Source of the DNA: a bacterium 1xD42-67
GTDB lineage: Bacteria; Bacillota; Clostridia; Oscillospirales; Oscillospiraceae
Direction: 5' to 3'
Length of the DNA: 64,000 nt
NCBI GenBank assembly: GCA_003612335.1
Contig: RAYO01000014.1
Span: 1 to 64,000, forward strand
Below, piece after piece: positions 1 to 64,000 of this stretch (positions within the stretch are counted from its first letter, which is position 1; the number at the start of each line of letters is the position of its first letter). The notes under the pieces are model-generated. The model ran no database searches, was not told the origin of the DNA, and worked only from the letters and a program-made list of their open reading frames with translations. Position numbers and translations under genes: made by a program.

Positions 1-749
1 TCGGCCACGTCCTGCTCATCGATCAGCTGGCCCCGGGCGTTGTTGATGAGGATGACCCCGTCCTTCATCTTGGCGATAGAAGCCTTGTCGATCATGCCGG
101 TGTTCTCTGGGGTCAGGTTGCAGTGGAGGGTGATCACGTCAGACCGGGCGTAGAGGGTGTCCAGATCCACATATTCGGCGATCTCACGGCCGGAGTCGTT
201 GGGATAGACGTCGTAGGCCAGCACCTTCATGCCCAGAGCTTTGGCGATGCGGCCCTCGGTCTGTCCGATCCGGCCGAAGCCGATGATCCCGATGGTCTTG
301 CCCTCCAGCTCGATGAGGGGGTAGTCCCAGTAGCACCAGTCGATGCAGTTGGCCCAGTTCCCGGCGTGGACAGAGGCATCATGGTGGCCGATGTGGTGGC
401 ACACCTCCAGCAGCAGGGCGATGGAGAACTGGCTCACCGAGGCAGTGCCATAGGTGGGGACGTTGGTGACGGGGATGCCCTTCTCCGCGGCGTAGGCATA
501 GTCCACCACGTTGTAGCCGGTGGCCAGCAGGCTGATGAACTTCATGCCGGGGCAGGCGTCGATGACCTTTTTGGTGATGGGGGTCTTGTTGGTGAACACC
601 ACCTCCGCGTCCCCGATCCGGGCGATGGCCTCATCCTCATCGGTGAGGCTGGTGCGGTCATAGACCGTCAGCTCCCCCAGCTTGCCCAGCTCATCCCAGC
701 TCAGGTCGCCGGGATTCTCGGTATATCCGTCCAATACAACGATCTTCAC
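1..749 (-). CDS. D-2-hydroxyacid dehydrogenase, C-terminus cut by window edge
   Basis: NAD-dependent dehydrogenase of the D-isomer-specific 2-hydroxyacid family (hydroxypyruvate/glycerate, D-lactate and similar 2-oxoacids). The visible 249 residues start MKIVVLDGYTENPGDLSW and include a Rossmann glycine motif, GIIGFGRIGQ, near residue 150, followed by the family's typical cofactor-domain sequence through VILINNARGQ. The start is GTG at 749, chosen because AGGAGG lies 8 nt upstream; no ATG fits. The catalytic Arg/Glu/His part is only partly visible because the gene leaves the window at base 1. It diverges from the symporter/pxp cluster. Substrate cannot be fixed from sequence; hydroxypyruvate/glycerate dehydrogenase is the commonest label for such proteins. 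Confidence 0.9.
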   Translation of the reverse strand, partial: MKIVVLDGYTENPGDLSWDELGKLGELTVYDRTSLTDEDEAIARIGDAEVVFTNKTPITKKVIDACPGMKFISLLATGYNVVDYAYAAEKGIPVTNVPTYGTASVSQFSIALLLEVCHHIGHHDASVHAGNWANCIDWCYWDYPLIELEGKTIGIIGFGRIGQTEGRIAKALGMKVLAYDVYPNDSGREIAEYVDLDTLYARSDVITLHCNLTPENTGMIDKASIAKMKDGVILINNARGQLIDEQDVA

Positions 750-784
750 AGTAAAAACCTCCTGATCCAAGTTTGGTGCTTTTG

Positions 785-813
785 AGTATAGCACGCCAAA
801 AAACCCGAGGCAA
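785..813 (-). promoter_or_regulatory. Probable sigma-A promoter for the D-2-hydroxyacid dehydrogenase gene
   Basis: Read on the minus strand: TTGCCT, a 17-bp spacer, then TATACT, ending about 35 nt upstream of the GTG start. The -10 is one base from consensus. Confidence 0.6.
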
Positions 814-852
814 ATAGATATTTTTTGGGTATCTTATTCAAAAAGCCGATAT

Positions 853-876
853 TTGACAGAATGACGAAGAATCGTC
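853..876. promoter_or_regulatory. Dyad GACGA-AGAA-TCGTC next to a TTGACA box
   Basis: A perfect 5-bp inverted repeat with a 4-nt centre (863-876) lies just downstream of TTGACA (853-858) in the A+T-rich divergent intergenic region. It could be an operator for the symporter/pxp cluster; no regulator gene is adjacent. Confidence 0.3.
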
Positions 877-921
877 GATAAATATAGAGATCATAAATAT
901 ATATCCGTTAAATTATTCATT

Positions 922-950
922 TTACCCAAGTCGCTCCTTTATGATATACT
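922..950 (+). promoter_or_regulatory. Probable promoter for the symporter-pxp cluster
   Basis: TTACCC, 17-bp spacer, TATACT at 945-950 (TTTACC with 18 bp is the alternative). It lies about 54 nt before the ATG at 1004 in a strikingly A+T-rich stretch. Confidence 0.45.
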
Positions 951-1003
951 TCCCTCAGCAAGACAGAGGCGCAAACAGATATCAAAATCAAGGAGTGACC
1001 AAC

Positions 1004-2335
1004 ATGGGAGAAAACGCACGTAAAAACTTTGTCAAGCGCATGATCGCCGGTCTGGTCCTGGGCGTGATCTGCGGCATCATCGCCAGCCTGGCCAAGACCT
1101 CCATATCCCCTGATACCTGGAACGTCATCAATATGATCTTCTTCCAGGATATCACCGTCAGCGCCGGGCGCAGCGCCCTGGGCCTGTTCTACATCGTCCA
1201 GACCCTGTTCACCAACGCGCTGAAGCTGGCCATCGTCCCGATGGTGTTCTTCTCCATCATCATGTCGGTGTGCAGCATGAACGACATGAGGAAGCTGGGC
1301 CGCATCGCCGGCAAGACCATCATCACCTTCGTCCTGTTCTACTTAGTGGCCTGTGTCTTCGCCGCCATCTGCTCTGAGATTGTCATCGGCATGGGCGTCT
1401 ACCGCCCCTTCCAGGTGGACCAGGCCGCCGCCAACATCACTGAGATCGAGACCAGCAACATCCTGGTCACCATCGTCAATGCGGTGCCTGACAACCTGAT
1501 CTCCCCCATGACCTCCAACAACCGGATGCTGGCCGTCATCACCTGCGCGGTGATCGTGGGCGTGTGCATCGCCTCCATGGGCGGCAAGATCACCGTCTTC
1601 AAGACCTTCTGCGATGAGGCCGGCCAGATCACCCAAAAATTCCTGGACTTCCTCATCATCACCTGCTCCCCCATCTCCGTGTTCTGCATGGTCACCCGCA
1701 CCTTCGCCATCTATGGCATCGACCAGGTGAGCAACATCTTCTCCTACATCCTGGTCACCCTCATCGTCCTGATCGTCTACCTGCTGGTGGCTTACCCCGC
1801 CGCCATCGCCGCCGTCACCCACTGCAACCCCTATATCTTCATGAAAAAGATGATCAAGGTAGCTATCATCGCCTTCGGCGCTGCCGCCTCCGCCCCCGCG
1901 CTCCCTCTGAATAAGGAGACCTGTGTGAAAGAGCTGGGCTGCAGCGAGGAGATCACCAACTTCGTCCTCCCCGTGGGCATGACCATCAACATGAACGGCA
2001 CCGCCATCATGCACATCATCGGCGCCGCCTTCATCGCCACCTGTGCCGGTCTGGAGGTCACCCCCATGCACTACGCCACCATGACCCTGCTGGCCATCTG
2101 CGCCTCCATGGGCACCCCGGCCATTCCCGCCGCCGGCACCGTCATGCTGTATGCGGTGCTCACCGGCGCCGGCTTCGGCACCGAGCTGTGCACCCTCATC
2201 TACTCCCTGATCCTGGCCATGAACAAGCCCTGCGAGATGGTGCTGACCACCCTGAACGTGGTGGGCGACGCCGCCACCACTGTGATCGTGGCCAAGAGCG
2301 AGAACGAGTTCGACGCCAAAGTTTATAACAGCTGA
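1004..2335 (+). CDS. Dicarboxylate/amino acid:cation symporter (DAACS/SDF family)
   Basis: Membrane symporter of the GltP/DctA/GltT family, which couples uptake of glutamate, aspartate or C4-dicarboxylates to Na+ or H+. The 443-residue product has many hydrophobic segments and the family signatures: a serine/alanine hairpin motif GAAASAPALP near residue 291 (most relatives have more serines), GMTINMNGTA near 329 (the NMDGT motif, here NMNGT), and GTPAIPAAG near 369. The start is ATG 1004, preceded by AAGGAG 8 nt away; an upstream in-frame ATG at 941 lacks a ribosome site. It is followed about 137 nt downstream by pxpBCA on the same strand, so glutamate or 5-oxoproline-related substrates are plausible, but that is inference. 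Confidence 0.92.
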   Translation: MGENARKNFVKRMIAGLVLGVICGIIASLAKTSISPDTWNVINMIFFQDITVSAGRSALGLFYIVQTLFTNALKLAIVPMVFFSIIMSVCSMNDMRKLGRIAGKTIITFVLFYLVACVFAAICSEIVIGMGVYRPFQVDQAAANITEIETSNILVTIVNAVPDNLISPMTSNNRMLAVITCAVIVGVCIASMGGKITVFKTFCDEAGQITQKFLDFLIITCSPISVFCMVTRTFAIYGIDQVSNIFSYILVTLIVLIVYLLVAYPAAIAAVTHCNPYIFMKKMIKVAIIAFGAAASAPALPLNKETCVKELGCSEEITNFVLPVGMTINMNGTAIMHIIGAAFIATCAGLEVTPMHYATMTLLAICASMGTPAIPAAGTVMLYAVLTGAGFGTELCTLIYSLILAMNKPCEMVLTTLNVVGDAATTVIVAKSENEFDAKVYNS

Positions 2336-2342
2336 TCCGAAC

Positions 2343-2411
2343 GTTCCCACCTCTTCGAGGGCGGGAACATGGCCGCCGGTCCTGTCCCCCCGCCCCGCAG
2401 GCGGGGGGACA
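2343..2411 (+). promoter_or_regulatory. Two tandem RNA hairpins between symporter and pxpB
   Basis: The first hairpin is GTTCCC...GGGAAC with an inner CCTC/GAGG pairing (2343-2368). The second is a perfect 12-bp stem TGTCCCCCCGCC / GGCGGGGGGACA with a 5-nt loop (2383-2411). Neither is followed by a T-run, so they may protect the 3' end or partly terminate transcription between symporter and pxp genes, not fully separate them. Confidence 0.5.
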
Positions 2412-2472
2412 GCGCAGAGATCCGCTGGTCTCGGCGGCCGAGTCAAGATCTGTTGGGATGGAGGAAAACGCT

Positions 2473-3201
2473 GTGTCTGACTACACCCTGCGCTATGTGG
2501 GCGACCAGGCCCTCCTGGTGGAGTTCGAAAACGAGATCAGCATGGAAGTCAACCAGAAGGTCCGCGCCCTGAGATTCGATCTGGAGCGGAAACGGATCCC
2601 CGGCCTGGGGGAACTGGTCCCTACCTACCGGGCCCTGCTGGTCCACTATGACCCCCTGACGGCGGACCTGGACCAGATCAAGGAAGATATCCGGCAGTCG
2701 GCCGACCAGATGGACCTGTCTCAGCTGCCGAACGCGATCGTCACCGAGATCCCCGTCCTCTACGAAGGGGAGTACGCTCTGGACCTGGAGGATATCGCCA
2801 AGCTCGAGAACACCACCCCTGAGGAGATCGTCCGGATCCACAGCGGCAGCGACTACTATGTGTATATGCTGGGCTTCGCCCCGGGACACTCCTATACCGC
2901 CCGGTTCGAGGCTCCCTTCTCCTTCAAGCGGCGGGAGACCCCGCGAGTGCGCATCCCCGGGGGCAGTATCGTGGTCCAGTTGGGTCTGAGCAATGTCATC
3001 CCCTTCGACCAGCCCTGCGGCTGGAACATCATCGGCACCACCCCCATCCTGGCCTGTGACTACAGGAAGGAGGATCCCTTCCTGCTCAGGGCGGGCCAGT
3101 GGATCCGCCACATCCCCATCGACAAGGCGGAGTTTTTGGAGATCAAGCGCCAGGTGGAATTGGGCGAGTACCAGTGCAGGACCTATGAGAGGGGGATGTG
3201 A
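2473..3201 (+). CDS. pxpB: 5-oxoprolinase subunit PxpB (KipI family)
   Basis: Subunit of the prokaryotic ATP-dependent 5-oxoprolinase PxpABC, which opens pyroglutamate to glutamate in the cytosol. The 242-residue product matches the KipI/allophanate-hydrolase subunit 1 family, including GFAPGH near residue 133 (usual form GFxPGF) and RVRIPGGS soon after (family VPAGSV-like). GTG 2473 is preferred as start because GGAGG (2460-2464) sits 8 nt upstream; the in-frame ATG at 2458 overlaps that ribosome site. The gene ends ATGTGA, and pxpC begins 2 nt later. In Bacillus the orthologue KipI also inhibits a sporulation kinase, but the pxpA/pxpC context argues for the enzyme role. Confidence 0.9.
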   Translation: MSDYTLRYVGDQALLVEFENEISMEVNQKVRALRFDLERKRIPGLGELVPTYRALLVHYDPLTADLDQIKEDIRQSADQMDLSQLPNAIVTEIPVLYEGEYALDLEDIAKLENTTPEEIVRIHSGSDYYVYMLGFAPGHSYTARFEAPFSFKRRETPRVRIPGGSIVVQLGLSNVIPFDQPCGWNIIGTTPILACDYRKEDPFLLRAGQWIRHIPIDKAEFLEIKRQVELGEYQCRTYERGM

Positions 3202-3203
3202 CG

Positions 3204-4229
3204 ATGGGCTTTGTAACAGAAGATCCCGGCGTCCTCACCACTGTCCAGGATGAGGGCCGGTACGGCTATGAACAGTTCGGCATGTCCCCGGCGGGCCCTA
3301 TGGACTTGAGGGCCTTCCGCACCGCCAACCTGCTGGTGGGCAACCCCATGGGAGAGAGCGCTCTGGAGGCCACCATCCTGGGGCCGGCGCTGCGCTTCGA
3401 CCAGGACAACACGATCGCCCTCACCGGTGCGGATATGGGCCCCTCTCTCAACGGCCAGCCCTGCCCCATGTATCAGGCAGTGGCTGTCAAGGCGGGGGAC
3501 CTTCTGAGGCTGGGGGCCGCCAAGACCGGCTGCCGCGCCTATATCGCCTTTGCCGGGGGACTGGACGTCCCTCCGGTGATGGGCAGCCGGGCCACCGCCC
3601 TGCAAAACAAGGTGGGCGGCTTCCAAGGCCGCAGGCTGGCCAAGGGGGACGCAGTTGGCTTCCGGGCCCCCGATCCCGCTCTGCCTCTGCCCCGGACCGC
3701 TCCTATCCCCGACCACGGAGGGAACGAGGTGACGATCCGGGTCGTCCTGGGGCCCCAGGACGATGCCTTCACCCGTGAAGGCATCGACACCTTCCTCGGT
3801 CGGCCCTATACAGTCAGCAAAGACTTCGACCGTATGGGCTGCCGCCTGGAAGGGCCGGTGATCCAGCACAAGACCGACGGCAACATCATCTCCGACGGGA
3901 TGGTCACCGGGGCCATCCAAGTGTCCACCTCGGGCCAGCCCATCATCATGCTGGCCGAGCGCCAGACCGTGGGAGGCTACACCAAGATCGCTGCGGTGAT
4001 CTCCGCCGACCTGCCGCTGGTGGGCCAGCGGAAGACGGGGGACAGGATCCGCTTCCAGGCGGTGAGCGTGGAGGAGGCCCACCGGCTTTGGCGGGCCTTC
4101 GACCGGGAGCTGAAGGAGCTGGGAGCCCGTTTGGCCCAGCCCCAGCCGGCGCAGCCCATTGGGACCACCTACAAGGTCACCGTGAACGGAAGGAGCTATC
4201 AGGTCCAAGTCGTAAAGCATACATCGTAA
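3204..4229 (+). CDS. pxpC: 5-oxoprolinase subunit PxpC (KipA family) with biotinyl-like tail
   Basis: Second KipA-type subunit of 5-oxoprolinase, also called the biotin-dependent carboxyltransferase family. The 341-residue product opens with the family's DEGRYGYEQFGMSPAGPMD-type signature (usual form DLGRxGYxxxGVPxSGAMD) and has FDRMGCRLEG near residue 210. Start ATG 3204 has AGAGGGGG upstream; the GTG at 3198 overlaps the pxpB stop. The last ~20 residues, YKVTVNGRSYQVQV, do not belong to KipA and look like the first strands of a biotin carboxyl carrier domain, then stop. No biotinylation MKM motif follows in any frame before pxpA. Confidence 0.9.
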   Translation: MGFVTEDPGVLTTVQDEGRYGYEQFGMSPAGPMDLRAFRTANLLVGNPMGESALEATILGPALRFDQDNTIALTGADMGPSLNGQPCPMYQAVAVKAGDLLRLGAAKTGCRAYIAFAGGLDVPPVMGSRATALQNKVGGFQGRRLAKGDAVGFRAPDPALPLPRTAPIPDHGGNEVTIRVVLGPQDDAFTREGIDTFLGRPYTVSKDFDRMGCRLEGPVIQHKTDGNIISDGMVTGAIQVSTSGQPIIMLAERQTVGGYTKIAAVISADLPLVGQRKTGDRIRFQAVSVEEAHRLWRAFDRELKELGARLAQPQPAQPIGTTYKVTVNGRSYQVQVVKHTS

Positions 4230-4285
4230 AGCATGCAGAAAGGCGGACTGCCGGGTCCCGACCATTTTGAAAAAGGAGTGGAATC

Positions 4286-5044
4286 ATGTATCAGATCGAT
4301 TTGAACAGCGATATGGGCGAGAGCTTCGGCGCCTATCAGATCGGCAATGACGAGGGCATCCTGCCCTACATCACCTCCGCCAACATCGCCTGCGGCTATC
4401 ACGCCGGCGACCCCATGGTGATGGACAGGGTAGTCAGGACCGCCAAAGCCAACGGCGTGGCGGTGGGAGCTCACCCCGGCTACCCCGACCTGATGGGATT
4501 CGGCCGCCGGAAGATGGTCCTCAGCCCCGACGAGATCAAAAATTATATGAAGTACCAGATCGGCGCCCTGTGGGCTTTCGTCCACAGCAGCGGCCTAAAA
4601 CTCCAGCATGTGGCTCCCCACGGCGCCCTGGGCAACCTGTGCCAGTACGACCGGGAGGTATCCCGGGCCATCTGCGAGGCGGTGTATGAGATCGACCCCT
4701 CTATCATGATCTTCTACTGCGCTGGGGCCGTCCTGGGCGACGAGGCCGAAAAGATGGGCTTGAAGACGGCGGCGGAGATCTTTGCCGACCGCGCCGTCCA
4801 GGACGACCTGAACCTGGTGCCCCGAAAGCAGCCCGGTTCCATGATCACCGACGAGGACTTTGCGGTGGAGCGGTGCATCCGCATGGTGAAAGAGGGCATG
4901 GTCACCACGATCACTGGGAAGGACGTGCCCATCCGGGGCGACACCCTATGCGTCCACGGGGACGGGCCCAAGGCGCTGGCCTTTGTGGAACGGATCCGCA
5001 AGGCGTTCCAGGACGAGGGGATCGCGATCAAAAATTTCCAGTAA
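4286..5044 (+). CDS. pxpA: 5-oxoprolinase subunit PxpA (LamB/YcsF family)
   Basis: LamB/YcsF-family subunit of PxpABC. The 252-residue length is standard, and the family blocks are clear: DLNSDMGESFG at the N-terminus, NIACGYHAGDP near residue 35, GAHPGYPD near 67 and PHGALGN near 111, which carry the metal/substrate-site His and Asp residues. ATG 4286 has AAAGGAG 8 nt upstream. It closes a pxpB-pxpC-pxpA run on one strand; a 15-bp terminator follows within 60 nt, so the transcription unit ends here. The reaction is ATP-dependent hydrolysis of 5-oxo-L-proline to L-glutamate. Confidence 0.93.
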   Translation: MYQIDLNSDMGESFGAYQIGNDEGILPYITSANIACGYHAGDPMVMDRVVRTAKANGVAVGAHPGYPDLMGFGRRKMVLSPDEIKNYMKYQIGALWAFVHSSGLKLQHVAPHGALGNLCQYDREVSRAICEAVYEIDPSIMIFYCAGAVLGDEAEKMGLKTAAEIFADRAVQDDLNLVPRKQPGSMITDEDFAVERCIRMVKEGMVTTITGKDVPIRGDTLCVHGDGPKALAFVERIRKAFQDEGIAIKNFQ

Positions 5045-5066
5045 GGATCGGCTCATCGCCCTGCAG

Positions 5067-5104
5067 GCGCAAGACCTCCGGAAAACCGGAGGTCTTGCGC
5101 TTTT
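5067..5104 (+). terminator. Rho-independent terminator after pxpA
   Basis: Perfect 15-bp stem GCGCAAGACCTCCGG / CCGGAGGTCTTGCGC with an AAAA loop, followed by TTTT. Confidence 0.92.
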
Positions 5105-5266
5105 CCCACAGCCCCTTTGCGTTTTGAATCGCGCCATCCTCGTTGGTCACAAGGCGGGCCGCCCAGGCACAGGAACACACAAGGATCTCCTCGAGGGGCG
5201 AGAGAGGACCGACGGACCGATCCGCCGCTCCCCGCGGATAGTAAAATAAGGCAGGGGCCGCTTGGG

Positions 5267-5295
5267 GTATATCTGGGCCCGCTGAGGCAAAGCTA
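5267..5295 (+). promoter_or_regulatory. Possible sporulation (sigma-G/F-like) promoter of the SASP gene
   Basis: GTATA (fits the sigma-G -35 pattern GHATR), 17-bp spacer, then AAAGCTA, which matches only the A..TA part of the sigma-G -10 pattern CATNNTA. It is proposed because SASP genes are normally forespore-expressed; the match is weak. Confidence 0.25.
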
Positions 5296-5358
5296 TGTGT
5301 GGATGTTCCATCCGACCCAAACAGAAACACAAAACAGAGTGAAAAGGAGAGACGAATC

Positions 5359-5559
5359 ATGGCTAACAGCAACAGTAATAAGATCATGGTCCCCAACGCC
5401 CGCGAGGCGATGAACAAGTTCAAGATGGAGGCCGCCAACGAGGTGGGCGTCAACCTGAAGCAGGGCTACAACGGCGACCTGACCAGCAAGCAGGCCGGTT
5501 CTGTGGGCGGCCAGATGGTCAAGAAGATGATCGAGTCCTACGAGAACGGCATGAAGTAA
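5359..5559 (+). CDS. Alpha/beta-type small acid-soluble spore protein
   Basis: Forespore DNA-binding protein that coats and protects spore DNA and is degraded at germination by the GPR protease. The 66-residue product has both diagnostic blocks: FKMEAANEVGVNL (helix 1 with the GPR cleavage region, EVG) and QAGSVGGQMVKKMIE (helix 2, the GSVGG motif). ATG 5359 follows AAAGGAGAG by 8 nt. It is monocistronic, between the pxpA terminator and a hairpin downstream. It shows directly that the organism, or a recent ancestor, forms endospores. Confidence 0.95.
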   Translation: MANSNSNKIMVPNAREAMNKFKMEAANEVGVNLKQGYNGDLTSKQAGSVGGQMVKKMIESYENGMK

Positions 5560-5605
5560 CAGCCTCCATCCAGGGCGGCTGAAGCAGCCTGACGGATCAG
5601 GCACG

Positions 5606-5696
5606 GGCCGGACGCAGGTCCCACGGGGGACGCTGTCAAAGAGAGACCGGGCATCCCGGTCCCAAGGACAGTTTTCCCCGGGGGCGGCGTCCGGCC
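5606..5696 (+). terminator. Nested hairpin element after the SASP gene, with internal terminator
   Basis: The 310-base stretch 5560-5869 has no gene. It holds a nested structure: an outer 10-bp stem GGCCGGACGC (5606-5615) / GCGTCCGGCC (5687-5696), a middle CTGTC/GACAG pair (5633-5637/5667-5671) and an inner GACCGGG-CAT-CCCGGTC (5645-5661). GACAG is followed at once by TTTT, so the inner part can act as terminator for the SASP gene. The outer stem is more than a simple terminator needs. The remainder to 5782 shows nothing recognisable. Confidence 0.6.
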
Positions 5697-5782
5697 TCCT
5701 CTGTCCCATCGTCTCAACTGACAAGATCTCTCCTCGAAAATGGGCAGATCTTAGGCAAAAGAGGGAATCTCAGCGGGAAGGC

Positions 5783-5811
5783 TTTACAACATCGCATTAG
5801 CGTACTAAAAT
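5783..5811 (+). promoter_or_regulatory. Sigma-A promoter for the amino-acid ABC transporter
   Basis: TTTACA, 17-bp spacer, TAAAAT, about 58 nt before the ATG at 5870. Confidence 0.7.
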
Positions 5812-5869
5812 ATGAAAGCGGTGCCGGGGCCGCCCCGGCAGACCCTTTGAAAAATGGAGGATACATATC

Positions 5870-6706
5870 ATGAAAAAGAAACTGTCCCTCATCCTGGCCG
5901 CAGCCATATGCCTGTCTCTGGCCGCCTGCGGCGGTAAGGGGGAGGATACCAGCAAGTCCCAGAACGGTGGGGCCAGCTCCAGCCAGCAGACCGCCGGCAG
6001 CGACCTGGCCTATGTAAAGGACAAGGGCACCCTGATCGTGGGGATCACCGAGTTCGAGCCCATGGACTATAAGGATGCCGACGGCCAGTGGATCGGCTTC
6101 GACGCCGATATGGCAAGGGCCTTTGCCGAGAGCCTGGGGGTCGAGCCCGAGTTCCAGCTCATCGACTGGGACAGCAAGGTGATGGAGCTGGAGGGCAAGA
6201 CCTTAGACGTAGTGTGGAACGGCATGACCCTTACCGACGACGTACAGGCCGCCATGGAGTGCTCCGTCCCCTATTTCAACAACGCCCAGGTGGTCATCGT
6301 GAAGAAGGATGTGGCCGACCAGTACCAGACCGCAGAGAGCATCGCCGATCTGCAGTTCGCCGTGGAGAACGGCTCCGCCGGGCAGGAGGTGCTGGACGGG
6401 ATGGGCATCGCCTACACCGCCGCCCAGGACCAGGCCACCGCTCTGCTGGAGGTCCAGTCCGGCACTGCCGACGCCGCCGTGATCGACTATCTGATGGCCG
6501 CGGCCATGACCGGCGAGGGCACCAGCTACGCCGACCTGACCTACACCGTCAGCCTCAACGACGAGCAGTACGGCGTAGGCTTCCGCAAAGGCTCCGATCT
6601 GGCCGCCGCTCTGAACGAGTTCTTCAAGACCAGCTACGCCGACGGCACCATGCAGCGGATCGCCGACACCTATAAGATCGGCGACAAGCTCATCGAGCAA
6701 AAGTAA
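5870..6706 (+). CDS. Polar amino-acid ABC transporter substrate-binding lipoprotein
   Basis: Extracytoplasmic solute-binding protein, family 3 (glutamine/glutamate/cystine/histidine type). The 278-residue product begins with a lipoprotein signal peptide, MKKKLSLILAAAICLSLAAC, with the lipobox LAAC giving a lipidated Cys near residue 20, then a short G/S/Q-rich linker. The mature domain shows GTLIVGITEFEPMDY and WIGFDADMARAFA, typical of the ligand-binding lobes. ATG 5870 follows TGGAGG by 9 nt. It is first in a binding protein-permease-ATPase set, separated from the permease by a hairpin that probably raises binding-protein levels. Ligand identity cannot be read from sequence. Confidence 0.93.
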   Translation: MKKKLSLILAAAICLSLAACGGKGEDTSKSQNGGASSSQQTAGSDLAYVKDKGTLIVGITEFEPMDYKDADGQWIGFDADMARAFAESLGVEPEFQLIDWDSKVMELEGKTLDVVWNGMTLTDDVQAAMECSVPYFNNAQVVIVKKDVADQYQTAESIADLQFAVENGSAGQEVLDGMGIAYTAAQDQATALLEVQSGTADAAVIDYLMAAAMTGEGTSYADLTYTVSLNDEQYGVGFRKGSDLAAALNEFFKTSYADGTMQRIADTYKIGDKLIEQK

Positions 6707-6725
6707 ACAGGCATCCCAATCTGCG

Positions 6726-6747
6726 GGGGCCGATGGATATCGGCCCC
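6726..6747 (+). promoter_or_regulatory. Intercistronic hairpin between binding protein and permease genes
   Basis: Perfect 9-bp stem GGGGCCGAT / ATCGGCCCC with a 4-nt loop and only CTGCTTTC after it. It is a likely 3'-end stabiliser or partial terminator that makes binding protein more abundant than permease. Confidence 0.55.
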
Positions 6748-6787
6748 TGCTTTCTCACTGCGATCCGATCTTCAAGGAGATGTAGCT

Positions 6788-7459
6788 ATGTTCATGACCG
6801 TCGTGGGCGCCCTGAACGAGGGGTTCGTCCAGACCCTGTCCCTCTTCGCCGTCACGCTGCTGGGGGCCCTCCCCCTGGGGCTGGTGGTCTCCTTCGGTTC
6901 CATGAGCCGCTTCGCCCCCCTGCGGTGGCTCACCCGCACGGTGATCTGGATCATCCGAGGCACCCCTCTGATGCTCCAGCTGTACATCATCTTCTTCATC
7001 CCCGGCATGGTGCTGCCCTCCGGCAATCCCTGGCCAGCGGGGACGACAGGGCGGTTCATGGCGGCCTCTGTGGCCTTCATCATCAACTATTCCTGCTACT
7101 TCGCCGAGATCTACCGTGGCGGCATCCAGGGCGTCCCGGCGGGCCAGCAGGAGGCGGGCCTGGTGCTGGGCATGACCAAGAGCCAGATCTTCTTCCGGGT
7201 CACCCTGCTGCAGATGGTCAAACGTGTGGTGCCGCCCATGTCCAACGAGATCATCACCCTGGTGAAGGACACCTCGCTGGCCCAGGTCATCTCTATCCAG
7301 GAGGTCATCTGGGCGGGCAAGGCCTTTTTGAAGAGCTCCCACGGCTACAAGGGTCTGCTGTGGCCCCTGTTCTTCACCGGCGTGTATTACCTGGTGTTCA
7401 ACGGCGGGCTGACTTTGCTGTTCGGCTGGATCGAGAAAAAACTGGACTATTTCAAATGA
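6788..7459 (+). CDS. Amino-acid ABC transporter permease
   Basis: Inner-membrane permease of the HisM/GlnP family that forms the channel, probably as a homodimer since only one permease gene is present. The 223-residue product has about five hydrophobic segments and the family's N-terminal IIRGTPLMLQLYIIFF block plus the EAA-type cytoplasmic loop around EAGLVLGMTKSQIFFRVTL, the ATPase-docking site. ATG 6788 follows AAGGAG by about 8 nt. It is followed 12 nt later by the ATPase gene, so the two are co-transcribed. Confidence 0.93.
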   Translation: MFMTVVGALNEGFVQTLSLFAVTLLGALPLGLVVSFGSMSRFAPLRWLTRTVIWIIRGTPLMLQLYIIFFIPGMVLPSGNPWPAGTTGRFMAASVAFIINYSCYFAEIYRGGIQGVPAGQQEAGLVLGMTKSQIFFRVTLLQMVKRVVPPMSNEIITLVKDTSLAQVISIQEVIWAGKAFLKSSHGYKGLLWPLFFTGVYYLVFNGGLTLLFGWIEKKLDYFK

Positions 7460-7471
7460 GGGGGCGCCAAA

Positions 7472-8251
7472 ATGTCTGTTTTAGAGGTACATAACATCGA
7501 GAAGCACTTCGGCGCCACCCGGGTGCTGGAGGACATCAGCTTCGGCCTGGACCAGGGCCAGGCCCTGGCCATCATCGGCTCCTCAGGCAGCGGCAAGACC
7601 ACCCTCCTGCGGTGCCTCAACTTTTTGGAGATCCCCGACAAGGGGCGGATCGTGGTGAAGGGCGAGACCCTGTTCGACGCCGACGCCCCCGCCACCCAAC
7701 GGGAGGGGGAGGTGCGCAAAAAGCGGCTCCATTTCGGTCTGGTCTTCCAGTCTTTCAACCTCTTCCCCCAGTACACCGCTCTGGAGAACGTCACTCTGGC
7801 CGGGAAGCTGCTGGCCAGGGAGCGGGCCGACTTCAAGGCCGATAAGGGCGCGGTCCTGAAAACGATCGACCAGAACGGCCGGGCCCTGCTGGAGCAGATC
7901 GGTCTGGCCGACCGGGCGGACCACTACCCCCACCAGCTCTCCGGCGGACAGCAGCAGCGAGTGGCCATCGCCCGGGCCCTGGCCCTGAAGCCGGACATCC
8001 TCTGCTTTGACGAGCCCACCTCCGCCCTGGATCCCGAGCTCACCGGCGAGGTGCTGAAGGTGATCCGGGCCCTGGCGGAGCAGAAGACCACCATGGTGAT
8101 CGTCACCCACGAGATGGCCTTCGCCCGGGACGTGGCCGACCAGATCGTGTTCATGGACCAAGGGGTCATCGTGGAGCAGGGCCCCGCCCGGCAGGTCATC
8201 GAGGCCCCCCGGGAGGAGCGGACGAAACAGTTTTTGTCCAATTACGGCTGA
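7472..8251 (+). CDS. Amino-acid ABC transporter ATP-binding protein
   Basis: Cytoplasmic ATPase that drives the transporter encoded just upstream. Motifs in order in the 259-residue product: Walker A GSSGSGKTT near residue 36, Q-loop FQSFNLFP near 92, signature LSGGQQQR near 155, Walker B ILCFDEPTSALD near 175 and the switch His in VTHEMAF near 210. It is about 15 residues longer than usual because of an insertion (LARERADFKADKGAVLKTID) between the Q-loop and the signature. Closest family is GlnQ/TcyC/HisP. ATG 7472 follows GAGGGG. No gene follows on this transcript before the polA promoter. Confidence 0.93.
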   Translation: MSVLEVHNIEKHFGATRVLEDISFGLDQGQALAIIGSSGSGKTTLLRCLNFLEIPDKGRIVVKGETLFDADAPATQREGEVRKKRLHFGLVFQSFNLFPQYTALENVTLAGKLLARERADFKADKGAVLKTIDQNGRALLEQIGLADRADHYPHQLSGGQQQRVAIARALALKPDILCFDEPTSALDPELTGEVLKVIRALAEQKTTMVIVTHEMAFARDVADQIVFMDQGVIVEQGPARQVIEAPREERTKQFLSNYG

Positions 8252-8332
8252 AGGGGGCGCCGCTCCTTGGCCGCGCGGTCTCGTGCGGCCCGACCCCGGC
8301 ACGGCCCCTCCTCGATCTCCCCATATGTTTTC

Positions 8333-8361
8333 TTGCTCCCCGGCCAAAAAGCTGGTATACT
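8333..8361 (+). promoter_or_regulatory. Sigma-A promoter of polA
   Basis: TTGCTC, 17-bp spacer, TATACT, 41 nt before the polA start. Confidence 0.65.
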
Positions 8362-8402
8362 ATATCGATAAGATCTTTCAAGAACAGGGGGAGACATCCG
8401 CC

Positions 8403-11090
8403 ATGAGGAAACTGATGGTCATCGACGGCAATTCCATCGTCAACCGGGCCTACTACGGGGTGAGCCAGACCCTCACCACCCGGGAGGGCCAGCCCACCAA
8501 CGCTATCTTCGGCTTTTTGAACATCATGAACAAGCTGCTGGAGGAGGAGGGGCCCGACGCTCTGTGCGTCACCTTCGACCGCTCCGCCCCCACCTTCCGC
8601 CACCTGGCCTACGAGGGCTACAAGGCCAACCGCACCGGGATGCCCGACGAGCTGGCCAGCCAGATGCCTCTTTTGAAGGACGTGCTGTCCGCCATGAACG
8701 TGCCCATGTACGAGCTGGACGGCTGGGAGGCCGACGACCTGCTGGGCACCATCGCCCGGCGGGACGAAGAGGCCGGCTGGGCCACGGTGATCGTCACTGG
8801 GGACAAAGACTCCCTCCAACTGGTGACGGAGCATACCACGGTGAAGCTGGTATCCACCCGCATGGGCCGGACCACCACCCGGGACGTGACTCCTGAGTCC
8901 TTCCGGGAGGAATACGGCTTCGACCCGGTGAACATCATCGACCTGAAAGCCCTCATGGGGGACTCCTCGGACAACTACCCCGGTGTGAAGGGGGTGGGCG
9001 AGAAGACCGCCACCGCCCTCATCCAGCTGTATCATACCGTGGGCCACCTCTACGACCACATGCCGGACATCTGCTCCGCCCCCGACACTCCCGCCAAGCC
9101 CGGCCTGATCAAAAAGCTGGAGGAGGGCAGGGAGAGCGCGCTCCTGTCCTACGACCTGGCCACCATCCGCACCGATGCCCCCATCGACTTCGATCCCGAG
9201 TCGGATCTGCGGCAGGCACCGGACAACGACCGCCTCTACCAGCTGTTCATGTCCCTGGAGTTCTCCAAGCTCATCGACAGATACCACCTCACCGCCCCCC
9301 AAGGGGAGGGGAGGGCGCAGACCGCCGCCATCTTCGACAGCGGCTGTTACCTGGAGAAGGATGTCACCTCCCAGCAGGCCGCAGGGCTGCTGGCTCTGTG
9401 GCGGACCAAAGAGGTGGTCCACATCGTGGCCCTGCCCTCTCTGGATGTGGTGTGTGTGGGATGCCGTCTGAGCGGCGATTCCTGGATGGCCAGCATCCTC
9501 ATGGCCGACCGCCTCACCGACTACAACGATATCCTGAAGGCCCTTTTCGCCCCCGATATCAAAAAAGCGGTCCATGGGGCCAAGGACCTGTGCCGCGCTC
9601 TGCTGGAGGAGGGGATCTCCCCCGGCGGCATCGTCTTCGACACCGAGGTGGCCGCCTACCTCCTGGCCCCTGGCGACGGCAGCTATGAGCTGGAGAAACT
9701 GGGCCTGACCTACTTCGACCGGCAGTCCCCTAAGGCATCGGTCTACCTGGAAGAGGGGGCCTTCGGCCCCCTGTCTGACCCGAACGCCCCAGCCGAGGCG
9801 ATGATGGACCACTGCCTCCTCATCGACGCCCTGCGGGAGGTCCTCACCGCCCGGCTCCAGGAGCTGGGCATGTGGGAGCTGTATGAGACCGTGGACCTGC
9901 CCCTATGCCAGGTGCTGGCCGAGATGGAGACCGAAGGCTTCCTCATCGACCGGGGCGCGCTGACAGCGTTCGGGCAGATGCTGTCTCAGCGGATCGACCA
10001 GGTCCAGAAGACCATCTATGCCCTGGCCGGAGAGGACGGCTTCAACATCAACTCCACCCAGCAGCTGGGCCGGATCCTCTTCGACAAGCTGGGCCTGCCC
10101 CCGGTGAAGAAGACCAAGAGCGGCTGGTCCACCAACGCCGAGGTCTTGGAGAAGCTCCAGGACCAGCACCCCATCATCGCCAGCATCCTGGAGCACCGCC
10201 AACTCACCAAGCTGAGGTCCACCTACGCGGACGGCCTGGGCAAGGTGATCTCCCCTGACGGGAAGATCCACACCTCCTTCCAGAACACCGTCACCGCTAC
10301 AGGGCGGCTGAGCTCCACCGAGCCCAATCTTCAAAATATCCCTATCCGCACCGAGCTGGGAGCAGAGCTGAGGAAGATGTTCGCCGCCCCCGCCGGAAGG
10401 GTACTGGTGGATGCGGACTACTCCCAGATCGAGCTGCGGCTGCTGGCCCATATGGCCGGGGACCAGGCCATGATCGCGGGCTTCCAGAGCGGCGAGGATA
10501 TCCACACCATCACCGCCTCCCAGGTCTTCAACGTGCCCGTCGGAGAGGTGTCTCCGCAGATGCGGAGGAGCGCGAAAGCGGTCAATTTCGGCATCGTATA
10601 TGGTATCTCCCCCTTCTCCCTCTCCCAGGATATCGGTGTCTCTGTTCAGGAGGCGAAGGAATATATGGACAAATATTTCGCCCATTACGCCGGGGTGCGC
10701 TCCTATATGGACGGGGTGGTGGAGCAGGCCAGACAGGCCGGATATGTGTCTACTCTGTGGGGCCGGAGACGGTGGATCCCCGAGATCCGCTCCTCCAATT
10801 TCAACACCCGGTCCTTCGGGGAGCGGGTGGCCCTCAACGCCCCCATCCAGGGCACCGCTGCGGATATCATCAAGCTGGCCATGATCCGGGTGAGAGACCG
10901 CCTGAAAGAGGAGGGTTTGACGGGGAAGCTGGTCCTCCAGGTCCACGATGAGCTGATCGTGGAGTGTCCCGAGGAGGAGGCGGAGTCCGTCTGCAAGCTG
11001 GTGGAAGAGGAGATGGAAGGGGTGGCCCAGCTGGCCGTCCCCCTCCTGGCTGAGACCAAGGCAGGGACGACCTGGGCGGAGGCCCACTGA
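8403..11090 (+). CDS. polA: DNA polymerase I
   Basis: Fills gaps and removes RNA primers in replication and repair. The 895-residue product has an N-terminal 5'-3' exonuclease domain (about 1-290; MVIDGNSIVNRAYYG, GWEADDLLGTIAR, ALMGDSSDNYPGVKGVG), a middle domain where the proofreading exonuclease would lie (about 300-480), and a C-terminal polymerase with motif A VDADYSQIELR (~669), motif B RRSAKAVNFGIVYGIS (~721) and motif C VHDELIVE (~846). The middle domain lacks the DxE exonuclease I motif, so proofreading is probably lost, as in Taq and Bst enzymes. ATG 8403 is preferred over the upstream in-frame ATG at 8283 because AGGGGGA sits about 10 nt before it. Confidence 0.96.
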   Translation: MRKLMVIDGNSIVNRAYYGVSQTLTTREGQPTNAIFGFLNIMNKLLEEEGPDALCVTFDRSAPTFRHLAYEGYKANRTGMPDELASQMPLLKDVLSAMNVPMYELDGWEADDLLGTIARRDEEAGWATVIVTGDKDSLQLVTEHTTVKLVSTRMGRTTTRDVTPESFREEYGFDPVNIIDLKALMGDSSDNYPGVKGVGEKTATALIQLYHTVGHLYDHMPDICSAPDTPAKPGLIKKLEEGRESALLSYDLATIRTDAPIDFDPESDLRQAPDNDRLYQLFMSLEFSKLIDRYHLTAPQGEGRAQTAAIFDSGCYLEKDVTSQQAAGLLALWRTKEVVHIVALPSLDVVCVGCRLSGDSWMASILMADRLTDYNDILKALFAPDIKKAVHGAKDLCRALLEEGISPGGIVFDTEVAAYLLAPGDGSYELEKLGLTYFDRQSPKASVYLEEGAFGPLSDPNAPAEAMMDHCLLIDALREVLTARLQELGMWELYETVDLPLCQVLAEMETEGFLIDRGALTAFGQMLSQRIDQVQKTIYALAGEDGFNINSTQQLGRILFDKLGLPPVKKTKSGWSTNAEVLEKLQDQHPIIASILEHRQLTKLRSTYADGLGKVISPDGKIHTSFQNTVTATGRLSSTEPNLQNIPIRTELGAELRKMFAAPAGRVLVDADYSQIELRLLAHMAGDQAMIAGFQSGEDIHTITASQVFNVPVGEVSPQMRRSAKAVNFGIVYGISPFSLSQDIGVSVQEAKEYMDKYFAHYAGVRSYMDGVVEQARQAGYVSTLWGRRRWIPEIRSSNFNTRSFGERVALNAPIQGTAADIIKLAMIRVRDRLKEEGLTGKLVLQVHDELIVECPEEEAESVCKLVEEEMEGVAQLAVPLLAETKAGTTWAEAH
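11037..11089 (+). repeat. Copy 1 of the polA-tail direct repeat
   Basis: The last 53 bases of polA recur in diverged form at 12252-12303. Bases 11037-11062 match 12252-12277 at 25 of 26 positions, and 11078-11089 match 12292-12303 exactly; the ~15 bases between have diverged. Confidence 0.75.
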
Positions 11091-11204
11091 CCGTCCCGCG
11101 CGGACGTCAAATACCCGGCGTATCTTATCGCCCAAATAATACGCACAGATCCCACCCCAAAAGGGCCTTGAATGGTCCCAAAACGGGGGCCTGGGCCCGG
11201 AAAA

Positions 11205-11237
11205 GCGATACTGTCCGCCTGACACGGACAGTATCGC
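11205..11237. other. 13-bp perfect hairpin in the polA-SHOCT gap
   Basis: GCGATACTGTCCG / CGGACAGTATCGC with a 7-nt loop and no T-run. The gene-free stretch 11091-11423 contains this hairpin, a terminator and the SHOCT-gene promoter. Its function is unknown; it could be a binding site or an extra RNA stem at the polA 3' end. Confidence 0.5.
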
Positions 11238-11282
11238 CCCAAAGACCGCCGTCCGCACAGAGGATCGGTCATCTTGACGGAA

Positions 11283-11323
11283 GCGCTCTCCTGTCCCACC
11301 CGCGGACGGGAGAGCGCCCTTTT
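11283..11323 (+). terminator. Terminator after polA
   Basis: GCGCTCTCC (11283-11291) pairs with GGAGAGCGC (11309-11317), with inner GTCC/GGAC pairing, and is followed by CCTTTT. Confidence 0.7.
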
Positions 11324-11335
11324 CCCTGACGCGGC

Positions 11336-11364
11336 TTGACGATCGGCCCCGGCTCTTGTAAAAT
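11336..11364 (+). promoter_or_regulatory. Sigma-A promoter of the SHOCT-domain gene
   Basis: TTGACG, 17-bp spacer, TAAAAT: one mismatch in each box. Confidence 0.75.
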
Positions 11365-11423
11365 GGAGACGATAGGCGCAGGGTCCCGGGCCCGGGGCCG
11401 AACATGTGGGAGGGATGGCAGAT

Positions 11424-12239
11424 ATGAGGACAGCATCAGAGATGACGGCTCATATCCTCAGCAAAGAGGAAGGCCTAAAAACGATATTCAAAGACAGCAT
11501 AACTGTGAAGCGCGTACAGCACCTGAACGGCTTGTTCCGCCCGATCGAGCAGCTGCTGAGGTCCAATACCGGCCCGGAGGCAAAGGTCGATGACGATATC
11601 CTCATCGGCCTGACGGGGGGGAGAGATGACGTCTTCTACGCGCTCACGTCGTTGGAGCTGAGCGGCGACCGCGAGGCAGACCGCCTTTCAGCCGATCCCC
11701 CAGATACTTTCATCCAATTGTCAGCTTTGCTCCCGCCGCTCTATGGAGGTATCGCGGCCGCCTTTATGGCCAACAGGTGTATCATCACATATGCGACCAA
11801 AGAAGGCAAAGAGATGATCTGGACGATCCCGTATGATGAGATCGTTGGGATAACACCGACCGAAACGAGATTTAAGGGAGATCTTACAGGAGAGCTAGCC
11901 CTCGCCACGACCAGCGGCCAAGTGATCTTCTCCAGCTGGGGCAGCATCGAGGGACGTAAGAAAAGATACTGCCAGTTCGTTCCAGATCAGGCCGGCGCGG
12001 CTGTGCTGGAGCTGGTCACGAAATATAAGCGGGCGAGGTACGCAGCCCAGCAGGCCGCCGCCCGGGCCCAGACGGCCCCTCAGCCTGCCGGAGCAGCGGC
12101 CCCCGCCGCGCCTCCGGCCGGGGCTGGCCCCCAGGACGAGGTCATCGAGACCCTGAAGAAGTTCAAGGACCTGCTGGACGCAGGGATCCTCACCCAGGAG
12201 GAGTTCGACGCGAAGAAGAAACAGCTGCTGGGGCTGTGA
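11424..12239 (+). CDS. PH-like/SHOCT-domain protein of unknown function
   Basis: No enzyme signature. The 271-residue product has an N-terminal region with two beta-rich segments (DDDILIGLTGGRDDVFYAL and ANRCIITYATKEGKEMIWTIPYDEIVGI) reminiscent of bacterial PH-like domains, an Ala/Pro/Gln linker (about 205-235) and a C-terminal SHOCT motif, ETLKKFKDLLDAGILTQEEF (~240-271), a short helical hairpin common in membrane-associated or multimeric proteins. No membrane segment is seen. ATG 11424 is chosen because GGGAGGG lies 9 nt upstream; ATG 11415 is too close to it. The first half of the gene is less G+C-rich than its neighbours, and the gene is bracketed by a polA-tail duplication, both suggesting acquisition. 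Confidence 0.75.
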   Translation: MRTASEMTAHILSKEEGLKTIFKDSITVKRVQHLNGLFRPIEQLLRSNTGPEAKVDDDILIGLTGGRDDVFYALTSLELSGDREADRLSADPPDTFIQLSALLPPLYGGIAAAFMANRCIITYATKEGKEMIWTIPYDEIVGITPTETRFKGDLTGELALATTSGQVIFSSWGSIEGRKKRYCQFVPDQAGAAVLELVTKYKRARYAAQQAAARAQTAPQPAGAAAPAAPPAGAGPQDEVIETLKKFKDLLDAGILTQEEFDAKKKQLLGL

Positions 12240-12251
12240 CCTGGACATACT

Positions 12252-12303
12252 GTCCCCCTCCCGGCTGAGACCAAGGCGAGGAGATGCGGGGGGAGGCCCA
12301 CTG
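12252..12303 (+). repeat. Copy 2 (diverged) of the polA 3'-end sequence
   Basis: Fragment matching the polA 3' terminus (see 11037-11089) but with no polymerase reading frame upstream of it. Together the two copies flank terminator, promoter and SHOCT gene as a ~1.2-kb segment. Confidence 0.75.
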
Positions 12304-12362
12304 GCCGCCGGGGACGAACACCAGAACAGGACGTATCCATCAGCAGCATCATACATCTAAAC

Positions 12363-12442
12363 GGAGGAGGGCCCTCCTCCAAAGGATCCAGGGGATATCC
12401 TGCTCCAGACCGGGGGCGTCTGCACGATGCGGACGCCCCCGG
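12363..12442. other. Palindrome and hairpin in the gap before the aldo/keto reductase
   Basis: GGAGGAGGGCCCTCCTCC (12363-12380) is a perfect 18-bp palindrome. CCGGGGGCGTC (12410-12420) pairs with GACGCCCCCGG (12432-12442), an 11-bp stem without T-run that may end SHOCT transcripts. The gene-free stretch 12240-12717 also holds the polA-tail copy, a promoter and the structured leader listed separately. Confidence 0.5.
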
Positions 12443-12518
12443 CGGCGTCTCCGCTCCGCTGCCGCCTGGCCCCGGGGAGGGCGGAAGGACCTCCCCCAAC
12501 ATTTTTTGGGATCTCGTC

Positions 12519-12549
12519 TTGACTTAAAGCCGGGTCTAAGTATTATAGT
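12519..12549 (+). promoter_or_regulatory. Promoter of the aldo/keto reductase, possibly MerR-type
   Basis: TTGACT followed by either TATTAT at 16 bp or TATAGT at 19 bp. A dyad ACTTAAAGCC / GGGTCTAAGT (12522-12541; 8 of 10 positions symmetric) overlaps the spacer. A long spacer with a dyad inside it is the hallmark of MerR-family promoters; no merR gene is in the window. Confidence 0.45.
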
Positions 12550-12583
12550 TGGCGTGGTCGAAAAGCGGCCTGCGCCAGACTTC

Positions 12584-12667
12584 ATAGTCAGCGCACAGGC
12601 TTTGCCTGCCAGCGGCTCTGCCGCTGGCCGAAGATCGGTCTTCCCGATCTTCAAGTGTGCTGACTAT
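12584..12667 (+). ncRNA. Cloverleaf-like structured leader RNA (four-way junction)
   Basis: A 13-bp closing stem ATAGTCAGCGCAC (12584-12596) / GTGTGCTGACTAT (12655-12667), with one G-U pair, encloses three perfect hairpins: AGGC-TTT-GCCT (12597-12607), CCAGCGGC-TCT-GCCGCTGG (12609-12627) and GAAGATCGG-TCTTC-CCGATCTTC (12630-12652). Nearly every base is paired. It lies downstream of the inferred promoter and 50 nt before the start codon, so it should be in the mRNA leader. GCCTGCCA (12604-12611) can alternatively pair with TGGCAGGC (12672-12679). It is either a leader regulator or a mobile palindromic repeat; it does not match any riboswitch class I know. Confidence 0.6.
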
Positions 12668-12717
12668 ATCATGGCAGGCACAGCGCCCAGATCATCTATC
12701 ATCGGGAGGTAACGACT

Positions 12718-13812
12718 GTGGAATATCGTCATAACAAAAGGACCGGCGACCGGATCAGCGCGATCGGTCTAGGCACCAGCTACATCGCGGAGGCATCCGA
12801 GCGGGAGGCAGTGGAGGCCCTCCTCCTCGCCCGCCGGAACGGGATCAACTTCGCCGACCTGGCCACCGCCGGGGCCAGGACCTTCTCCTATTACGGGACG
12901 GCCTTCGCCGGACTGCGGGAGGAGATGCTCTATCAGGTCCACTTCGGCGCCGACTACGAGTCGGGAGAGTATGGCTGGACCACGGATCTGGAGCGGATCA
13001 AGCGCCAGGTGGACTGGATGCTCTCCGCCCTGAAAACGGACTATATCGACTACGGCTTCATCCACTGCCTGGACGAGGCCCAGGACTGGAGGGCATATCA
13101 GGACAACGGCGTGCTGGACCACCTGCTGGCTATGCAGGCCCAAGGGGTGGTCAGGCATATCGGCCTGTCCACCCACACCCCGGAGCTGGCCGGTCTGGTC
13201 CTGGACACCGGGGTGGTGGACCAGCTGATGTTCTCCATCAACCCGGGCTATGACTACCACCACGGGGAGTTCGCCAACGGCTCCGCCGACGAGCGGATGG
13301 CCCTCTGCCGCTGGTGTGAGGCAGAGGGGATTGGCATCTCGGTCATGAAGCCCTTCTCCGGCGGGCAGCTCCTGGACGCCGGGACCTCCCCCTTCCGGCA
13401 GGCCCTCACCAAATACCAATGCATCCAGTACGCCCTGGACCGGCCCGGGGTGGTCACCGTCCTCCCTGGGATCCGAAATGCGGCGGACGTCCGGGAGCTG
13501 CTGAGGTTCTTCGACGCCCCGCCGGAGGAGCGGGACTACAGCATCCTGGGCTCCTTCGCCCCCGGGGACGCGGTGGGCCGGTGCGTCTACTGCAACCACT
13601 GCCAGCCCTGCCCCGCCAGGCTGAACGTGGGACTGATCAACAAGTACTACGATCTAGCTCGGGCCGGAGACACCATGGCGGCCGATCACTACGCCAAGCT
13701 GGACAAACACGCCTCCCAGTGTGTCCAGTGCGGCCACTGCGACAGCCGCTGCCCCTTCCAGGTCCTCCAATCCCACCGGATGGAGGAGATCGCCGGATAT
13801 TTCGGCCGGTGA
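12718..13812 (+). CDS. Aldo/keto reductase with C-terminal 4Fe-4S ferredoxin-type domain
   Basis: NAD(P)H-type oxidoreductase of the aldo/keto reductase fold fused to a two-cluster iron-sulfur tail, a fusion frequent in anaerobes. The 364-residue product has ISAIGLGTSYI at the start, GINFADLATAG near residue 40 (catalytic Asp region), DYIDYGFIH near 106 and the barrel strand VVRHIGLSTHTPE near 145. Cysteine clusters CVYCNHCQPCP (~289) and CVQCGHCDSRCP (~335) should bind two [4Fe-4S] clusters. The start is GTG 12718, set by GGGAGG about 10 nt upstream. It is monocistronic with its own promoter and structured leader. The substrate is unknown. Confidence 0.9.
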   Translation: MEYRHNKRTGDRISAIGLGTSYIAEASEREAVEALLLARRNGINFADLATAGARTFSYYGTAFAGLREEMLYQVHFGADYESGEYGWTTDLERIKRQVDWMLSALKTDYIDYGFIHCLDEAQDWRAYQDNGVLDHLLAMQAQGVVRHIGLSTHTPELAGLVLDTGVVDQLMFSINPGYDYHHGEFANGSADERMALCRWCEAEGIGISVMKPFSGGQLLDAGTSPFRQALTKYQCIQYALDRPGVVTVLPGIRNAADVRELLRFFDAPPEERDYSILGSFAPGDAVGRCVYCNHCQPCPARLNVGLINKYYDLARAGDTMAADHYAKLDKHASQCVQCGHCDSRCPFQVLQSHRMEEIAGYFGR

Positions 13813-13818
13813 GCCGCC

Positions 13819-13849
13819 AGCCCCCGCCGGAACGAGACCGGCGGGGGCT
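13819..13849 (+). terminator. Terminator after the aldo/keto reductase
   Basis: Perfect 12-bp stem AGCCCCCGCCGG / CCGGCGGGGGCT with a 7-nt loop; the T-rich part is weak. Confidence 0.65.
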
Positions 13850-13875
13850 CTCCCGTTATCTTTTCCCCCTCCCCT

Positions 13876-13883
13876 GCCGATAT
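13876..13883 (+). promoter_or_regulatory. Exact sigma-D (FliA)-type -10 element, GCCGATAT
   Basis: GCCGATAT is the consensus -10 of Bacillus sigma-D, the motility sigma factor. It lies 34 nt before the GTG start at 13917. The expected -35 TAAA 15-16 nt upstream is degenerate (TTAT/TATC at 13856-13860). The match is notable because the gene it precedes has flagellin-like ends. Confidence 0.4.
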
Positions 13884-13916
13884 CTGAAGAGAAAGATATG
13901 GAAGGAGGGACTGGAA

Positions 13917-16900
13917 GTGGGAGAACTGACCATCCGCAGGGACAGGATCCTTGCCGCCGCCCGGTATCAGGGGACGGACAGGGCCAAGGAGGCGGCGGCC
14001 GCCGTCAAGAGCCAGGGCCCAAGCAGGACCACAGGGCTCAACGTCTCTGAGACCCTGCAGCGGCTCATGTCCAAGGCCGGTCAGGCGGAGGAGCGGGTCC
14101 GGGAGGGCCGCAGGACCCTCCAGACCGGGGAGACGGTGCTGGCCGAGGTCCAGGACAGCCTCAGCCGCATGGCCGAGCTGGCCAAGAGGGCCGCGGAGGG
14201 CCCGCCGGAGGACCGGGCCGCCCTCCAGGAGGAGCTGGACCGCCTGGCAGAGGGGATCGGCCGCATGATCGGCGGAGCCTCAGTCAACGGCGCCCCCCTC
14301 TTCCTGGACGAGGACCTGGGCACAGTGGAGGACCTGGAGGCCCTGCTCCAGGCCGTGTCAGAGGAGGGGGAGGAGGTCCAGCCCCTCCCCGACTGGCTGG
14401 TCCGGGCGCTGGACCAGGATCTGGACCCCAAAAAGCTGCTGGACGCCCTGGGCCTGGACCGGAACGCCACCAGCGCGGATCTGCTGGCCGCGGTCATGAA
14501 CAGCTCCCTGGAGGGCAGTCCCGCCGTCGGGGCCCTGGCCGCGCTGTATCTGGGGGCGGTCATCGCCGGCAGCGCCGATCAGGCCCTGGAGGGGCTCCAG
14601 ATGCTGCTCCAGCAGGTGGCCGACGGGGTCCCCCTGGACCGGGCGGTGGAGCTGCTCACCGGCGGGCTCTTCTCTGGGATCGATGACTTCCAGGCCCGCT
14701 TCACCAGCGGCATCGCCCCGGGCCTCCAGACCTTCCTCACCCAGCTGCTGCTGTCCCAGGCCCCCGCCCAGGATCTGACCGGCTCCACGCTCCTGGGCCT
14801 CCTGGCCGGCGGAGGGGGGACGGACATGGATCTGATGCTGATGGGACTGCTCACCGTCCTCCAGGCCCCCCAGGCCCCTCCTGAAGGGGCCGCCGCCGGA
14901 GAGGGGGGCGAGGGAGCGCCTGTGTCCCATGAGGCCGCGGGCCGGGCCCTGCCCGCCGCCGCCGTCCCCCTGGGCCAGGTGCAGGGGATCGGACGGGACC
15001 TCTCCGGTCTGTCCTTCGACCCCGCCGCCGGCCTGCTCACCGTCAGCGGGACCGCCGATGTGATCCTCCAGGGGATGGGGCAGGAGCCCCAGGCGGTGCT
15101 GATCGCGGGCTCCGGCCGGGTGACGCTGCTGGACGTCCAGCTCTCTCAGCTCACCGTCACCGCCCCCCAGGCCCGGGTCTCCTCCGCAGGGGAGAGCGCC
15201 CTGGGCCAGGTCCTGCTGTCCAAGGGCGCGTCCCTCGTCCTGGAGGGGAGCGGCCTGCTGAAGATCGCCGCCCTCCGGGGGGAGGGGGGCAACGTCCTGC
15301 GCCTCGCCGGAGGGGCGGCGGTGCTCTCTCAGGATGGACGGACGCTGGAGGCCCTGTCCGTCCCTGCCGTCCTGGACGGCCCCGCCTCCTTGGCCGCAGG
15401 GGCAGGGGCGGCCGGCGTGACCAGCTCCGCCGGACGGCCCCTGGAGCCCTTCGACCTGGTCTGGAAGGCCCTTCTCCCCGGCTGGGGCGCCCTCACCTCC
15501 CTCACGGTGGACGGCCGGCAGATTCAGACCGCCCTCGGCCAGTCGTTCCCCATCCGGCTGTGGCTGGACAAGGGAGACCCCTCCCACGGCTGGCCGGTCC
15601 ACGCCCTGGCCCTCCGCGGGAAGGACGCCCTGGGCCGGCTCAAGACCCGGTATGCCTATCTGCGCTGGGACCAGCGGGCCCGGGCCTTCCAGGAGGTCCC
15701 CATGTACCCCAACCCCTTCACCGTCACTGGCGGCGAGGACGGCCTGGACTGGGTCTATGAGGAGGAGCCCCACGCCCTCCACATCCTGTCCAGCCGGGTG
15801 ACCGCCCTCTCCGGCGGCGTCGGGACCGACGCGGACCAGGTCCCCTTCAGCGGCAGGATCGTCCTGGCTGACGGGATTGGGCGGATCGGCCTGGATCTGG
15901 AGGGGGTGGACTGCCGGGTCCCCTTTGGCCGGGCCTTCGACCTGGGCCGGGAGAACCAGGTATCTCTGGCCCTCCGCCCTGAGACGGAGGAGCGCTTCGA
16001 GAGCGGTCCCGGCTTCGCAGGGATCTCTCTGGGCGAGGACACCTCCCTGACCATCCGCCGGCAGTCCGGCGACGGGGCCCCCGGGGCCCTCATCGCCGTG
16101 GGACATGACGGCGGCGCAGGGATCGGACGGGACTGCGCCGCCGGCCGGGAGCGCAGCGGCAAGATCCACATCCAGGGGGGCGTCATCCAGGCCCTTGGCG
16201 AGGGCGGCGGAGCCGGGATCGGCGCGGGGAAGCACAGTCCGGCCGGGCCCTTCCTCATGACCGGCGGCACCGTCACCGCTGTGGGCGGCAAGGGCGGCGG
16301 GGCCGGGATCGGCGCGGGCCTGGGGGCCGCGGCGGGGGATATCACCATCCGCGGCGGCTGCGTCTGGGCAGAGGCCGCCAGCCACGCCGCCGCCATCGGC
16401 GCGGCCGTCCAGGGCACTTGCGGCGATATCCAGATCGCCGGCACCGCCAAGATCGCCAAGGCGGAGGGGGGCGACCCCGGCGCGGACATCGGGGCCTGCC
16501 TCTTCGGCGGCTGCGGACAGGTGGATATCTCCGGCGGCGCAGACATCGGCCGGGCCAAGCTCCGCACCCGCTCCGGGATCCCCCTGGGGACTGGCGGGGA
16601 GGCCGTCACCCTGCCCCAGTTCCGCCTGTCCGCCGGGGCCCTGCGGCTGGACCGGCTGCTCCTGTCCACCCCGGAGCAGGCCAGGACCGCGGGCGCGGTC
16701 CTGGAGACCGGCCGCCGGTGGGTGGGCCAGATCCAGTCGGTCTACAGCGCCCTGTATGTCCAGATGGAACAGAGCGCCGCCGGCCTGCGCAGCGTCCAGC
16801 GGTATATCAGCGTCGCCCGGGTGAGGGACACCAGCGCGGCCGGGGCCCTGCTGGAGGATATGCGCCGGTCCATCCTCCTCCAGCCGGGCCAGGCCATCGA

Positions 16901-16955
16901 CACCCACAGCGGCCGGGGCGCCGGCGATGTGGGCCAGCTCCTGGACCGGAGATAG
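13917..16955 (+). CDS. Flagellin-like ends fused to a large beta-helix-like repeat core
   Basis: Very unusual 1012-residue protein. Residues ~40-127 resemble the flagellin N-terminal D1 rod (LQTGETVLAEVQDSLSRMAEL, then EELDRLAEGIGRMI and VNGAPLF). Residues ~920-1012 resemble the flagellin C-terminal rod (LRSVQRYISVARVRDTSAAG, then SILLQPGQAI). Between them lie an Ala/Leu-rich helical part (~130-400), a beta-rich part, and about five repeats of ~31 residues (~730-880) built on GGGAGIGAG and GxIxIxGG, typical of right-handed beta-helix adhesins. GTG 13917 is set by GGAGGGA 6 nt upstream. No signal peptide, as for true flagellins. The neighbour is a chemotaxis receptor. Role unknown: a filament subunit, cap or adhesin is inference. 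Confidence 0.7.
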   Translation: MGELTIRRDRILAAARYQGTDRAKEAAAAVKSQGPSRTTGLNVSETLQRLMSKAGQAEERVREGRRTLQTGETVLAEVQDSLSRMAELAKRAAEGPPEDRAALQEELDRLAEGIGRMIGGASVNGAPLFLDEDLGTVEDLEALLQAVSEEGEEVQPLPDWLVRALDQDLDPKKLLDALGLDRNATSADLLAAVMNSSLEGSPAVGALAALYLGAVIAGSADQALEGLQMLLQQVADGVPLDRAVELLTGGLFSGIDDFQARFTSGIAPGLQTFLTQLLLSQAPAQDLTGSTLLGLLAGGGGTDMDLMLMGLLTVLQAPQAPPEGAAAGEGGEGAPVSHEAAGRALPAAAVPLGQVQGIGRDLSGLSFDPAAGLLTVSGTADVILQGMGQEPQAVLIAGSGRVTLLDVQLSQLTVTAPQARVSSAGESALGQVLLSKGASLVLEGSGLLKIAALRGEGGNVLRLAGGAAVLSQDGRTLEALSVPAVLDGPASLAAGAGAAGVTSSAGRPLEPFDLVWKALLPGWGALTSLTVDGRQIQTALGQSFPIRLWLDKGDPSHGWPVHALALRGKDALGRLKTRYAYLRWDQRARAFQEVPMYPNPFTVTGGEDGLDWVYEEEPHALHILSSRVTALSGGVGTDADQVPFSGRIVLADGIGRIGLDLEGVDCRVPFGRAFDLGRENQVSLALRPETEERFESGPGFAGISLGEDTSLTIRRQSGDGAPGALIAVGHDGGAGIGRDCAAGRERSGKIHIQGGVIQALGEGGGAGIGAGKHSPAGPFLMTGGTVTAVGGKGGGAGIGAGLGAAAGDITIRGGCVWAEAASHAAAIGAAVQGTCGDIQIAGTAKIAKAEGGDPGADIGACLFGGCGQVDISGGADIGRAKLRTRSGIPLGTGGEAVTLPQFRLSAGALRLDRLLLSTPEQARTAGAVLETGRRWVGQIQSVYSALYVQMEQSAAGLRSVQRYISVARVRDTSAAGALLEDMRRSILLQPGQAIDTHSGRGAGDVGQLLDRR

Positions 16956-16958
16956 GAC

Positions 16959-17000
16959 AGAGCCGGCCTGCGGCATCCCTTGCCGCAGGCCGGCTCTTTG
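16959..17000. terminator. Terminator between the flagellin-like gene and the chemotaxis receptor
   Basis: Perfect 17-bp stem AGAGCCGGCCTGCGGCA / TGCCGCAGGCCGGCTCT with a 5-nt loop, then TTTG. It separates convergent genes. Confidence 0.75.
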
Positions 17001-17017
17001 CAGTCCGATATGGGGGG

Positions 17018-18991
17018 TCAGTCCCTGGCCAGGGTGAAGCGGTCCACCAGCTGCTTCAGGCTGGACGCCTCGGCGGACAGCTCCTGGCTGGCGGCGGCGC
17101 TCTCCTCGGCAGTGGCGGAGTTGGTCTGGACCACGGCGGAGATCTGGTCCACGCCCTCGGTGACCTGGGTGATGGCATTGGTCTGCTCCTCCACCGCCTT
17201 CACCACGATGTCCATCTGGGCGGTCACGTGACCGGCGGAGACGCTGGTCTGCTCCAGGGCCTCGTTCACCCGCTCCACCGCCTGGATCCCCTCTCCCACA
17301 GAGGCGATGGACCCCTCGATCAGCTCCTTGGTGGCCTTGGCGGCCTCATCCGACTTGGAGGCCAGATCGCGCACCTCGTCGGCCACCACGGCGAAGCCCT
17401 TGCCGGCGGAGCCGGCCCGGGCCGCCTCCACAGCGGCGTTCAGCGCCAGGATATTGGTCTGGAACGCGATGTTCTCGATGGAGGCGATGATCTTGGAGAT
17501 CTCCTGGGAGGAGCTGGAGATCTTCTCCATGGCCGCGTTCAGTTCCTTCATGTGCTCTACGCTGGTGCCCAAATGGCCGCCCGCCTGGCCCACGAAGCGC
17601 CCGGCCTCCTCGGCGGCGGCGGCCGTCATCTTGGCGCTGGAGGAGATGTCGTTGATGGTGGCCGCCAGCTCCTCCACAGAGCTGGCCTGCTCCACAGAGC
17701 CCTGGCTCAGCCGCTGCGCGCCGTTGGAGACCTGGTCGCTGGCAGAGGACACCTGGCCGGCGGAGGCCTCGATCTGGCGCATGGTGCCGCTCAGCTCTAC
17801 CTTCAGGGTCCGCATGGAGCGGAGGATCCCCTGGAACTCGCCCACATAGGCGTCGCGGTGGGAGGAGCGGATGTCGAAGTTCTGATTCGCCATCTCGGTG
17901 AGCAGATAGGCGATATCGTTGATGATCGTGTTCAGGCCGTTCACCAGCTCCGCTGTGGAGCGGGTGAGGACCGCTGTCTCGTCCTGGCCGTGGGTCTCGG
18001 GGACGGGAGACTGGAGATCGCCGGCCACCAGCAGCTTCATCCGCTCTGCGCAGGCCCGCATGGGCACGCTGATGTTGCTGGACAGCTTCAAAGCCACCAC
18101 GATGGAGATCAGGATGGAGGCCACGATCACCGCTACGTTGATGATCATGCCAAAGTATGTATCAGCCAGATAGTCGGTCTTCAGGGCGGTGACCGCCACG
18201 CTCCAGCCGTCGGTCCCGCCCACAGGCGCATAGGCGATGAACCGGTGTCCGTCAGTATCCTTGAAGCTGCCGAAGCCGTTCCTGCCCTGGCGCATCTCTA
18301 TGTGGACCGAGGCCAGCCCCCTCAGCCCCTTGTCGCTCTGGGCCTCCCGCTCCACGTTCTGGGTGGTGATGGTATCCAGGGTGACGTCGGCGATGGTGTC
18401 GCCCGACTTGTTGATCATATAGGCCCGGCTGTGCTCGCTCACCGAGATGGAGGAGACGATGTCGTTCAGGAAGGTCTCCGGGGGCACGAAGTAGACCACG
18501 CCCACGATGCGGCCGTCCCGGCTCCCGCCGTTATAGACCGGCGCCGCCACCATGATGGACAGCTCCCCCGTGATCTTGCTGATCAGCGGCTCGGAGACAT
18601 AGACGTTGCCCTGCATGGCCTGCTGCACGTATTCCCGGTCGGAGTAGTCCTTCCCGTCGAACATGCTGAAGCCGTTGGAGCCGATGAGGTTGCCCCGCTG
18701 GAAGCCGTGCATGGAGATCCGTTCGTCGATGATGGCCCGCTTCTCTTCCACCGATACGGTCACATCGGACAGCTGGGGGATGCAGCCGGTGTCCATAGCC
18801 ACGTTCTTATAAGCGGTCAGCTCCTGCTCGATCCGTTCCGCCGCCAGCACCGCAGTCTCGCTCATCATCTGGCCCACTGTGGCGATGGTGCTCCGGTAGT
18901 TCAGGATGATGCTGGCCGACCCCACCACGCCCAGCGCGATCAGGACCGTTGCTATCAGACATACTGTGATCTTTTTGCGGATACTCTTCAT
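17018..18991 (-). CDS. Methyl-accepting chemotaxis protein with dCache-like sensor
   Basis: Transmembrane chemoreceptor that signals to CheA/CheW. The 657-residue product has a first membrane segment (~9-30), a ~250-residue extracellular sensor with Cache-type features ([40 protein letters not shown]), a second membrane segment (~275-300), a HAMP region and a long signalling coiled coil whose tip carries the conserved [23 protein letters not shown] 18991 is preferred to the GTG at 19003, which overlaps the ribosome site GAGGTG. It has its own sigma-A promoter and converges with the flagellin-like gene. No che or flagellar genes are in the window; the ligand is unknown. Confidence 0.93.
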
Positions 18992-19020
18992 CTCTAAATG
19001 CACCTCGATCGTACAATGTC

Positions 19021-19074
19021 CAGGCCCGGGAGGGGCCTGCCTCCATTATATGGGTCAGAGCGCCCCCTTGTCAA
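19021..19074 (-). promoter_or_regulatory. Sigma-A promoter and leader hairpin of the chemoreceptor gene
   Basis: Minus strand: TTGACA (19069-19074), 18-bp spacer, TATAAT (19045-19050), perfect boxes. The transcript then forms a 7-bp hairpin CAGGCCC/GGGCCTG (19021-19039) before the ribosome site. Confidence 0.8.
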
Positions 19075-19116
19075 TGGCCTGAGGTCATTTTGCCCGTCCC
19101 CGCGCCAGATTCCCGG

Positions 19117-19145
19117 TTGAAGATCTCCACCGCCTGGGGTATACT
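19117..19145 (+). promoter_or_regulatory. Sigma-A promoter of the Suv3-like helicase gene
   Basis: TTGAAG, 17-bp spacer, TATACT, 58 nt before the ATG. Confidence 0.65.
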
Positions 19146-19203
19146 ATCCCTATCAGATCCAGACCGTCCTCTGGAACAGCGCCTAGAAAGGAGGGGACCG
19201 CCC

Positions 19204-21426
19204 ATGTCCAAACGCAATGGAGGGAAATATTGGTCGGCCTCTGTGCTGAAACGGCGGGGCTGGAGCAACGAGCTCATGAAGCAGCTGCTCCCCAAGCCCC
19301 GCTTCCTGGTGTCCAACGGCCACCCCGTCCGCATGTGGCCCCAGGAGGAGGTGCAGGCCGCGGAGGACAGCGCCGCCTTCTCCCAGGGCCGGGCAGATCC
19401 CGGACTGCGGGGGGCCGCCCTCCGGGCCGCCTCCCCCGGGATCAGACACGCCAGCCGCCTTCTAGAGCAGGCCTGGGAGGATGCGGAGAAGGGCTCCTCC
19501 CTCCCCTGGCTGCTGGCCCGGCATCACCACAGCGCCATCCTGTCCCGGCTGGCCTCCGTCCCCAGGAGCCGGGCCTTCAGCCCGCCCCAGGCCGCGGCCC
19601 AGATGAAGGAGTTTTTGGCCCTGGAGCACAGCTGTACCGGCAAACAGCTGACCGCAGTATTGAAGAACTTCATCCGGGCCGCCGCCTGGCTTGGGGAGCA
19701 GTCCGACTCCCCCCAGGCCCGGGAGGTGCTGGCCCGCTACCCTCAGGTCCTCTGCGGGGCCTGCAGGCAGACGGCGGCAGAGTTCACCGCCGCACAGCCC
19801 GAAGCGGACCTGGAGGCCATGGCGGAGGCCCCGGGCTTCCCCGACGGACAGCTCCTGGCCGAGGGGCTGGCCACAGTGTGGTCGGTGTGGTATGTCCCCC
19901 AGGCCATCCGCACCAGCCTGTCCCTCCTCATCGCCCTGAATCCCAAAGATGAGTACCCAGAGGCCCGCAGCCTGCACCGGCGGTTCGTCCTCCACCTGGG
20001 GGGCACCAACACCGGCAAGACCTACGCCGGCTTCCAGCGGCTGCGCCGGGCCAGGACCGGGGTCTATCTGGCCCCCCTGCGCCTGCTGGCCCTGGAGGCC
20101 CAGGAGACCCTGCTGGACGCCGGGGTGGCCTGCTCTCTGTCCACCGGCGAGGAGGAGGACCTTCGGGAGGGGGACACCCATGTGGCCGCCACGGCGGAGA
20201 AGCTGGACCTGAGACATCGGTATGACGTGGCGGTGATCGACGAGTGCCAGATGATCGCCGACCCCCAGCGGGGCTACGCCTGGACTCGGGCGATCCTGGG
20301 GGTCCTGGCCCCCGAGATCCACCTGTGCGCCGCCCCCGAAGCCAAAGATCTGCTGATCCGCCTGATCGACAGCTGCGGCGACAGCTATGAGGTGGAGGTC
20401 CACCAGCGGACCACCCCCCTGATCTGCATGTCCCACACCGTGGACTACCGGCACCTCCAGCCGGGAGACGCCCTGATCACCTTCTCCAAAGTCGGGGTGC
20501 TCAGCGTGGCCGAGGACCTGCGCCAGAGCGGCAAGGAGCCGGCCATCATCTATGGGGCCCTGCCCTACTCCACCCGCCGCAAGCAGATGGAGGGCTTTTT
20601 GGAGGGGCGGATGGAGTATATCGTCTCCACCGACGCCATCGGCATGGGACTGAACCTGCCCATCCGGCGGATCATCTTCATGGAGACCGAGAAGTTCGAC
20701 GGGGTGGAGCGCCGGCCCCTGAGACCGGAGGAGATCCGCCAGATCGCCGGCCGGGCAGGCCGGTACGGGATGTACAACAAGGGCTTCGTAGGGGCCACCC
20801 AGGACCTGCCCGCCATCCGGGCGGGGCTGGAGGCGGTGGTCCCGCCCCTGGACCACGCGGTGGCGGGCTTCTCCGACCTGGTGCTCCAGGTGGACTTCGA
20901 CCTGCTGGAGGTGCTCACCCAGTGGGACCAGATGCCCACAGCCGAGCCCTACCGCAAGCTGGACATCTCCCGGTATCTCACCATCATCTCCAAGCTGCGG
21001 GAATCGGGCTTCGTCCTCACCCGGGAACAGGAGCTGCGGGCCGCCAACATCCCCTTCGACGAGCGGGAGGAGGCCCTGCGGGAGCTGTTCCTCCAGTTCC
21101 TCCGCCGCTGGCAGCAGGGGGAGAGCATCGAGCAGCCCGGACTGCCTGAGGAGGAGCCCACCCTGCCCGAGCTGGAGCTGTACTACAAAAAGCTGGACCT
21201 CTACTTCTCCTTCTCCAAGGCCTTCGGCTGTCCCGTGGACGAGGACAAGCTCTATGACACCCGGGAGCAGGTGGCCGAGGCGATCAACGAGATCCTCCTC
21301 CACCGGCTGCGGAACAACATCCGCTTCTGTGCCCGGTGCGGCCGGGCCCTCCCCCTCCACCACCGGGGCCGGCTGTGCGACCCCTGCTTCCGCGCCGCCC
21401 GAAGATCTCCCAAACAGCGGAGCTGA
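19204..21426 (+). CDS. Suv3-like superfamily 2 RNA helicase with C-terminal zinc ribbon
   Basis: ATP-dependent helicase related to mitochondrial Suv3. In the 740-residue product an N-terminal ~240 residues of unknown fold (a RWSxxLL-type DNA/RNA-binding start, YWSASVLKRRGWSNELMK) precede the helicase core: motif I GGTNTGKTYAG (~266), motif II VIDECQMI (DECQ, ~346), motif III/IV region LITFSKVGVLSVAEDL, and motif VI QIAGRAGRYG (~516). A Cys4 ribbon closes the protein: CARCGRALP (~711) and CDPCF (~727). ATG 19204 has AAAGGAGGGG upstream. Suv3 relatives act in RNA turnover with exoribonucleases; that role here is inference. It is monocistronic and convergent with the next gene. Confidence 0.82.
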   Translation: MSKRNGGKYWSASVLKRRGWSNELMKQLLPKPRFLVSNGHPVRMWPQEEVQAAEDSAAFSQGRADPGLRGAALRAASPGIRHASRLLEQAWEDAEKGSSLPWLLARHHHSAILSRLASVPRSRAFSPPQAAAQMKEFLALEHSCTGKQLTAVLKNFIRAAAWLGEQSDSPQAREVLARYPQVLCGACRQTAAEFTAAQPEADLEAMAEAPGFPDGQLLAEGLATVWSVWYVPQAIRTSLSLLIALNPKDEYPEARSLHRRFVLHLGGTNTGKTYAGFQRLRRARTGVYLAPLRLLALEAQETLLDAGVACSLSTGEEEDLREGDTHVAATAEKLDLRHRYDVAVIDECQMIADPQRGYAWTRAILGVLAPEIHLCAAPEAKDLLIRLIDSCGDSYEVEVHQRTTPLICMSHTVDYRHLQPGDALITFSKVGVLSVAEDLRQSGKEPAIIYGALPYSTRRKQMEGFLEGRMEYIVSTDAIGMGLNLPIRRIIFMETEKFDGVERRPLRPEEIRQIAGRAGRYGMYNKGFVGATQDLPAIRAGLEAVVPPLDHAVAGFSDLVLQVDFDLLEVLTQWDQMPTAEPYRKLDISRYLTIISKLRESGFVLTREQELRAANIPFDEREEALRELFLQFLRRWQQGESIEQPGLPEEEPTLPELELYYKKLDLYFSFSKAFGCPVDEDKLYDTREQVAEAINEILLHRLRNNIRFCARCGRALPLHHRGRLCDPCFRAARRSPKQRS

Positions 21427-21437
21427 GGGGGGCTCTG

Positions 21438-22109
21438 TCACTGCGGCCCAGAGGCCTCCTCCTCCAGAGGGAGGAGGAAGGCGGGACACCCCTCCGCCGC
21501 CGGGGCGGCGGCGCACTGGGGGAGGGATACCTCGATCCCCTCCCCCGTCAGGCACCAGCCCCGGAAAGGACGGGCCCCCTTGGCCTTCCGCGCCCAGTCT
21601 CCATCCAAAAAGCAGCTGCCGCTCCGGCGCAGCTCCTCCCCCTGGCGGACCAGGGACCTCCACAGCCGGCCCCTCCAGCCCTTTTCCCCAGGGAACAGGG
21701 CCCCCAGAGGTCTGGGCGCCCCCTCCTGAAGGGCCCACACGTCCCCCCAGCGCACCCGGGCGGGGCGGCCGTCCCCCCGGACTTCTCTGCCCTGGAAGCG
21801 CAGGCTGAGGACGCCTCCCTCCAGCAGGACGGTCTCCCCCGTCAGCTCCCCATACCAGGGGGAGAAGGGCCGGGCCGCCTCCCGGCGGGCCGCCAGCTCC
21901 AGACAGGCCCGCCAGTAGACCTCCCGCTCCCACCGCTCCCGCCAGCGCTCCGCCAGACGGGCGTAGTACCGGCTGATCCAACGGCCCCCCAGGCCGCCCC
22001 CCTCCACCCGGGGCCAGGACAGCACATATCCCAGCACCGGCTCCCCCTCCAGGACCAGAGCGCGCTCCTCCCGCTCCCAGACGACACCGACCTTCTGCTC
22101 ATCCTTCAT
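21438..22109 (-). CDS. DUF3298/RsiV-like protein without membrane segment
   Basis: The 223-residue product resembles the DUF3298 region found on the outer side of anti-sigma factor RsiV and in lysozyme-binding relatives: beta-strand SLRFQGREVRGDGRPARVRW, then a loading-platform-like segment, GALFPGEKGWRGRLWRSLVRQ, and a final GWCLTGEGIEVSLPQCAAAPAAEG (family form: F.L...GI.F.FP.YEIAPYA.G). Unlike RsiV it has no N-terminal anti-sigma part or transmembrane helix, and no sigma factor is adjacent. ATG 22109 is set by AGGAGGG 7 nt upstream; longer versions lack a ribosome site. Unusually rich in Arg and Trp. Function unknown. Confidence 0.65.
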   Translation of the reverse strand: MKDEQKVGVVWEREERALVLEGEPVLGYVLSWPRVEGGGLGGRWISRYYARLAERWRERWEREVYWRACLELAARREAARPFSPWYGELTGETVLLEGGVLSLRFQGREVRGDGRPARVRWGDVWALQEGAPRPLGALFPGEKGWRGRLWRSLVRQGEELRRSGSCFLDGDWARKAKGARPFRGWCLTGEGIEVSLPQCAAAPAAEGCPAFLLPLEEEASGPQ

Positions 22110-22271
22110 CAGACGTCCCTCCTCTCTCCATCGCCCCATCCTATGTTTTGGGGCGGGGATCCGTGTGAGGACGGTCTCGTATCGCGGTCTTCCAAAAACG
22201 GGCATCATCCGCCCCCGGAAGGTGTCACGTATTTTGACGATCGCTATAGGTCCAAATTTCTGCTTTCAGCG

Positions 22272-22300
22272 TTTACTTTTTCAAGTCAGTGTGTTAAAAT
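22272..22300 (+). promoter_or_regulatory. Sigma-A promoter of the yerC-methyltransferase-hslO operon
   Basis: TTTACT, 17-bp spacer, TAAAAT, 32 nt before the yerC start. Confidence 0.7.
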
Positions 22301-22332
22301 AGGGGAAAATACAGACAGGCAGGTGGGCTATC

Positions 22333-22629
22333 ATGTCAAAATTTCTGGAAAAACAGAGCAGCGACGCCCTCTACCGGGCCATCCTCAGCATCCGGGACGA
22401 GGCGGAGTGCCGCGCCTTTTTGGAGGACCTGTGCACCGTCTCTGAGCTGAAGGCCCTGTCCCAGCGCATGGACGTGGCCATGCTCCTGGACGAGGGGCTG
22501 ATCTACAGCGAGATCCTGGAGAAGACCGGGGCCTCCAGCGCCACCATCAGCCGGGTGAACCGATGCCTCCACTACGGCTCCGGGGGGTACAAGCTGGTCG
22601 TCCCCCGGCTGAGGGACGGGAAAGCATGA
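22333..22629 (+). CDS. yerC: YerC/YecD-family TrpR-like transcriptional regulator
   Basis: Small DNA-binding protein of the TrpR superfamily. The 98-residue product (typical ~100) has LEDLCTVSELKALSQRMDVAMLL, the shared TrpR helical core, and a helix-turn-helix YSEILEKTGASSATISRVNRCL followed by the conserved GYKLVV tail. TrpR-family regulators in Firmicutes have been predicted to control histidine genes; this window also has a his operon with a promoter dyad, a link that is inference. ATG 22333 lies 32 nt after the -10. Its stop overlaps the start of the methyltransferase gene (ATGA). Confidence 0.88.
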   Translation: MSKFLEKQSSDALYRAILSIRDEAECRAFLEDLCTVSELKALSQRMDVAMLLDEGLIYSEILEKTGASSATISRVNRCLHYGSGGYKLVVPRLRDGKA

Positions 22630-23384
22630 GCAGCTACGACTTTTTGGCCGGCTGCTATGACCGCCTGACCTATGACGTGGATCACGCCGCCTGGGCGGAC
22701 TACATCGAGAAGCACTTCGCCAAAGAGCCCCTGCCGGGGCGCACCATACTGGACCTGGCCTGCGGCACCGGCTCCCTCACCCGGGAGCTGGCCCTCCGGG
22801 GCTATGAGACCATCGGCGTGGACCAGTCCCCCGAGATGCTGGCCCAGGCGGCGGAGAAGGACTGGGACGCCGTCCCCATCCGGCCCCTGTTCCTCTGCCA
22901 GCCTATGGAGCGGCTGGACCTCTACGGCACCATCGACGCCTGCGTCTGCTGTCTGGACAGCGTCAACTATGTCACCGACCCCAAAAAGCTGGCCAGGGCC
23001 TTCCAGCGGGTCCACCTGTTCCTCACGCCGGGAGGGCTGTTCCTCTTCGACATCAACTCCCCCCGGAAGCTGGAGGGGCTGGACGGCCAGATCTTCTTGG
23101 ATGAGACCGAGGACACCTACTGCGTGTGGCGGGCGGAGTTCTCCAGGCGCGGCCGGATCTGCACCTATTTCATGGACCTCTTCCGGCTGGACCGGGAGAC
23201 CGGCCGGTGGGACCGGGGCGTGGAGCTCCACCGGGAGCGGGCCTACACCGTCCCGGAGCTCACCGCGATGCTGGAGCAGGCGGGCTTCCGGAACATCAGG
23301 ACCTTTGGGGAGCTGAAGATGCGGCCCCCCAGAGCAGAGGAACAGCGGATCTTCTTCACCGCGAGAAAGGACGTCAGCACATGA
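22626..23384 (+). CDS. Class I SAM-dependent methyltransferase
   Basis: Rossmann-fold methyltransferase of unknown substrate. Motif I LDLACGTGSLTRELA near residue 42 binds S-adenosylmethionine; the acidic residue of motif II is in GVDQSPEML near 63; DACVCCLDSVNYV is the motif IV region. Length 252 is typical of the stand-alone methyltransferases often found in Firmicutes next to yerC. Its ATG overlaps the yerC stop and its stop overlaps the hslO start, so translation of all three is probably coupled. Confidence 0.85.
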   Translation: MSSYDFLAGCYDRLTYDVDHAAWADYIEKHFAKEPLPGRTILDLACGTGSLTRELALRGYETIGVDQSPEMLAQAAEKDWDAVPIRPLFLCQPMERLDLYGTIDACVCCLDSVNYVTDPKKLARAFQRVHLFLTPGGLFLFDINSPRKLEGLDGQIFLDETEDTYCVWRAEFSRRGRICTYFMDLFRLDRETGRWDRGVELHRERAYTVPELTAMLEQAGFRNIRTFGELKMRPPRAEEQRIFFTARKDVST

Positions 23385-24259
23385 CCAATGAGATCGTAAG
23401 GGCCATCACAGGGGACGGCCTGGTCAAAGCCGCCGCCATCACCGGCCGGGACATCGTGGAGCGCGCCCGGAACATCCACAAGCTCCTCCCAATGGGCACC
23501 GCCGCCCTGGGGCGTGCCCTCCTGGGCGCCTCCCTCATGGGGGACATGCTCAAGGAGGAGAAGGGATCGCTCACCCTCCAGATCAAGGGGGGCGGCCCCC
23601 TGGGCACCATCCTGGCTGTCTCTGACCACCAGGGCAACGTCCGGGGCTATGTCCAGGACCCCCAGGTGGAGCTGATGGAGCAGCGCCCGGGCAAGCTGGA
23701 TGTCGGCCGGGCGGTTGGGACGGACGGCACCCTCACCGTCATCAAGGATATCGGGCTGAAGGAGCCCTATGTGGGGTCTATCGGCCTGTTCTCCGGGGAG
23801 ATCGCCGACGACCTGGCCATGTATTTCGTGGAGAGCGAGCAGATCCCCACCGCCTGCGCCCTGGGGGTGCTGGTGGGACTGGACCAGTCCGTCACCGCCG
23901 CAGGGGGCTACCTCATCCAGCTCCTCCCCGGGGCCGGGGAGGACATGATCGGCAGGATCGAGGCCGGGGTCCGGGGGATGGGCCCGGTCAGCTCCGCCCT
24001 GGCCGGAGGACTGGATGGGGAGGGCCTGCTCCGGACCGTGCTGGAGGGCTTCGACCTGGAGATCTTGGAGAAGCACCCAGTGGAGTACCGGTGCTACTGC
24101 TCCCGGGAGCGGGTGAGCCGGGCCCTGATCAGTATGGGCCGGAAGGACCTGACCGAGCTGATCGAGGAACAGGGCCAGGCGGAGATGACCTGTCAGTTCT
24201 GCGACGCGGTCTACCGCTTCTCCAAGGAGGAGCTGGAACAGCTTTTGGACGAGATGTAG
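23381..24259 (+). CDS. hslO: Hsp33 redox-regulated chaperone
   Basis: Cytosolic holdase activated by oxidation plus heat. The 292-residue product has the Hsp33 N-terminal domain (GDGLVKAAAITGRDIVERAR, then LGRALLGASLMGDML) and the C-terminal zinc/redox switch with four cysteines as CYC (~231) and CQFC (~264), the CxC...CxxC pattern that releases zinc on oxidation. Start ATG 23381 overlaps the upstream methyltransferase stop. It is last in the operon and followed by a strong hairpin. An oxidation sensor fits a strict anaerobe. Confidence 0.95.
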   Translation: MTNEIVRAITGDGLVKAAAITGRDIVERARNIHKLLPMGTAALGRALLGASLMGDMLKEEKGSLTLQIKGGGPLGTILAVSDHQGNVRGYVQDPQVELMEQRPGKLDVGRAVGTDGTLTVIKDIGLKEPYVGSIGLFSGEIADDLAMYFVESEQIPTACALGVLVGLDQSVTAAGGYLIQLLPGAGEDMIGRIEAGVRGMGPVSSALAGGLDGEGLLRTVLEGFDLEILEKHPVEYRCYCSRERVSRALISMGRKDLTELIEEQGQAEMTCQFCDAVYRFSKEELEQLLDEM

Positions 24260-24262
24260 CAG

Positions 24263-24301
24263 GACGCCCCCGGCGGGACCAAAGGGTCCGCCGGGGGCGT
24301 C
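24263..24301 (+). terminator. Terminator after hslO
   Basis: GACGCCCCCGGCGGGACC pairs with GGTCCGCCGGGGGCGTC (one bulged G), loop AAAG; a weak CTCTC tail follows. Confidence 0.7.
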
Positions 24302-24314
24302 TCTCATCCAGTCT

Positions 24315-24339
24315 CTGGCAGATCCTTCCGGTCTGCCAG
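24315..24339. other. Second hairpin downstream of hslO
   Basis: CTGGCAGA / TCTGCCAG, 8-bp stem with a 9-nt loop, in the gene-free stretch 24260-24624. It may back up the hslO terminator. Confidence 0.4.
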
Positions 24340-24352
24340 GTATTTACTGACA

Positions 24353-24486
24353 AAAATGTTAGACTTTTCTGCGAACGTTTCTTTTGACGGATAAATTTTC
24401 CGAAAGAGTATTGAACTGCCGGCGATCTTATGTTAATATGATGATCGTCGGAAACAAGAGCATTTTGCAGAAAAGTCTACCATTTT
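24353..24486. repeat. Inverted repeats flanking a promoter (possible invertible segment)
   Basis: Arms 24353-24375 and 24464-24486 are inverted copies matching at 21 of 23 positions, with a perfect 13-bp core TAGACTTTTCTGC / GCAGAAAAGTCTA. The 88 bases between them contain a strong promoter. This is the layout of phase-variable invertible promoters; alternatives are a small transposon relic (no target duplication seen) or a regulator site. No recombinase gene is in the window. Confidence 0.5.
24411..24439 (+). promoter_or_regulatory. Sigma-A promoter inside the inverted repeats, facing the zinc-ribbon gene
   Basis: TTGAAC, 17-bp spacer, TAATAT. A further dyad CCGGCGATC / GATCGTCGG (8 of 9 pairs) surrounds the -10, a possible operator. 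Confidence 0.7.
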
Positions 24487-24624
24487 GATCCTGCACTTCT
24501 TGTTCTCTCTGCCGTCCAACCCCTTGAAAGGATATGGCCGCAGCACGTGCAGGAGCGTCCTTGATCCCGGCAGCGGATCTTGTCCCGCCCGCGAGGCGGC
24601 ATACGAGAGAAAAGGAGAGGTATC

Positions 24625-25164
24625 ATGAACTGTAAAAAGTGCGGGAGCGCCATTGCCCCCGGCAGCAAGTTCTGCCCCGCCTGCGGGACGGCATACCAGG
24701 AGGAAAAGAAGGAAACGGCACCTCAGGCCCCCCGCTGTCCAAAGTGCGGGAACGCCATCGCCCCAGGCGGCAAGTTCTGCCCCGCCTGCGGGACGGCATA
24801 TGAGGAGGAAAAGGCACCTCAGGCCCCCCGCTGTCCAAAGTGCGGGAGCGCCATTGCCCCAGGCGGCAAGTTCTGCCCCGCCTGCGGGACGGTACAGGAC
24901 GATGGAACGGTCCCGGCCACAGGCAAGGTACGCGGCAAGCGCAATGGCTTCGATATAGCTGGGTATGCGTGCATGCTATTGGCGATCCTGCTCCAATGGA
25001 GCACTCCCTCTGCCAGCGACTGGAGTCCGGGCAGCGGGACGTCGATAGAGGAATTCTCCAACCAGATCACTACTTATAATGTGATGTCGATCGCCCTGTT
25101 GGTGGCTGGGGCTGTCTTGTTCTACCTCGGTTACAAGAAAAAGAAACAGGATGGCGGGCAGTGA
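24625..25164 (+). CDS. Triple zinc-ribbon membrane protein
   Basis: The 179-residue product has three tandem zinc ribbons, each CxKCGxAIAPGxKFCPACGT (residues ~3-22, 38-57, 70-89), then a basic linker and two hydrophobic segments (~112-130 and ~152-170) ending in KKKKQ. This suggests a membrane protein with cytoplasmic ribbons, like many zinc-ribbon domain proteins of unknown function in Clostridia. The ribbons are nearly identical in DNA as well (see repeat at 24631). ATG 24625 follows AAAGGAGAGG by about 4 nt. It lies behind the promoter enclosed by inverted repeats. Confidence 0.78.
   Translation: MNCKKCGSAIAPGSKFCPACGTAYQEEKKETAPQAPRCPKCGNAIAPGGKFCPACGTAYEEEKAPQAPRCPKCGSAIAPGGKFCPACGTVQDDGTVPATGKVRGKRNGFDIAGYACMLLAILLQWSTPSASDWSPGSGTSIEEFSNQITTYNVMSIALLVAGAVLFYLGYKKKKQDGGQ
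24631..24890 (+). repeat. Tandem DNA repeat encoding the three zinc ribbons
   Basis: Units begin at 24631, 24736 and 24832 (105 and 96 bases apart); the third is partial. Units 2 and 3 differ at only a few third-codon bases, so the duplication is recent. Confidence 0.8.
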
Positions 25165-25183
25165 TCTGCGCGCCCAGACGGAA

Positions 25184-25224
25184 AGAGACCGGGACGCTCC
25201 CTATGGCGGGGCATCCCGGTCTCT
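25184..25224. terminator. Hairpin between convergent zinc-ribbon and SulP genes
   Basis: AGAGACCGGGA / TCCCGGTCTCT, 11-bp stem with a long loop; probably serves both strands. Confidence 0.55.
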
Positions 25225-25225
25225 A

Positions 25226-26857
25226 TCATTTCAGCTTCTCCGCCCGCTCCAGGGCCGCGTCGATGTTGGGGAGGAAGTTGTCCGCCCCCGCCAGGCCGTA
25301 CATGCCCGACTTTTTGAATACCGACATGGGCTGCTCGTTCACATGGGAGAACAGCACCTGGATGTCCTTGTCCCGGCACTCCTCATAGAGCCGCCGCAGA
25401 CCGTTGAGGGCGGTGATGTCCATGGCCGGGACCGACCGCATCCGCAGGATCAGCACATGACGGCCGGTGTCCCGCTCGATATGGGGGATCTTGTCCGCCG
25501 CGCCGAAGAACATGGGGCCCGAGATCTCATAGACCATCACATGGGCGGGGACGGGCTTCAGCCGGCCCTGGTCGTCCCCCGTGTCCTCCACATAGTCCCA
25601 CTCCTTGATCACCGCCACGTCGGCCATCCGCTTCATGAACAGCAGGCAGGCCAGAGACAGGCCCACGGCGATGGCCACCACCAGGTCGAAGATCACGGTG
25701 AGCAGGAAGGTGGTCACCAGGACGGCCACGTCGCTCTTGGGGGAATGCTCCGCCACACGGACCACCGTGCGCCAGCCGCTCATGTTGTATGCCACCTGGA
25801 AGAGGATCGCGGCGATACAGGGCATGGGGATCAGGGCAGCGTAAGGCATCAGGAGGACCAGCACCAGCAGCAGGACCACTGCGTGGACCATGCCGGCGAT
25901 GGGGGACCGGCCGCCGTTCTTGATGTTGGCCGCCGTCCGGGCGATGGCCCCGGTGGCGGGGATGCCCCCGAAGAGGGCGGAGGCCGCGTTGCCCACCCCC
26001 TGGGCCACCAGCTCCATGTTGGAGTTGTGCCGGGAGCCGATCATCTCGTCGGCCACCACCGCGGACAGCAGGGATTCGATCGCCGCCAGCACCGCGATGG
26101 TGCAGGCGTCAGGGAGGACCGCCGAGATCGTCTCATAGGAGACGGCGGGCAGGGCCAGCCGGGGCAGATCGCTGGAGATGGTGTACAGATCGCCGATGGT
26201 GCTGACCGGCAGGGCGAACAGCTCCACGGCCCCCGCCGTGACGATGACGGCGATCAGAGAGGCGGGGATCTTTTGGAAGATCTTGGGCCACACGAGCAGG
26301 ATCGCAAGAGCCAGACAGCCCACCCCCGCCGCGGTCCAGTTGACGGTGTGGAAGGTGCGGACCACCTCCTCTACCTTCTCTATGGTCTCCACCGGGGCGC
26401 GCTCGAAGGTGAGGCCGAAGAAGTCCTTCAGCTGGCCGATCAGGATGGTGACGGCGATCCCGGCGGTGAAGCCGGTGGTGATCGTGTAAGGGATGAAGCG
26501 GATCATGCTGCCCATCCGCAGCACCCCCATGAGGACCAACAGGATCCCCGCCAGGATGGTGGCCACTGCCAGGCCCTCCATCCCGCTCCTGGCCACGATC
26601 CCCGCCACGATGGTGGCGAAGGCGGCGGTGGGCCCCGCGATCTGCACCTTGCTCCCGCCCAGGGCGGAGATCAGGAAGCCGGCCACGATGGCGGTATACA
26701 GGCCCTGCTCCGGGGACACCCCCGAGGCCAGGGCCAGAGCGATGGACAGGGGCAGGGCGATGATCGCCACGATCACACCGGAGACCAGGTCTTTGGTGAG
26801 GTCCTCCTTGGTATAGTGCTTGAGGGAATGGATCAGCTGGGGCGTCAGTTCTCTCAT
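25226..26857 (-). CDS. SulP-family anion transporter with STAS domain
   Basis: Membrane permease for sulfate, bicarbonate or other anions. The 543-residue product has the SulP core with many hydrophobic helices: the N-terminal DLVSGVIVAIIALPLSIALA signature (~24-45), IAGPTAAFATIVAG (~73) and later SRHNSNMELVAQGVGN, the conserved family block near residue 277. A cytoplasmic STAS domain follows (~430-543) with HVLILRMRSVPAMDITAL. ATG 26857 is set by AAGGAGAG 8 nt upstream; the longer frame to 26938 has no ribosome site. Substrate is not deducible. Confidence 0.92.
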   Translation of the reverse strand: MRELTPQLIHSLKHYTKEDLTKDLVSGVIVAIIALPLSIALALASGVSPEQGLYTAIVAGFLISALGGSKVQIAGPTAAFATIVAGIVARSGMEGLAVATILAGILLVLMGVLRMGSMIRFIPYTITTGFTAGIAVTILIGQLKDFFGLTFERAPVETIEKVEEVVRTFHTVNWTAAGVGCLALAILLVWPKIFQKIPASLIAVIVTAGAVELFALPVSTIGDLYTISSDLPRLALPAVSYETISAVLPDACTIAVLAAIESLLSAVVADEMIGSRHNSNMELVAQGVGNAASALFGGIPATGAIARTAANIKNGGRSPIAGMVHAVVLLLVLVLLMPYAALIPMPCIAAILFQVAYNMSGWRTVVRVAEHSPKSDVAVLVTTFLLTVIFDLVVAIAVGLSLACLLFMKRMADVAVIKEWDYVEDTGDDQGRLKPVPAHVMVYEISGPMFFGAADKIPHIERDTGRHVLILRMRSVPAMDITALNGLRRLYEECRDKDIQVLFSHVNEQPMSVFKKSGMYGLAGADNFLPNIDAALERAEKLK

Positions 26858-26890
26858 CGGGCTCTCTCCTTCCGTTTTTGAGACAGCTCC

Positions 26891-26919
26891 ATCATACCCG
26901 AAAACTGGAAAGATCGCAA
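26891..26919 (-). promoter_or_regulatory. Sigma-A promoter of the SulP gene
   Basis: Minus strand: TTGCGA, 17-bp spacer, TATGAT. Confidence 0.65.
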
Positions 26920-27071
26920 GTTTTTTCCGGAGGGACATGGGGGCCCTCCCCCGCCCCTGTCCGGGACCCTGTCATATGGCGCTGCGCCGGTGCCGTCCGC
27001 TCTTTGAGCGCCTTCCGCTCGCCGCGGAGGGGGATCAGAGGCGCCGCCTGAGAAATATCGCCGAAAAACAG
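26920..27071. other. Gene-free stretch between SulP promoter and T-box promoter
   Basis: No credible reading frame, RNA or repeat recognised here. The whole gap 26858-27351 otherwise consists of two promoters and a T-box leader. Confidence 0.5.
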
Positions 27072-27100
27072 TTGACAAGCGGGAGGAATGTGTATAGAAT
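27072..27100 (+). promoter_or_regulatory. Sigma-A promoter of the T-box operon
   Basis: TTGACA (perfect), 17-bp spacer, TAGAAT. Confidence 0.85.
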
Positions 27101-27106
27101 AACCTC

Positions 27107-27331
27107 CGGTAAATGCGATGACGGGACCAAGCACAGCCGCGGATCAGAAGCGAGAGGGGACGGTGGGAGCCCTCGGTCAGACCGGCTGTGCCAGCCATCC
27201 CCGAGCGGCCCGGGACGACCGGGACGGCCTGTCCCCGTTACGGACCGACGAGATGCCCCGCCTGCGCGGGGATGACCAAGGTGGTACCGCGGAGCTCTTC
27301 CGCCCTTGACATGAGTCAGGGGCGGTTTTTT
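27107..27331 (+). ncRNA. T-box riboswitch, specifier probably GCC (alanine)
   Basis: Leader RNA that senses uncharged tRNA and prevents termination. The invariant T-box AAGGTGGTACCGCGG is at 27278-27292. The terminator is CCGCCCTTGAC / GTCAGGGGCGG followed by six Ts (27300-27331); the competing antiterminator pairs GCGGA (27288-27292) with TCCGC (27299-27303). In stem I, CACAGCC pairs with GGCTGTG; below it the specifier bulge reads CCA-GCC-A, and GCC at 27194-27196 followed by A fits the usual NNN-A placement, giving alanine. Serine (AGC) in a shifted register is the alternative. alaS at the end of the same gene run supports alanine. Confidence 0.9.
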
Positions 27332-27351
27332 GTCGAAAGGAGGAAGATCGT

Positions 27352-28152
27352 TTGAAACAGTATATCGTGGATGCCTTTGCCGACCGGGTCTTCGAGGGCA
27401 ATCCGGCGGCGGTGGTCCCCCTGGACCGGTGGCCGGCGGAGGAGCTGATGATGGCCATCACCCGGGAGAACAACTTGTCTGAGACCGCCTTCGCCGTGCC
27501 CGAGGCCGTGCCCGAGGGGGAGGACTGGCGGCTGCGGTGGTTCACCCCCGGCGGGGAGATCGACCTGTGCGGCCACGCCACTCTGGCCGCCGCCTATGCG
27601 GTCGGCCGATTCGTCCGGCCGGGCATGGACAGGATCTCCTTCCAGACCCTCAGCGGCCGGCTGACGGTGGAGCGCAGAGGGGATCTGTATGCGATGGACT
27701 TCCCGGCCTACGCCCTGAAGCCGCTGGAGGTGACGGACCAGATCGTCCAGGCCCTGGGCGCCAGGCCCCGGGAGGTGTGGCGGGCCCGGGATCTGCTGTG
27801 CGTCTTCGACGACCCCCGGGACGTGCTGGACATGTCCCCGGACATGGAGAAGCTGAAGGGGCTCAAGGGGGCCCTGATGCAGGTGACCGCCCCCGGCCAG
27901 GGGGAGTTCGACTGTGTCTCCCGCTCCTTCGCCCCCAAGATGGGGGTCCCGGAGGACCCGGTGTGCGGCTCCGGCCACTGCCACATCATCCCCTATTGGG
28001 CGGCGAGGACGGGCAGGACCCGGTTCGTGGCCCGGCAGGCCTCCCCTAGGGGCGGCACCCTCTACTGCCGCCTGGACGGGGACCGGGTGGAGCTGGCCGG
28101 ACGGGCGGTCCTGTACGCCGAGTCGGAGCTGATGCTGGAGGGACTGCTATGA
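27352..28152 (+). CDS. PhzF-family isomerase/epimerase-like protein
   Basis: Cytosolic protein of the diaminopimelate-epimerase-like fold, named for the phenazine enzyme PhzF; most members have unknown substrates. The 266-residue product has IVDAFADRVFEGNPAAVV at the start, the catalytic Glu of NNLSETAF (E44), DLCGHATLAAAY (~67) and VCGSGHCHI (~204), the family's paired active-site regions. The start is TTG 27352, set by AAAGGAGGAAG 8 nt upstream. It is first after the T-box, hence controlled by tRNA charging. No phenazine genes are present, so a phenazine role is unlikely. Confidence 0.9.
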   Translation: MKQYIVDAFADRVFEGNPAAVVPLDRWPAEELMMAITRENNLSETAFAVPEAVPEGEDWRLRWFTPGGEIDLCGHATLAAAYAVGRFVRPGMDRISFQTLSGRLTVERRGDLYAMDFPAYALKPLEVTDQIVQALGARPREVWRARDLLCVFDDPRDVLDMSPDMEKLKGLKGALMQVTAPGQGEFDCVSRSFAPKMGVPEDPVCGSGHCHIIPYWAARTGRTRFVARQASPRGGTLYCRLDGDRVELAGRAVLYAESELMLEGLL

Positions 28153-28571
28153 AGAAGCTGATCTGGCTGGCCCTCCCCCTCCTCCTCCTGGCCCTGCTCC
28201 CCGGGTGCAAGATCTCCGGCCACCCCCTGCCCCAGGGGATGGAGGAGGACGCCGTGCTGGACGCCGGCCGGGAGATCGTCGCCCTGCTCAACGGCGGGGA
28301 CTGGCAGGAGGTCTATGACCGCCTGCGGGCCGACGCCCAGGAGACCTCCAGCCCCGAGGGGATCCGGTCCTATATGGAGGAGCGGCTGGCCAAGGCCAAG
28401 GGCTATGTCAAGGAGACCGACGCTATGGCCACCGGCCAGAAGCTGAAGGACACTGGGGAGGAGTATGGCACGGCGGTGCTCTACTGCAAGCACGAGAAGA
28501 AGACGGTCATGTACCGGGTGGCCTTCAGCACCGAGATGGAGCTGATGGGCATCGAGGCCAAGGTGCAGTAG
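28149..28571 (+). CDS. Lipoprotein with DUF3887-like domain
   Basis: The 140-residue product has a lipoprotein signal, MKKLIWLALPLLLLALLPGC (lipobox LPGC, Cys 20). The mature part (EIVALLNGGDWQEVYDRLRA ... GTAVLYCKHEKKTVMYRVAF) resembles DUF3887/NTF2-like lipoproteins common in Clostridia. Its ATG overlaps the phzF stop, so the two are translationally coupled. Function unknown; the location is the outer face of the membrane. Confidence 0.75.
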   Translation: MKKLIWLALPLLLLALLPGCKISGHPLPQGMEEDAVLDAGREIVALLNGGDWQEVYDRLRADAQETSSPEGIRSYMEERLAKAKGYVKETDAMATGQKLKDTGEEYGTAVLYCKHEKKTVMYRVAFSTEMELMGIEAKVQ

Positions 28572-28582
28572 GAGGGGGAGCC

Positions 28583-29095
28583 ATGTTTTTTACAAAAAAG
28601 CCGGCCCCCTATCCCCTGGACATCGACCTGTACCGCGCTGGAGACGGGACCCTGCGCCTGTTCCCCTGCGTGCGGATGCGGCACGGTCCCGGCTATATCC
28701 TCCCCGAGATGGCCGTCCTGCCCCCGCCCTATACGCCCAAGGAGATCGGACGGGCCATTTTGGACTTTTGGGACCAGTGGGCGGATGTGGAGCCCCTGGA
28801 GAGCATGCCGGAAAAACGATTTTGGACGGCGGTGCCCAAATGCCGCTCCTATAAGTCCTTCCGCCGGGGCCACCAGCTGATCCAGGTCGAGCTCCACAAC
28901 GCGCCGGAGTTCACCATCCGCTACATGGCGCGGTGCGGCGACGGGAGCTACGGCCAGGACAAGGGGGAGGTGGAGATACAGGCCCAGTTCCACCGGGAGA
29001 TGCCCAAGCTGCCCCAGCTGCTGGGGCAGGCGGTGGAGAAGATCTTCGCCCTGGCCGACACCTTCGACCCTCTGCCGTCCAAGGATGGACCATGA
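28583..29095 (+). CDS. Unknown protein, immunity-like (170 aa)
   Basis: No confident family. The product is soluble with no signal. LPPPYTPKEIGRAILDFWDQW near residue 45 recalls the helix found in contact-dependent-inhibition immunity proteins (pattern LP...S.EELG.AILEAL), but the match is by eye only. ATG 28583 follows AGGAGGGGG by about 6 nt; it begins 11 nt after the lipoprotein stop, so it belongs to the T-box operon. A role in toxin immunity is a guess. Confidence 0.6.
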   Translation: MFFTKKPAPYPLDIDLYRAGDGTLRLFPCVRMRHGPGYILPEMAVLPPPYTPKEIGRAILDFWDQWADVEPLESMPEKRFWTAVPKCRSYKSFRRGHQLIQVELHNAPEFTIRYMARCGDGSYGQDKGEVEIQAQFHREMPKLPQLLGQAVEKIFALADTFDPLPSKDGP

Positions 29096-29107
29096 AAGGA
29101 GGAGGAC

Positions 29108-29815
29108 ATGGGGATCTTTCGCCATGACAGGCCGCGAAAGCGGTATGTCTCCAACACCACGCCGGAACAGCTGGACCTCTTCGAGCAGCTGGACCGGACG
29201 GTGGTCCTGTGCGTGGAGGGGGGCTCCCCCCTGATCGATGGCGCCCTCCACATGTGTATCACCCAGGCGGGGTATGAGAAAGCCGCCGCCGCCCTGGAGC
29301 TGTCCGGGGAGGGCTCCGGCCCGTATCAGGCCGTTTTGGGGATGGGACTGGACACGGTGCTCCAGCAGAAGGGCTATGAGGCCCTGGTAGTCTACGGCCT
29401 GGCCGGGGATCGGATCGACTTCATCCTCACCAGAGAGGACCTGGAGCCCATGAAGGACGTGGTGGACAGCTTCTGTATCCTCTACGCCGCCGCCCGGGGA
29501 GCTATGCCCCAGGAGAGGGCCCAGGCGCTGATGCGGAAAAAGACCATCTGGTTTCTGGGGGAGCTGCCCAAAGCCGGAAAAAAGGGAGAGCAGTTCGGCT
29601 TTGCCACCATCGAGCGGGAGGGCGGCTATGAGGCGGTGCGCTGCTTTCTCACCCCTGAGAGCGCCGGGAGATACAACGACAGACGGCTCCCCGTCACCCC
29701 CGCCCGGGTGGGGGACCTGGAGACCTTCGTGAGCGGCCTCTTCGCCCTCATCATCGAGCCCCACCGCAACTACTGGATGGAGCTGGGGGCGGAGAACGCC
29801 AAACGCAGGGGGTGA
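29108..29815 (+). CDS. SseB-like C-terminal domain protein (235 aa)
   Basis: Soluble protein of unknown function. Residues ~140-230 (TIWFLGELPKAGKKGEQFGF, then VRCFLTPESAGRYN and LFALIIEPHRNYWMEL) resemble SseB N-terminal domains, which recur in type III secretion enhancers and in immunity proteins of polymorphic toxin systems. The first ~130 residues (FEQLDRTVVLCVEGGSPLID) are a separate unknown domain. ATG 29108 follows AAAGGAGGAGG; the gap to the previous gene is 12 nt. It is in the T-box operon. Confidence 0.6.
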   Translation: MGIFRHDRPRKRYVSNTTPEQLDLFEQLDRTVVLCVEGGSPLIDGALHMCITQAGYEKAAAALELSGEGSGPYQAVLGMGLDTVLQQKGYEALVVYGLAGDRIDFILTREDLEPMKDVVDSFCILYAAARGAMPQERAQALMRKKTIWFLGELPKAGKKGEQFGFATIEREGGYEAVRCFLTPESAGRYNDRRLPVTPARVGDLETFVSGLFALIIEPHRNYWMELGAENAKRRG

Positions 29816-29819
29816 CACG

Positions 29820-30311
29820 ATGGAGCGTATCTTGGGGAGCCCCTTCCACGGCCTGCGCCGGGCGGCGGACATGCTGTGCCTCGACCTGGGGGAGGAGATC
29901 GAACGGCATTTTGCCCTCCCTGGGCCGGAGGGACAGGTCCGAACGGTCCCCTCGTATTCCATCCACCTCCAGACCCAGTGGCGCTTCGTCCGAAAGGGGC
30001 GGATCGTCCTGGCTTCCCGGGACATCTATGAGCCCTTCGCCCCGGAGGCGGTGGACGAGGACTGGAGGTACGATCTGGTGGGCCGTCCGGCAGTGGAGAG
30101 CAGCCGGTTCGATGTGCTGTCCCCCGGCCTGTCTCGGAGGCTGAGGGGGAGCACCGTCACCACCTGCCGCGTCTCCCCCCTGGGGGACCTGGAGCTGGAG
30201 TTCTCCAACGGGACCTGGTTCGAGTCCTTCACCCCCTCCTCTCTGCGGGAGGAGCTCTGGCGGCTGGTGGACTACCAGAGGGAGGAGCATCTGGTGACAT
30301 TTGAAGAATGA
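29820..30311 (+). CDS. Unknown protein, immunity-like family (163 aa)
   Basis: Soluble protein with the layout of a widespread unnamed Firmicutes family in which an N-terminal G..LHG..RAADMLCL segment precedes SIHLQTQWRFVRKGRIVLAS and a C-terminal GDLELEFSNGTWFESF block ending in an EELWRLV tail. Such proteins are often found alone or in toxin-immunity arrays, but function is unproven. ATG 29820 begins 4 nt after the previous stop and 31 nt before alaS. Confidence 0.6.
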   Translation: MERILGSPFHGLRRAADMLCLDLGEEIERHFALPGPEGQVRTVPSYSIHLQTQWRFVRKGRIVLASRDIYEPFAPEAVDEDWRYDLVGRPAVESSRFDVLSPGLSRRLRGSTVTTCRVSPLGDLELEFSNGTWFESFTPSSLREELWRLVDYQREEHLVTFEE

Positions 30312-30342
30312 CCAAATCAGACAAATTTTGGAGGTAATCGAT

Positions 30343-33027
<2,685 letters not shown>

Positions 33028-33039
33028 ACATAGAACCGC

Positions 33040-33073
33040 AAAATGGCACCCCCGTAGTCGGGGGTGCCATTTT
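33040..33073. terminator. Bidirectional terminator between alaS and the PH-domain gene
   Basis: Perfect 14-bp stem AAAATGGCACCCCC / GGGGGTGCCATTTT, loop GTAGTC; A/T ends serve both strands. Confidence 0.88.
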
Positions 33074-33095
33074 ACAATGCACTATGCACGGACTG

Positions 33096-33443
33096 TCACT
33101 GCGCCTTATAGAGCTTGATCGCTTCAGAGATCTTTTCCGTCCATTGGCCCTTCTGCTTTCCAGATACGACAAATTGGTGTTTCTTGCCGTCCCGCGTCAC
33201 GACCTTGATCATGTTGGGAGTTGGGCAGAAGATATTGAACGTATTTCCGGAAAGAGCTACTGTGGAAAAGAGGATCTCATCAAACTTAGAACCGAGATTC
33301 AGCGCATGCGCGAGAAAAACGATCCGCCGGTCTGTGAGGATCAGATGGCCGCCTTTATTCACCCCTAAGATCTGCTGTTTGTTCGCCGGACCCTCCATCA
33401 CGATCTTTTCACCGGGGTACAAAAAATCATAGTTCACTTTCAT
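33096..33443 (-). CDS. Small PH-domain-like protein
   Basis: The 115-residue product resembles bacterial PH/GRAM-like domains: LYPGEKIVMEGPANKQQI, GGHLILTDRRIVFLAHA and a later strand MIKVVTRDGKKHQFVVSG, followed by a C-terminal helix. Cytosolic, no membrane segment. ATG 33443 has GGAGGAG 7 nt upstream. Monocistronic with its own promoter, lower G+C than the flanking genes. Function unknown. Confidence 0.8.
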   Translation of the reverse strand: MKVNYDFLYPGEKIVMEGPANKQQILGVNKGGHLILTDRRIVFLAHALNLGSKFDEILFSTVALSGNTFNIFCPTPNMIKVVTRDGKKHQFVVSGKQKGQWTEKISEAIKLYKAQ

Positions 33444-33482
33444 AAGATCTCCTCCATTTTTGTGTGTTTATCCTCCCCTTTG

Positions 33483-33511
33483 AGGATATCATATCTCCCC
33501 CTAAATTGCAA
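33483..33511 (-). promoter_or_regulatory. Promoter of the small PH-domain gene
   Basis: Minus strand: TTGCAA, 17-bp spacer, TATCCT. Confidence 0.55.
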
Positions 33512-33602
33512 GATAAAAATAAGTGTAATTATCATTGTAAATATTCGGTGTATATCGTGCAGCTAAAGTAAGGTATCCTAAGAAAAAAAAGGGCGTGATG
33601 CT

Positions 33603-33767
33603 ATGTTTCGAGTCGAGAGGCCGGAGCATGTCAATAAGACCTTCCGTCTGCCGCTGGACCTGGTACAGCAGCTTGAGCAGTTTGCCCAAAATGAGCGGAT
33701 CTCCATGAACCAGCTCGTGATCCAATGTTGCCGCTACGCACTGGATCACTCGAAAGGCGAAGGATGA
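33603..33767 (+). CDS. Ribbon-helix-helix (CopG/Arc-like) small protein, 54 aa
   Basis: Short gene, easily missed. The product [20 protein letters not shown] then [16 protein letters not shown] has the beta-strand plus two-helix pattern of ribbon-helix-helix DNA-binding proteins. ATG 33603, TGA 33765-33767; only a weak ribosome site (AAGGGCGTGA) precedes it. A strong hairpin follows 47 nt downstream, supporting a real transcription unit. No partner toxin gene is visible on either side, so it may be a solitary regulator. Confidence 0.7.
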
Positions 33768-33813
33768 TCTTCCTATCCCCCCTCCTTCAGCGGCAAAAGA
33801 AGCGCGGTCTTTG

Positions 33814-33848
33814 GATATCCTCCCCCTTCCGGGGGAGGATATCGCTTT
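33814..33848 (+). terminator. Terminator after the RHH gene
   Basis: Perfect 13-bp stem GATATCCTCCCCC / GGGGGAGGATATC with a TTCC loop, then GCTTTT. Confidence 0.8.
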
Positions 33849-33881
33849 TATCGAGACAGGCGTGTGTCTTTCCATTTGACA

Positions 33882-33910
33882 TTGACGGGAAAACTTTGGG
33901 ATGGTATAAT
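33882..33910 (+). promoter_or_regulatory. Sigma-A promoter of the ecf cluster
   Basis: TTGACG, 17-bp spacer, TATAAT. A second TTGACA lies 6 nt further upstream (33876-33881) but is too far from the -10. Confidence 0.85.
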
Positions 33911-34003
33911 ACAGCGATCGACCTCAGATCCTGTACGGAAATGGCCGCTCAGGCCCTATATCCGCCACCATTTGGCAAAGCTGGAGAGCGAGGAGCCCGT
34001 CAC

Positions 34004-34849
34004 ATGGGAAACACCATCATCAAAACAGAAGATCTGCACTTCTCCTACCCCGCCGCTGAAGGGACCTCCCCCACCGTGCTGGACGGGACGTCTCTGGAGA
34101 TCCAGGAGGGCTCCTTCGTGGCCATCCTGGGCCACAACGGTTCCGGGAAGTCCACCCTGGCCAAGCATATGAACGCCATCCTCCTCCCCTCCGGGGGAAA
34201 GGTCTATGTGGACGGGATCGACACCGCAGAGGACGAACGGCTGCTGGACATCCGCCGCACAGTGGGCATGGTCTTCCAGAACCCGGACAACCAGATCGTA
34301 GCCACCGTGGTGGAGGAGGATGTGGCCTTCGCCCCGGAGAACCTGGGGGTCCCCCCCGAGGAGATCCGCCAGCGGGTGGACGACGCCCTGAAGGCGGTGG
34401 ATATGTATGACTACCGGGAGCACGCCCCCCACCTCCTCTCCGGCGGCCAGAAGCAGCGGGTGGCCATCGCCGGCGTCATCGCTATGCAGCCCCGGTGCAT
34501 CGTCCTGGACGAGCCCACCGCTATGCTGGATCCCATCGGCCGGAAGGACGTGCTGCGCACCATCAAGGCCCTGAACCGGGAGCGGGGGGTCACCGTCGTC
34601 CTGATCACCCACCATATGGACGAGGCCGCCCAGGCCGACCGGCTCATCGTCATGGCGAAAGGCAAGGTGGTGGCCGACGGCGTGCCCAAAGCGGTATTTT
34701 CTCAGGTGGAGGCGCTGCAGAAGGTCGGGCTCACCGTCCCCCAGACGGTGGCCCTCCTCTGGGAGCTGCGTCAGGAGGGCTTCGACGTCCCTCTGGACGC
34801 CCTCTCCGACGAGGAGTGCGCACAGGCGCTGTATCAGCTTTTGAAATGA
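34004..34849 (+). CDS. ecfA1: Energy-coupling factor transporter ATPase EcfA1
   Basis: One of the paired ATPases that energise vitamin and metal uptake by exchangeable S components. In the 281-residue product: Walker [10 protein letters not shown] (~45), Q-loop [11 protein letters not shown] (the ECF-specific NPDNQ), signature [14 protein letters not shown] (~145) and Walker [14 protein letters not shown] (~167). ATG 34004 follows AGGAG by 9 nt. It is first of ecfA1-ecfA2-ecfT, co-transcribed from the promoter at 33882. No S component is encoded nearby, which marks this as a group II (shared) ECF module. Confidence 0.94.
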
Positions 34850-34947
34850 CTTTTCGTCCTGTTCACAGGCGAAAAAAGCCCCTTTGGCAAAAGAGGCTCA
34901 GGACGCGACCCTCTGGGCGTGTACCAATCTGATAAGGATGTATCTCT

Positions 34948-35811
34948 ATGCAGCCCATCATCGAAACGAAAGCTCTGACCCACGTATACTCCGCCGGGAC
35001 CCCCTTCGAGCACATGGCCCTGGACGGCGTGGACTTCTGCGCCTATCCCGGGGAGTATCTGGGCATCATCGGCCACACCGGATCGGGCAAGTCCACCCTG
35101 ATCCAGCATCTCAACGCCCTGCTCAAGCCCACGGCGGGCCAGGTGCTCTTCCAGGACACGGACATCTGGTCCGACCCCAAGATCACCAGACGGACCCGGT
35201 CCCAGGTGGGACTGGTGTTCCAATATCCGGAATACCAGCTCTTCGAGGAGACGGTATACAAGGACATCTCCTTCGGCCCCAGGAACATGGGCCTGGACGA
35301 GAAGGAGATCGACCGGCGGGTGCGCTCCTCCGCCTACTTCGTGGGCCTGCGGGACGATCAGCTGGAAAAGTCCCCCTTCGAGCTGTCCGGGGGGCAGAAG
35401 CGCCGGGTGGCCATTGCCGGCGTCATCGCCATGGAGCCCAAGGTGCTCATTCTAGATGAGCCCACCGCCGGGCTGGACCCGGAGGGGGTGGAGTCCATCT
35501 TGGGCAATATCCGGGAGTATCATCAGGCCCACAACGCCACCATCATCCTGGTATCCCACTCCATGGAGGAGGTGGCCCGGTCGGTGGACCGGCTGGTGGC
35601 GGTGAACGACGGCAAGATCCCCTTCCAGGGGCCCCCCCGGGCGGTCTTCCAGCACGGGGAGGAGCTGGAGAGGATGGGCCTGGGAGTGCCCCAGCTCACC
35701 CGGGTGTTCCACCGGCTCAAGGCCATGGGGGTGGACATCGACCCCTCGGTCTACACCCTGGACCAGGCCAAGGCCGCCGTCCTGGAAAAGCTGAAGAAGG
35801 GGGTGGGCTGA
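34948..35811 (+). CDS. ecfA2: Energy-coupling factor transporter ATPase EcfA2
   Basis: Second ECF ATPase, partner of EcfA1. In the 287-residue product: Walker A GHTGSGKST (~44), Q-loop FQYPEYQLFEETV (the YPEYQLF form is diagnostic of EcfA2), signature ELSGGQKRRVAIAG (~151) and Walker B VLILDEPTAGLDPEG (~170). The C-terminal ~40 residues form the dimer-contact extension. ATG 34948 follows AAGGATG; the 98-nt gap after ecfA1 contains only a short imperfect hairpin. Its TGA directly abuts the ATG of ecfT. Confidence 0.94.
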   Translation: MQPIIETKALTHVYSAGTPFEHMALDGVDFCAYPGEYLGIIGHTGSGKSTLIQHLNALLKPTAGQVLFQDTDIWSDPKITRRTRSQVGLVFQYPEYQLFEETVYKDISFGPRNMGLDEKEIDRRVRSSAYFVGLRDDQLEKSPFELSGGQKRRVAIAGVIAMEPKVLILDEPTAGLDPEGVESILGNIREYHQAHNATIILVSHSMEEVARSVDRLVAVNDGKIPFQGPPRAVFQHGEELERMGLGVPQLTRVFHRLKAMGVDIDPSVYTLDQAKAAVLEKLKKGVG

Positions 35812-36621
35812 ATGGCGCTGAAGGATATCACCCTGGGCCAGTATTTCCCGGGAGATTCCCCGATCCACCGGCTGGACCCCAGGACCAAGCTGATCTGCGT
35901 GGTCCTCTATATCGCGGCCCTCTTCCTGGCCAGCTGGTTCGTCACCTACGCCGTTATGCTCCTGGTGCTGGCCGGCTCCATCGCCCTGTCCAAGGTCCCC
36001 GTGAGGTCCATCCTCCGAGGGCTGAAGCCGGTGCTGTTCATCGTGGTGTTCACCGCCCTGCTGAATATCTTCTACACCCCGGGGGACACGGTGCTGGCCC
36101 AGTTCTGGATCTTCACCATCACCCTGGAAGGGGTGTGGCGGGCCTTCTTCATGGTCATCCGGATCATGATGCTGATCGCCGGGACCTTCCTGCTCACCTA
36201 TACCACCTCCCCCATCCTCCTCACCGACGGGCTGGAGTCCCTCCTGGGGCCCCTGAAGAAGATCCGGGTGCCCGTCCATGAGCTGGCGATGATGATGTCC
36301 ATCGCCCTGCGCTTCATCCCTACCCTCATCGAGGAGACCGACAAGATCATGTCCGCCCAGCGGGCCCGGGGGGCAGACTTTGAGAGCGGCAGCCTGATCC
36401 AGCGGGCCAAGGCCCTCCTCCCCCTGCTGGTGCCCCTGTTCATCTCCGCCTTCCGCCGGGCCGACGAGCTGGCTACCGCCATGGAGTGCCGCTGCTATCA
36501 CGGCGGCAAGGGCCGCACCCGCCTGCGGCAGCTGAGATACAAGACCGCCGACTACGCGGCCCTGATCCTCTTCCTGGCCATCACCGTGGGCGTGGGCGTG
36601 CTAGGTCACTTCGGGCTGTAA
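35812..36621 (+). CDS. ecfT: Energy-coupling factor transporter transmembrane protein EcfT
   Basis: Membrane scaffold that couples the two ATPases to S components. In the 269-residue product LGQYFPGDSPIHRLDPRTKLI is the family's N-terminal signature, followed by about five membrane segments and the coupling-helix motif with its Ala-Arg-Gly box (QRARGADFESG, ~183). ATG 35812 starts on the base after the ecfA2 stop. The normal downstream neighbour, truA, is displaced by ~0.7 kb; the last 21 bases overlap a convergent small gene. Confidence 0.94.
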   Translation: MALKDITLGQYFPGDSPIHRLDPRTKLICVVLYIAALFLASWFVTYAVMLLVLAGSIALSKVPVRSILRGLKPVLFIVVFTALLNIFYTPGDTVLAQFWIFTITLEGVWRAFFMVIRIMMLIAGTFLLTYTTSPILLTDGLESLLGPLKKIRVPVHELAMMMSIALRFIPTLIEETDKIMSAQRARGADFESGSLIQRAKALLPLLVPLFISAFRRADELATAMECRCYHGGKGRTRLRQLRYKTADYAALILFLAITVGVGVLGHFGL

Positions 36622-36873
36622 GGCCGCGATCACCTCTTGACGCAGGCCCAGTCCGAAGAGATAATAGGCGTTGACCAGCCTTGCCATGTACCAGGACTGG
36701 CTCCTTTCAAACTCAAAGTATAGTTCCTTGCCAAGCTTTTCTGCGATCTGTGCGCTGACAGCGTTAAATTCCCGTTCCGCTTCCCGGAACTCCGGGATGC
36801 TTTTACAGAACGTGCAGACCTGTTCAGCGAGATAGGGATTATCCACAAAAAGCGTTTTCAGTTGGTCATCCAC
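36601..36873 (-). CDS. Unknown small protein (90 aa)
   Basis: Soluble, mostly helical; EAEREFNAVSAQIAEKLG and YMARLVNAYYLFGLGLRQEV dominate. Family not identified. The start is GTG 36873 with GGGGAG 6 nt upstream. It diverges from an XRE regulator and has a perfect-box promoter with a dyad, so the pair looks like a small regulated module. It overlaps the 3' end of ecfT by 21 bases. G+C is clearly below that of its neighbours, consistent with acquisition. Confidence 0.65.
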   Translation of the reverse strand: MDDQLKTLFVDNPYLAEQVCTFCKSIPEFREAEREFNAVSAQIAEKLGKELYFEFERSQSWYMARLVNAYYLFGLGLRQEVIAALQPEVT

Positions 36874-36911
36874 TTTTAACTCCCCTTTCTTTGCGTGGTT
36901 TAACCATTTCT

Positions 36912-36939
36912 ATTATAGCATGGTTTGACCGCGTGTCAA
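36912..36939 (-). promoter_or_regulatory. Strong promoter with dyad between the small gene and XRE regulator
   Basis: Minus strand: TTGACA (36934-36939), 16-bp spacer, TATAAT (36912-36917). TTGAC-CGCGT-GTCAA (36925-36939) is an inverted repeat overlapping the -35, a likely operator for the divergent XRE protein. Confidence 0.75.
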
Positions 36940-36954
36940 GTACTTGGAGGCATT

Positions 36955-37176
36955 ATGGCAATATTTTCTGAACGGGTCCGGGAATTGCGGAAAGAACGCG
37001 ATCTGAAACAGCGTGAAATGGCCGAGATCTGTGGCCTTAAACTGCGTAGTTACCAGGATTATGAATATGGCAAGACCTTCCCAGAGGTCCCAGGCTTGAT
37101 CCGGATCGCCCAGTTCTTCGACGTCAGCACCGACTACCTCCTGGGGCTGACAGACAAGCGGGAAGTGAACAGATAG
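36955..37176 (+). CDS. XRE-family helix-turn-helix regulator
   Basis: The 73-residue product is essentially one Cro/C1-type HTH domain: RVRELRKERDLKQREMAEIC, then LRSYQDYEYGKTFPEVPGLI and the frequent ending FFDVSTDYLLGLTD. ATG 36955 follows TGGAGG by 6 nt. It probably represses the divergent small gene, and perhaps itself, through the dyad in between; no separate promoter for it is obvious. Confidence 0.88.
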   Translation: MAIFSERVRELRKERDLKQREMAEICGLKLRSYQDYEYGKTFPEVPGLIRIAQFFDVSTDYLLGLTDKREVNR

Positions 37177-37179
37177 CCC

Positions 37180-37283
37180 CCTTGGCTCCCCCTTTGGGGG
37201 AGCTGTCGAGCGCAGCGAGACTGAGAGGGCCCTCTCCGTCACCGCCTTCGGCGGCGCCACCTCCCCCAAAGGGGGAGGCAAGG
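37180..37283. mobile_element. MITE-like palindromic repeat element (~104 bp)
   Basis: The ends 37180-37203 and 37260-37283 are inverted repeats matching at 22 of 24 positions. Closed by CCTTG/CAAGG, the element folds into hairpins GCTCCCCC-TTT-GGGGGAGC, a short imperfect stem, the palindrome GAGAGGGCCCTCTC, CCGCC-TTC-GGCGG and CCTCCCCC-AAA-GGGGGAGG. Elements of this look (CTCCCCC-TTT-GGGGGAG ends) are abundant between genes of gut Clostridia. It has no coding capacity, so any movement would need a transposase elsewhere. Confidence 0.75.
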
Positions 37284-37306
37284 CGGAAAACAAGGATGGT
37301 GGTCGC

Positions 37307-38059
37307 ATGGAACGCAACATCGCTTTAAAGTTAATGTACAACGGCACGGCCTACCACGGGTGGCAGGTGCAGAAGAACGCGGTGACCGTGGCGGAGACTT
37401 TGGAGAAGGCCCTGGCGCTGACGGTGGGCCACCCGGTGAAGTGCACCGGCGCGGGCCGGACCGACGCAGGGGTCCACGCGGAGGTGTATGTGGCCAACTT
37501 CCGCACCACCTCCCGCATCCCTCTGGACAAGCTGCCCCTGGCGGTGAACACCCGCCTGCCCAACGACATCGTGGTGGTGAAGGCCACCCAGGTGTCCGAC
37601 GCCTTCAACGCCATCGGCTCCTGTCAGAAGAAGGAATACACCTACCGCATCTTCAACTCCCGGCTGGGCGACCCCTTCTATGTGGACCGGGCCTGGTCCT
37701 ATCCCCGGCACCTGGACGAGACGGTGATGGCCCGGGCCGCGGAGCAGTTCGTGGGCACCCACGACTTCCGGGCGGTGCGCTCAGTGGGGACCGAGACGAG
37801 GACCACGGTGCGGACGGTGTACTGGTTCGACGTGGAGCGGCAGGGGGATCTGATCTCCTGCCGGACATGTGCCAACGGCTTCTTGTACAACATGGTCCGG
37901 GCCATGGTGGGCACGGTGGTCTATGCCGCTGAGGGCAAGCTGGACCCGGAGGACATCCCGGCGATCCTGGAGTCGGGAGACCGGACCCTGGCCGGCCCCA
38001 CCGTCCCCCCCGGCGGGCTGTATATGACGAAGCTGTGGTATGAAGAGGACGTTTTGTAA
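37307..38059 (+). CDS. truA: tRNA pseudouridine(38-40) synthase TruA
   Basis: Converts uridines 38-40 of the tRNA anticodon arm to pseudouridine. The 250-residue product starts LKLMYNGTAYHGWQVQ, has the catalytic aspartate in GRTDAGVHA (D53), KKEYTYRIFN (~108) and the C-terminal FLYNMVRAMVGT block. ATG 37307 follows AAGGATGG. In many Firmicutes truA directly follows ecfT; here a small-gene pair and a repeat element separate them, so it may rely on read-through or an unseen promoter. Confidence 0.95.
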   Translation: MERNIALKLMYNGTAYHGWQVQKNAVTVAETLEKALALTVGHPVKCTGAGRTDAGVHAEVYVANFRTTSRIPLDKLPLAVNTRLPNDIVVVKATQVSDAFNAIGSCQKKEYTYRIFNSRLGDPFYVDRAWSYPRHLDETVMARAAEQFVGTHDFRAVRSVGTETRTTVRTVYWFDVERQGDLISCRTCANGFLYNMVRAMVGTVVYAAEGKLDPEDIPAILESGDRTLAGPTVPPGGLYMTKLWYEEDVL

Positions 38060-38066
38060 GTAGAGT

Positions 38067-39242
38067 ATGAGAGAGGTAAAGAAGGCCCCGCCCGCCAAAC
38101 GGGTGAAAAAACCGAATATCCTCCTCCGGATCCTGGCCCTGGGGACCACTGCCGCCCTGGTGCTGGGAGCCCTGGCACTGGTGGTCTATCGGGACGCCTT
38201 CGATCTGGCCGCCCTCAAGCGCTGGATGACCTACCGCAGCATGCCCACCAGCGAGTCCGGCGAGTCCGCCCCCTTCACCCACGCCGGGGGCGACAAGCTG
38301 TCCATCGCCTATCTGGACAGCGGGGCCGTCACCGCCTCTGTCGCCGGGGCCCACTACTATGGGCTGGACGGGGGAGCGCTGGCCGAGGAGGTGCTGTCTA
38401 TGGAGTCCCCGGTGCTCTCCGCCTCCCGCACCACCGCCGTGGCCTACGACGCGGGCGGCCAGGCCCTGTTCGCCTTCCGGAACGGCGAGGAGCGCTTCTC
38501 CCTGTCTCTGGAGGGAGGGGCGGACCTGCTGTCCGCCCGGCCCAACGACAGCGGCTGGCTGGCCGTCACCGCCCAGCAGAGCGGCTATAAGGGGGCGGTC
38601 ACCGTTTACAACGACAGAGGGAAGGAGGTCATCCAGATCAGTCTGTCCTCCACCTTCGCGGTGGACGCCGTCCTCTCCCCTGACTGCAAAACGGCGGCGG
38701 TGGTCACCATGGGCCAGACCGGAGGCGACTTCTTCAGCCGCCTGCTGCTCTATCCTGTGGACCAGGAGGAGCCCTCCGTCCAGATCGACCTGGGGAGCAT
38801 CGTGGTGCTGGACCTGGACTATGAGGAGGACCTGCTGTGGATCCTGGGAGAGGACCGGCTGATCGCCGCCTCCCCCGACGGCCAGGACGTCCGGATCTAT
38901 CCCTTCGGCACCAGCTATCTGAAGGGCTGTTCCCTGGGCGGCGACGGATTCGCTATGCTGCTCACCGGGCGCTACCGCTCCGGAGACGCCGACCAGGTCC
39001 TCATCATCGACGGATCGGGCCAGGCGGTCCAGTCCATCCAGCTCACCAGCCAGGTGCTGGACTACGCCGCCGCCGGGGAACACTGCGCCCTGCTCACCGG
39101 CAGCCGGCTCACCCTCCTGGACCGGGACCTCTCCCCCGCCGCCACCCTGGAGAACCTCCAGGCGGCCCGGAAGGTGGCTCTGTCCGACAACGGCTCCGCC
39201 CTGCTGGCCAACGACCAGCAGGCCTGGCTGTTCATCCCCTGA
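38067..39242 (+). CDS. DUF5711-like membrane-anchored beta-propeller protein
   Basis: The 391-residue product has a basic N-terminus (KKAPPAKRVKKP), one membrane helix (~20-42, ILLRILALGTTAALVLGALA) and a large outside domain of repeated short beta-strands (for example SGWLAVTAQQSGYKGAVTVY and KVALSDNGSALLANDQQAWLF) suggesting a beta-propeller. It resembles DUF5711 proteins, often next to cvpA in Oscillospiraceae. ATG 38067 lies 7 nt after truA with only a weak ribosome site, so coupling to truA is likely. Function unknown. Confidence 0.72.
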   Translation: MREVKKAPPAKRVKKPNILLRILALGTTAALVLGALALVVYRDAFDLAALKRWMTYRSMPTSESGESAPFTHAGGDKLSIAYLDSGAVTASVAGAHYYGLDGGALAEEVLSMESPVLSASRTTAVAYDAGGQALFAFRNGEERFSLSLEGGADLLSARPNDSGWLAVTAQQSGYKGAVTVYNDRGKEVIQISLSSTFAVDAVLSPDCKTAAVVTMGQTGGDFFSRLLLYPVDQEEPSVQIDLGSIVVLDLDYEEDLLWILGEDRLIAASPDGQDVRIYPFGTSYLKGCSLGGDGFAMLLTGRYRSGDADQVLIIDGSGQAVQSIQLTSQVLDYAAAGEHCALLTGSRLTLLDRDLSPAATLENLQAARKVALSDNGSALLANDQQAWLFIP

Positions 39243-39263
39243 TCACGATCTTTGGAGGTCTCT

Positions 39264-39962
39264 ATGGACTACATCATCTATGACATCATCATCGCCGCCG
39301 TCCTGCTCTTCTTCCTCTGGCGGGGCTACCGCAGGGGCCTGGTCCTCACCCTGTGCTCCCTGCTGGCCGTGTTCGTGGCCCTCATCGGGGCCTCTATCCT
39401 GTCCAACACCTTGGCAGATCCGGTGGCCAAGGCCATCGAGCCCGTGGTGGCCAGCAGTATCCACGACACGGTGACCAGCTATTACCAGCAGGGATCGGAG
39501 GCCGGCGCCTCCTCTCCGGGCGAGGAGGACTGGCTGGCACAGCTCCCCCTGGAGGAGCTGCTAAGACCCCTGAAGGAGTCCAGAGCCTTCCAGGGCTTCG
39601 CCGACGCTTTCCAGAAGGCGGTGGACAGCGGCGTGGCCGACGCCGCGGCCCACGCCGCCCAGGCCCTGGCCCACTTCGCAGCGGTGCAGATCGCCCGGAC
39701 AGCGATCTTCTCCGTCGCTTTCATCGCGGTCCTGATCGCCTGGAACATCCTCAGTCACGCCCTGGACCTGGTGACGCGGCTGCCTGTCCTCAACGGGCTG
39801 AACCGCTGGACAGGGGCGGCCGTGGGCCTGGTCAAGGGGGCGGCGATCGTCTTCATCGCCGTCTGGCTCCTCCGCAGCAGCTATATCCCCCCCGAGGCGG
39901 CGGAGAGCACCCTCCTGCTCAGAGCCTTCTACACCGCCGGTCTCCCGGCCCTGTCCCGATAA
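39264..39962 (+). CDS. CvpA-family membrane protein
   Basis: Colicin V production-type integral membrane protein. The 232-residue product has an N-terminal helix pair (IIYDIIIAAVLLFFLWRGYRRG, then LTLCSLLAVFVALIGASIL), a soluble central stretch and two C-terminal helices (VAFIAVLIAWNILSHALDLV; AAVGLVKGAAIVFIAVWLL), the usual CvpA layout. ATG 39264 has TTTGGAGG 6 nt upstream; the alternative TTG at 39252 overlaps it. The gap after the DUF5711-like gene is 21 nt. Physiological role not established. Confidence 0.88.
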   Translation: MDYIIYDIIIAAVLLFFLWRGYRRGLVLTLCSLLAVFVALIGASILSNTLADPVAKAIEPVVASSIHDTVTSYYQQGSEAGASSPGEEDWLAQLPLEELLRPLKESRAFQGFADAFQKAVDSGVADAAAHAAQALAHFAAVQIARTAIFSVAFIAVLIAWNILSHALDLVTRLPVLNGLNRWTGAAVGLVKGAAIVFIAVWLLRSSYIPPEAAESTLLLRAFYTAGLPALSR

Positions 39963-39986
39963 GAACCTTTATTTCTCAGGGGAACG

Positions 39987-40029
39987 TTCATGACCAGTTC
40001 ATAATTTGGGTGTAGTATCTCCCCAAATA
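39987..40029 (+). promoter_or_regulatory. Regulatory region of the ClpE-like gene
   Basis: Two direct GTTCAT repeats 11 bp apart (39987 and 39998), TAGTAT as possible -10 (40014-40019) and a dyad ATTTGGG / CCCAAAT (40005-40029) around it. This does not look like a CtsR or CIRCE box. Confidence 0.4.
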
Positions 40030-40059
40030 TGAGCTTTCCCCGAAAGGAGCGTATCCACT

Positions 40060-42369
<2,310 letters not shown>

Positions 42370-42380
42370 CCACGATCGAC

Positions 42381-42420
42381 GACAGCGGCGCACAGATCGT
42401 CTGTGCGCCGCTGTCTCTTT
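42381..42420 (+). terminator. Terminator after the ClpE-like gene
   Basis: Perfect 16-bp stem GACAGCGGCGCACAGA / TCTGTGCGCCGCTGTC, loop TCG, then TCTTT. It also lies just beyond the end of the his operon on the other strand. Confidence 0.8.
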
Positions 42421-43229
42421 CATATCCCCACCGGCTGGAAGCCCCGGCGGGTGAGGACCATCCGCTCCCGGTATCCGCAGGAGCGGGCCAGCTCCTCCGC
42501 TTGGCCGAAGGCATAGAGGAGCGTGTCCGCCCTGTGGCAGTCGCTGGTGATGCAGATGGGGAGGCCCCGCGCCTCCATGGCCCGGAGGAGCCAGGGGGCG
42601 GGATATGGAGCGGAGCGGTACCCTCGGGACATGGCCCCGGTGTTGATCTCGAAGATCACATCCTGGGCAGCCAGACGGTCCAGCGCCCCCAGGGCCGCGG
42701 CCACATACCGGGGGTGACTGGTATCGAAGAGCCGGTCCCCCTCGTTGAACTTGCAGACCAGGTCGAAGTGGCCCAGGATCTGACAGCCGGTCTTCTCCGG
42801 GACCTCCCCCACCCGGCGGTAGTAGTCCTCGGCAAAGGCCAGCAGGTCCCCGCCGCAGTATCTCGCCGCGTTCTGGAGGAGGACCGGCTCTGACTCGTCC
42901 ACCGGCAGAGGGACGCCGTCCCGGATCACCTGGTGGACCGACCCGATCGTATAGTCCCAGGGACCGGTCTGGGGCGGGGAATCCGCGTCCAGCTCCAGGC
43001 CCAGGAAGATCTCCAGCCGGCCGGCATACGCCTCCCGCAGGCGCAGGATCTCCGCCCGGTAGCGGGGGACGTCCTCCTCGGACATGGTCCAGCTGCCCGG
43101 CGGCTCCATAGGAGCGTGGCCGGAGAAGCCCAGAGAATCCATCCCCAGGGCGACGGCGGCCCGGACCATCTCCTCGGGGGCGTCTTTCCCGTCGCAGAAA
43201 ACGGTGTGGGTGTGGAGATTCTGGATCAT
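42420..43229 (-). CDS. hisK: Histidinol-phosphatase, PHP family (HisK/HisJ type)
   Basis: Removes phosphate from histidinol phosphate, the step before hisD. The 269-residue product has PHP-domain metal motifs: NLHTHTVFCDGK (~4), FSGHAPM (~35), GLELD (~77), GSVHQV (~96), GHFDLV (~155) and ITSDCHRADTL at the C-terminus (~240). It is last in the his operon; its ATG overlaps the hisIE stop (ATGA). This fills the step that hisB alone does not cover, since hisB here is only the dehydratase. Confidence 0.9.
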   Translation of the reverse strand: MIQNLHTHTVFCDGKDAPEEMVRAAVALGMDSLGFSGHAPMEPPGSWTMSEEDVPRYRAEILRLREAYAGRLEIFLGLELDADSPPQTGPWDYTIGSVHQVIRDGVPLPVDESEPVLLQNAARYCGGDLLAFAEDYYRRVGEVPEKTGCQILGHFDLVCKFNEGDRLFDTSHPRYVAAALGALDRLAAQDVIFEINTGAMSRGYRSAPYPAPWLLRAMEARGLPICITSDCHRADTLLYAFGQAEELARSCGYRERMVLTRRGFQPVGI

Positions 43230-43873
43230 GTCATCTTCTCCTGCTTCACCTTGTGGTCGATCACATGGCGGGAGGCCAGCTCGGCCAATACCTCCTCCAC
43301 CGCGATCCCCAGCTCCACCATCAGCACCATCACGTGGTACATCAGGTCGCCGATCTCATAGACTGTCTCCCGCCTGTCTCCCCCCTTGCCGGCGACGATC
43401 ACCTCGGTACACTCCTCCCCCACCTTCTTGAGGATCTTGTCGATCCCCTTTTGGAAGAGATAGGTGGTGTAGGACCCCTCGGGCAGGTCCGCTTTCCGCC
43501 CCTCCAGCAGAGCGTACAGCCCCTGGACCGAGAAGGGCTCGGGCGCTCCGCCTGTGAAGACCCTGTCGTTGAAGCAGGAATCCGTCCCCAGATGGCAGGC
43601 GGGGCCCTCCTTGTCCACCCGGACCACCAGGGCGTCCCGGTCGCAGTCGGCGGTGATGTCCACGATGTGCTGCACGTTCCCGCTGGTCTCCCCCTTGCGC
43701 CACAGCTCTTGGCGGGACCGGGACCAGAAGCAGGTCCGGCCCTCCCTCATCGAGATCTCCAGGCTCTCCCGGCTCATGTAGGCCAGGGTGAGCACTTTTT
43801 TGCTCTGGGCGTCCACCACGACGGCGGGGATCAGACCTCTCTCATCAAATCTCAGTTCGTCGATATCCAACAT
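43226..43873 (-). CDS. hisIE: Bifunctional phosphoribosyl-AMP cyclohydrolase / phosphoribosyl-ATP pyrophosphatase
   Basis: Catalyses steps 2 and 3 of histidine synthesis. In the 215-residue fusion, the HisI part (~1-110) shows GRTCFWSRSRQELWRKGETSGN with zinc/catalytic residues in ITADCDRDALVVRV and GPACHLGTDSCF. The HisE part (~113-215) shows LYALLEGRKADLPEGSYT, KKVGEECTEVIVAGKG and VYEIGDLMYHVMVLMVELGI. ATG 43873 has AGAGAGG upstream. A 12-nt gap separates it from hisF. Confidence 0.95.
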   Translation of the reverse strand: MLDIDELRFDERGLIPAVVVDAQSKKVLTLAYMSRESLEISMREGRTCFWSRSRQELWRKGETSGNVQHIVDITADCDRDALVVRVDKEGPACHLGTDSCFNDRVFTGGAPEPFSVQGLYALLEGRKADLPEGSYTTYLFQKGIDKILKKVGEECTEVIVAGKGGDRRETVYEIGDLMYHVMVLMVELGIAVEEVLAELASRHVIDHKVKQEKMT

Positions 43874-43885
43874 GGTATCACCTCT

Positions 43886-44644
43886 CTATAGCCTTGTGGG
43901 GATCCCCTCGGCGGCCAGGGCCCTCTTCAGGTCCGGGATCTTGACCTCGCCGAAGTGGAAGATGGAAGCGGCCAGGCCGGCGTCCACCTTGGGGAGGGCC
44001 TGGAAGAGCTCTGTGAAGTCCTGGATCCGCCCCGCCCCGCCGGAGGCGATCACCGGCACGTCCACCACCTCACAGACCGCCTGGAGCATCTCCAGATCGA
44101 AGCCCCTCTTGACGCCGTCGGTGTCGATACTGTTGAGGACGATCTCCCCCGCCCCGCTGGCCACACCGGAGCGGATCCACTGGATGGCGTCCAGGCCGGT
44201 GTCCTCCCGGCCCCCCTTGGCAAAGACCCGGAACCGCCCCTCCACCCGCTTGGCGTCTACGCTGAGGACCACGCACTGGTCCCCGTAGCGCTGGGCGGCC
44301 CGACGGATCAGAGATGGGTCCCGGAGGGCCCCGGAGTTGACGCTCACCTTGTCCGCCCCGCACTTGAGCACCCGGTCGAAATCCTCCAAGGTACTGATCC
44401 CGCCCCCCACTGTGAGGGGGATGAAGACGGTGGAGGCTGTCGCGGTGAGGATGTCGGTGAACAGGGCCCGGCCCTCGGCGGAGGCGGTGATGTCGTAGAA
44501 GACCAGCTCGTCCGCTCCGCAGGCGCTGTAATATCTGGCCAGCTCCACCGGAGAGCTGACATCGGCCAGCCCCTGGAAGTTGACCCCCTTCACCACCCGG
44601 CCATCCTTCACGTCCAGGCAGGGGACGATCCGTTTCGCGATCAT
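43886..44644 (-). CDS. hisF: Imidazole glycerol phosphate synthase, cyclase subunit HisF
   Basis: TIM-barrel subunit that joins PRFAR with ammonia from HisH to give IGP and AICAR. The 252-residue product has AKRIVPCLDVKDGRVVKGV at the start (catalytic Asp in CLDV), DKVSVNSGA (~99), VVLSVDAKR (~125, catalytic Asp 130 region) and VIASGGAG (~225). Its ATG overlaps the hisA stop (ATGA). Confidence 0.96.
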   Translation of the reverse strand: MIAKRIVPCLDVKDGRVVKGVNFQGLADVSSPVELARYYSACGADELVFYDITASAEGRALFTDILTATASTVFIPLTVGGGISTLEDFDRVLKCGADKVSVNSGALRDPSLIRRAAQRYGDQCVVLSVDAKRVEGRFRVFAKGGREDTGLDAIQWIRSGVASGAGEIVLNSIDTDGVKRGFDLEMLQAVCEVVDVPVIASGGAGRIQDFTELFQALPKVDAGLAASIFHFGEVKIPDLKRALAAEGIPTRL

Positions 44645-45360
44645 TGGGGACCTCCTTCCTCCACGGCCTGGGCCAGGTCCACCGCCCCGGCATACCAGCC
44701 CTTGCCCACGATGGCGGCATACAGCCCCATCTCCCCCAGCCGGCGCAGGTCGGCGTTGGAGGACACCCCTCCCGACGCGGTGATCTCACAGTCCACCGCC
44801 CTCTGGAGGGCCTCCAGCCGGGTCCAGGCAGGGCCGGAGAGAGCGCCGTCGGTGTCGATATCGGTAAAGATGATGTGGCGGGCCCCCAGGGCCTCCATGG
44901 ACCTGGCAAAGGCCAGATAGTCCAGCCCGGCGTCCTCCACCCAGCCGGCGGTGCGGACGGTGCCGCCCTTGGCGTCGATGCCCACGGCGATCCGCTCCGG
45001 GCCGTGCTCCTCCACCGCCGCTTTGACGAAGTCCGGGTCACTGACTGCGGCGGAGCCGATCACCGCCCGCCACACGCCCAGGGCAAAGACCTCCTCCAGG
45101 TCGGCCATGGAGCGGATCCCGCCCCCCAGCTCGATCCTCAGGCCGACGGATGCCACCAGCTTTACGATCTCCCCGTTCTTTCGGGCTCCGTCCCGGGCCC
45201 CGTCCAGGTCCACCATGTGGAGATACCGGGCCCCGGCGGCGTAAAAGGTCCGCGCCGTCTCCACCGGGTCCTCCGCCACCTGGTGGGTGGTGGAGAAGTC
45301 CCCCCTCAGCAGGCGGACCACCTGGCCATCCTTCAGATCGATCGCAGGAAATATCAGCAT
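44641..45360 (-). CDS. hisA: Phosphoribosylformimino-AICAR-P isomerase HisA
   Basis: TIM-barrel Amadori isomerase of step 4. In the 239-residue product MLIFPAIDLKDGQVVRLLRG holds the catalytic base Asp 8; the acid Asp lies in IFTDIDTDGALSGP (~128). RIELGGGIRS and CEITASGGVSS are the phosphate-binding loops. ATG 45360 follows GGAGGGAG. Its stop overlaps the hisF start. Confidence 0.96.
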   Translation of the reverse strand: MLIFPAIDLKDGQVVRLLRGDFSTTHQVAEDPVETARTFYAAGARYLHMVDLDGARDGARKNGEIVKLVASVGLRIELGGGIRSMADLEEVFALGVWRAVIGSAAVSDPDFVKAAVEEHGPERIAVGIDAKGGTVRTAGWVEDAGLDYLAFARSMEALGARHIIFTDIDTDGALSGPAWTRLEALQRAVDCEITASGGVSSNADLRRLGEMGLYAAIVGKGWYAGAVDLAQAVEEGGPQ

Positions 45361-45372
45361 GGATCTCCCTCC

Positions 45373-45990
45373 TTACAGCTCACAGAAGGCCCGCAGGATA
45401 TCCAGCCCCACCTGCCCGCTCTTCTCCGGGTGGAACTGGACGCCGTACACGTTGTCCCGGGCCACCGCCGCCGTCAGCTCCGGGCCGTACTCGGCGGTGG
45501 CGATGGTGTGGGCCCCGCAGTCCACCCCGGCGTAGGAGTGGACGAAGTAGACGCAGTCCCCCTCTTCGATTCGGCGGAACAGGGGGCTGACCGGCCTGTC
45601 CTTGGGGAAATGCAGGCCGTTCCAGCCCATGTGGGGCACCTTATGCCCCTCGGGGATCATCGGCCGGATGGGCTGGACGGAGCCAGGGATCAGCCCCAGC
45701 CCATCGTGCCGGCCGTATTCGGTGCTGTAGTCGAAGAGCAGCTGCATCCCCAGGCAGATCCCCAGCAGAGGCTTTCCCGCCTCCGCCTCGCGGAGGACCA
45801 CCCGGTCCAGCCCGGAGGTGCGCAGGGCCTGGGCCGCGTCGCCGAAGGCCCCCACCCCGGGCAGGAGGATCCGGTCCGCCTGGTCCAGCGTCTCCTCCTC
45901 TCCGGTGACCACCGCCTCCACACCGATCGCCCGGAGGGAGCAGGTGAGGGAGAAGAGGTTGCCCACCCCGTAATCCACGATAGCCAGCAT
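45373..45990 (-). CDS. hisH: Imidazole glycerol phosphate synthase, glutaminase subunit HisH
   Basis: Class I glutamine amidotransferase that supplies ammonia to HisF. In the 205-residue product the nucleophilic Cys is in LGICLGMQLLF (~79) and the His-Glu pair is in VYGVQFHPEKSG (~186). It starts [15 protein letters not shown] with ATG 45990, which overlaps the hisB stop by one base (TGATG). The longer frame to 46233 runs inside hisB and has no ribosome site. Confidence 0.96.
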   Translation of the reverse strand: MLAIVDYGVGNLFSLTCSLRAIGVEAVVTGEEETLDQADRILLPGVGAFGDAAQALRTSGLDRVVLREAEAGKPLLGICLGMQLLFDYSTEYGRHDGLGLIPGSVQPIRPMIPEGHKVPHMGWNGLHFPKDRPVSPLFRRIEEGDCVYFVHSYAGVDCGAHTIATAEYGPELTAAVARDNVYGVQFHPEKSGQVGLDILRAFCEL

Positions 45991-46577
45991 CACAGCACCC
46001 CCTTGGTGGAGGGGATCTCCTGGGCAAGATCCCGGTCGATGGACACTGCCGTCCGCAGGGAGCGGGCCAGGCTCTTGAAGGCCCCCTCGATGATGTGGTG
46101 GCTGTTCTCCCCGGCCAGCTGCCGGACGTGGACCGTCATGTCCGCCCGCCGGGCGAAGGCGATGAGGAATTCCTTGGTCAGCTCTGTGTCGAAGGTCCCC
46201 ACCTTTTGGGCGGGGATCTCCAGCCCATAGCACAGCATCCCCCGGCCGCTGATGTCCACGGCGGTGAGGATCAGGGCCTCGTCCATGGGCAGGGCGCAGG
46301 AGCCGTAGCGGAGGATCCCCCGCTTGTCCCCCAGGGCCTGGGCGAAGGCGTCCCCTAGGCAGATCCCCACGTCCTCCACCGTGTGGTGGCCGTCCACCCA
46401 GGTGTCCCCCTGGCAGGCGACGGTCAGGTCGAACCGGCCGTGGTGGGCGAAAAGGGCGAGCATGTGGTCCAAAAAGCCGCAGCCGGTCTCGATCTTGCCC
46501 TTCCCCGTGCCGTCCAGGACCAGGGAAAGGCGGATATCCGTCTCCGCCGTCCGGCGGGCGATCTCAGCCGTGCGCAT
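45990..46577 (-). CDS. hisB: Imidazoleglycerol-phosphate dehydratase HisB
   Basis: Mn-dependent dehydratase of step 6, monofunctional (195 residues; no phosphatase domain). Diagnostic blocks: [24 protein letters not shown] (~29), [20 protein letters not shown] (~62), [19 protein letters not shown] (~155), with the His-rich metal sites. It follows hisC by 1 nt, so coupling is likely. Confidence 0.96.
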
Positions 46578-46578
46578 C

Positions 46579-47646
46579 TCAGTCCGCCCCCTTCAGGATC
46601 TCCCGGACCTTGTCCAGGAAGACGTCCATCTGCTCCCGGGTACCGATGGTCACCCGGCACCAGTCCCCGATCTCCGGCCTGTCCCAGTGGCGCACCAGTA
46701 CCCCCCGGGCCTTCAGCTCCCGGTAAAGGCTCCCCCCGTCCACATTGGGACAGCGGGTGAAGATGAAGTTGGCCAGGCTGGGGATCGTCTCGAAGCCCAG
46801 CTTGGAGAGCTCTTCCGTAGTGTAGGCCCGGGCCTCCTGGATCCTTTTGCTGTTCTCCAGGTAGTATTCGTTGCTCTCCAGGGTGGCGATCCCCACCGCC
46901 ATGGTCAGCCGGTCGATGTTGTAGGAGTTGGTGGAATACCGGATCTTCTCCAGGTCGTCGATCAGTCCCTTGGAGGCCAGACCATACCCCAGCCGTCCCC
47001 CAGCCAGGGAGCGGAACTTGGAGAAGGTCTGGCAGACCAGCAGATTGTCATATTTTTTGATCAGGGGCACACAGCTCTCCCCGCCGAAGTCGATATACGC
47101 CTCGTCGATGAGGACCACGTGATCCGGCTCAGAACGGAGGATCTCCTCGATATCACGGACGGAGATGGCCCGGCCGGTGGGGGCGTTGGGATTGGCGATC
47201 ACGATGTTCTTCCCCAGGCCGCAGAAGTCCCGGGGGTCCAGCACAAACCCCTCCCGCAGGGGGATCTGGGTGCAGGGCACCTGGTACAGCTGGGCGTACA
47301 CCGGATAGAAGCCGTAGCTGACGGCGGGGAAAGCCACGGGGCGCTCTCCGTCGCAAAAGGCCATGAAGGCGAAGCTGAGCAGCTCGTCAGAGCCGTTGGC
47401 CAAAAAGACGTTCTCCGCCTCCACCCCATACATCTCCGCCAGCTTCTGCCGCAGGGCCCTGCCCTCTGGGTCGGGGTAGAGGTTGAGGCGGGCCGTCTCG
47501 GCGGCGCCCGCCGCCTCCAGCACCGCCGGGGCGGGGGGATAGGGGGATTCGTTGGTATTCAGCTTCACATACTGCATGTCCTGGGGCTGCTCCCCTGGGA
47601 CGTACGCCTCCAGGTCGGCAAAACGGGCGCTCATATACCGGCTCAT
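46579..47646 (-). CDS. hisC: Histidinol-phosphate aminotransferase HisC
   Basis: PLP enzyme of step 7, fold type I. The 355-residue product has [14 protein letters not shown] (~27), the LANGSDELL phosphate-site region (~83), [12 protein letters not shown] (~150), [11 protein letters not shown] (~177) and the PLP lysine in [19 protein letters not shown] (~205). ATG 47646 ([10 protein letters not shown]) is set by GGAGGAAAAG upstream and overlaps the hisD stop. The reading frame continues open far upstream, but only as a shadow of hisD. Confidence 0.95.
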
Positions 47647-48929
47647 GTCTTTTCCTCCTTTTGGGACCGGGACAGCACGCTGCGGGCGTGTCCCTCCAGC
47701 CCCTCCTCCCGGGCGAACCGGGCGATCTTGTCCGACACCCGCTCCAGAGCGGCGGGGGCATAGTAGGTGAATTGGGACTTTTTCACGAAATCGTCCACCG
47801 ACAGCGGACTGGAGAATCGGGCGGTGCCGCTGGTGGGCAGGGTGTGGTTGGGCCCGGCGAAGTAGTCCCCCAGGGCCTCGGGGCAGTTCCGGCCCAGGAA
47901 GATGGATCCGGCGTGGCGCACCTTGTCCAGATGATCGAAGGGGCTGTCCACGCACAGCTCCAAGTGCTCCGGGGCCAGGGCGTTGGCGATCTCGATCCCC
48001 TGGAGGATATCTTCCGCCACGACGATCTTCCCGTTCCCGTCGATGGAGGCCCGGGCGGTCTCCCGCCGGGGCAGCCCCTCCAGCTGGACCTCGATCTCCT
48101 GCTGCACCGCCTGGGCCAGCTCCATGGAGTCGGTGATCAGGACGGCGCTGGCGTTCCTGTCGTGCTCCGCCTGGCTGAGCAGGTCGGCGGCCATGTGGCG
48201 GGGGTCGCTGGCCCCATCGGCCACGATCAGGATCTCGCTGGGGCCGGCGATCATGTCGATGGCCACCTGGCCGAAGACCTGGCGCTTGGCCTCTGCCACA
48301 TAGGCGTTGCCCGGGCCCACGATCTTGTCCACCCGGGGGACCGTCTCGGTGCCCCAGGCCAGGGCGGCCACCGCCTGGGCCCCGCCCGCCCGGAAGACCC
48401 GATCCACCCCGGCGATCCGGGCGGCGGCCAGGATGACTGGGGCGATCTCTCCGTCCCGAGAGGGGGGAGAGACCATGATCAGCTCGGGACATCCCGCCAG
48501 CTTGGCCGGGATGGCGTCCATCAGCACGGTGGAGGGGTAGGCGGCAGTCCCGCCGGGGATGTACAGCCCCACCCGATCCAGAGGGATCACCTTCTGCCCC
48601 AGGATCACCCCATCCTCCTCGCTGATCACGAAGCTGGAGCGCACCTGACGGCGGTGGTAGTCCCGGATGTTCTCTGCGGCCTCCTCTAAGATGTCCCGCA
48701 GCGAGGGGTCCAGCGCCTCCGCCGCCCGGTCCAGGACCTCCGCAGGCACCTCCAGCTCCTCCAGATCCGTCCCGTCGAACGCTTTGGCATAGCGGCGCAG
48801 GGCCTCGTCCCCCTCCCGCCGCACTGCGGCCACGATCTCCGCCACCGCCGCGGACAGGTCCGCTGCCTCCTCCCGGCGGGCCAGGATCTCCTCCAGGGGG
48901 ACCTCCCCATACCGGCATATCCTGATCAT
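47643..48929 (-). CDS. hisD: Histidinol dehydrogenase HisD
   Basis: Zinc/NAD enzyme that makes the last two oxidations to histidine. The 428-residue product has the family blocks [21 protein letters not shown], then [12 protein letters not shown] (~230), [12 protein letters not shown] and [10 protein letters not shown] (~345), containing the catalytic Glu/His residues. ATG 48929 follows GGAGGAG by 8 nt; the frame extends further upstream to 48989 but without ribosome site. It overlaps hisG (ATGA) and hisC (ATGA). Confidence 0.96.
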
Positions 48930-49579
48930 CGGATCTCCTCCTCTCCCAGATATCCCGCCCTCCGGCAGTGCTCCTCCACCCGCCGGCACAGACGGACGAT
49001 CTCCTCATACTTGAACTTATAGCTCGCCCTGTTGGCGATCAGCCGGGCGCTGATGGGGACGACGGTCTCCTTGACCTCCAGGCCGTTCTCCAGCAGGGTC
49101 TTCCCTGTCTCCACGATGTCTACGATCACATCGCTCAGCCCCAGCAGGGGGGCCAGCTCGATGGAGCCGTGGAGCTCGATGATGTCGATGTCCCGGCTGC
49201 AGGCGCTGTAGTAGCTCTTGGCGATCTTGGGGAATTTGGTCGCCACCCGGAGGGTCCGGCCCCGGCTGTCCCGGAAGTCCTTCTTCCCGGCCACGCACAT
49301 CCGGCACCTCCCCACCCCCAGGTCGGCCAGCTCATAGACCTGCGGCTGGTGCTCCAGCAGGATATCCTTCCCCGCGATCCCCACATCGGCAGCAGCCCGC
49401 TCCACATAGATCCCCACGTCGCTGGGCTTGACCCAGAAATAGCGCACCCCGGACCGGACGTCCTCGAAGACCAGCTTCCGGTTCTCCTCCCGGATGGCAG
49501 GGCAGGGGTAGCCCGCCTCCTCCAGGATCTGGTAGACCTTCTCCCCCAGCCGCCCCTTGGGCAGTGCGATATCGATCAT
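48926..49579 (-). CDS. hisG: ATP phosphoribosyltransferase, short form, HisG
   Basis: First, committed enzyme of histidine synthesis. At 217 residues it lacks the C-terminal regulatory domain of long HisG and therefore needs HisZ, encoded just upstream. IALPKGRLGEKVYQIL, GVRYFWVKPSDVGIYVE, and DVIVDIVETGKTLLENGLEV (PRPP loop) are characteristic. Start ATG 49579 overlaps the hisZ stop (ATGA). Confidence 0.96.
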   Translation of the reverse strand: MIDIALPKGRLGEKVYQILEEAGYPCPAIREENRKLVFEDVRSGVRYFWVKPSDVGIYVERAAADVGIAGKDILLEHQPQVYELADLGVGRCRMCVAGKKDFRDSRGRTLRVATKFPKIAKSYYSACSRDIDIIELHGSIELAPLLGLSDVIVDIVETGKTLLENGLEVKETVVPISARLIANRASYKFKYEEIVRLCRRVEEHCRRAGYLGEEEIR

Positions 49580-50649
49580 CCCCGCTCACCCGCTTTCCTC
49601 ACGGTCCGGAAGGTCAGTCCCTCCGGGACCTGGCGTTCCACCCGGACGCTCTGTCCCGCCTGGCGGAGGGATCCCGCCTCCTCCAGGACGGCCCGGGCGG
49701 GGGTCCCGTCCTTATACAGGAGCAGGACGTCGGCGTCGGGGCCGTCCGGGCCCCCTTCCAGCCGGTCCAGCAGATCCATATATACGGCGAAGCCGATGGC
49801 CGCGTCCTTCCGCCCCATCTGGCGCAGCAGGTTGTCATACCGTCCGCCGGACAGCACGCTGTCAGGCAGGCCGGGCAGATAGCCCCGGAAGACCAGGCCG
49901 TTGTAGTAGTCCATGTCGCTGACGATGGAGAAGTCCAGCCGCAGGCGCCCCTCCGGTACCAGAGCGCAGACCGCCCCCAGCTCCTCCAGGGCGGCGGCCA
50001 TCCGCTCCCCCCGGACCATCCCCTCCAGCTCCGGGAGCAGCTCCTCCGGAGGGCCGTAGAGGCTGGTCAGGCGGCACAGGGAGCCGGCCGTGTCTCCGTC
50101 CAGGCCCAGCTCCCGGCAGCAGGCCAGCAGGGCGGGCACGTTCTTCTCTCCCATATGGGCCCATAGCTCCCTCCGGCCCTCCTCGGGCAGGCCGGCGCTG
50201 TCCAGCAGCCCCGCCGCCAGCCCCAGGTGGCTCACGTCCAGGAGGTAGTCCCCGCTGACGGTCTCCAGGCTCTTCGCCGCCAGCAGCAGCACCTCACCCA
50301 TAGCCACCAGGTCGATCTCCCCCACGCACTCCAGCCCGGTCTGCATGATCTCCCGAAAGCTCCGGGACATGGGCGAGGTGCGGTAGACGTTCTCGCTGTA
50401 ACAGACCTTCTGGAGCCCGCTCCCCTTCTTGGCGTCCTTGACGATGGAGAGGGTCACGTCGGGCTTCAGGGCCATCAGCCGCCCGTCCGCGTCGGTGAAG
50501 GTGAGGATATCCTCACTGACCAGGAAGCTCTTGTTCCGGACATAGAGGTCGTAGGGCTCGAATTTGCTCATCCTGTACTGGGTATATCCATAGCGGCGGT
50601 ACAGCTCCCTCAGCTGCCGCACCACCCGCTCGGTCTGCGGTCCTTCCAT
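49576..50649 (-). CDS. hisZ: ATP phosphoribosyltransferase regulatory subunit HisZ
   Basis: Histidyl-tRNA-synthetase-like paralogue that forms the hetero-octamer with short HisG and provides histidine feedback. The 357-residue product has the class II core (RYGYTQYRMSKFEPYDLY, ALKPDVTLSIVKDA, CYSENVYRTS) and a motif-3-like DSVLSGGRYDNLLRQMG, but lacks an anticodon-binding domain, as expected of HisZ. ATG 50649 follows GGAGGAGGAG by 5 nt. First gene of the his operon. Confidence 0.94.
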   Translation of the reverse strand: MEGPQTERVVRQLRELYRRYGYTQYRMSKFEPYDLYVRNKSFLVSEDILTFTDADGRLMALKPDVTLSIVKDAKKGSGLQKVCYSENVYRTSPMSRSFREIMQTGLECVGEIDLVAMGEVLLLAAKSLETVSGDYLLDVSHLGLAAGLLDSAGLPEEGRRELWAHMGEKNVPALLACCRELGLDGDTAGSLCRLTSLYGPPEELLPELEGMVRGERMAAALEELGAVCALVPEGRLRLDFSIVSDMDYYNGLVFRGYLPGLPDSVLSGGRYDNLLRQMGRKDAAIGFAVYMDLLDRLEGGPDGPDADVLLLYKDGTPARAVLEEAGSLRQAGQSVRVERQVPEGLTFRTVRKAGERG

Positions 50650-50698
50650 ATCGCTCCTCCTCCCGCGCCGCCCGGGGCCCAGCGCTCTTTGCTTTATC

Positions 50699-50727
50699 AT
50701 AGTAGTGCAATAGTTTGCAAAAGTCAA
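50699..50727 (-). promoter_or_regulatory. his operon promoter with internal dyad
   Basis: Minus strand: TTGACT (50722-50727), 17-bp spacer, TACTAT (50699-50704). The spacer holds the inverted repeat TGCAA-TAGT-TTGCA (50706-50719), a likely repressor site; YerC at 22333 is a candidate. Confidence 0.72.
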
Positions 50728-50768
50728 GTATTATTTTCATGCTCTTCGGACAGGCCCGTCCCAGCAGA

Positions 50769-50790
50769 GGGCCGCCCCTCCGGGCGGCCC
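50769..50790 (-). terminator. Hairpin at the end of the addA transcript
   Basis: GGGCCGCCC / GGGCGGCCC, 9-bp stem with a 4-nt loop, no T-run on the minus strand. Confidence 0.45.
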
Positions 50791-50819
50791 CCGACCGGCA
50801 GCTCAGACATGCTCCGCCT

Positions 50820-53800
50820 TCACAGCTCTATCATGGTGTCTGTGGCGAAGAACCAGAGCACCTGTCTGTCCACCGGCCGGCCCAGGATGGCGGACAGGGC
50901 CTGGCTGTAGGCGGCCAGCTGGGGACGGTGCTCCTCCGCCCTCGCCCGCTCCCCGCCGGGGCGGATCTGGTCGCTCTTGAAGTCCACCACTGTGATCCGG
51001 TCCCCCTCCCGGAACCAGGCGTCGATGACCCCCTGGAGGAGGACCTCCTCCCCTCTCCCCTCGGGGAACCAGTCCAGGGCAGAGACCAGCACCGAGAATT
51101 TGAACTCCCGGCGGCACTCCTCCCCCGCCGCAGCCATGGCCCGGCCCAGGGGGCTGTCTAAAAAGGCGGACAGCCGCTCCGTCTCCACCGCCTCCCGCTG
51201 GAGACGGGTGAGGAACCCCTGCTGGGCGAGCCGGTCCAGCTCCGCGGCCACCGCCTCCGTACCGCTGTCCATGTCCAAGGGCAGATACTGCATGGCCAGG
51301 TGGAGGGCGGTCCCCCGCTGGGCGGGGGTGAGGCCCCGCTCCTCAGCGATGAAGCTGGGCCGGGCGATGGGACGCCCCTTGGAAGGGACCGCAGGGGCCC
51401 CCTCCGCCGCCTCCCGGTCCAGGACCCGGCCCTTCAGCTGGGTGGTGGTGAGCTTCGAGGGCAGGTCTGCCGCCGCCATATGGGGGTAGATCCAGGCCAG
51501 CCGGTCCGCCAGCGCCCTGTCGGCGGTCTCCTCCTCCGGCGAATCGGCGGAGGGACCGGACACCTCCCGTGCCTGGCTCAGACCGGTCCCGTCCACCCAG
51601 CGCAGATCCCAGGCAGGGCCCAGCCCATCCAGATGCTCCTCCGGGATCCCCGCCAGGGCCCGGAGAGATCCCCCCTCAGGCCGTGTGAGGACATGGAGGA
51701 GGATCCAGGCCCCCACGCTCTGCTGCTGTTCCAGGGCCAGCGGGGAGATGGGCAGGCACTCTCCCAAACGGGAGAGGGCGCCCGCCCCCTCGGGCAGGAC
51801 CATCGTGAGGATCAGCTTCTCCCGGGCCCGGGTCATGGCCACATAGAGCAGGCGCAGCTCCTCCGCCATCATCTTCCGCTCCAGCTGGCGGGCCACCGCC
51901 CGCCGGGCCAGGGTGGGGTACTCCACCATCCGCTCCCGGTCCAGCCCTCGGGGGCCCACCCCGAGCTCCGGACAGAAGAGCACCGGGCGCATCACGTCCT
52001 CCCGGTTGAGCCGCCGGGCCAGACCGCACACCAGGACCACCGGCTTCTCCAGGCCCTTGGACCGGTGGATGGACAGGATGGATACGCCCTCCCCCTCCCG
52101 GCCGCTCCCGGCCGAGGTCTTCAGGTGTGCACCCGCCTTTTTCATCCGCTCCAGCCGCAGGAGGAACTGGAAGAGGGTGCGGCATCCGCTGTCCTCCAGC
52201 TGGCCGGCCAGAGCATAGAGGGCCAGCAGGTCTCTCTGCCGCTCTTCCCCCCCCTCCATGGCCCCGAAGGCCCCGAGCAGGTCGGCGGTCTCATAGATGT
52301 GCCAGATGAGCTGGCGGCAGGTGCGGTCCCCGGCCCCTGACCGCAGTTCCTCCAGCTGGTCCAGGAAGTCCCGGCACTGCCGGTCCCCCGTTTCGGCGGC
52401 GTGGACCAGAGCAGTATACAGGTCCCCGCCGCTGCCCGCCCGGAGGAGGGCCAGCTCGTCCCCGGTGAAGCCGAACACCGGGGAGCGGAGGGCGGCGATC
52501 AGTGGCACGTCCTGCCGGGGGTTGTCCACGATCTGGAGGATCGCCAGAGCCACGTTCACCTGGGTGGTCTGGAAGAAATCCTTGCCCTCCCCGGCGGCCC
52601 AGGGGACGCCCTCCTCCTCCAGGGCCTGGATGTAGTGGTGCAGCACCGGACCGGGGCTGCGCAGGAGGATCATCACATCGGAGGGCCGCACCGGCCGCAG
52701 CCCATCCCCCTCCTCCACCATCAGAGGGGCATCCAGCAGCGCCCGGATCCGCCGGGCGGCGAAGCGCGCCTCCAGCAGGTCTTTGCTGTCCTTCTCCCCC
52801 TCCTGGTCCCCCAGAAAGGACAGATCCACAGCGTCCAGCTCCAGGGCGTAGGGATCCTCCTCGGAGAGCTCAGGGAACCCCTTCCCCGGCACCAGGGCCT
52901 GGTCGCCGGTATAGTCCAGCTCGCCAAAGTCCTTGGACATGATGCTCCGGAACAGGTCGTTGCACCCCTCCAGCACCTGAGGACGGGAACGGAAGTTCCG
53001 GGACAGCGCCCGCCGCCGGGGCTCTCCCTCCTCCGCCTGGTCCCCATCGGGATAGGAGCTGTATTTCCTCAAAAAGATCGAGGGGTCGGCCAGGCGGAAA
53101 CGGTAGATCGACTGCTTCACATCCCCCACCTGGAAGAGCTTCCGCCCCCCGTCGGAGACTGCATCGAAGATCGCGTTCTGGACCTGGTTGGTGTCCTGAT
53201 ACTCGTCCACCAGCACCTCGTCATACCGGCCGCTCCAGTACTGGGCCAGATCCGTGGGGGCCCCGTCCCGGTCTGTGAGGAGCTTTACCGCAAAGTGCTC
53301 CAGATCGGAGAAGTCCAGCAGCCCCCGCCGGGCCTTTTCCCGGGCAAAGGCGGTCTGGAAGTCCAGCACCAGGTCCATCAGGGCCTGCATCGCCGGCTTG
53401 GACAAAACCAGCTCCTCCAGCTGGGCGGCGGTGTCTCCGGCAAAGGGCTCCGCAGCCGCGTCCAAGATCTTTTTGCACCGCTTGCGGATCGCCTTCATCC
53501 GCTCCCCCGCCTGGCGGACCTCCTCCTCTTGGAACGGGCTGAGCGCCAAAGACCGCTTCTGCTTCCGCCCTGCCTCGGGGAAGGGGATGGGCAGATGGGC
53601 GCAGACGCCGTCCCAGGCCGTCTCCCTCAAGAGCTCCTCCAGCCCCTGGAGCGAAGCGGAGATGGAAGGGGCGTAGTTGACCTGGAGCAGCTCGTCTGCT
53701 CCGCACAGCGCCAGCGCCTGGAGGAGCCAGTCCCGGCAGGCCAGGGCCTGCCGCCGGACGTCCTCCAGCAGGAGGGCGCCCCAGGGGGTCTGGACCAGGT

Positions 53801-54416
53801 CCGACACCCCCTCCAGGGCCCAGACGGCCTTCTGCCCCTCCAGCCACCGGGCAGGATCCGGGTGGCTCTGCACCTGGGCGAAGATGCTCTCCGCGATCTT
53901 GGCCAGACGGCTGTCGTCCCGGCCGGCGGAGAGGGTGTCTACCAGGACGGCGAAGGGACTGCCCTCGGTCAGCCCCTCATACCGCGCATCCAACACCTCC
54001 TCCAGCACCTGGGCCATGAGGATACGGCTCTCCCCCTCGTCGCACAGGCGGAAGTCCGGGTCCAGGTCCAGCAGGTGGCCGCTCTCCCGGAGGAGAGCGG
54101 TGCAGAAGGCGTGGATCGTGGAGATCTGCGCCTTGTACACCAGGGAGGTCTGGCGGCGGAGATGGCGGTCGTTGGGGGCCAGGGCCAGCCGGTCGGACAG
54201 CTCCTGGGCGATCCGCCCCCGGAGCTCCGCCGCCGCCGCCTTGGTGAAGGTGATCACCAGGAAGCGGTCGATGTCCAGCCCCTCCTTGGTCACCCGGTCC
54301 AGCAGCCGCTCCACCAGCACCCGGGTCTTCCCCGACCCCGCCGCCGCTGACACCAGCAGTTCGCCGCCCCGGTCGTCTACGATCTTTCGCTGTTCGTCTG
54401 TCAGTGGGAATGGCAT
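50820..54416 (-). CDS. addA: ATP-dependent helicase/nuclease subunit A
   Basis: UvrD-like helicase plus nuclease subunit of AddAB, which processes DNA double-strand ends for recombination. The 1198-residue product has Walker A SAAAGSGKTRVLVERLL (~22), LVITFTKAAAAELRGRI (~53), STIHAFCTALLRE (~98), Walker B VLVDEYQDTNQVQ (~400), GDVKQSIYRFRLADP (~429) and the helicase motifs SILSIHRSKGLE and LLYVAMTRAREKL. A RecB-type nuclease domain ends the protein (GTALHLAMQYLP, GVIDAWFREGDRITVVDFKSDQ). ATG 54416 follows AAAGGAGGCG; this ribosome site overlaps the stop of the preceding gene. addB is 2.5 kb upstream rather than adjacent. Confidence 0.96.
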   Translation of the reverse strand: MPFPLTDEQRKIVDDRGGELLVSAAAGSGKTRVLVERLLDRVTKEGLDIDRFLVITFTKAAAAELRGRIAQELSDRLALAPNDRHLRRQTSLVYKAQISTIHAFCTALLRESGHLLDLDPDFRLCDEGESRILMAQVLEEVLDARYEGLTEGSPFAVLVDTLSAGRDDSRLAKIAESIFAQVQSHPDPARWLEGQKAVWALEGVSDLVQTPWGALLLEDVRRQALACRDWLLQALALCGADELLQVNYAPSISASLQGLEELLRETAWDGVCAHLPIPFPEAGRKQKRSLALSPFQEEEVRQAGERMKAIRKRCKKILDAAAEPFAGDTAAQLEELVLSKPAMQALMDLVLDFQTAFAREKARRGLLDFSDLEHFAVKLLTDRDGAPTDLAQYWSGRYDEVLVDEYQDTNQVQNAIFDAVSDGGRKLFQVGDVKQSIYRFRLADPSIFLRKYSSYPDGDQAEEGEPRRRALSRNFRSRPQVLEGCNDLFRSIMSKDFGELDYTGDQALVPGKGFPELSEEDPYALELDAVDLSFLGDQEGEKDSKDLLEARFAARRIRALLDAPLMVEEGDGLRPVRPSDVMILLRSPGPVLHHYIQALEEEGVPWAAGEGKDFFQTTQVNVALAILQIVDNPRQDVPLIAALRSPVFGFTGDELALLRAGSGGDLYTALVHAAETGDRQCRDFLDQLEELRSGAGDRTCRQLIWHIYETADLLGAFGAMEGGEERQRDLLALYALAGQLEDSGCRTLFQFLLRLERMKKAGAHLKTSAGSGREGEGVSILSIHRSKGLEKPVVLVCGLARRLNREDVMRPVLFCPELGVGPRGLDRERMVEYPTLARRAVARQLERKMMAEELRLLYVAMTRAREKLILTMVLPEGAGALSRLGECLPISPLALEQQQSVGAWILLHVLTRPEGGSLRALAGIPEEHLDGLGPAWDLRWVDGTGLSQAREVSGPSADSPEEETADRALADRLAWIYPHMAAADLPSKLTTTQLKGRVLDREAAEGAPAVPSKGRPIARPSFIAEERGLTPAQRGTALHLAMQYLPLDMDSGTEAVAAELDRLAQQGFLTRLQREAVETERLSAFLDSPLGRAMAAAGEECRREFKFSVLVSALDWFPEGRGEEVLLQGVIDAWFREGDRITVVDFKSDQIRPGGERARAEEHRPQLAAYSQALSAILGRPVDRQVLWFFATDTMIEL

Positions 54417-54430
54417 CGCTGTCGCCTCCT

Positions 54431-55666
54431 TTACCCAGCATCGATCACCAAGGTCTTGCCATCCGGGCTATGCGCCAACAGCTTCACCGTGCTGAATCGA
54501 CTGCGTATCTCCTCATATCGTTCCTCGGGTTTACGGCTGCCGCTGTCTCTGTATAGGTCTGTATTTATACTGTACTTAGTTCCGTAATTCATATTTTCAC
54601 TACGTTTGATCCAGTATATCATAGTCCAGTCCTTACCATTGGCGCCCCAACTCGGCTCGACCCCGTCTTTCTCGGCGATGGAGCCGCAATAAGTGTAGCT
54701 ATCGCTGTTATCATCTTGGCGGTGAGTCTCCAGATACATCCGGCCATCGGATCCCACTAAAGAAAATGTTCCGTTCTCTCCAAGCTGCGGTGTGCCAAAA
54801 TATAATTTTGAAGTTCCTTCCGGGCCTGCCCGGAAAATGGAGACGCCAAACAGTTCCTGTCCTTTTTCGTATCTCTTTTTGCCACTGGAGCTTTTATCTC
54901 TTGTGTGAAGCACCAGCAGCTCCGGATTTCCGTCCGCCTCAAAATCGACGATCTCGGTGTACAGGATCTCCCCCTCCTGTTCAAGCCCAGCCAGAGCATC
55001 CTTATAAGGGGCTGTCGAGTATGCGGCCAGATCGATTCCGGTCGTATCCAGAACCGTTTTTGCCAGTTCTTTGTCCTCCGCGACCTCCTCCCGGACGAAG
55101 GCGGGGACGGAAGCAGCGGTGAAGGGCTCCACCTCCAGCGTGCCCTCCGCTGTGAGGACGGCCATCTCCCCGGCGTTGACAGTGACCTCCTGGTCCCCGG
55201 CAGTGACGGATACGGTGCCCTCCAGCAGGGCGGCGGTATCCTCCGTCACCCACCCGCAGGTGCCCCGGATGCCCACTATCATGGTGGAGGTCACGATATC
55301 CATGGTCTCGCCGTCGTCCAGGGGCTCGGTGACGTTGAAGAACAGACTGCCCGATATCACGTCGATCTCCAGCTTTTTGCCTTCCTTGCCGATCTCGATC
55401 TGACTGTCGGCATCCAGCTTGGTCAGCTTCACCTTGTCCAGATCGATCCAGGCGTAGCTCTCCGCCTGGGTCCCCACTCCGTAGCCGGAGTACAGGCCCA
55501 GGTCTTTTTTGGGCGCGACGGCCTTCCCTTCACCGTCGGACACAGCTACGCTCCCCTCGGTCTTCTTCAGGTGCATGGAGGTGGCGGTCGCTCCGCCTCC
55601 GCAGGATGTCAGCAGTAGGGCCAGGGACAGCACCAGGGCGGTCAGCCGGACAGATCGTTTTTTCAT
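54431..55666 (-). CDS. FecR-domain lipoprotein
   Basis: The 411-residue product has a lipoprotein signal (VLSLALLLTSCGGG, Cys ~22), a FecR-like domain (~30-190: SGYGVGTQAESYAWIDLD, IDVISGSLFFNV, TMIVGIRGTCGWV, VTVNAGEMAVL) and a C-terminal part (~230-411) with VDFEADGNPELLVLHTRD and an aromatic-rich end. FecR domains sense or transduce at the cell envelope, but no partner sigma factor or receptor is near. The C-terminal half has visibly lower G+C than the N-terminal half. It lies 14 nt before addA, between the addB and addA genes. Function unknown. Confidence 0.82.
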   Translation of the reverse strand: MKKRSVRLTALVLSLALLLTSCGGGATATSMHLKKTEGSVAVSDGEGKAVAPKKDLGLYSGYGVGTQAESYAWIDLDKVKLTKLDADSQIEIGKEGKKLEIDVISGSLFFNVTEPLDDGETMDIVTSTMIVGIRGTCGWVTEDTAALLEGTVSVTAGDQEVTVNAGEMAVLTAEGTLEVEPFTAASVPAFVREEVAEDKELAKTVLDTTGIDLAAYSTAPYKDALAGLEQEGEILYTEIVDFEADGNPELLVLHTRDKSSSGKKRYEKGQELFGVSIFRAGPEGTSKLYFGTPQLGENGTFSLVGSDGRMYLETHRQDDNSDSYTYCGSIAEKDGVEPSWGANGKDWTMIYWIKRSENMNYGTKYSINTDLYRDSGSRKPEERYEEIRSRFSTVKLLAHSPDGKTLVIDAG

Positions 55667-55699
55667 ATTTTTTCTTCCTCTCTGTCTGTTTTCAGGGGA

Positions 55700-56533
55700 T
55701 CACTCTGTCAAAACGCTTAGATATTTCTCGATTCGGATGCCCTTGTTCTTCTCGATCTCATCCTGCTCCAGGAAGATCAGCCGCTCCACCACGTCCATGG
55801 CCCGCTTGACGGCCTGGGGGAAGGGCTTGCCCCCCAGCAGCTCGCCGGCCAGGACGGCGGAGAACATATCTCCAGTGCCGGGGAAATGGACCTTGATGAA
55901 GCGGTAGGGGATGGTAAAGTGCTCCCCTGTCCGGTGGTCGAAGCCCCAGACCACATGCTGGCCCGTCTCCTCCTCCCGTCCGCTGGTCACCACCACCGAC
56001 CGGGGCCCATAGGCCCGCAGGCCGTCCACCAGCCGGCGGGCCTCCTCCCCCGCCAGGGCCTCCCGGCCCAGATACAGCCCGGTGAGGAACTCCGCCTCGG
56101 TGAGGTTGGGGACGATCACGTCCGCCACCCCGATCAGGCGGCGCATATCCTCCACCGTCTCTTCGGTGACGCCGTTGTACAGCTTGCCCTCATCCCCCAT
56201 GATGGGGTCGGTCATCACCAGCAGATCCTCCTTCTTCTGGCTGGCGATGAAATCGCGGATGATCCCCACCTGGGCCGCCGAGGCCAGGAACCCGGTGGTG
56301 ATGCAGTCGAACTGGAAGCCCAGTTCCCTCCACACCCGGATGGCCTCCACCATGTAATCGGTGGTGTCCAAAATGGTGAACTTGCCGTAGTCCAGGGTGT
56401 TGGACACCAGGGCGGTGGGCAGGTCGTAGACGCTGTGGCCCATGTTGGACAGGATCGGCAGCATGGCCGCCAGGGCCACCTTGCCGTAGCCGGGCATGTC
56501 GTTGATGATCAGGATATTTTTGCTGTTTTCCAT
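55700..56533 (-). CDS. Pyridoxal/pyridoxamine kinase (PfkB superfamily)
   Basis: Phosphorylates B6 vitamers for PLP salvage. The 277-residue product has ILIINDMPGYGKVALAAMLP at the start, TGFLASAAQVGII (~84), LVMTDPIMGDEGKLY (~108), DVIVPNLTEAEFLTG (~140) and the anion hole/catalytic Asp FPGTGDMFSAVLAGELL (~227). This fits PdxY/PdxK-type kinases more than hydroxymethylpyrimidine kinases. ATG 56533 follows AGAGG by 8 nt; the longer frame is unsupported. The gap to the upstream gene is 80 nt. Confidence 0.88.
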   Translation of the reverse strand: MENSKNILIINDMPGYGKVALAAMLPILSNMGHSVYDLPTALVSNTLDYGKFTILDTTDYMVEAIRVWRELGFQFDCITTGFLASAAQVGIIRDFIASQKKEDLLVMTDPIMGDEGKLYNGVTEETVEDMRRLIGVADVIVPNLTEAEFLTGLYLGREALAGEEARRLVDGLRAYGPRSVVVTSGREEETGQHVVWGFDHRTGEHFTIPYRFIKVHFPGTGDMFSAVLAGELLGGKPFPQAVKRAMDVVERLIFLEQDEIEKNKGIRIEKYLSVLTE

Positions 56534-56613
56534 GCTTTTTACCTCTTTTTCTCGTTTATCGAAGGATATCGAGCTTTCGGCAGCCCTTCGGCCGCTCCAG
56601 CTGCTCCTATCTG

Positions 56614-56979
56614 TTACCACTCGTCGTCCGCCTCAAAGTAGTTTTGATAGTACGCGATAAAATTCTGGATGATGTTCTCCCTGGAATCGACGGATCCAGC
56701 CTCGGCTCCGCCGTTTTTCAGGCTCTCGATCCACTCCCAGTCCACCATACAGCCCACGTCCATGTTGATCCCGTACTTGGCCCGCTCCAAAAGGGGGACG
56801 TCGGTCACATCTCCGACGCAGTACAGATATCCGCACAGCAGCCGGATATATTCTGAGCTGCCCTCCTGAAAGTCCTCGATCTCCAACTCGATCAGTCCAC
56901 GTATCTCATCCTTGGGGATGGAAGCGAACGCAAAACCGTACTTCCCGATCAGGGCCTGCGCTCTCTGTTCATTCGTCAT
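56614..56979 (-). CDS. Unknown immunity-like protein (121 aa)
   Basis: Soluble, helical, acidic. EYIRLLCGYLYCVGDVTDVP then LLERAKYGINMDVGCMVDWE recalls a family of small proteins seen in polymorphic-toxin immunity arrays (pattern LLC..LFS.GN.ED...IW.AK...FD...G.D). The resemblance is by eye, and function is unproven. ATG 56979 with GAGGAGGAG 4 nt upstream overlaps the addB stop (ATGA), so it is translationally coupled to addB. G+C is lower than in addB. Confidence 0.65.
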   Translation of the reverse strand: MTNEQRAQALIGKYGFAFASIPKDEIRGLIELEIEDFQEGSSEYIRLLCGYLYCVGDVTDVPLLERAKYGINMDVGCMVDWEWIESLKNGGAEAGSVDSRENIIQNFIAYYQNYFEADDEW

Positions 56980-59900
56980 GTCTCCTCCTCGATCTGTTTC
57001 CAAAACTCCTCCGCGCTCACATGGGGCAGCCAGCGCCTGCAGTCTCCGCCCCGCCCCGGCTCGAAGTGGCAGGCGGCGGCGTAATCACAGAAGCGGCAGG
57101 CGTTCTTGTCCGGGCCCCGCCAGAAGGGGTCGGCGGCGATGCTCCCCGACGCCAGCTCCTGGCAGATGTCCTCCAGCACCCGCTGGACGTGTCTTCCCAG
57201 CCTGCCCAGCCGCGCGGCGGACGCCAGAGCCTCGCCGGTGACCTCCCCCGAGGCCCTCACCTTCAAGGGCAGGAAGCGGTAGCCCTTCCCTTCCCGGGCC
57301 TCCATGGCCTCCAGTACCCGGGGATCGTCCACCACCAGACCGCTGCGGGTCAGTTCCCGGTCCACTCTCTTCCTCAGCTCCTCCTCGCTCATGGTCCGGC
57401 TCCCCCGAATCACAGCCTCCCGGGCGGGGAGATAGAGCACCCCATCCCCCTCTACAGGCAGGCCGTAGAGGGCCTGGCCCTTCTCCTCCAGGGTGAAGAG
57501 ATAGAGGAGCATCTGGAGCCCCAGACCGTTCCACACCTCGGTGAGGTCGAAGGTCTTGCGCCCCGTCTTATAGTCCACCACCCGCAGGTGGAGCTTCCCT
57601 CCGTCCACCCAGCCGTCCACCCGATCCACGAATCCGGTGATGCTGATGGTGACCCCTCCCCATGTCAGCTCCACCGGGGGCAGGTCGCCGTCCTTCCCGA
57701 ATCCCAGCTCGAAGGAGATCGGCTTGAACTTGGAGGCCAGCATCTCTTCAGCCACATTGTCCACCACCGCCTGGACCGACCGGAGCAGACGGCGGAACAG
57801 ATATTGGAAGCGGGGGCTCTGGCCCTCCAGCCCCCCCAGCTCCTCCGTCACATAGCGGTCCACCGCCTCCCGTGTCAGCTTCCGCAGCCGCTTTTTCCGG
57901 GCGCCGTCCTCCCCCATCCCGGGGAGGACGGTCTGGGTGAACATCTCATCCTGGAGGACATGCTCCAGCACATAGTGGACGAAGGTGCCGTACTCCGGGG
58001 CAGTGAAGCCCGCCGGCTTCCGGGGCTCCGCCTCCAGACCATAGCGCATGAAATAGGAGAAGTGGCAGGACTTATATTTGTCCATCCGGGAGGCGGACAT
58101 GGCCACCCGCCGGCCATAGAGCCGGTCCACCGCCTGGCGGGACAGCCGCCCCCGCTCCCAGGAGGCGGCCCGGTCCAGCCGGAGGATCCTGTCCTCAAAG
58201 CCGGGCAGGGCCGCCAGGGCCCGCCGGACGTTCCTGTCCCGTCCCGCCTGCTCCAGAGCGGGCAGGGGAGCCTCCAGGCGGAAGGAGCCCCGCAGGTCCT
58301 CCTCCCGCACCGGCCGCAGGTCGGAGAAGAGCAGCTGAAGACGCCCCGCCAGGAAGCTGGGCCGGCGCTCCTCTCCCCCCGGCCCCTGGACGGGCCAGGT
58401 CACTGCCAGCCGTTCGCTGGGCCGGGAACAGATCTGATAGATGGTGGTCATCTCCCGGTAGAGCAGATTCCGCTGGGACTGAGCCAGCTCCAGTCCATAG
58501 CCCGCCAGCAGGGCCCGGTCGTCGTCGGAGAGCAGACCGGGGGCGGCGCTCACCTGGGGCAGAGAGGCGTCGTCCGCCCCCAGGAGGAACAGCGCCTTCA
58601 CCCGGTGGCCGGTCTGACGGGTGGTCTCCCCTGCCGTCACCCGGTCCAGAGAGACAGGGATGGTGCCCACGTCGTATTGGGACAACACCAGCCGGAAGAG
58701 CAGAGCAAACTCCTCCAGCTCCATCGGGGCCTCCTCCAGCAGCCGGGCACACTGCTCCAGCCCATTGCACAGGATGTCCCACAGCTGGCGGTACTCCTCC
58801 GCCAGAGCGGACCGGCCCCGGCTGTTCAAGGTCTCCACCCGCTCCTCCAGCCGCCGGGGCAGACCGATCTCTTCCAAAAAGCTGTACAGGGCCACGGCCT
58901 GCCCCCGGCCGGTCCTGTCCTGATTCTTCCGCAGGACCTCCAGAGGGCCCGATACCCGCCGCCGGGCCTCGTCCGCCCGGGCCAGGAGGGCCCGGTCCTC
59001 CTCGGTCCACTTTTGTCCATAGCCCTTGGGGTGCCAGGTCCAGTCCTTGGCCTGGGTCCACCGGCTCCCCTTCACGTCCCACTTCAGGACATAGTTCTCC
59101 AGCAGGTCGATCTCCTCCTGGGGCAGGTCGGTGAGGCCGGTCTTCAGATAGCGGAACACATCGTCGTAGCGGTAGCCCCAGGCGGTGGTCTCCAGGGCGG
59201 CGGTGACCAGGGCCAGCACCGGCTTCTCCAAGATGTCTGTCATGGCGGAGGAGAACACCGGCACCCCATACCGGTCAAAGACGGATTCCACCAGATCCCG
59301 GTAGGCCCCGTAATCCCGGGCCGTCACGCCGATGTCCCGGAACCGATACCCCTCCTCCCGCACCAGTCGGAGGATCCTGGCGGCGGTCCACTCCACCTCG
59401 CTGCGCAGGGCAGACCCCTGGAACAGCTCCACCGCCCCCCCGCAGGGCACAGGGGCTGCCGGCTCTTCGGCGAAGAGGGCCCGCTCCAGGTGGACCAGAG
59501 GCGGAGCCTTCCCCTCTGCCCGGACCGGGAGGCGCTCCGCCTCACAGGGGACCCCCTCCGCCCGGGCCAGACGCAGGAGGGCATGGGCGGTGCGCCGGGC
59601 GGGGGAGAAGATCCCCGGCCCCCCCTCGTCCTCCTCCAGGCGGTCACAGGTCAGGGCCGCCGTCACGCTGTGGGCCTGGACCATCAGCAGCCGCAGGACC
59701 TCCCTCTGCTGGGGAGTGAAGTCGGTGAAGCCGTCCAGCCAGATGTCCTTCCCCTCCGCCCAGCGGCAGATCCGCAGCTTCTCCGCCGCCCGGGTGAGCC
59801 GGTCCCTGGGGTCCAGAGCGGTCCGGGCGGTCAGAGCATCATACTCCCCCAGGATCAGTCCCAGGTCCCGGAGCTTGTCCCCCTCAGGCCCCGGGGCCCC

Positions 59901-60320
59901 CTCCCCCGCCTGGACCAGCAGCTCCGGCGGGACACAGCAGCTCTTCAGTTCGTCCGCCGTGGCCAGCAGGGAGGTGAGGAAGGCCGGCCGCTTGGAGGGC
60001 CGGCCGTAGACCCGCAGCCCGGCGGAGACGCCCTGTACCGCCCGATACATCAGGAGCAGCCTTCCGCCGCCGTCCAGTTCCTCCTCTCCCAGGCCGCCGG
60101 CGGTCTGGAAGATCCGGTCAGCCAGACGGCTGAAGGACAGCACCTCCGCCCGCAGGGCGGCCTGAGGTCCGCCTGTCCGGCACAGGGCCCGCTCCGTCTC
60201 ATGGGACATCTGCTCCGGCACCAGCAGCACCTGGGGACGCTCCTGTCCCGCCGCACACAGCCGATCCAGCACCGCGGTGGTCTTGCCGGTCCCCGCCCGG
60301 CCCAACAGCAGCTTGAACAT
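56976..60320 (-). CDS. addB: ATP-dependent nuclease subunit B
   Basis: Second subunit of AddAB, with an inactive-type helicase core and a Fe-S-anchored RecB nuclease. The 1114-residue product starts MFKLLLGRAGTGKTTAV (Walker A ~8). The C-terminal nuclease has YKSCHFSYFMRYGL (first cluster Cys, ~755), LHLRVVDYKTGRKTFDLTEV (catalytic Asp/Lys, ~920) and the Cys triad CRFCDYAAAC (~1077) for the [4Fe-4S] cluster. ATG 60320 follows AGGAG by 8 nt; the frame extends upstream to 60572 without support. It diverges from rsmA. Confidence 0.95.
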   Translation of the reverse strand: MFKLLLGRAGTGKTTAVLDRLCAAGQERPQVLLVPEQMSHETERALCRTGGPQAALRAEVLSFSRLADRIFQTAGGLGEEELDGGGRLLLMYRAVQGVSAGLRVYGRPSKRPAFLTSLLATADELKSCCVPPELLVQAGEGAPGPEGDKLRDLGLILGEYDALTARTALDPRDRLTRAAEKLRICRWAEGKDIWLDGFTDFTPQQREVLRLLMVQAHSVTAALTCDRLEEDEGGPGIFSPARRTAHALLRLARAEGVPCEAERLPVRAEGKAPPLVHLERALFAEEPAAPVPCGGAVELFQGSALRSEVEWTAARILRLVREEGYRFRDIGVTARDYGAYRDLVESVFDRYGVPVFSSAMTDILEKPVLALVTAALETTAWGYRYDDVFRYLKTGLTDLPQEEIDLLENYVLKWDVKGSRWTQAKDWTWHPKGYGQKWTEEDRALLARADEARRRVSGPLEVLRKNQDRTGRGQAVALYSFLEEIGLPRRLEERVETLNSRGRSALAEEYRQLWDILCNGLEQCARLLEEAPMELEEFALLFRLVLSQYDVGTIPVSLDRVTAGETTRQTGHRVKALFLLGADDASLPQVSAAPGLLSDDDRALLAGYGLELAQSQRNLLYREMTTIYQICSRPSERLAVTWPVQGPGGEERRPSFLAGRLQLLFSDLRPVREEDLRGSFRLEAPLPALEQAGRDRNVRRALAALPGFEDRILRLDRAASWERGRLSRQAVDRLYGRRVAMSASRMDKYKSCHFSYFMRYGLEAEPRKPAGFTAPEYGTFVHYVLEHVLQDEMFTQTVLPGMGEDGARKKRLRKLTREAVDRYVTEELGGLEGQSPRFQYLFRRLLRSVQAVVDNVAEEMLASKFKPISFELGFGKDGDLPPVELTWGGVTISITGFVDRVDGWVDGGKLHLRVVDYKTGRKTFDLTEVWNGLGLQMLLYLFTLEEKGQALYGLPVEGDGVLYLPAREAVIRGSRTMSEEELRKRVDRELTRSGLVVDDPRVLEAMEAREGKGYRFLPLKVRASGEVTGEALASAARLGRLGRHVQRVLEDICQELASGSIAADPFWRGPDKNACRFCDYAAACHFEPGRGGDCRRWLPHVSAEEFWKQIEEET

Positions 60321-60464
60321 GCTCCACAGCTCCTCTCTGCCCTCGACGGGCGGTCGCCCCCTCCTGCCTGACTGGGGCCCAAAGTTCCGATCCGCTCCAG
60401 TATAGCACGTCCCCGGCCAAAAGGAAAGACCGCCCCGGCTTTCGAGGGACTTCATCCCGATCGG

Positions 60465-60493
60465 TTGCGTTCCGGCCTGGATCATGATACACT
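60465..60493 (+). promoter_or_regulatory. Sigma-A promoter of rsmA
   Basis: TTGCGT, 17-bp spacer, TACACT, 31 nt before the start codon. Confidence 0.6.
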
Positions 60494-60524
60494 GGCCCAT
60501 ATCGCTGCAGGAAAGGAGCATATC

Positions 60525-61382
60525 ATGGACCTGTGTGACATCCAACAGATCAAAGCCCTGCTGGCCCGGCACGGCTTCCGCTTCTCCAAGTCTATGGGGC
60601 AGAATTTCCTCATCCAGGACTGGGTCCCCCGGGACATCGCCGCCGCCTCAGGGGCGGGGCCGGGGATCGGCGTGCTGGAGGTGGGCCCGGGGATCGGGCC
60701 CCTCACCCGGGAGCTGGCCCGGCGGGCGGACCGTGTGATCTCAGTGGAGCTGGACCGCTCCCTGCTGCCCATCCTGGCGGAGACCCTGTCCGACTGCCCC
60801 AACGCGGCGGTGGCGCCCGGAGACATCCTCAAGACAGACATCCCTGCCCTGATCCAGGAGCGGGCCCCGGGACTGGTCCCCATCGCCTGCGCCAACCTGC
60901 CCTATAACATCACCACCCCCGCCATCACCGCCCTGATCGAGTCGGGCTGTTTCGCCTCTATCACAGTGATGATCCAGCGGGAGGTGGCCCGGCGCATCTG
61001 CGCCCCACCCAGCACGGCGGACTACGGGGCCTTCTCTGTCTACTGCCAGTACCACACCGCTCCGGAGATCCTCTTCGAGGTCCCGCCGGACTGCTTCCTC
61101 CCCGCGCCGAAGGTGACCTCGGCGGTGGTGCGCATGGTCCCCCGCCCCGCGCCGGAGGAGGTGGACGACCCCAAACACTTCTTCCAGGTGGTGAAGGGGG
61201 CCTTTGCCCAGCGGCGCAAGACCCTCCTCAACAGCCTGGCTTCGGTCTTCGGGGGGCAGATGTCCAGGGAGGCCCTCCTCCAGGCCATAGAGCGGTGCGG
61301 GCTGCCCGCCGATATCCGGGGAGAGCGGCTGTCCATCCCCCAATTTGCCCAACTATCCAAGGCTCTGAGAGGCTTGGTTTGA
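60525..61382 (+). CDS. rsmA: 16S rRNA (adenine(1518)-N(6)/adenine(1519)-N(6))-dimethyltransferase
   Basis: KsgA: dimethylates the two adjacent adenines near the 3' end of 16S rRNA late in 30S assembly. The 285-residue product has FSKSMGQNFLIQDWVPR (~20), SAM motif I VLEVGPGIGPLTREL (~50), VISVELDRSLLPIL and the catalytic motif IV ANLPYNITTPAI (~125, NLPY), plus the C-terminal FAQRRKTLLNSL block. ATG 60525 follows AAAGGAG by 8 nt. Confidence 0.96.
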   Translation: MDLCDIQQIKALLARHGFRFSKSMGQNFLIQDWVPRDIAAASGAGPGIGVLEVGPGIGPLTRELARRADRVISVELDRSLLPILAETLSDCPNAAVAPGDILKTDIPALIQERAPGLVPIACANLPYNITTPAITALIESGCFASITVMIQREVARRICAPPSTADYGAFSVYCQYHTAPEILFEVPPDCFLPAPKVTSAVVRMVPRPAPEEVDDPKHFFQVVKGAFAQRRKTLLNSLASVFGGQMSREALLQAIERCGLPADIRGERLSIPQFAQLSKALRGLV

Positions 61383-61420
61383 CCCTTTTGCCCATTCCGT
61401 CATTTTCCCTCACTTGTCTC

Positions 61421-61449
61421 TTGCCAAGCCCCTGAAAATAGGGTAAAAT
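61421..61449 (+). promoter_or_regulatory. Sigma-A promoter of pckA
   Basis: TTGCCA, 17-bp spacer, TAAAAT, 56 nt before the start codon. Confidence 0.65.
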
Positions 61450-61505
61450 AGGGGGCGATCAGAATGGATGGCCACTTAAACTATCTTTTTGAGGAGGAAT
61501 TCATT

Positions 61506-63113
<1,608 letters not shown>

Positions 63114-63126
63114 TCTTCAGACCCAA

Positions 63127-63155
63127 AACAGGGCGCTCCTGCGCCCTGTTTTTTT
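63127..63155 (+). terminator. Terminator after pckA
   Basis: AACAGGGCGC / GCGCCCTGTT, 10-bp stem with a TCCT loop, and seven consecutive Ts (63149-63155). Confidence 0.93.
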
Positions 63156-63179
63156 ATCACATCGGCAGGAGGAAGCCTT

Positions 63180-64000
63180 ATGGGACTGTTCAAGAAAAAG
63201 AAACAGCCGGAGAGAGCTCCGGAGCCGGAGAAAAGATCCCCCCTGGACGAGATGGACCCCTCTATCCGCCCCGGCGGGGTGTTCATGGTCCAGCTCCTGA
63301 TGAAGGAAAAATGCGAGATGCCGTCTATCCAGCGGATTGCCGAGGTGCTGGAGCGCTACATCGGCAGGGTGGAGGCGGCGGAGCCGCAGGAAAAGAGCGC
63401 CAAGGCTATGGACGGCCTCGCCCTCTTCGCCGCCATGGACCACATCGCCAAGTTCAGCAACGGCCAGGGGCCGGTGCAGGTGTCCATCATGCCCTGCGAC
63501 ACCTTCCACCCGGAGACCATCGACGAGATGAAGCGCAGCCAGATGTGGGACTGCTTGGAGGACCGGGACCGCATCCTGTCGGAGTGCAGATACTGCGTCT
63601 TCGCCAACGACATGCTCGCCGGCGCTCTGGACCCTCTGGAGCGGGCCGACTTCGACATGGACTACCTGGAGGCCCTGGTGGAGCTCTTCCCCACCTGCGA
63701 GGCGGTGTACTCCCTCAACACCGGCAAGCTGATCCTGGCCGACACGGTGCGGAACAGGGAGTTTACCGGCCTGGACCGCTTCATCCACTACATCGTCAAC
63801 GCCCGGTTCTTCAATATCAGCGGCACCAGCGACTCCGTGGTAGATACCCTGGGGATGAGCCTGCTGTATATCGAGGACATGCAGTACCACTTCCACGGCA
63901 TGGACCCAAACTGGGTGGTACGCCACGCCTACTCAATCGCCTCTTACTGTCTGGAAAACTGCCGGCCTATCAAGGACGGCGACACGGTGGACGGCGTGGC
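63180..64000 (+). CDS. DUF4261-domain protein, 3' end cut by window edge
   Basis: Soluble protein of unknown function, 273 residues visible. It begins with a basic, Lys/Pro-rich start (MGLFKKKKQPERAPEPEKRS), then a domain whose end matches DUF4261: YCVFANDMLAGALDPLERAD, FNISGTSDSVVDTLGMSLL and QYHFHGMDPNWVVRHAYSIA. ATG 63180 follows AGGAGG by 7 nt. Reads through base 64000 without stop. DUF4261 proteins are widespread in Firmicutes without assigned role. Confidence 0.82.
   Translation, partial: MGLFKKKKQPERAPEPEKRSPLDEMDPSIRPGGVFMVQLLMKEKCEMPSIQRIAEVLERYIGRVEAAEPQEKSAKAMDGLALFAAMDHIAKFSNGQGPVQVSIMPCDTFHPETIDEMKRSQMWDCLEDRDRILSECRYCVFANDMLAGALDPLERADFDMDYLEALVELFPTCEAVYSLNTGKLILADTVRNREFTGLDRFIHYIVNARFFNISGTSDSVVDTLGMSLLYIEDMQYHFHGMDPNWVVRHAYSIASYCLENCRPIKDGDTVDGV

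Follow-up and report, generated by a model that had tools for sequence, protein, structure and literature searches.

What has become of a flagellin whose rod-forming ends enclose a large beta-helical core is the question raised by one gene in the 64,000-nucleotide stretch of Oscillospiraceae DNA analyzed here, which we refer to as the window. The gene is an open frame on the forward strand (13917-16955) with a GTG start and a product of 1012 residues, and its recognized features are listed in Table 1. A first-pass annotation of the same DNA described flagellin-like ends around a beta-helix core, and this overall observation is confirmed; it was also right about the N-terminal D0 segment but missed a flagellinolysin remnant, a further beta-helix lying upstream and a sigma-28 promoter. 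We propose, with a probability of about one half, that the protein is a flagellin paralogue with a dead protease domain, made late, exported through the flagellum and binding glycans as a surface or secreted protein, and that it is not a normal filament subunit.

Table 1. Features of the gene and its product, with positions in the window and the evidence for each
Feature	Position	Strand	Evidence
Putative sigma-28 type promoter, TTATCTTT-N12-GCCGATAT	13856..13883	+	Motif in 47/52 sequences including the window
Ribosome-binding site GGAGGG	13904-13909	+	Sequence; upstream of the GTG start, supports the start call
Residues 1-42, tail predicted to be disordered, at the site of the flagellin ND0 helix	13917..14042	+	pLDDT, column counts, hydrophobic moment
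Residues 43-120, flagellin D1 N-terminal helices	14043..14276	+	Flagellin_N match, predicted helices 43-94 and 97-120, structural match to flagellins
Residues 157-285, flagellinolysin metallopeptidase C-terminal lobe, HExxH half absent	14385..14771	+	NF033876, hhalign to L040
Residues 347-513, first predicted beta-helix	14955..15455	+	Separate model with pLDDT 91.6; Cthe_2159 matched over 152 residues (Z 11.8)
Residues about 509-595, beta-sandwich-like bridging domain (fold tentative)	15441..15701	+	Weak Ig/FnIII-like matches, Z 4-5.7 only
Residues 597-881, second predicted beta-helix, Cthe_2159-like, GGAGIG-type repeats at 732-878	15705..16559	+	4phb superposition; repeat motif
Residues 919-966, flagellin D1 C-terminal helix	16671..16814	+	Predicted helix; both-end alignment to flagellins
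Residues 967-1012, C-terminal segment at the CD0 place, diverged	16815..16952	+	Profile alignment to the end of 6t17; low model confidence

The same architecture was sought in related genomes, as the first-pass annotation had suggested, and a conserved family was found. A single scan of one genome collection gave 53 loci, including four from isolates that have a strain name, and the set comprises 54 sequences in all. One carrier, that of L079, is the cultured commensal Flintibacter muris DSM 110149. Two contig fragments without a start (L067 and L089) were dropped, leaving 52 sequences, the window included, for the promoter and HExxH counts, and the 49-row alignment also omits the truncated L068, L075 and L095. 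A conserved motif starting at this position (E3 in 45 and L4 in 47 of 49 sequences, by alignment columns) further supports the GTG start; the starts of the relatives were placed by us at this N-terminal motif.

Flagellin ancestry of the two ends

That both ends descend from flagellin is well supported by computation. Pfam Flagellin_N (PF00669) matches the window protein with an E-value of 1.2e-8 and 35.6 bits (cut-off 26.6), the match covering residues 39-129 and only positions 42-134 of the profile, and it is found at E<=0.01 in 48 of the 49 aligned members. Flagellin_C (PF00700) is absent from the Pfam matches of the window protein alone at E<=10; the C-terminal end is instead aligned by the 49-sequence family profile, which matches solved flagellins at both ends (9hpz, E 4.8e-25; 6t17, best stretch 887-1015). 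In the predicted model the two ends pack as a D1 rod like that of flagellins (VIA Z of about 19, aligned residues running from 36 to 970, first to last), and structures termed bacterial cell-surface flagellin, among which we take 3k8v, 3k8w and 2zbi to be those of the Sphingomonas P5-type flagellin homologue, rank with the best-scoring structures for the rods. The claim of flagellin-like coiled-coil rods at both ends, originally read from features including two blocks that are present in the product as LQTGETVLAEVQDSLSRMAEL and RVRDTSAAGALLEDMRR, is thus upheld by the profile score at the N-terminal end, the family-profile alignment and the predicted flagellin-like packing.

A peptidase lobe without its catalytic half

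Computation supports the view that residues 157-285 share ancestry with the C-lobe of the flagellinolysin peptidase, of which the HExxH half is missing. NF033876 matches six of six orthologues (E 1.1e-10 to 1e-5, up to 41.5 bits), with best stretches at profile positions 148-333, which start past the HExxH in the numbering of the intact relative L040, and it is matched at E<=0.01 by 43 of the 49 members. The window protein is not among these, matching weakly at E 0.054 and 12.9 bits, which is below the curated cut-off of 205 bits. A single hhalign comparison of the peptidase lobe with L040 gave a probability of 98 and an E-value of 4.5e-13. L040, from a related genome, has canonical flagellin N- and C-terminal ends and HEMIH at residue 317, and its beta-helix is homologous to that of the window protein (30.9% identity, E 1.4e-9) in an identical domain order.

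The zinc-binding motif HExxH was found in none of the 52 sequences, which is why we reject an active protease, and the third zinc-ligand Glu is kept in only 3 of the 49 aligned sequences, falls in a gap in 4 and is Arg in the window protein. Intact flagellinolysin was found over the cut-off in none of the 150 sampled genomes of the bacterial family, the best score being 142.3 bits in G034. With the L040 peptidase segment as query, matches were obtained in 9 of 400 genomes, namely L040's own, three with known family members (G068, G071 and G138), G184, G234, G370 and G394, and, weakly, G236; the window genome gave no match to this query. Hence the description of the core as a beta-helix was correct as far as the predicted helices go but incomplete, as the core opens with the catalytically empty half of a flagellinolysin domain.

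Two predicted beta-helices and a repeat that is not essential

In the predicted model, residues 597-881 superpose on Cthe_2159 (4phb) with a Z of 24.4 and an rmsd of 2.2 over 221 residues at 23% identity, and Cthe_2159 is also the best match for segment 345-606, while the matches of the bridging domain between them are too weak for naming a fold. This resemblance is one of fold only. The Cthe_2159 profile, PF14262, has no match in the window genome at E<=10, and membership in PF14262 by sequence is rejected on that ground; in a phmmer search of the beta-helix against the PDB, enolases were the sole entries listed (lowest E 0.33). With Foldseek alone neither model had a match at E<=0.001, and so our statements on fold rest on the VIA-align Z values.

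The five repeats of about 31 residues noted in the first-pass annotation correspond to the motif [GA]A[GAD]IG at residues 733, 765, 795, 824 and 855 (plus 874), five of which are consecutive at that spacing. They are borne out by a motif-chain test, in which none of 5000 composition shuffles reached even three consecutive motifs (the motif having been picked after inspection), and not by plain identity autocorrelation, which was equalled in 715 of 2000 shuffles because the segment is very rich in Gly and Ala. Nine of the 49 members have no GGAGIG-type motif at all, and so the repeats are not essential. Repeats of the same type also occur in L041, a beta-helix protein with an SLH domain from a relative.

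A gene of flagellated bacteria with its own predicted sigma-28 promoter

Computation shows that the gene occurs almost only together with FlhA, which is encoded in 48 of the 50 genomes that carry the gene versus 33 of 150 sampled genomes of the bacterial family, and in all seven carriers within that sample. Among the 50 carriers, two showed no FlhA and another showed a fragment only. A FliA-type sigma factor was present in all eight genomes checked (seven over the cut-off). In the window genome itself, where a check for export genes and a second, normal flagellin had been suggested, we found FlhA, a FliA-type sigma factor, a canonical flagellin of 921 residues (L042) and a FlgL-like gene (by eye).

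The gene also appears to belong to the late flagellar, sigma-28 regulon, an assignment that is well supported by its upstream sequence. The pattern is lacking within 250 bp in only five sequences (L047, L049, L079, L088 and L091), and only 50 such sites occur in 1.70 Mb with both strands counted. A related pattern matched 27 times, at 25 distinct places, across nine genomes versus once for the reversed control, and these sites include some that precede genes for CheA, flagellin, FliD and FlgM. In a Pfam scan of nine downstream proteins, L161 and L165 pass the Hpt cut-off (CheA) and L151 has only a P2 match below the cut-off; L152, L164 and L177 are CheA-like by eye. Other sites gave no clear downstream gene (L166, L169, L173/L175 and L176) or are doubtful in this respect (L153, L162 and L163). 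The flagellin gene of the window genome, L042, has no sigma-28 site within 450 bp, and support for the motif therefore comes from the nine-genome scan and from its resemblance to what we take to be the known sigma-28 consensus. A relaxed motif precedes 4 of the 14 flagellin genes scanned, some of which had shorter upstream sequence.

A conserved gene neighborhood was not found among the 52 sequences. The largest neighbor clusters comprise seven loci, and two groups of five loci each have a common gene immediately upstream, and since neighbors are common to small groups only, it is the unit of promoter and gene that is kept. We looked for a phage origin and rejected it, as no PHROGs family matched at E<=0.1. 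No description of this architecture appeared among the matches listed in the open-licence PMC literature.

The gene is under purifying selection, as supported by dN/dS values of 0.12-0.32 in 28 pairs. It is hardly credible, then, that the protein is a decaying flagellinolysin pseudogene without remaining function, as the loss of the catalytic half and the degenerate N-terminal D0 might suggest: the frames are long and intact in 49 sequences, the other 48 of which are 42-59% identical to the window protein, the promoter is retained in 47 of 52 sequences, and the dN/dS range contradicts such a reading and shows that this is not a pseudogene.

Replacement of the N-terminal D0 segment

By column counts in the 49 sequences, the ND0 helix of flagellin is replaced by a conserved motif, MGEL[TS][IV]RRNR...PRYQ...KTEK. 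Residues 1-40 are polar and predicted to be disordered (pLDDT 32-35), and residues 11-34 are hardly amphipathic, with a hydrophobic moment of 0.40 versus 0.94 in 27 flagellins. At the other end, the last 35 residues are more polar than in flagellins (hydropathy -0.46 versus 0.00) and equally amphipathic (moment 0.88 in both), and the family-profile alignment reaches the final residue of 6t17, which is the end of flagellin CD0. The suspicion that the D0 tips are degenerate thus holds for the N-terminal one, and the C-terminal evidence is mixed; with an amphipathic C-terminal segment as in flagellins, some assembly is possible.

These data bear on two readings in which the protein would still build flagella. 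An ordinary flagellin with a beta-helix in its hypervariable region, its odd ends reflecting mere sequence drift, would account for the Flagellin_N match over the cut-off but is very unlikely, as the 49 members have the ND0 change in common, in the form of a conserved new motif, and L042 in this genome is a canonical flagellin. We also consider it rather unlikely that the protein is a minor structural subunit, in which the D1 rods would enter the filament, hook junction or tip and the beta-helices would be displayed on the flagellum, as in flagellinolysin. The intact D1 pair of the predicted model, a sigma-28 promoter like those at the flagellin and FliD genes of relatives, and the amphipathic C-terminal segment that aligns to the CD0 end all agree with such a role, but a polar motif, predicted to be disordered, stands in place of the N-terminal D0, FlgL matches are weaker than flagellin matches in the window protein, and a FliD family match was listed neither for the window protein nor, at E<=0.01 in Pfam, for any of the 49 members. 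The proposal of the first-pass annotation that this is a filament subunit or cap is therefore not sustained.

Its alternative, that the flagellin export signal is reused, is wrong if taken literally, since the ND0 segment that would carry it has been replaced, although export by the same flagellar machine is likely. A hydrophobic signal segment was not found in the first 60 residues of the 49 sequences (maximum 19-residue mean hydropathy 0.47). Cysteine amounts to 0.71 per 100 residues versus 0.03 in 27 flagellins, a level that suits a cytosolic protein more than one of the flagellar axis and counts against an exported protein. L041 has 18 Cys in a frame of 1168 residues, which tempers this argument. 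The conservation of the N-terminal motif exceeds what a generic type III signal needs and could mean that it binds an intracellular partner. The high Cys content, this conservation and the absence of a Sec-type signal would all suit a cytosolic regulator or assembly factor, whose D1 rods and N-terminal motif would bind flagellin, FliS, FliW or FlgM and tune late export. We regard this as unlikely in view of two beta-helices and a bridging domain that together take up some 540 residues, with a resemblance in fold to a polysaccharide-binding protein, and of the GGAGIG-type repeats that recur in an SLH-domain protein.

A proposed flagellum-exported glycan binder

We therefore return to the reading of a glycan-binding, flagellum-exported flagellin paralogue, for which we infer export, location and ligand, unlike ancestry and regulation. 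Its ancestor would have been a catalytic flagellin (flagellinolysin) that already bore a beta-helix, as L040 still does. The present family has lost both the protease half that bears the zinc-binding helix with HExxH and the flagellin chemistry of ND0; its C-terminal D0 is altered, and it has a further beta-helix upstream of the Cthe_2159-like one. Having its own sigma-28 promoter, the protein is expected to be produced late, once the flagellar type III gate takes filament-class substrates, and it would leave the cell by that gate, lacking a Sec-type signal. The two D1 rods may fold back as a coiled-coil base from which the beta-helices could bind polysaccharide, whether a glycan of mucus or plants or one on the surface of the cell itself, and the protein might be released, as FlaC of Campylobacter is, or held on the surface of the cell or filament. 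With ND0 missing, it is not expected to join the filament core in the way that ordinary subunits do; it would presumably not polymerize and probably serves as a secreted adhesin, not as a building block of the filament. More tentatively, this would be a case in flagellated gut Oscillospiraceae of a catalytic flagellin turned into a dedicated, flagellar-exported glycan adhesin, its protease disarmed, its ND0 replaced by a new conserved targeting motif and a second beta-helix added.

Many flagellated gut bacteria carry such a flagellum-controlled relative of flagellin. The family makes it possible to trace a route from polymer brick by way of an enzymatic flagellin to what is seemingly neither, although conserved. 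It is also large and testable, both for flagellar export beyond motility in gut commensals and for the use of flagellin D1 modules as adhesins, secreted or at the surface. If the adhesin reading is true, these commensals would be using the flagellar apparatus routinely to secrete a large protein that is not part of the filament, and host TLR5 could encounter a free D1 rod lacking D0 and not be activated in the normal way; if D0 has really been lost, the protein would supply work on TLR5 recognition with a D1 module that naturally lacks D0.

Comparison with known systems

The closest parallel is flagellinolysin, in which flagellin ends likewise surround a gluzincin-type peptidase domain, with residues 157-285 homologous to its C-lobe. 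In the flagellinolysin study, all of the flagellins identified are reported to conserve HExxH (Eckhard et al., 2017; PMC5595980), whereas the family of the window protein has none in 52 sequences, has mostly lost the third Glu, has a non-canonical ND0 and has added beta-helices. FlaC of Campylobacter jejuni is reported to be a secreted non-structural flagellin (PMC5466977, PMC4863622), and the window protein would resemble it as a flagellin-derived protein made alongside structural flagellins that may be secreted. FlaC has D0-D1 mostly without variable domains, whereas the window protein has lost ND0 and has a very large middle. Cthe_2159 of Clostridium thermocellum (4phb, 4peu; PF14262) is described as binding celluloses and polygalacturonic acid (PMC6712302), and residues 597-881 share its fold by superposition of a predicted model but have no sequence-profile match. 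P5 of Sphingomonas sp. A1, whose host belongs to a different phylum from the window organism, is presented in a review as a flagellin homologue at the cell surface that binds alginate (PMC8286568). On that description, P5 offers a precedent for a flagellin relative as a surface polysaccharide binder, a role that the window protein may share. To our knowledge P5 has neither a beta-helix nor a protease remnant, both of which are combined with the flagellin rods in the predicted architecture described here.

Ancestry and Domain Organization

The flagellin-like protein encoded at 13917-16955 is real and unusual. Under the tests applied, it qualifies neither as a normal flagellin nor as a flagellinolysin, yet it is descended from both. 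A ribosome-binding site (Table) supports its start, as does the N-terminal motif that begins there, strongly retained among 49 aligned family members (E3 in 45, L4 in 47, I/V6 in all 49, R7 in 44, R8 in 45, K25 in 45), although the relatives' starts were themselves placed by us at that motif. The flagellin rods that the first-pass annotation had claimed at both ends are borne out. Flagellin_N matches residues 39-129 (E 1.2e-8), from profile position 42 onward only, and Pfam lists no Flagellin_C for this protein; with the 49-member profile, however, both ends align to flagellins of known structure (9hpz, E 4.8e-25), and at the C end the alignment reaches the last residue of 6t17. Hence both rods are real, and it is D0 that has changed.

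Features of the gene, its predicted product and related loci
Feature	Location	Strand	Remark
Ribosome-binding site	13904-13909		Supports start of the 13917-16955 frame
Flagellin-like gene	13917-16955	+	1012 residues
Antisense open frame	14358-16976	-	872 codons
Chemoreceptor-like gene	17018-19003	-	MCP-type by eye; convergent to the flagellin-like gene
Disordered segment	residues 1-42		AlphaFold2, pLDDT 32-35
Helices	residues 43-94 and 97-120		AlphaFold2
Helical block	residues 159-315		AlphaFold2, confidence varying
Beta structure	residues 348-900		AlphaFold2
Helix	residues 919-966		AlphaFold2, short uncertain helices after
Fragment near normal flagellin gene	L001:2701-3342	-	Own genome, contig C82
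KVPPEDERYL-type protein	L097:549-1112	-	Own genome, second gene in L097
Uncharacterised protein	L097:1130-1465	-	Own genome, 112 aa
Uncharacterised protein	L098:1564-2256	+	Own genome, 231 aa
HExxH-bearing flagellin L040	L040:4008-7721	+	Genome G034 (contig C58), 1238 aa

The antisense frame is probably a by-product of high G+C, and the chemoreceptor-like gene is absent from the neighbours common to several loci. The fragment near the normal flagellin gene resembles an IS605-type TnpB in its CxxC motifs.

In an AlphaFold2 model built on the 49-row alignment (mean pLDDT 78.9), the ends pack as in flagellins (VIA-align, e.g., 9hpz: Z 18.9, rmsd 2.2, 173 residues between 39 and 967). The beta-helix core of the earlier claim is predicted as two beta-helices: residues 597-881 lie near the polysaccharide-binding protein Cthe_2159 (4phb: Z 24.4, rmsd 2.2, 221 residues), and residues 345-606, modelled separately (pLDDT 91.6), give a further beta-helix at 347-513 (Cthe_2159 Z 11.8), plus a bridging beta domain for which all matches were weak. 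The modelled likeness suggests polysaccharide binding yet proves no function, because Foldseek returned no match at E<=0.001 for the full or the 345-606 model and Cthe_2159 was not matched by sequence. The GGAGIG-type repeats are the variable part, since their count is zero in 9 of the 49 members; the conserved part is the surrounding beta-helix (YPNPFTVTGG...DW...GG.GTDA...PFSGR).

Residues 157-285 belong by descent to the flagellinolysin family, judging from profile matches. The flagellinolysin model NF033876, which also hits plain flagellins and so must cover part of the flagellin ends, is matched by all six orthologues from related genomes (E 1.1e-10 to 1e-5, best stretches in profile 148-333) and by 43 of the 49 aligned members at E<=0.01, the protein itself (E 0.054, weak) not among them. 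L040 joins a flagellinolysin-type domain (HEMIH at residue 317, WFIEG at 349; 142.3 bits against NF033876, under the model cut-off) and GGAGIG-type beta-helix repeats in a single chain between canonical D0-D1 ends (flagellin N and C, E 6.6e-38 and 2.8e-26). Its domain order is identical, its beta-helix is homologous to that of the family (E 1.4e-9), and the family profile over residues 100-340 matches it with probability 98 (E 4.5e-13 for that one direct comparison). The family lacks the stretch preceding LPxWL, HExxH included, and keeps the third-ligand Glu in 3 of 49 members, with 4 gapped there. The 2017 description of flagellinolysins reports the zinc-binding HExxH histidines as conserved in all flagellins identified there (PMC5595980), whereas HExxH occurs in none of the 52 family sequences.

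Regulation and Distribution

The sigma-28 pattern NTTA[TA]-N14-16-G[CA]CGAT[AG], fixed after the sequences were inspected, lies upstream of 47 of the 52 sequences, this gene included, and only 50 such sites occur in 1.70 Mb with both strands counted. A check less tied to the gene, TWAWNTTTN{10,12}GCCGATA in nine related genomes (six of them carriers), gave 27 matches (25 distinct places) versus 1 for the reversed control. The genes 3' of these sites include four of the family, flagellin, FliD twice, the anti-sigma factor FlgM, and CheA, of which two pass the Hpt cut-off; the other sites precede uncharacterised genes or have no clear gene. A slight relaxation of the pattern (GMCGATA at -10) gives three places in the own genome, this gene's among them, versus 1 in the control; no such site was found within 450 bp of that genome's flagellin gene. 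A FliA-type sigma factor is encoded in all eight genomes checked, seven over the cut-off. Neighbour genes are common only within small locus groups (largest cluster 7 of 52), so promoter and gene are the retained unit.

The other two sites in the own genome precede the uncharacterised L097 and L098 proteins, each starting with a short polar tail. In relatives, sigma-28 promoters are repeatedly followed by genes for an uncharacterised protein type (loci L160, L168, L174), some 175-200 aa long and marked by a KVPPEDERYL...EWxSVL signature; some of its N-termini (MELERTERRNRSAPARAIP) resemble the family's MGELTIRRNR motif, by eye only.

One scan of genome contigs gave 53 loci, in Lawsonibacter, Oscillibacter, Flintibacter muris, Flavonifractor, Neglectibacter, Colidextribacter and further Oscillospiraceae, the remaining carriers being labelled just Clostridia, Clostridiales, Firmicutes or bacterium. 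A full-length copy is present in 7 of 150 family genomes, the own genome included, all among the 33 with an FlhA match (hypergeometric chance ~1e-5, with 31 and 32 positives used and kinship ignored). FlhA is found in 48 of the 50 genomes holding named loci (G763, one of the 48, has only a fragment) and was not matched in G753 and G757. The gene also occurs in two genomes (G681, G575) from a different family of this order, and the same-genus genomes G039 and G128 have neither FlhA nor a full-length copy, G128 giving a beta-helix-repeat match only.

Selective Constraint and Possible Function

All 28 pairs compared (75-98.5% identity) have dN/dS of 0.12-0.32, with segment medians of 0.24 (residues 1-40) and 0.16 (residues 986-1010). 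Compared with 27 flagellins chosen by motif among the loci gathered, the hydrophobic moment of residues 11-34 is 0.40 versus 0.94 and the hydropathy of the last 35 residues -0.46 versus 0.00, the C-terminal moment being the same (0.88).

The ancestry and regulation of the protein are well supported. Its sigma-28 promoter should time its synthesis to the stage at which filament-class substrates can pass the export gate, and if exported it would most likely leave by the flagellar route, because the N-terminal part of family members has no hydrophobic signal. Lacking ND0, it should stay out of the filament core, as expected from established flagellin biology. The protein may instead have a cytosolic role, which its Cys content, about twenty-fold higher than in the 27 flagellins, favours as the main evidence against export, although an SLH-domain beta-helix protein (L041) carrying 18 Cys softens the argument. 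The D1 block at residues 82-107, LSRMAELAKRAAEGPPEDRAALQEEL, resembles the flagellin stretch contacted by TLR5; without D0, it might bind TLR5 without full activation.

For an exported protein there are precedents. C. jejuni FlaC is a flagellin-derived protein that is secreted and not assembled (PMC5466977), and by analogy the present protein may be secreted. In Sphingomonas, the flagellin homologue P5 serves as an alginate-binding protein of the cell surface (PMC8286568); here it is the predicted fold of the beta-helices that hints at glycan binding.
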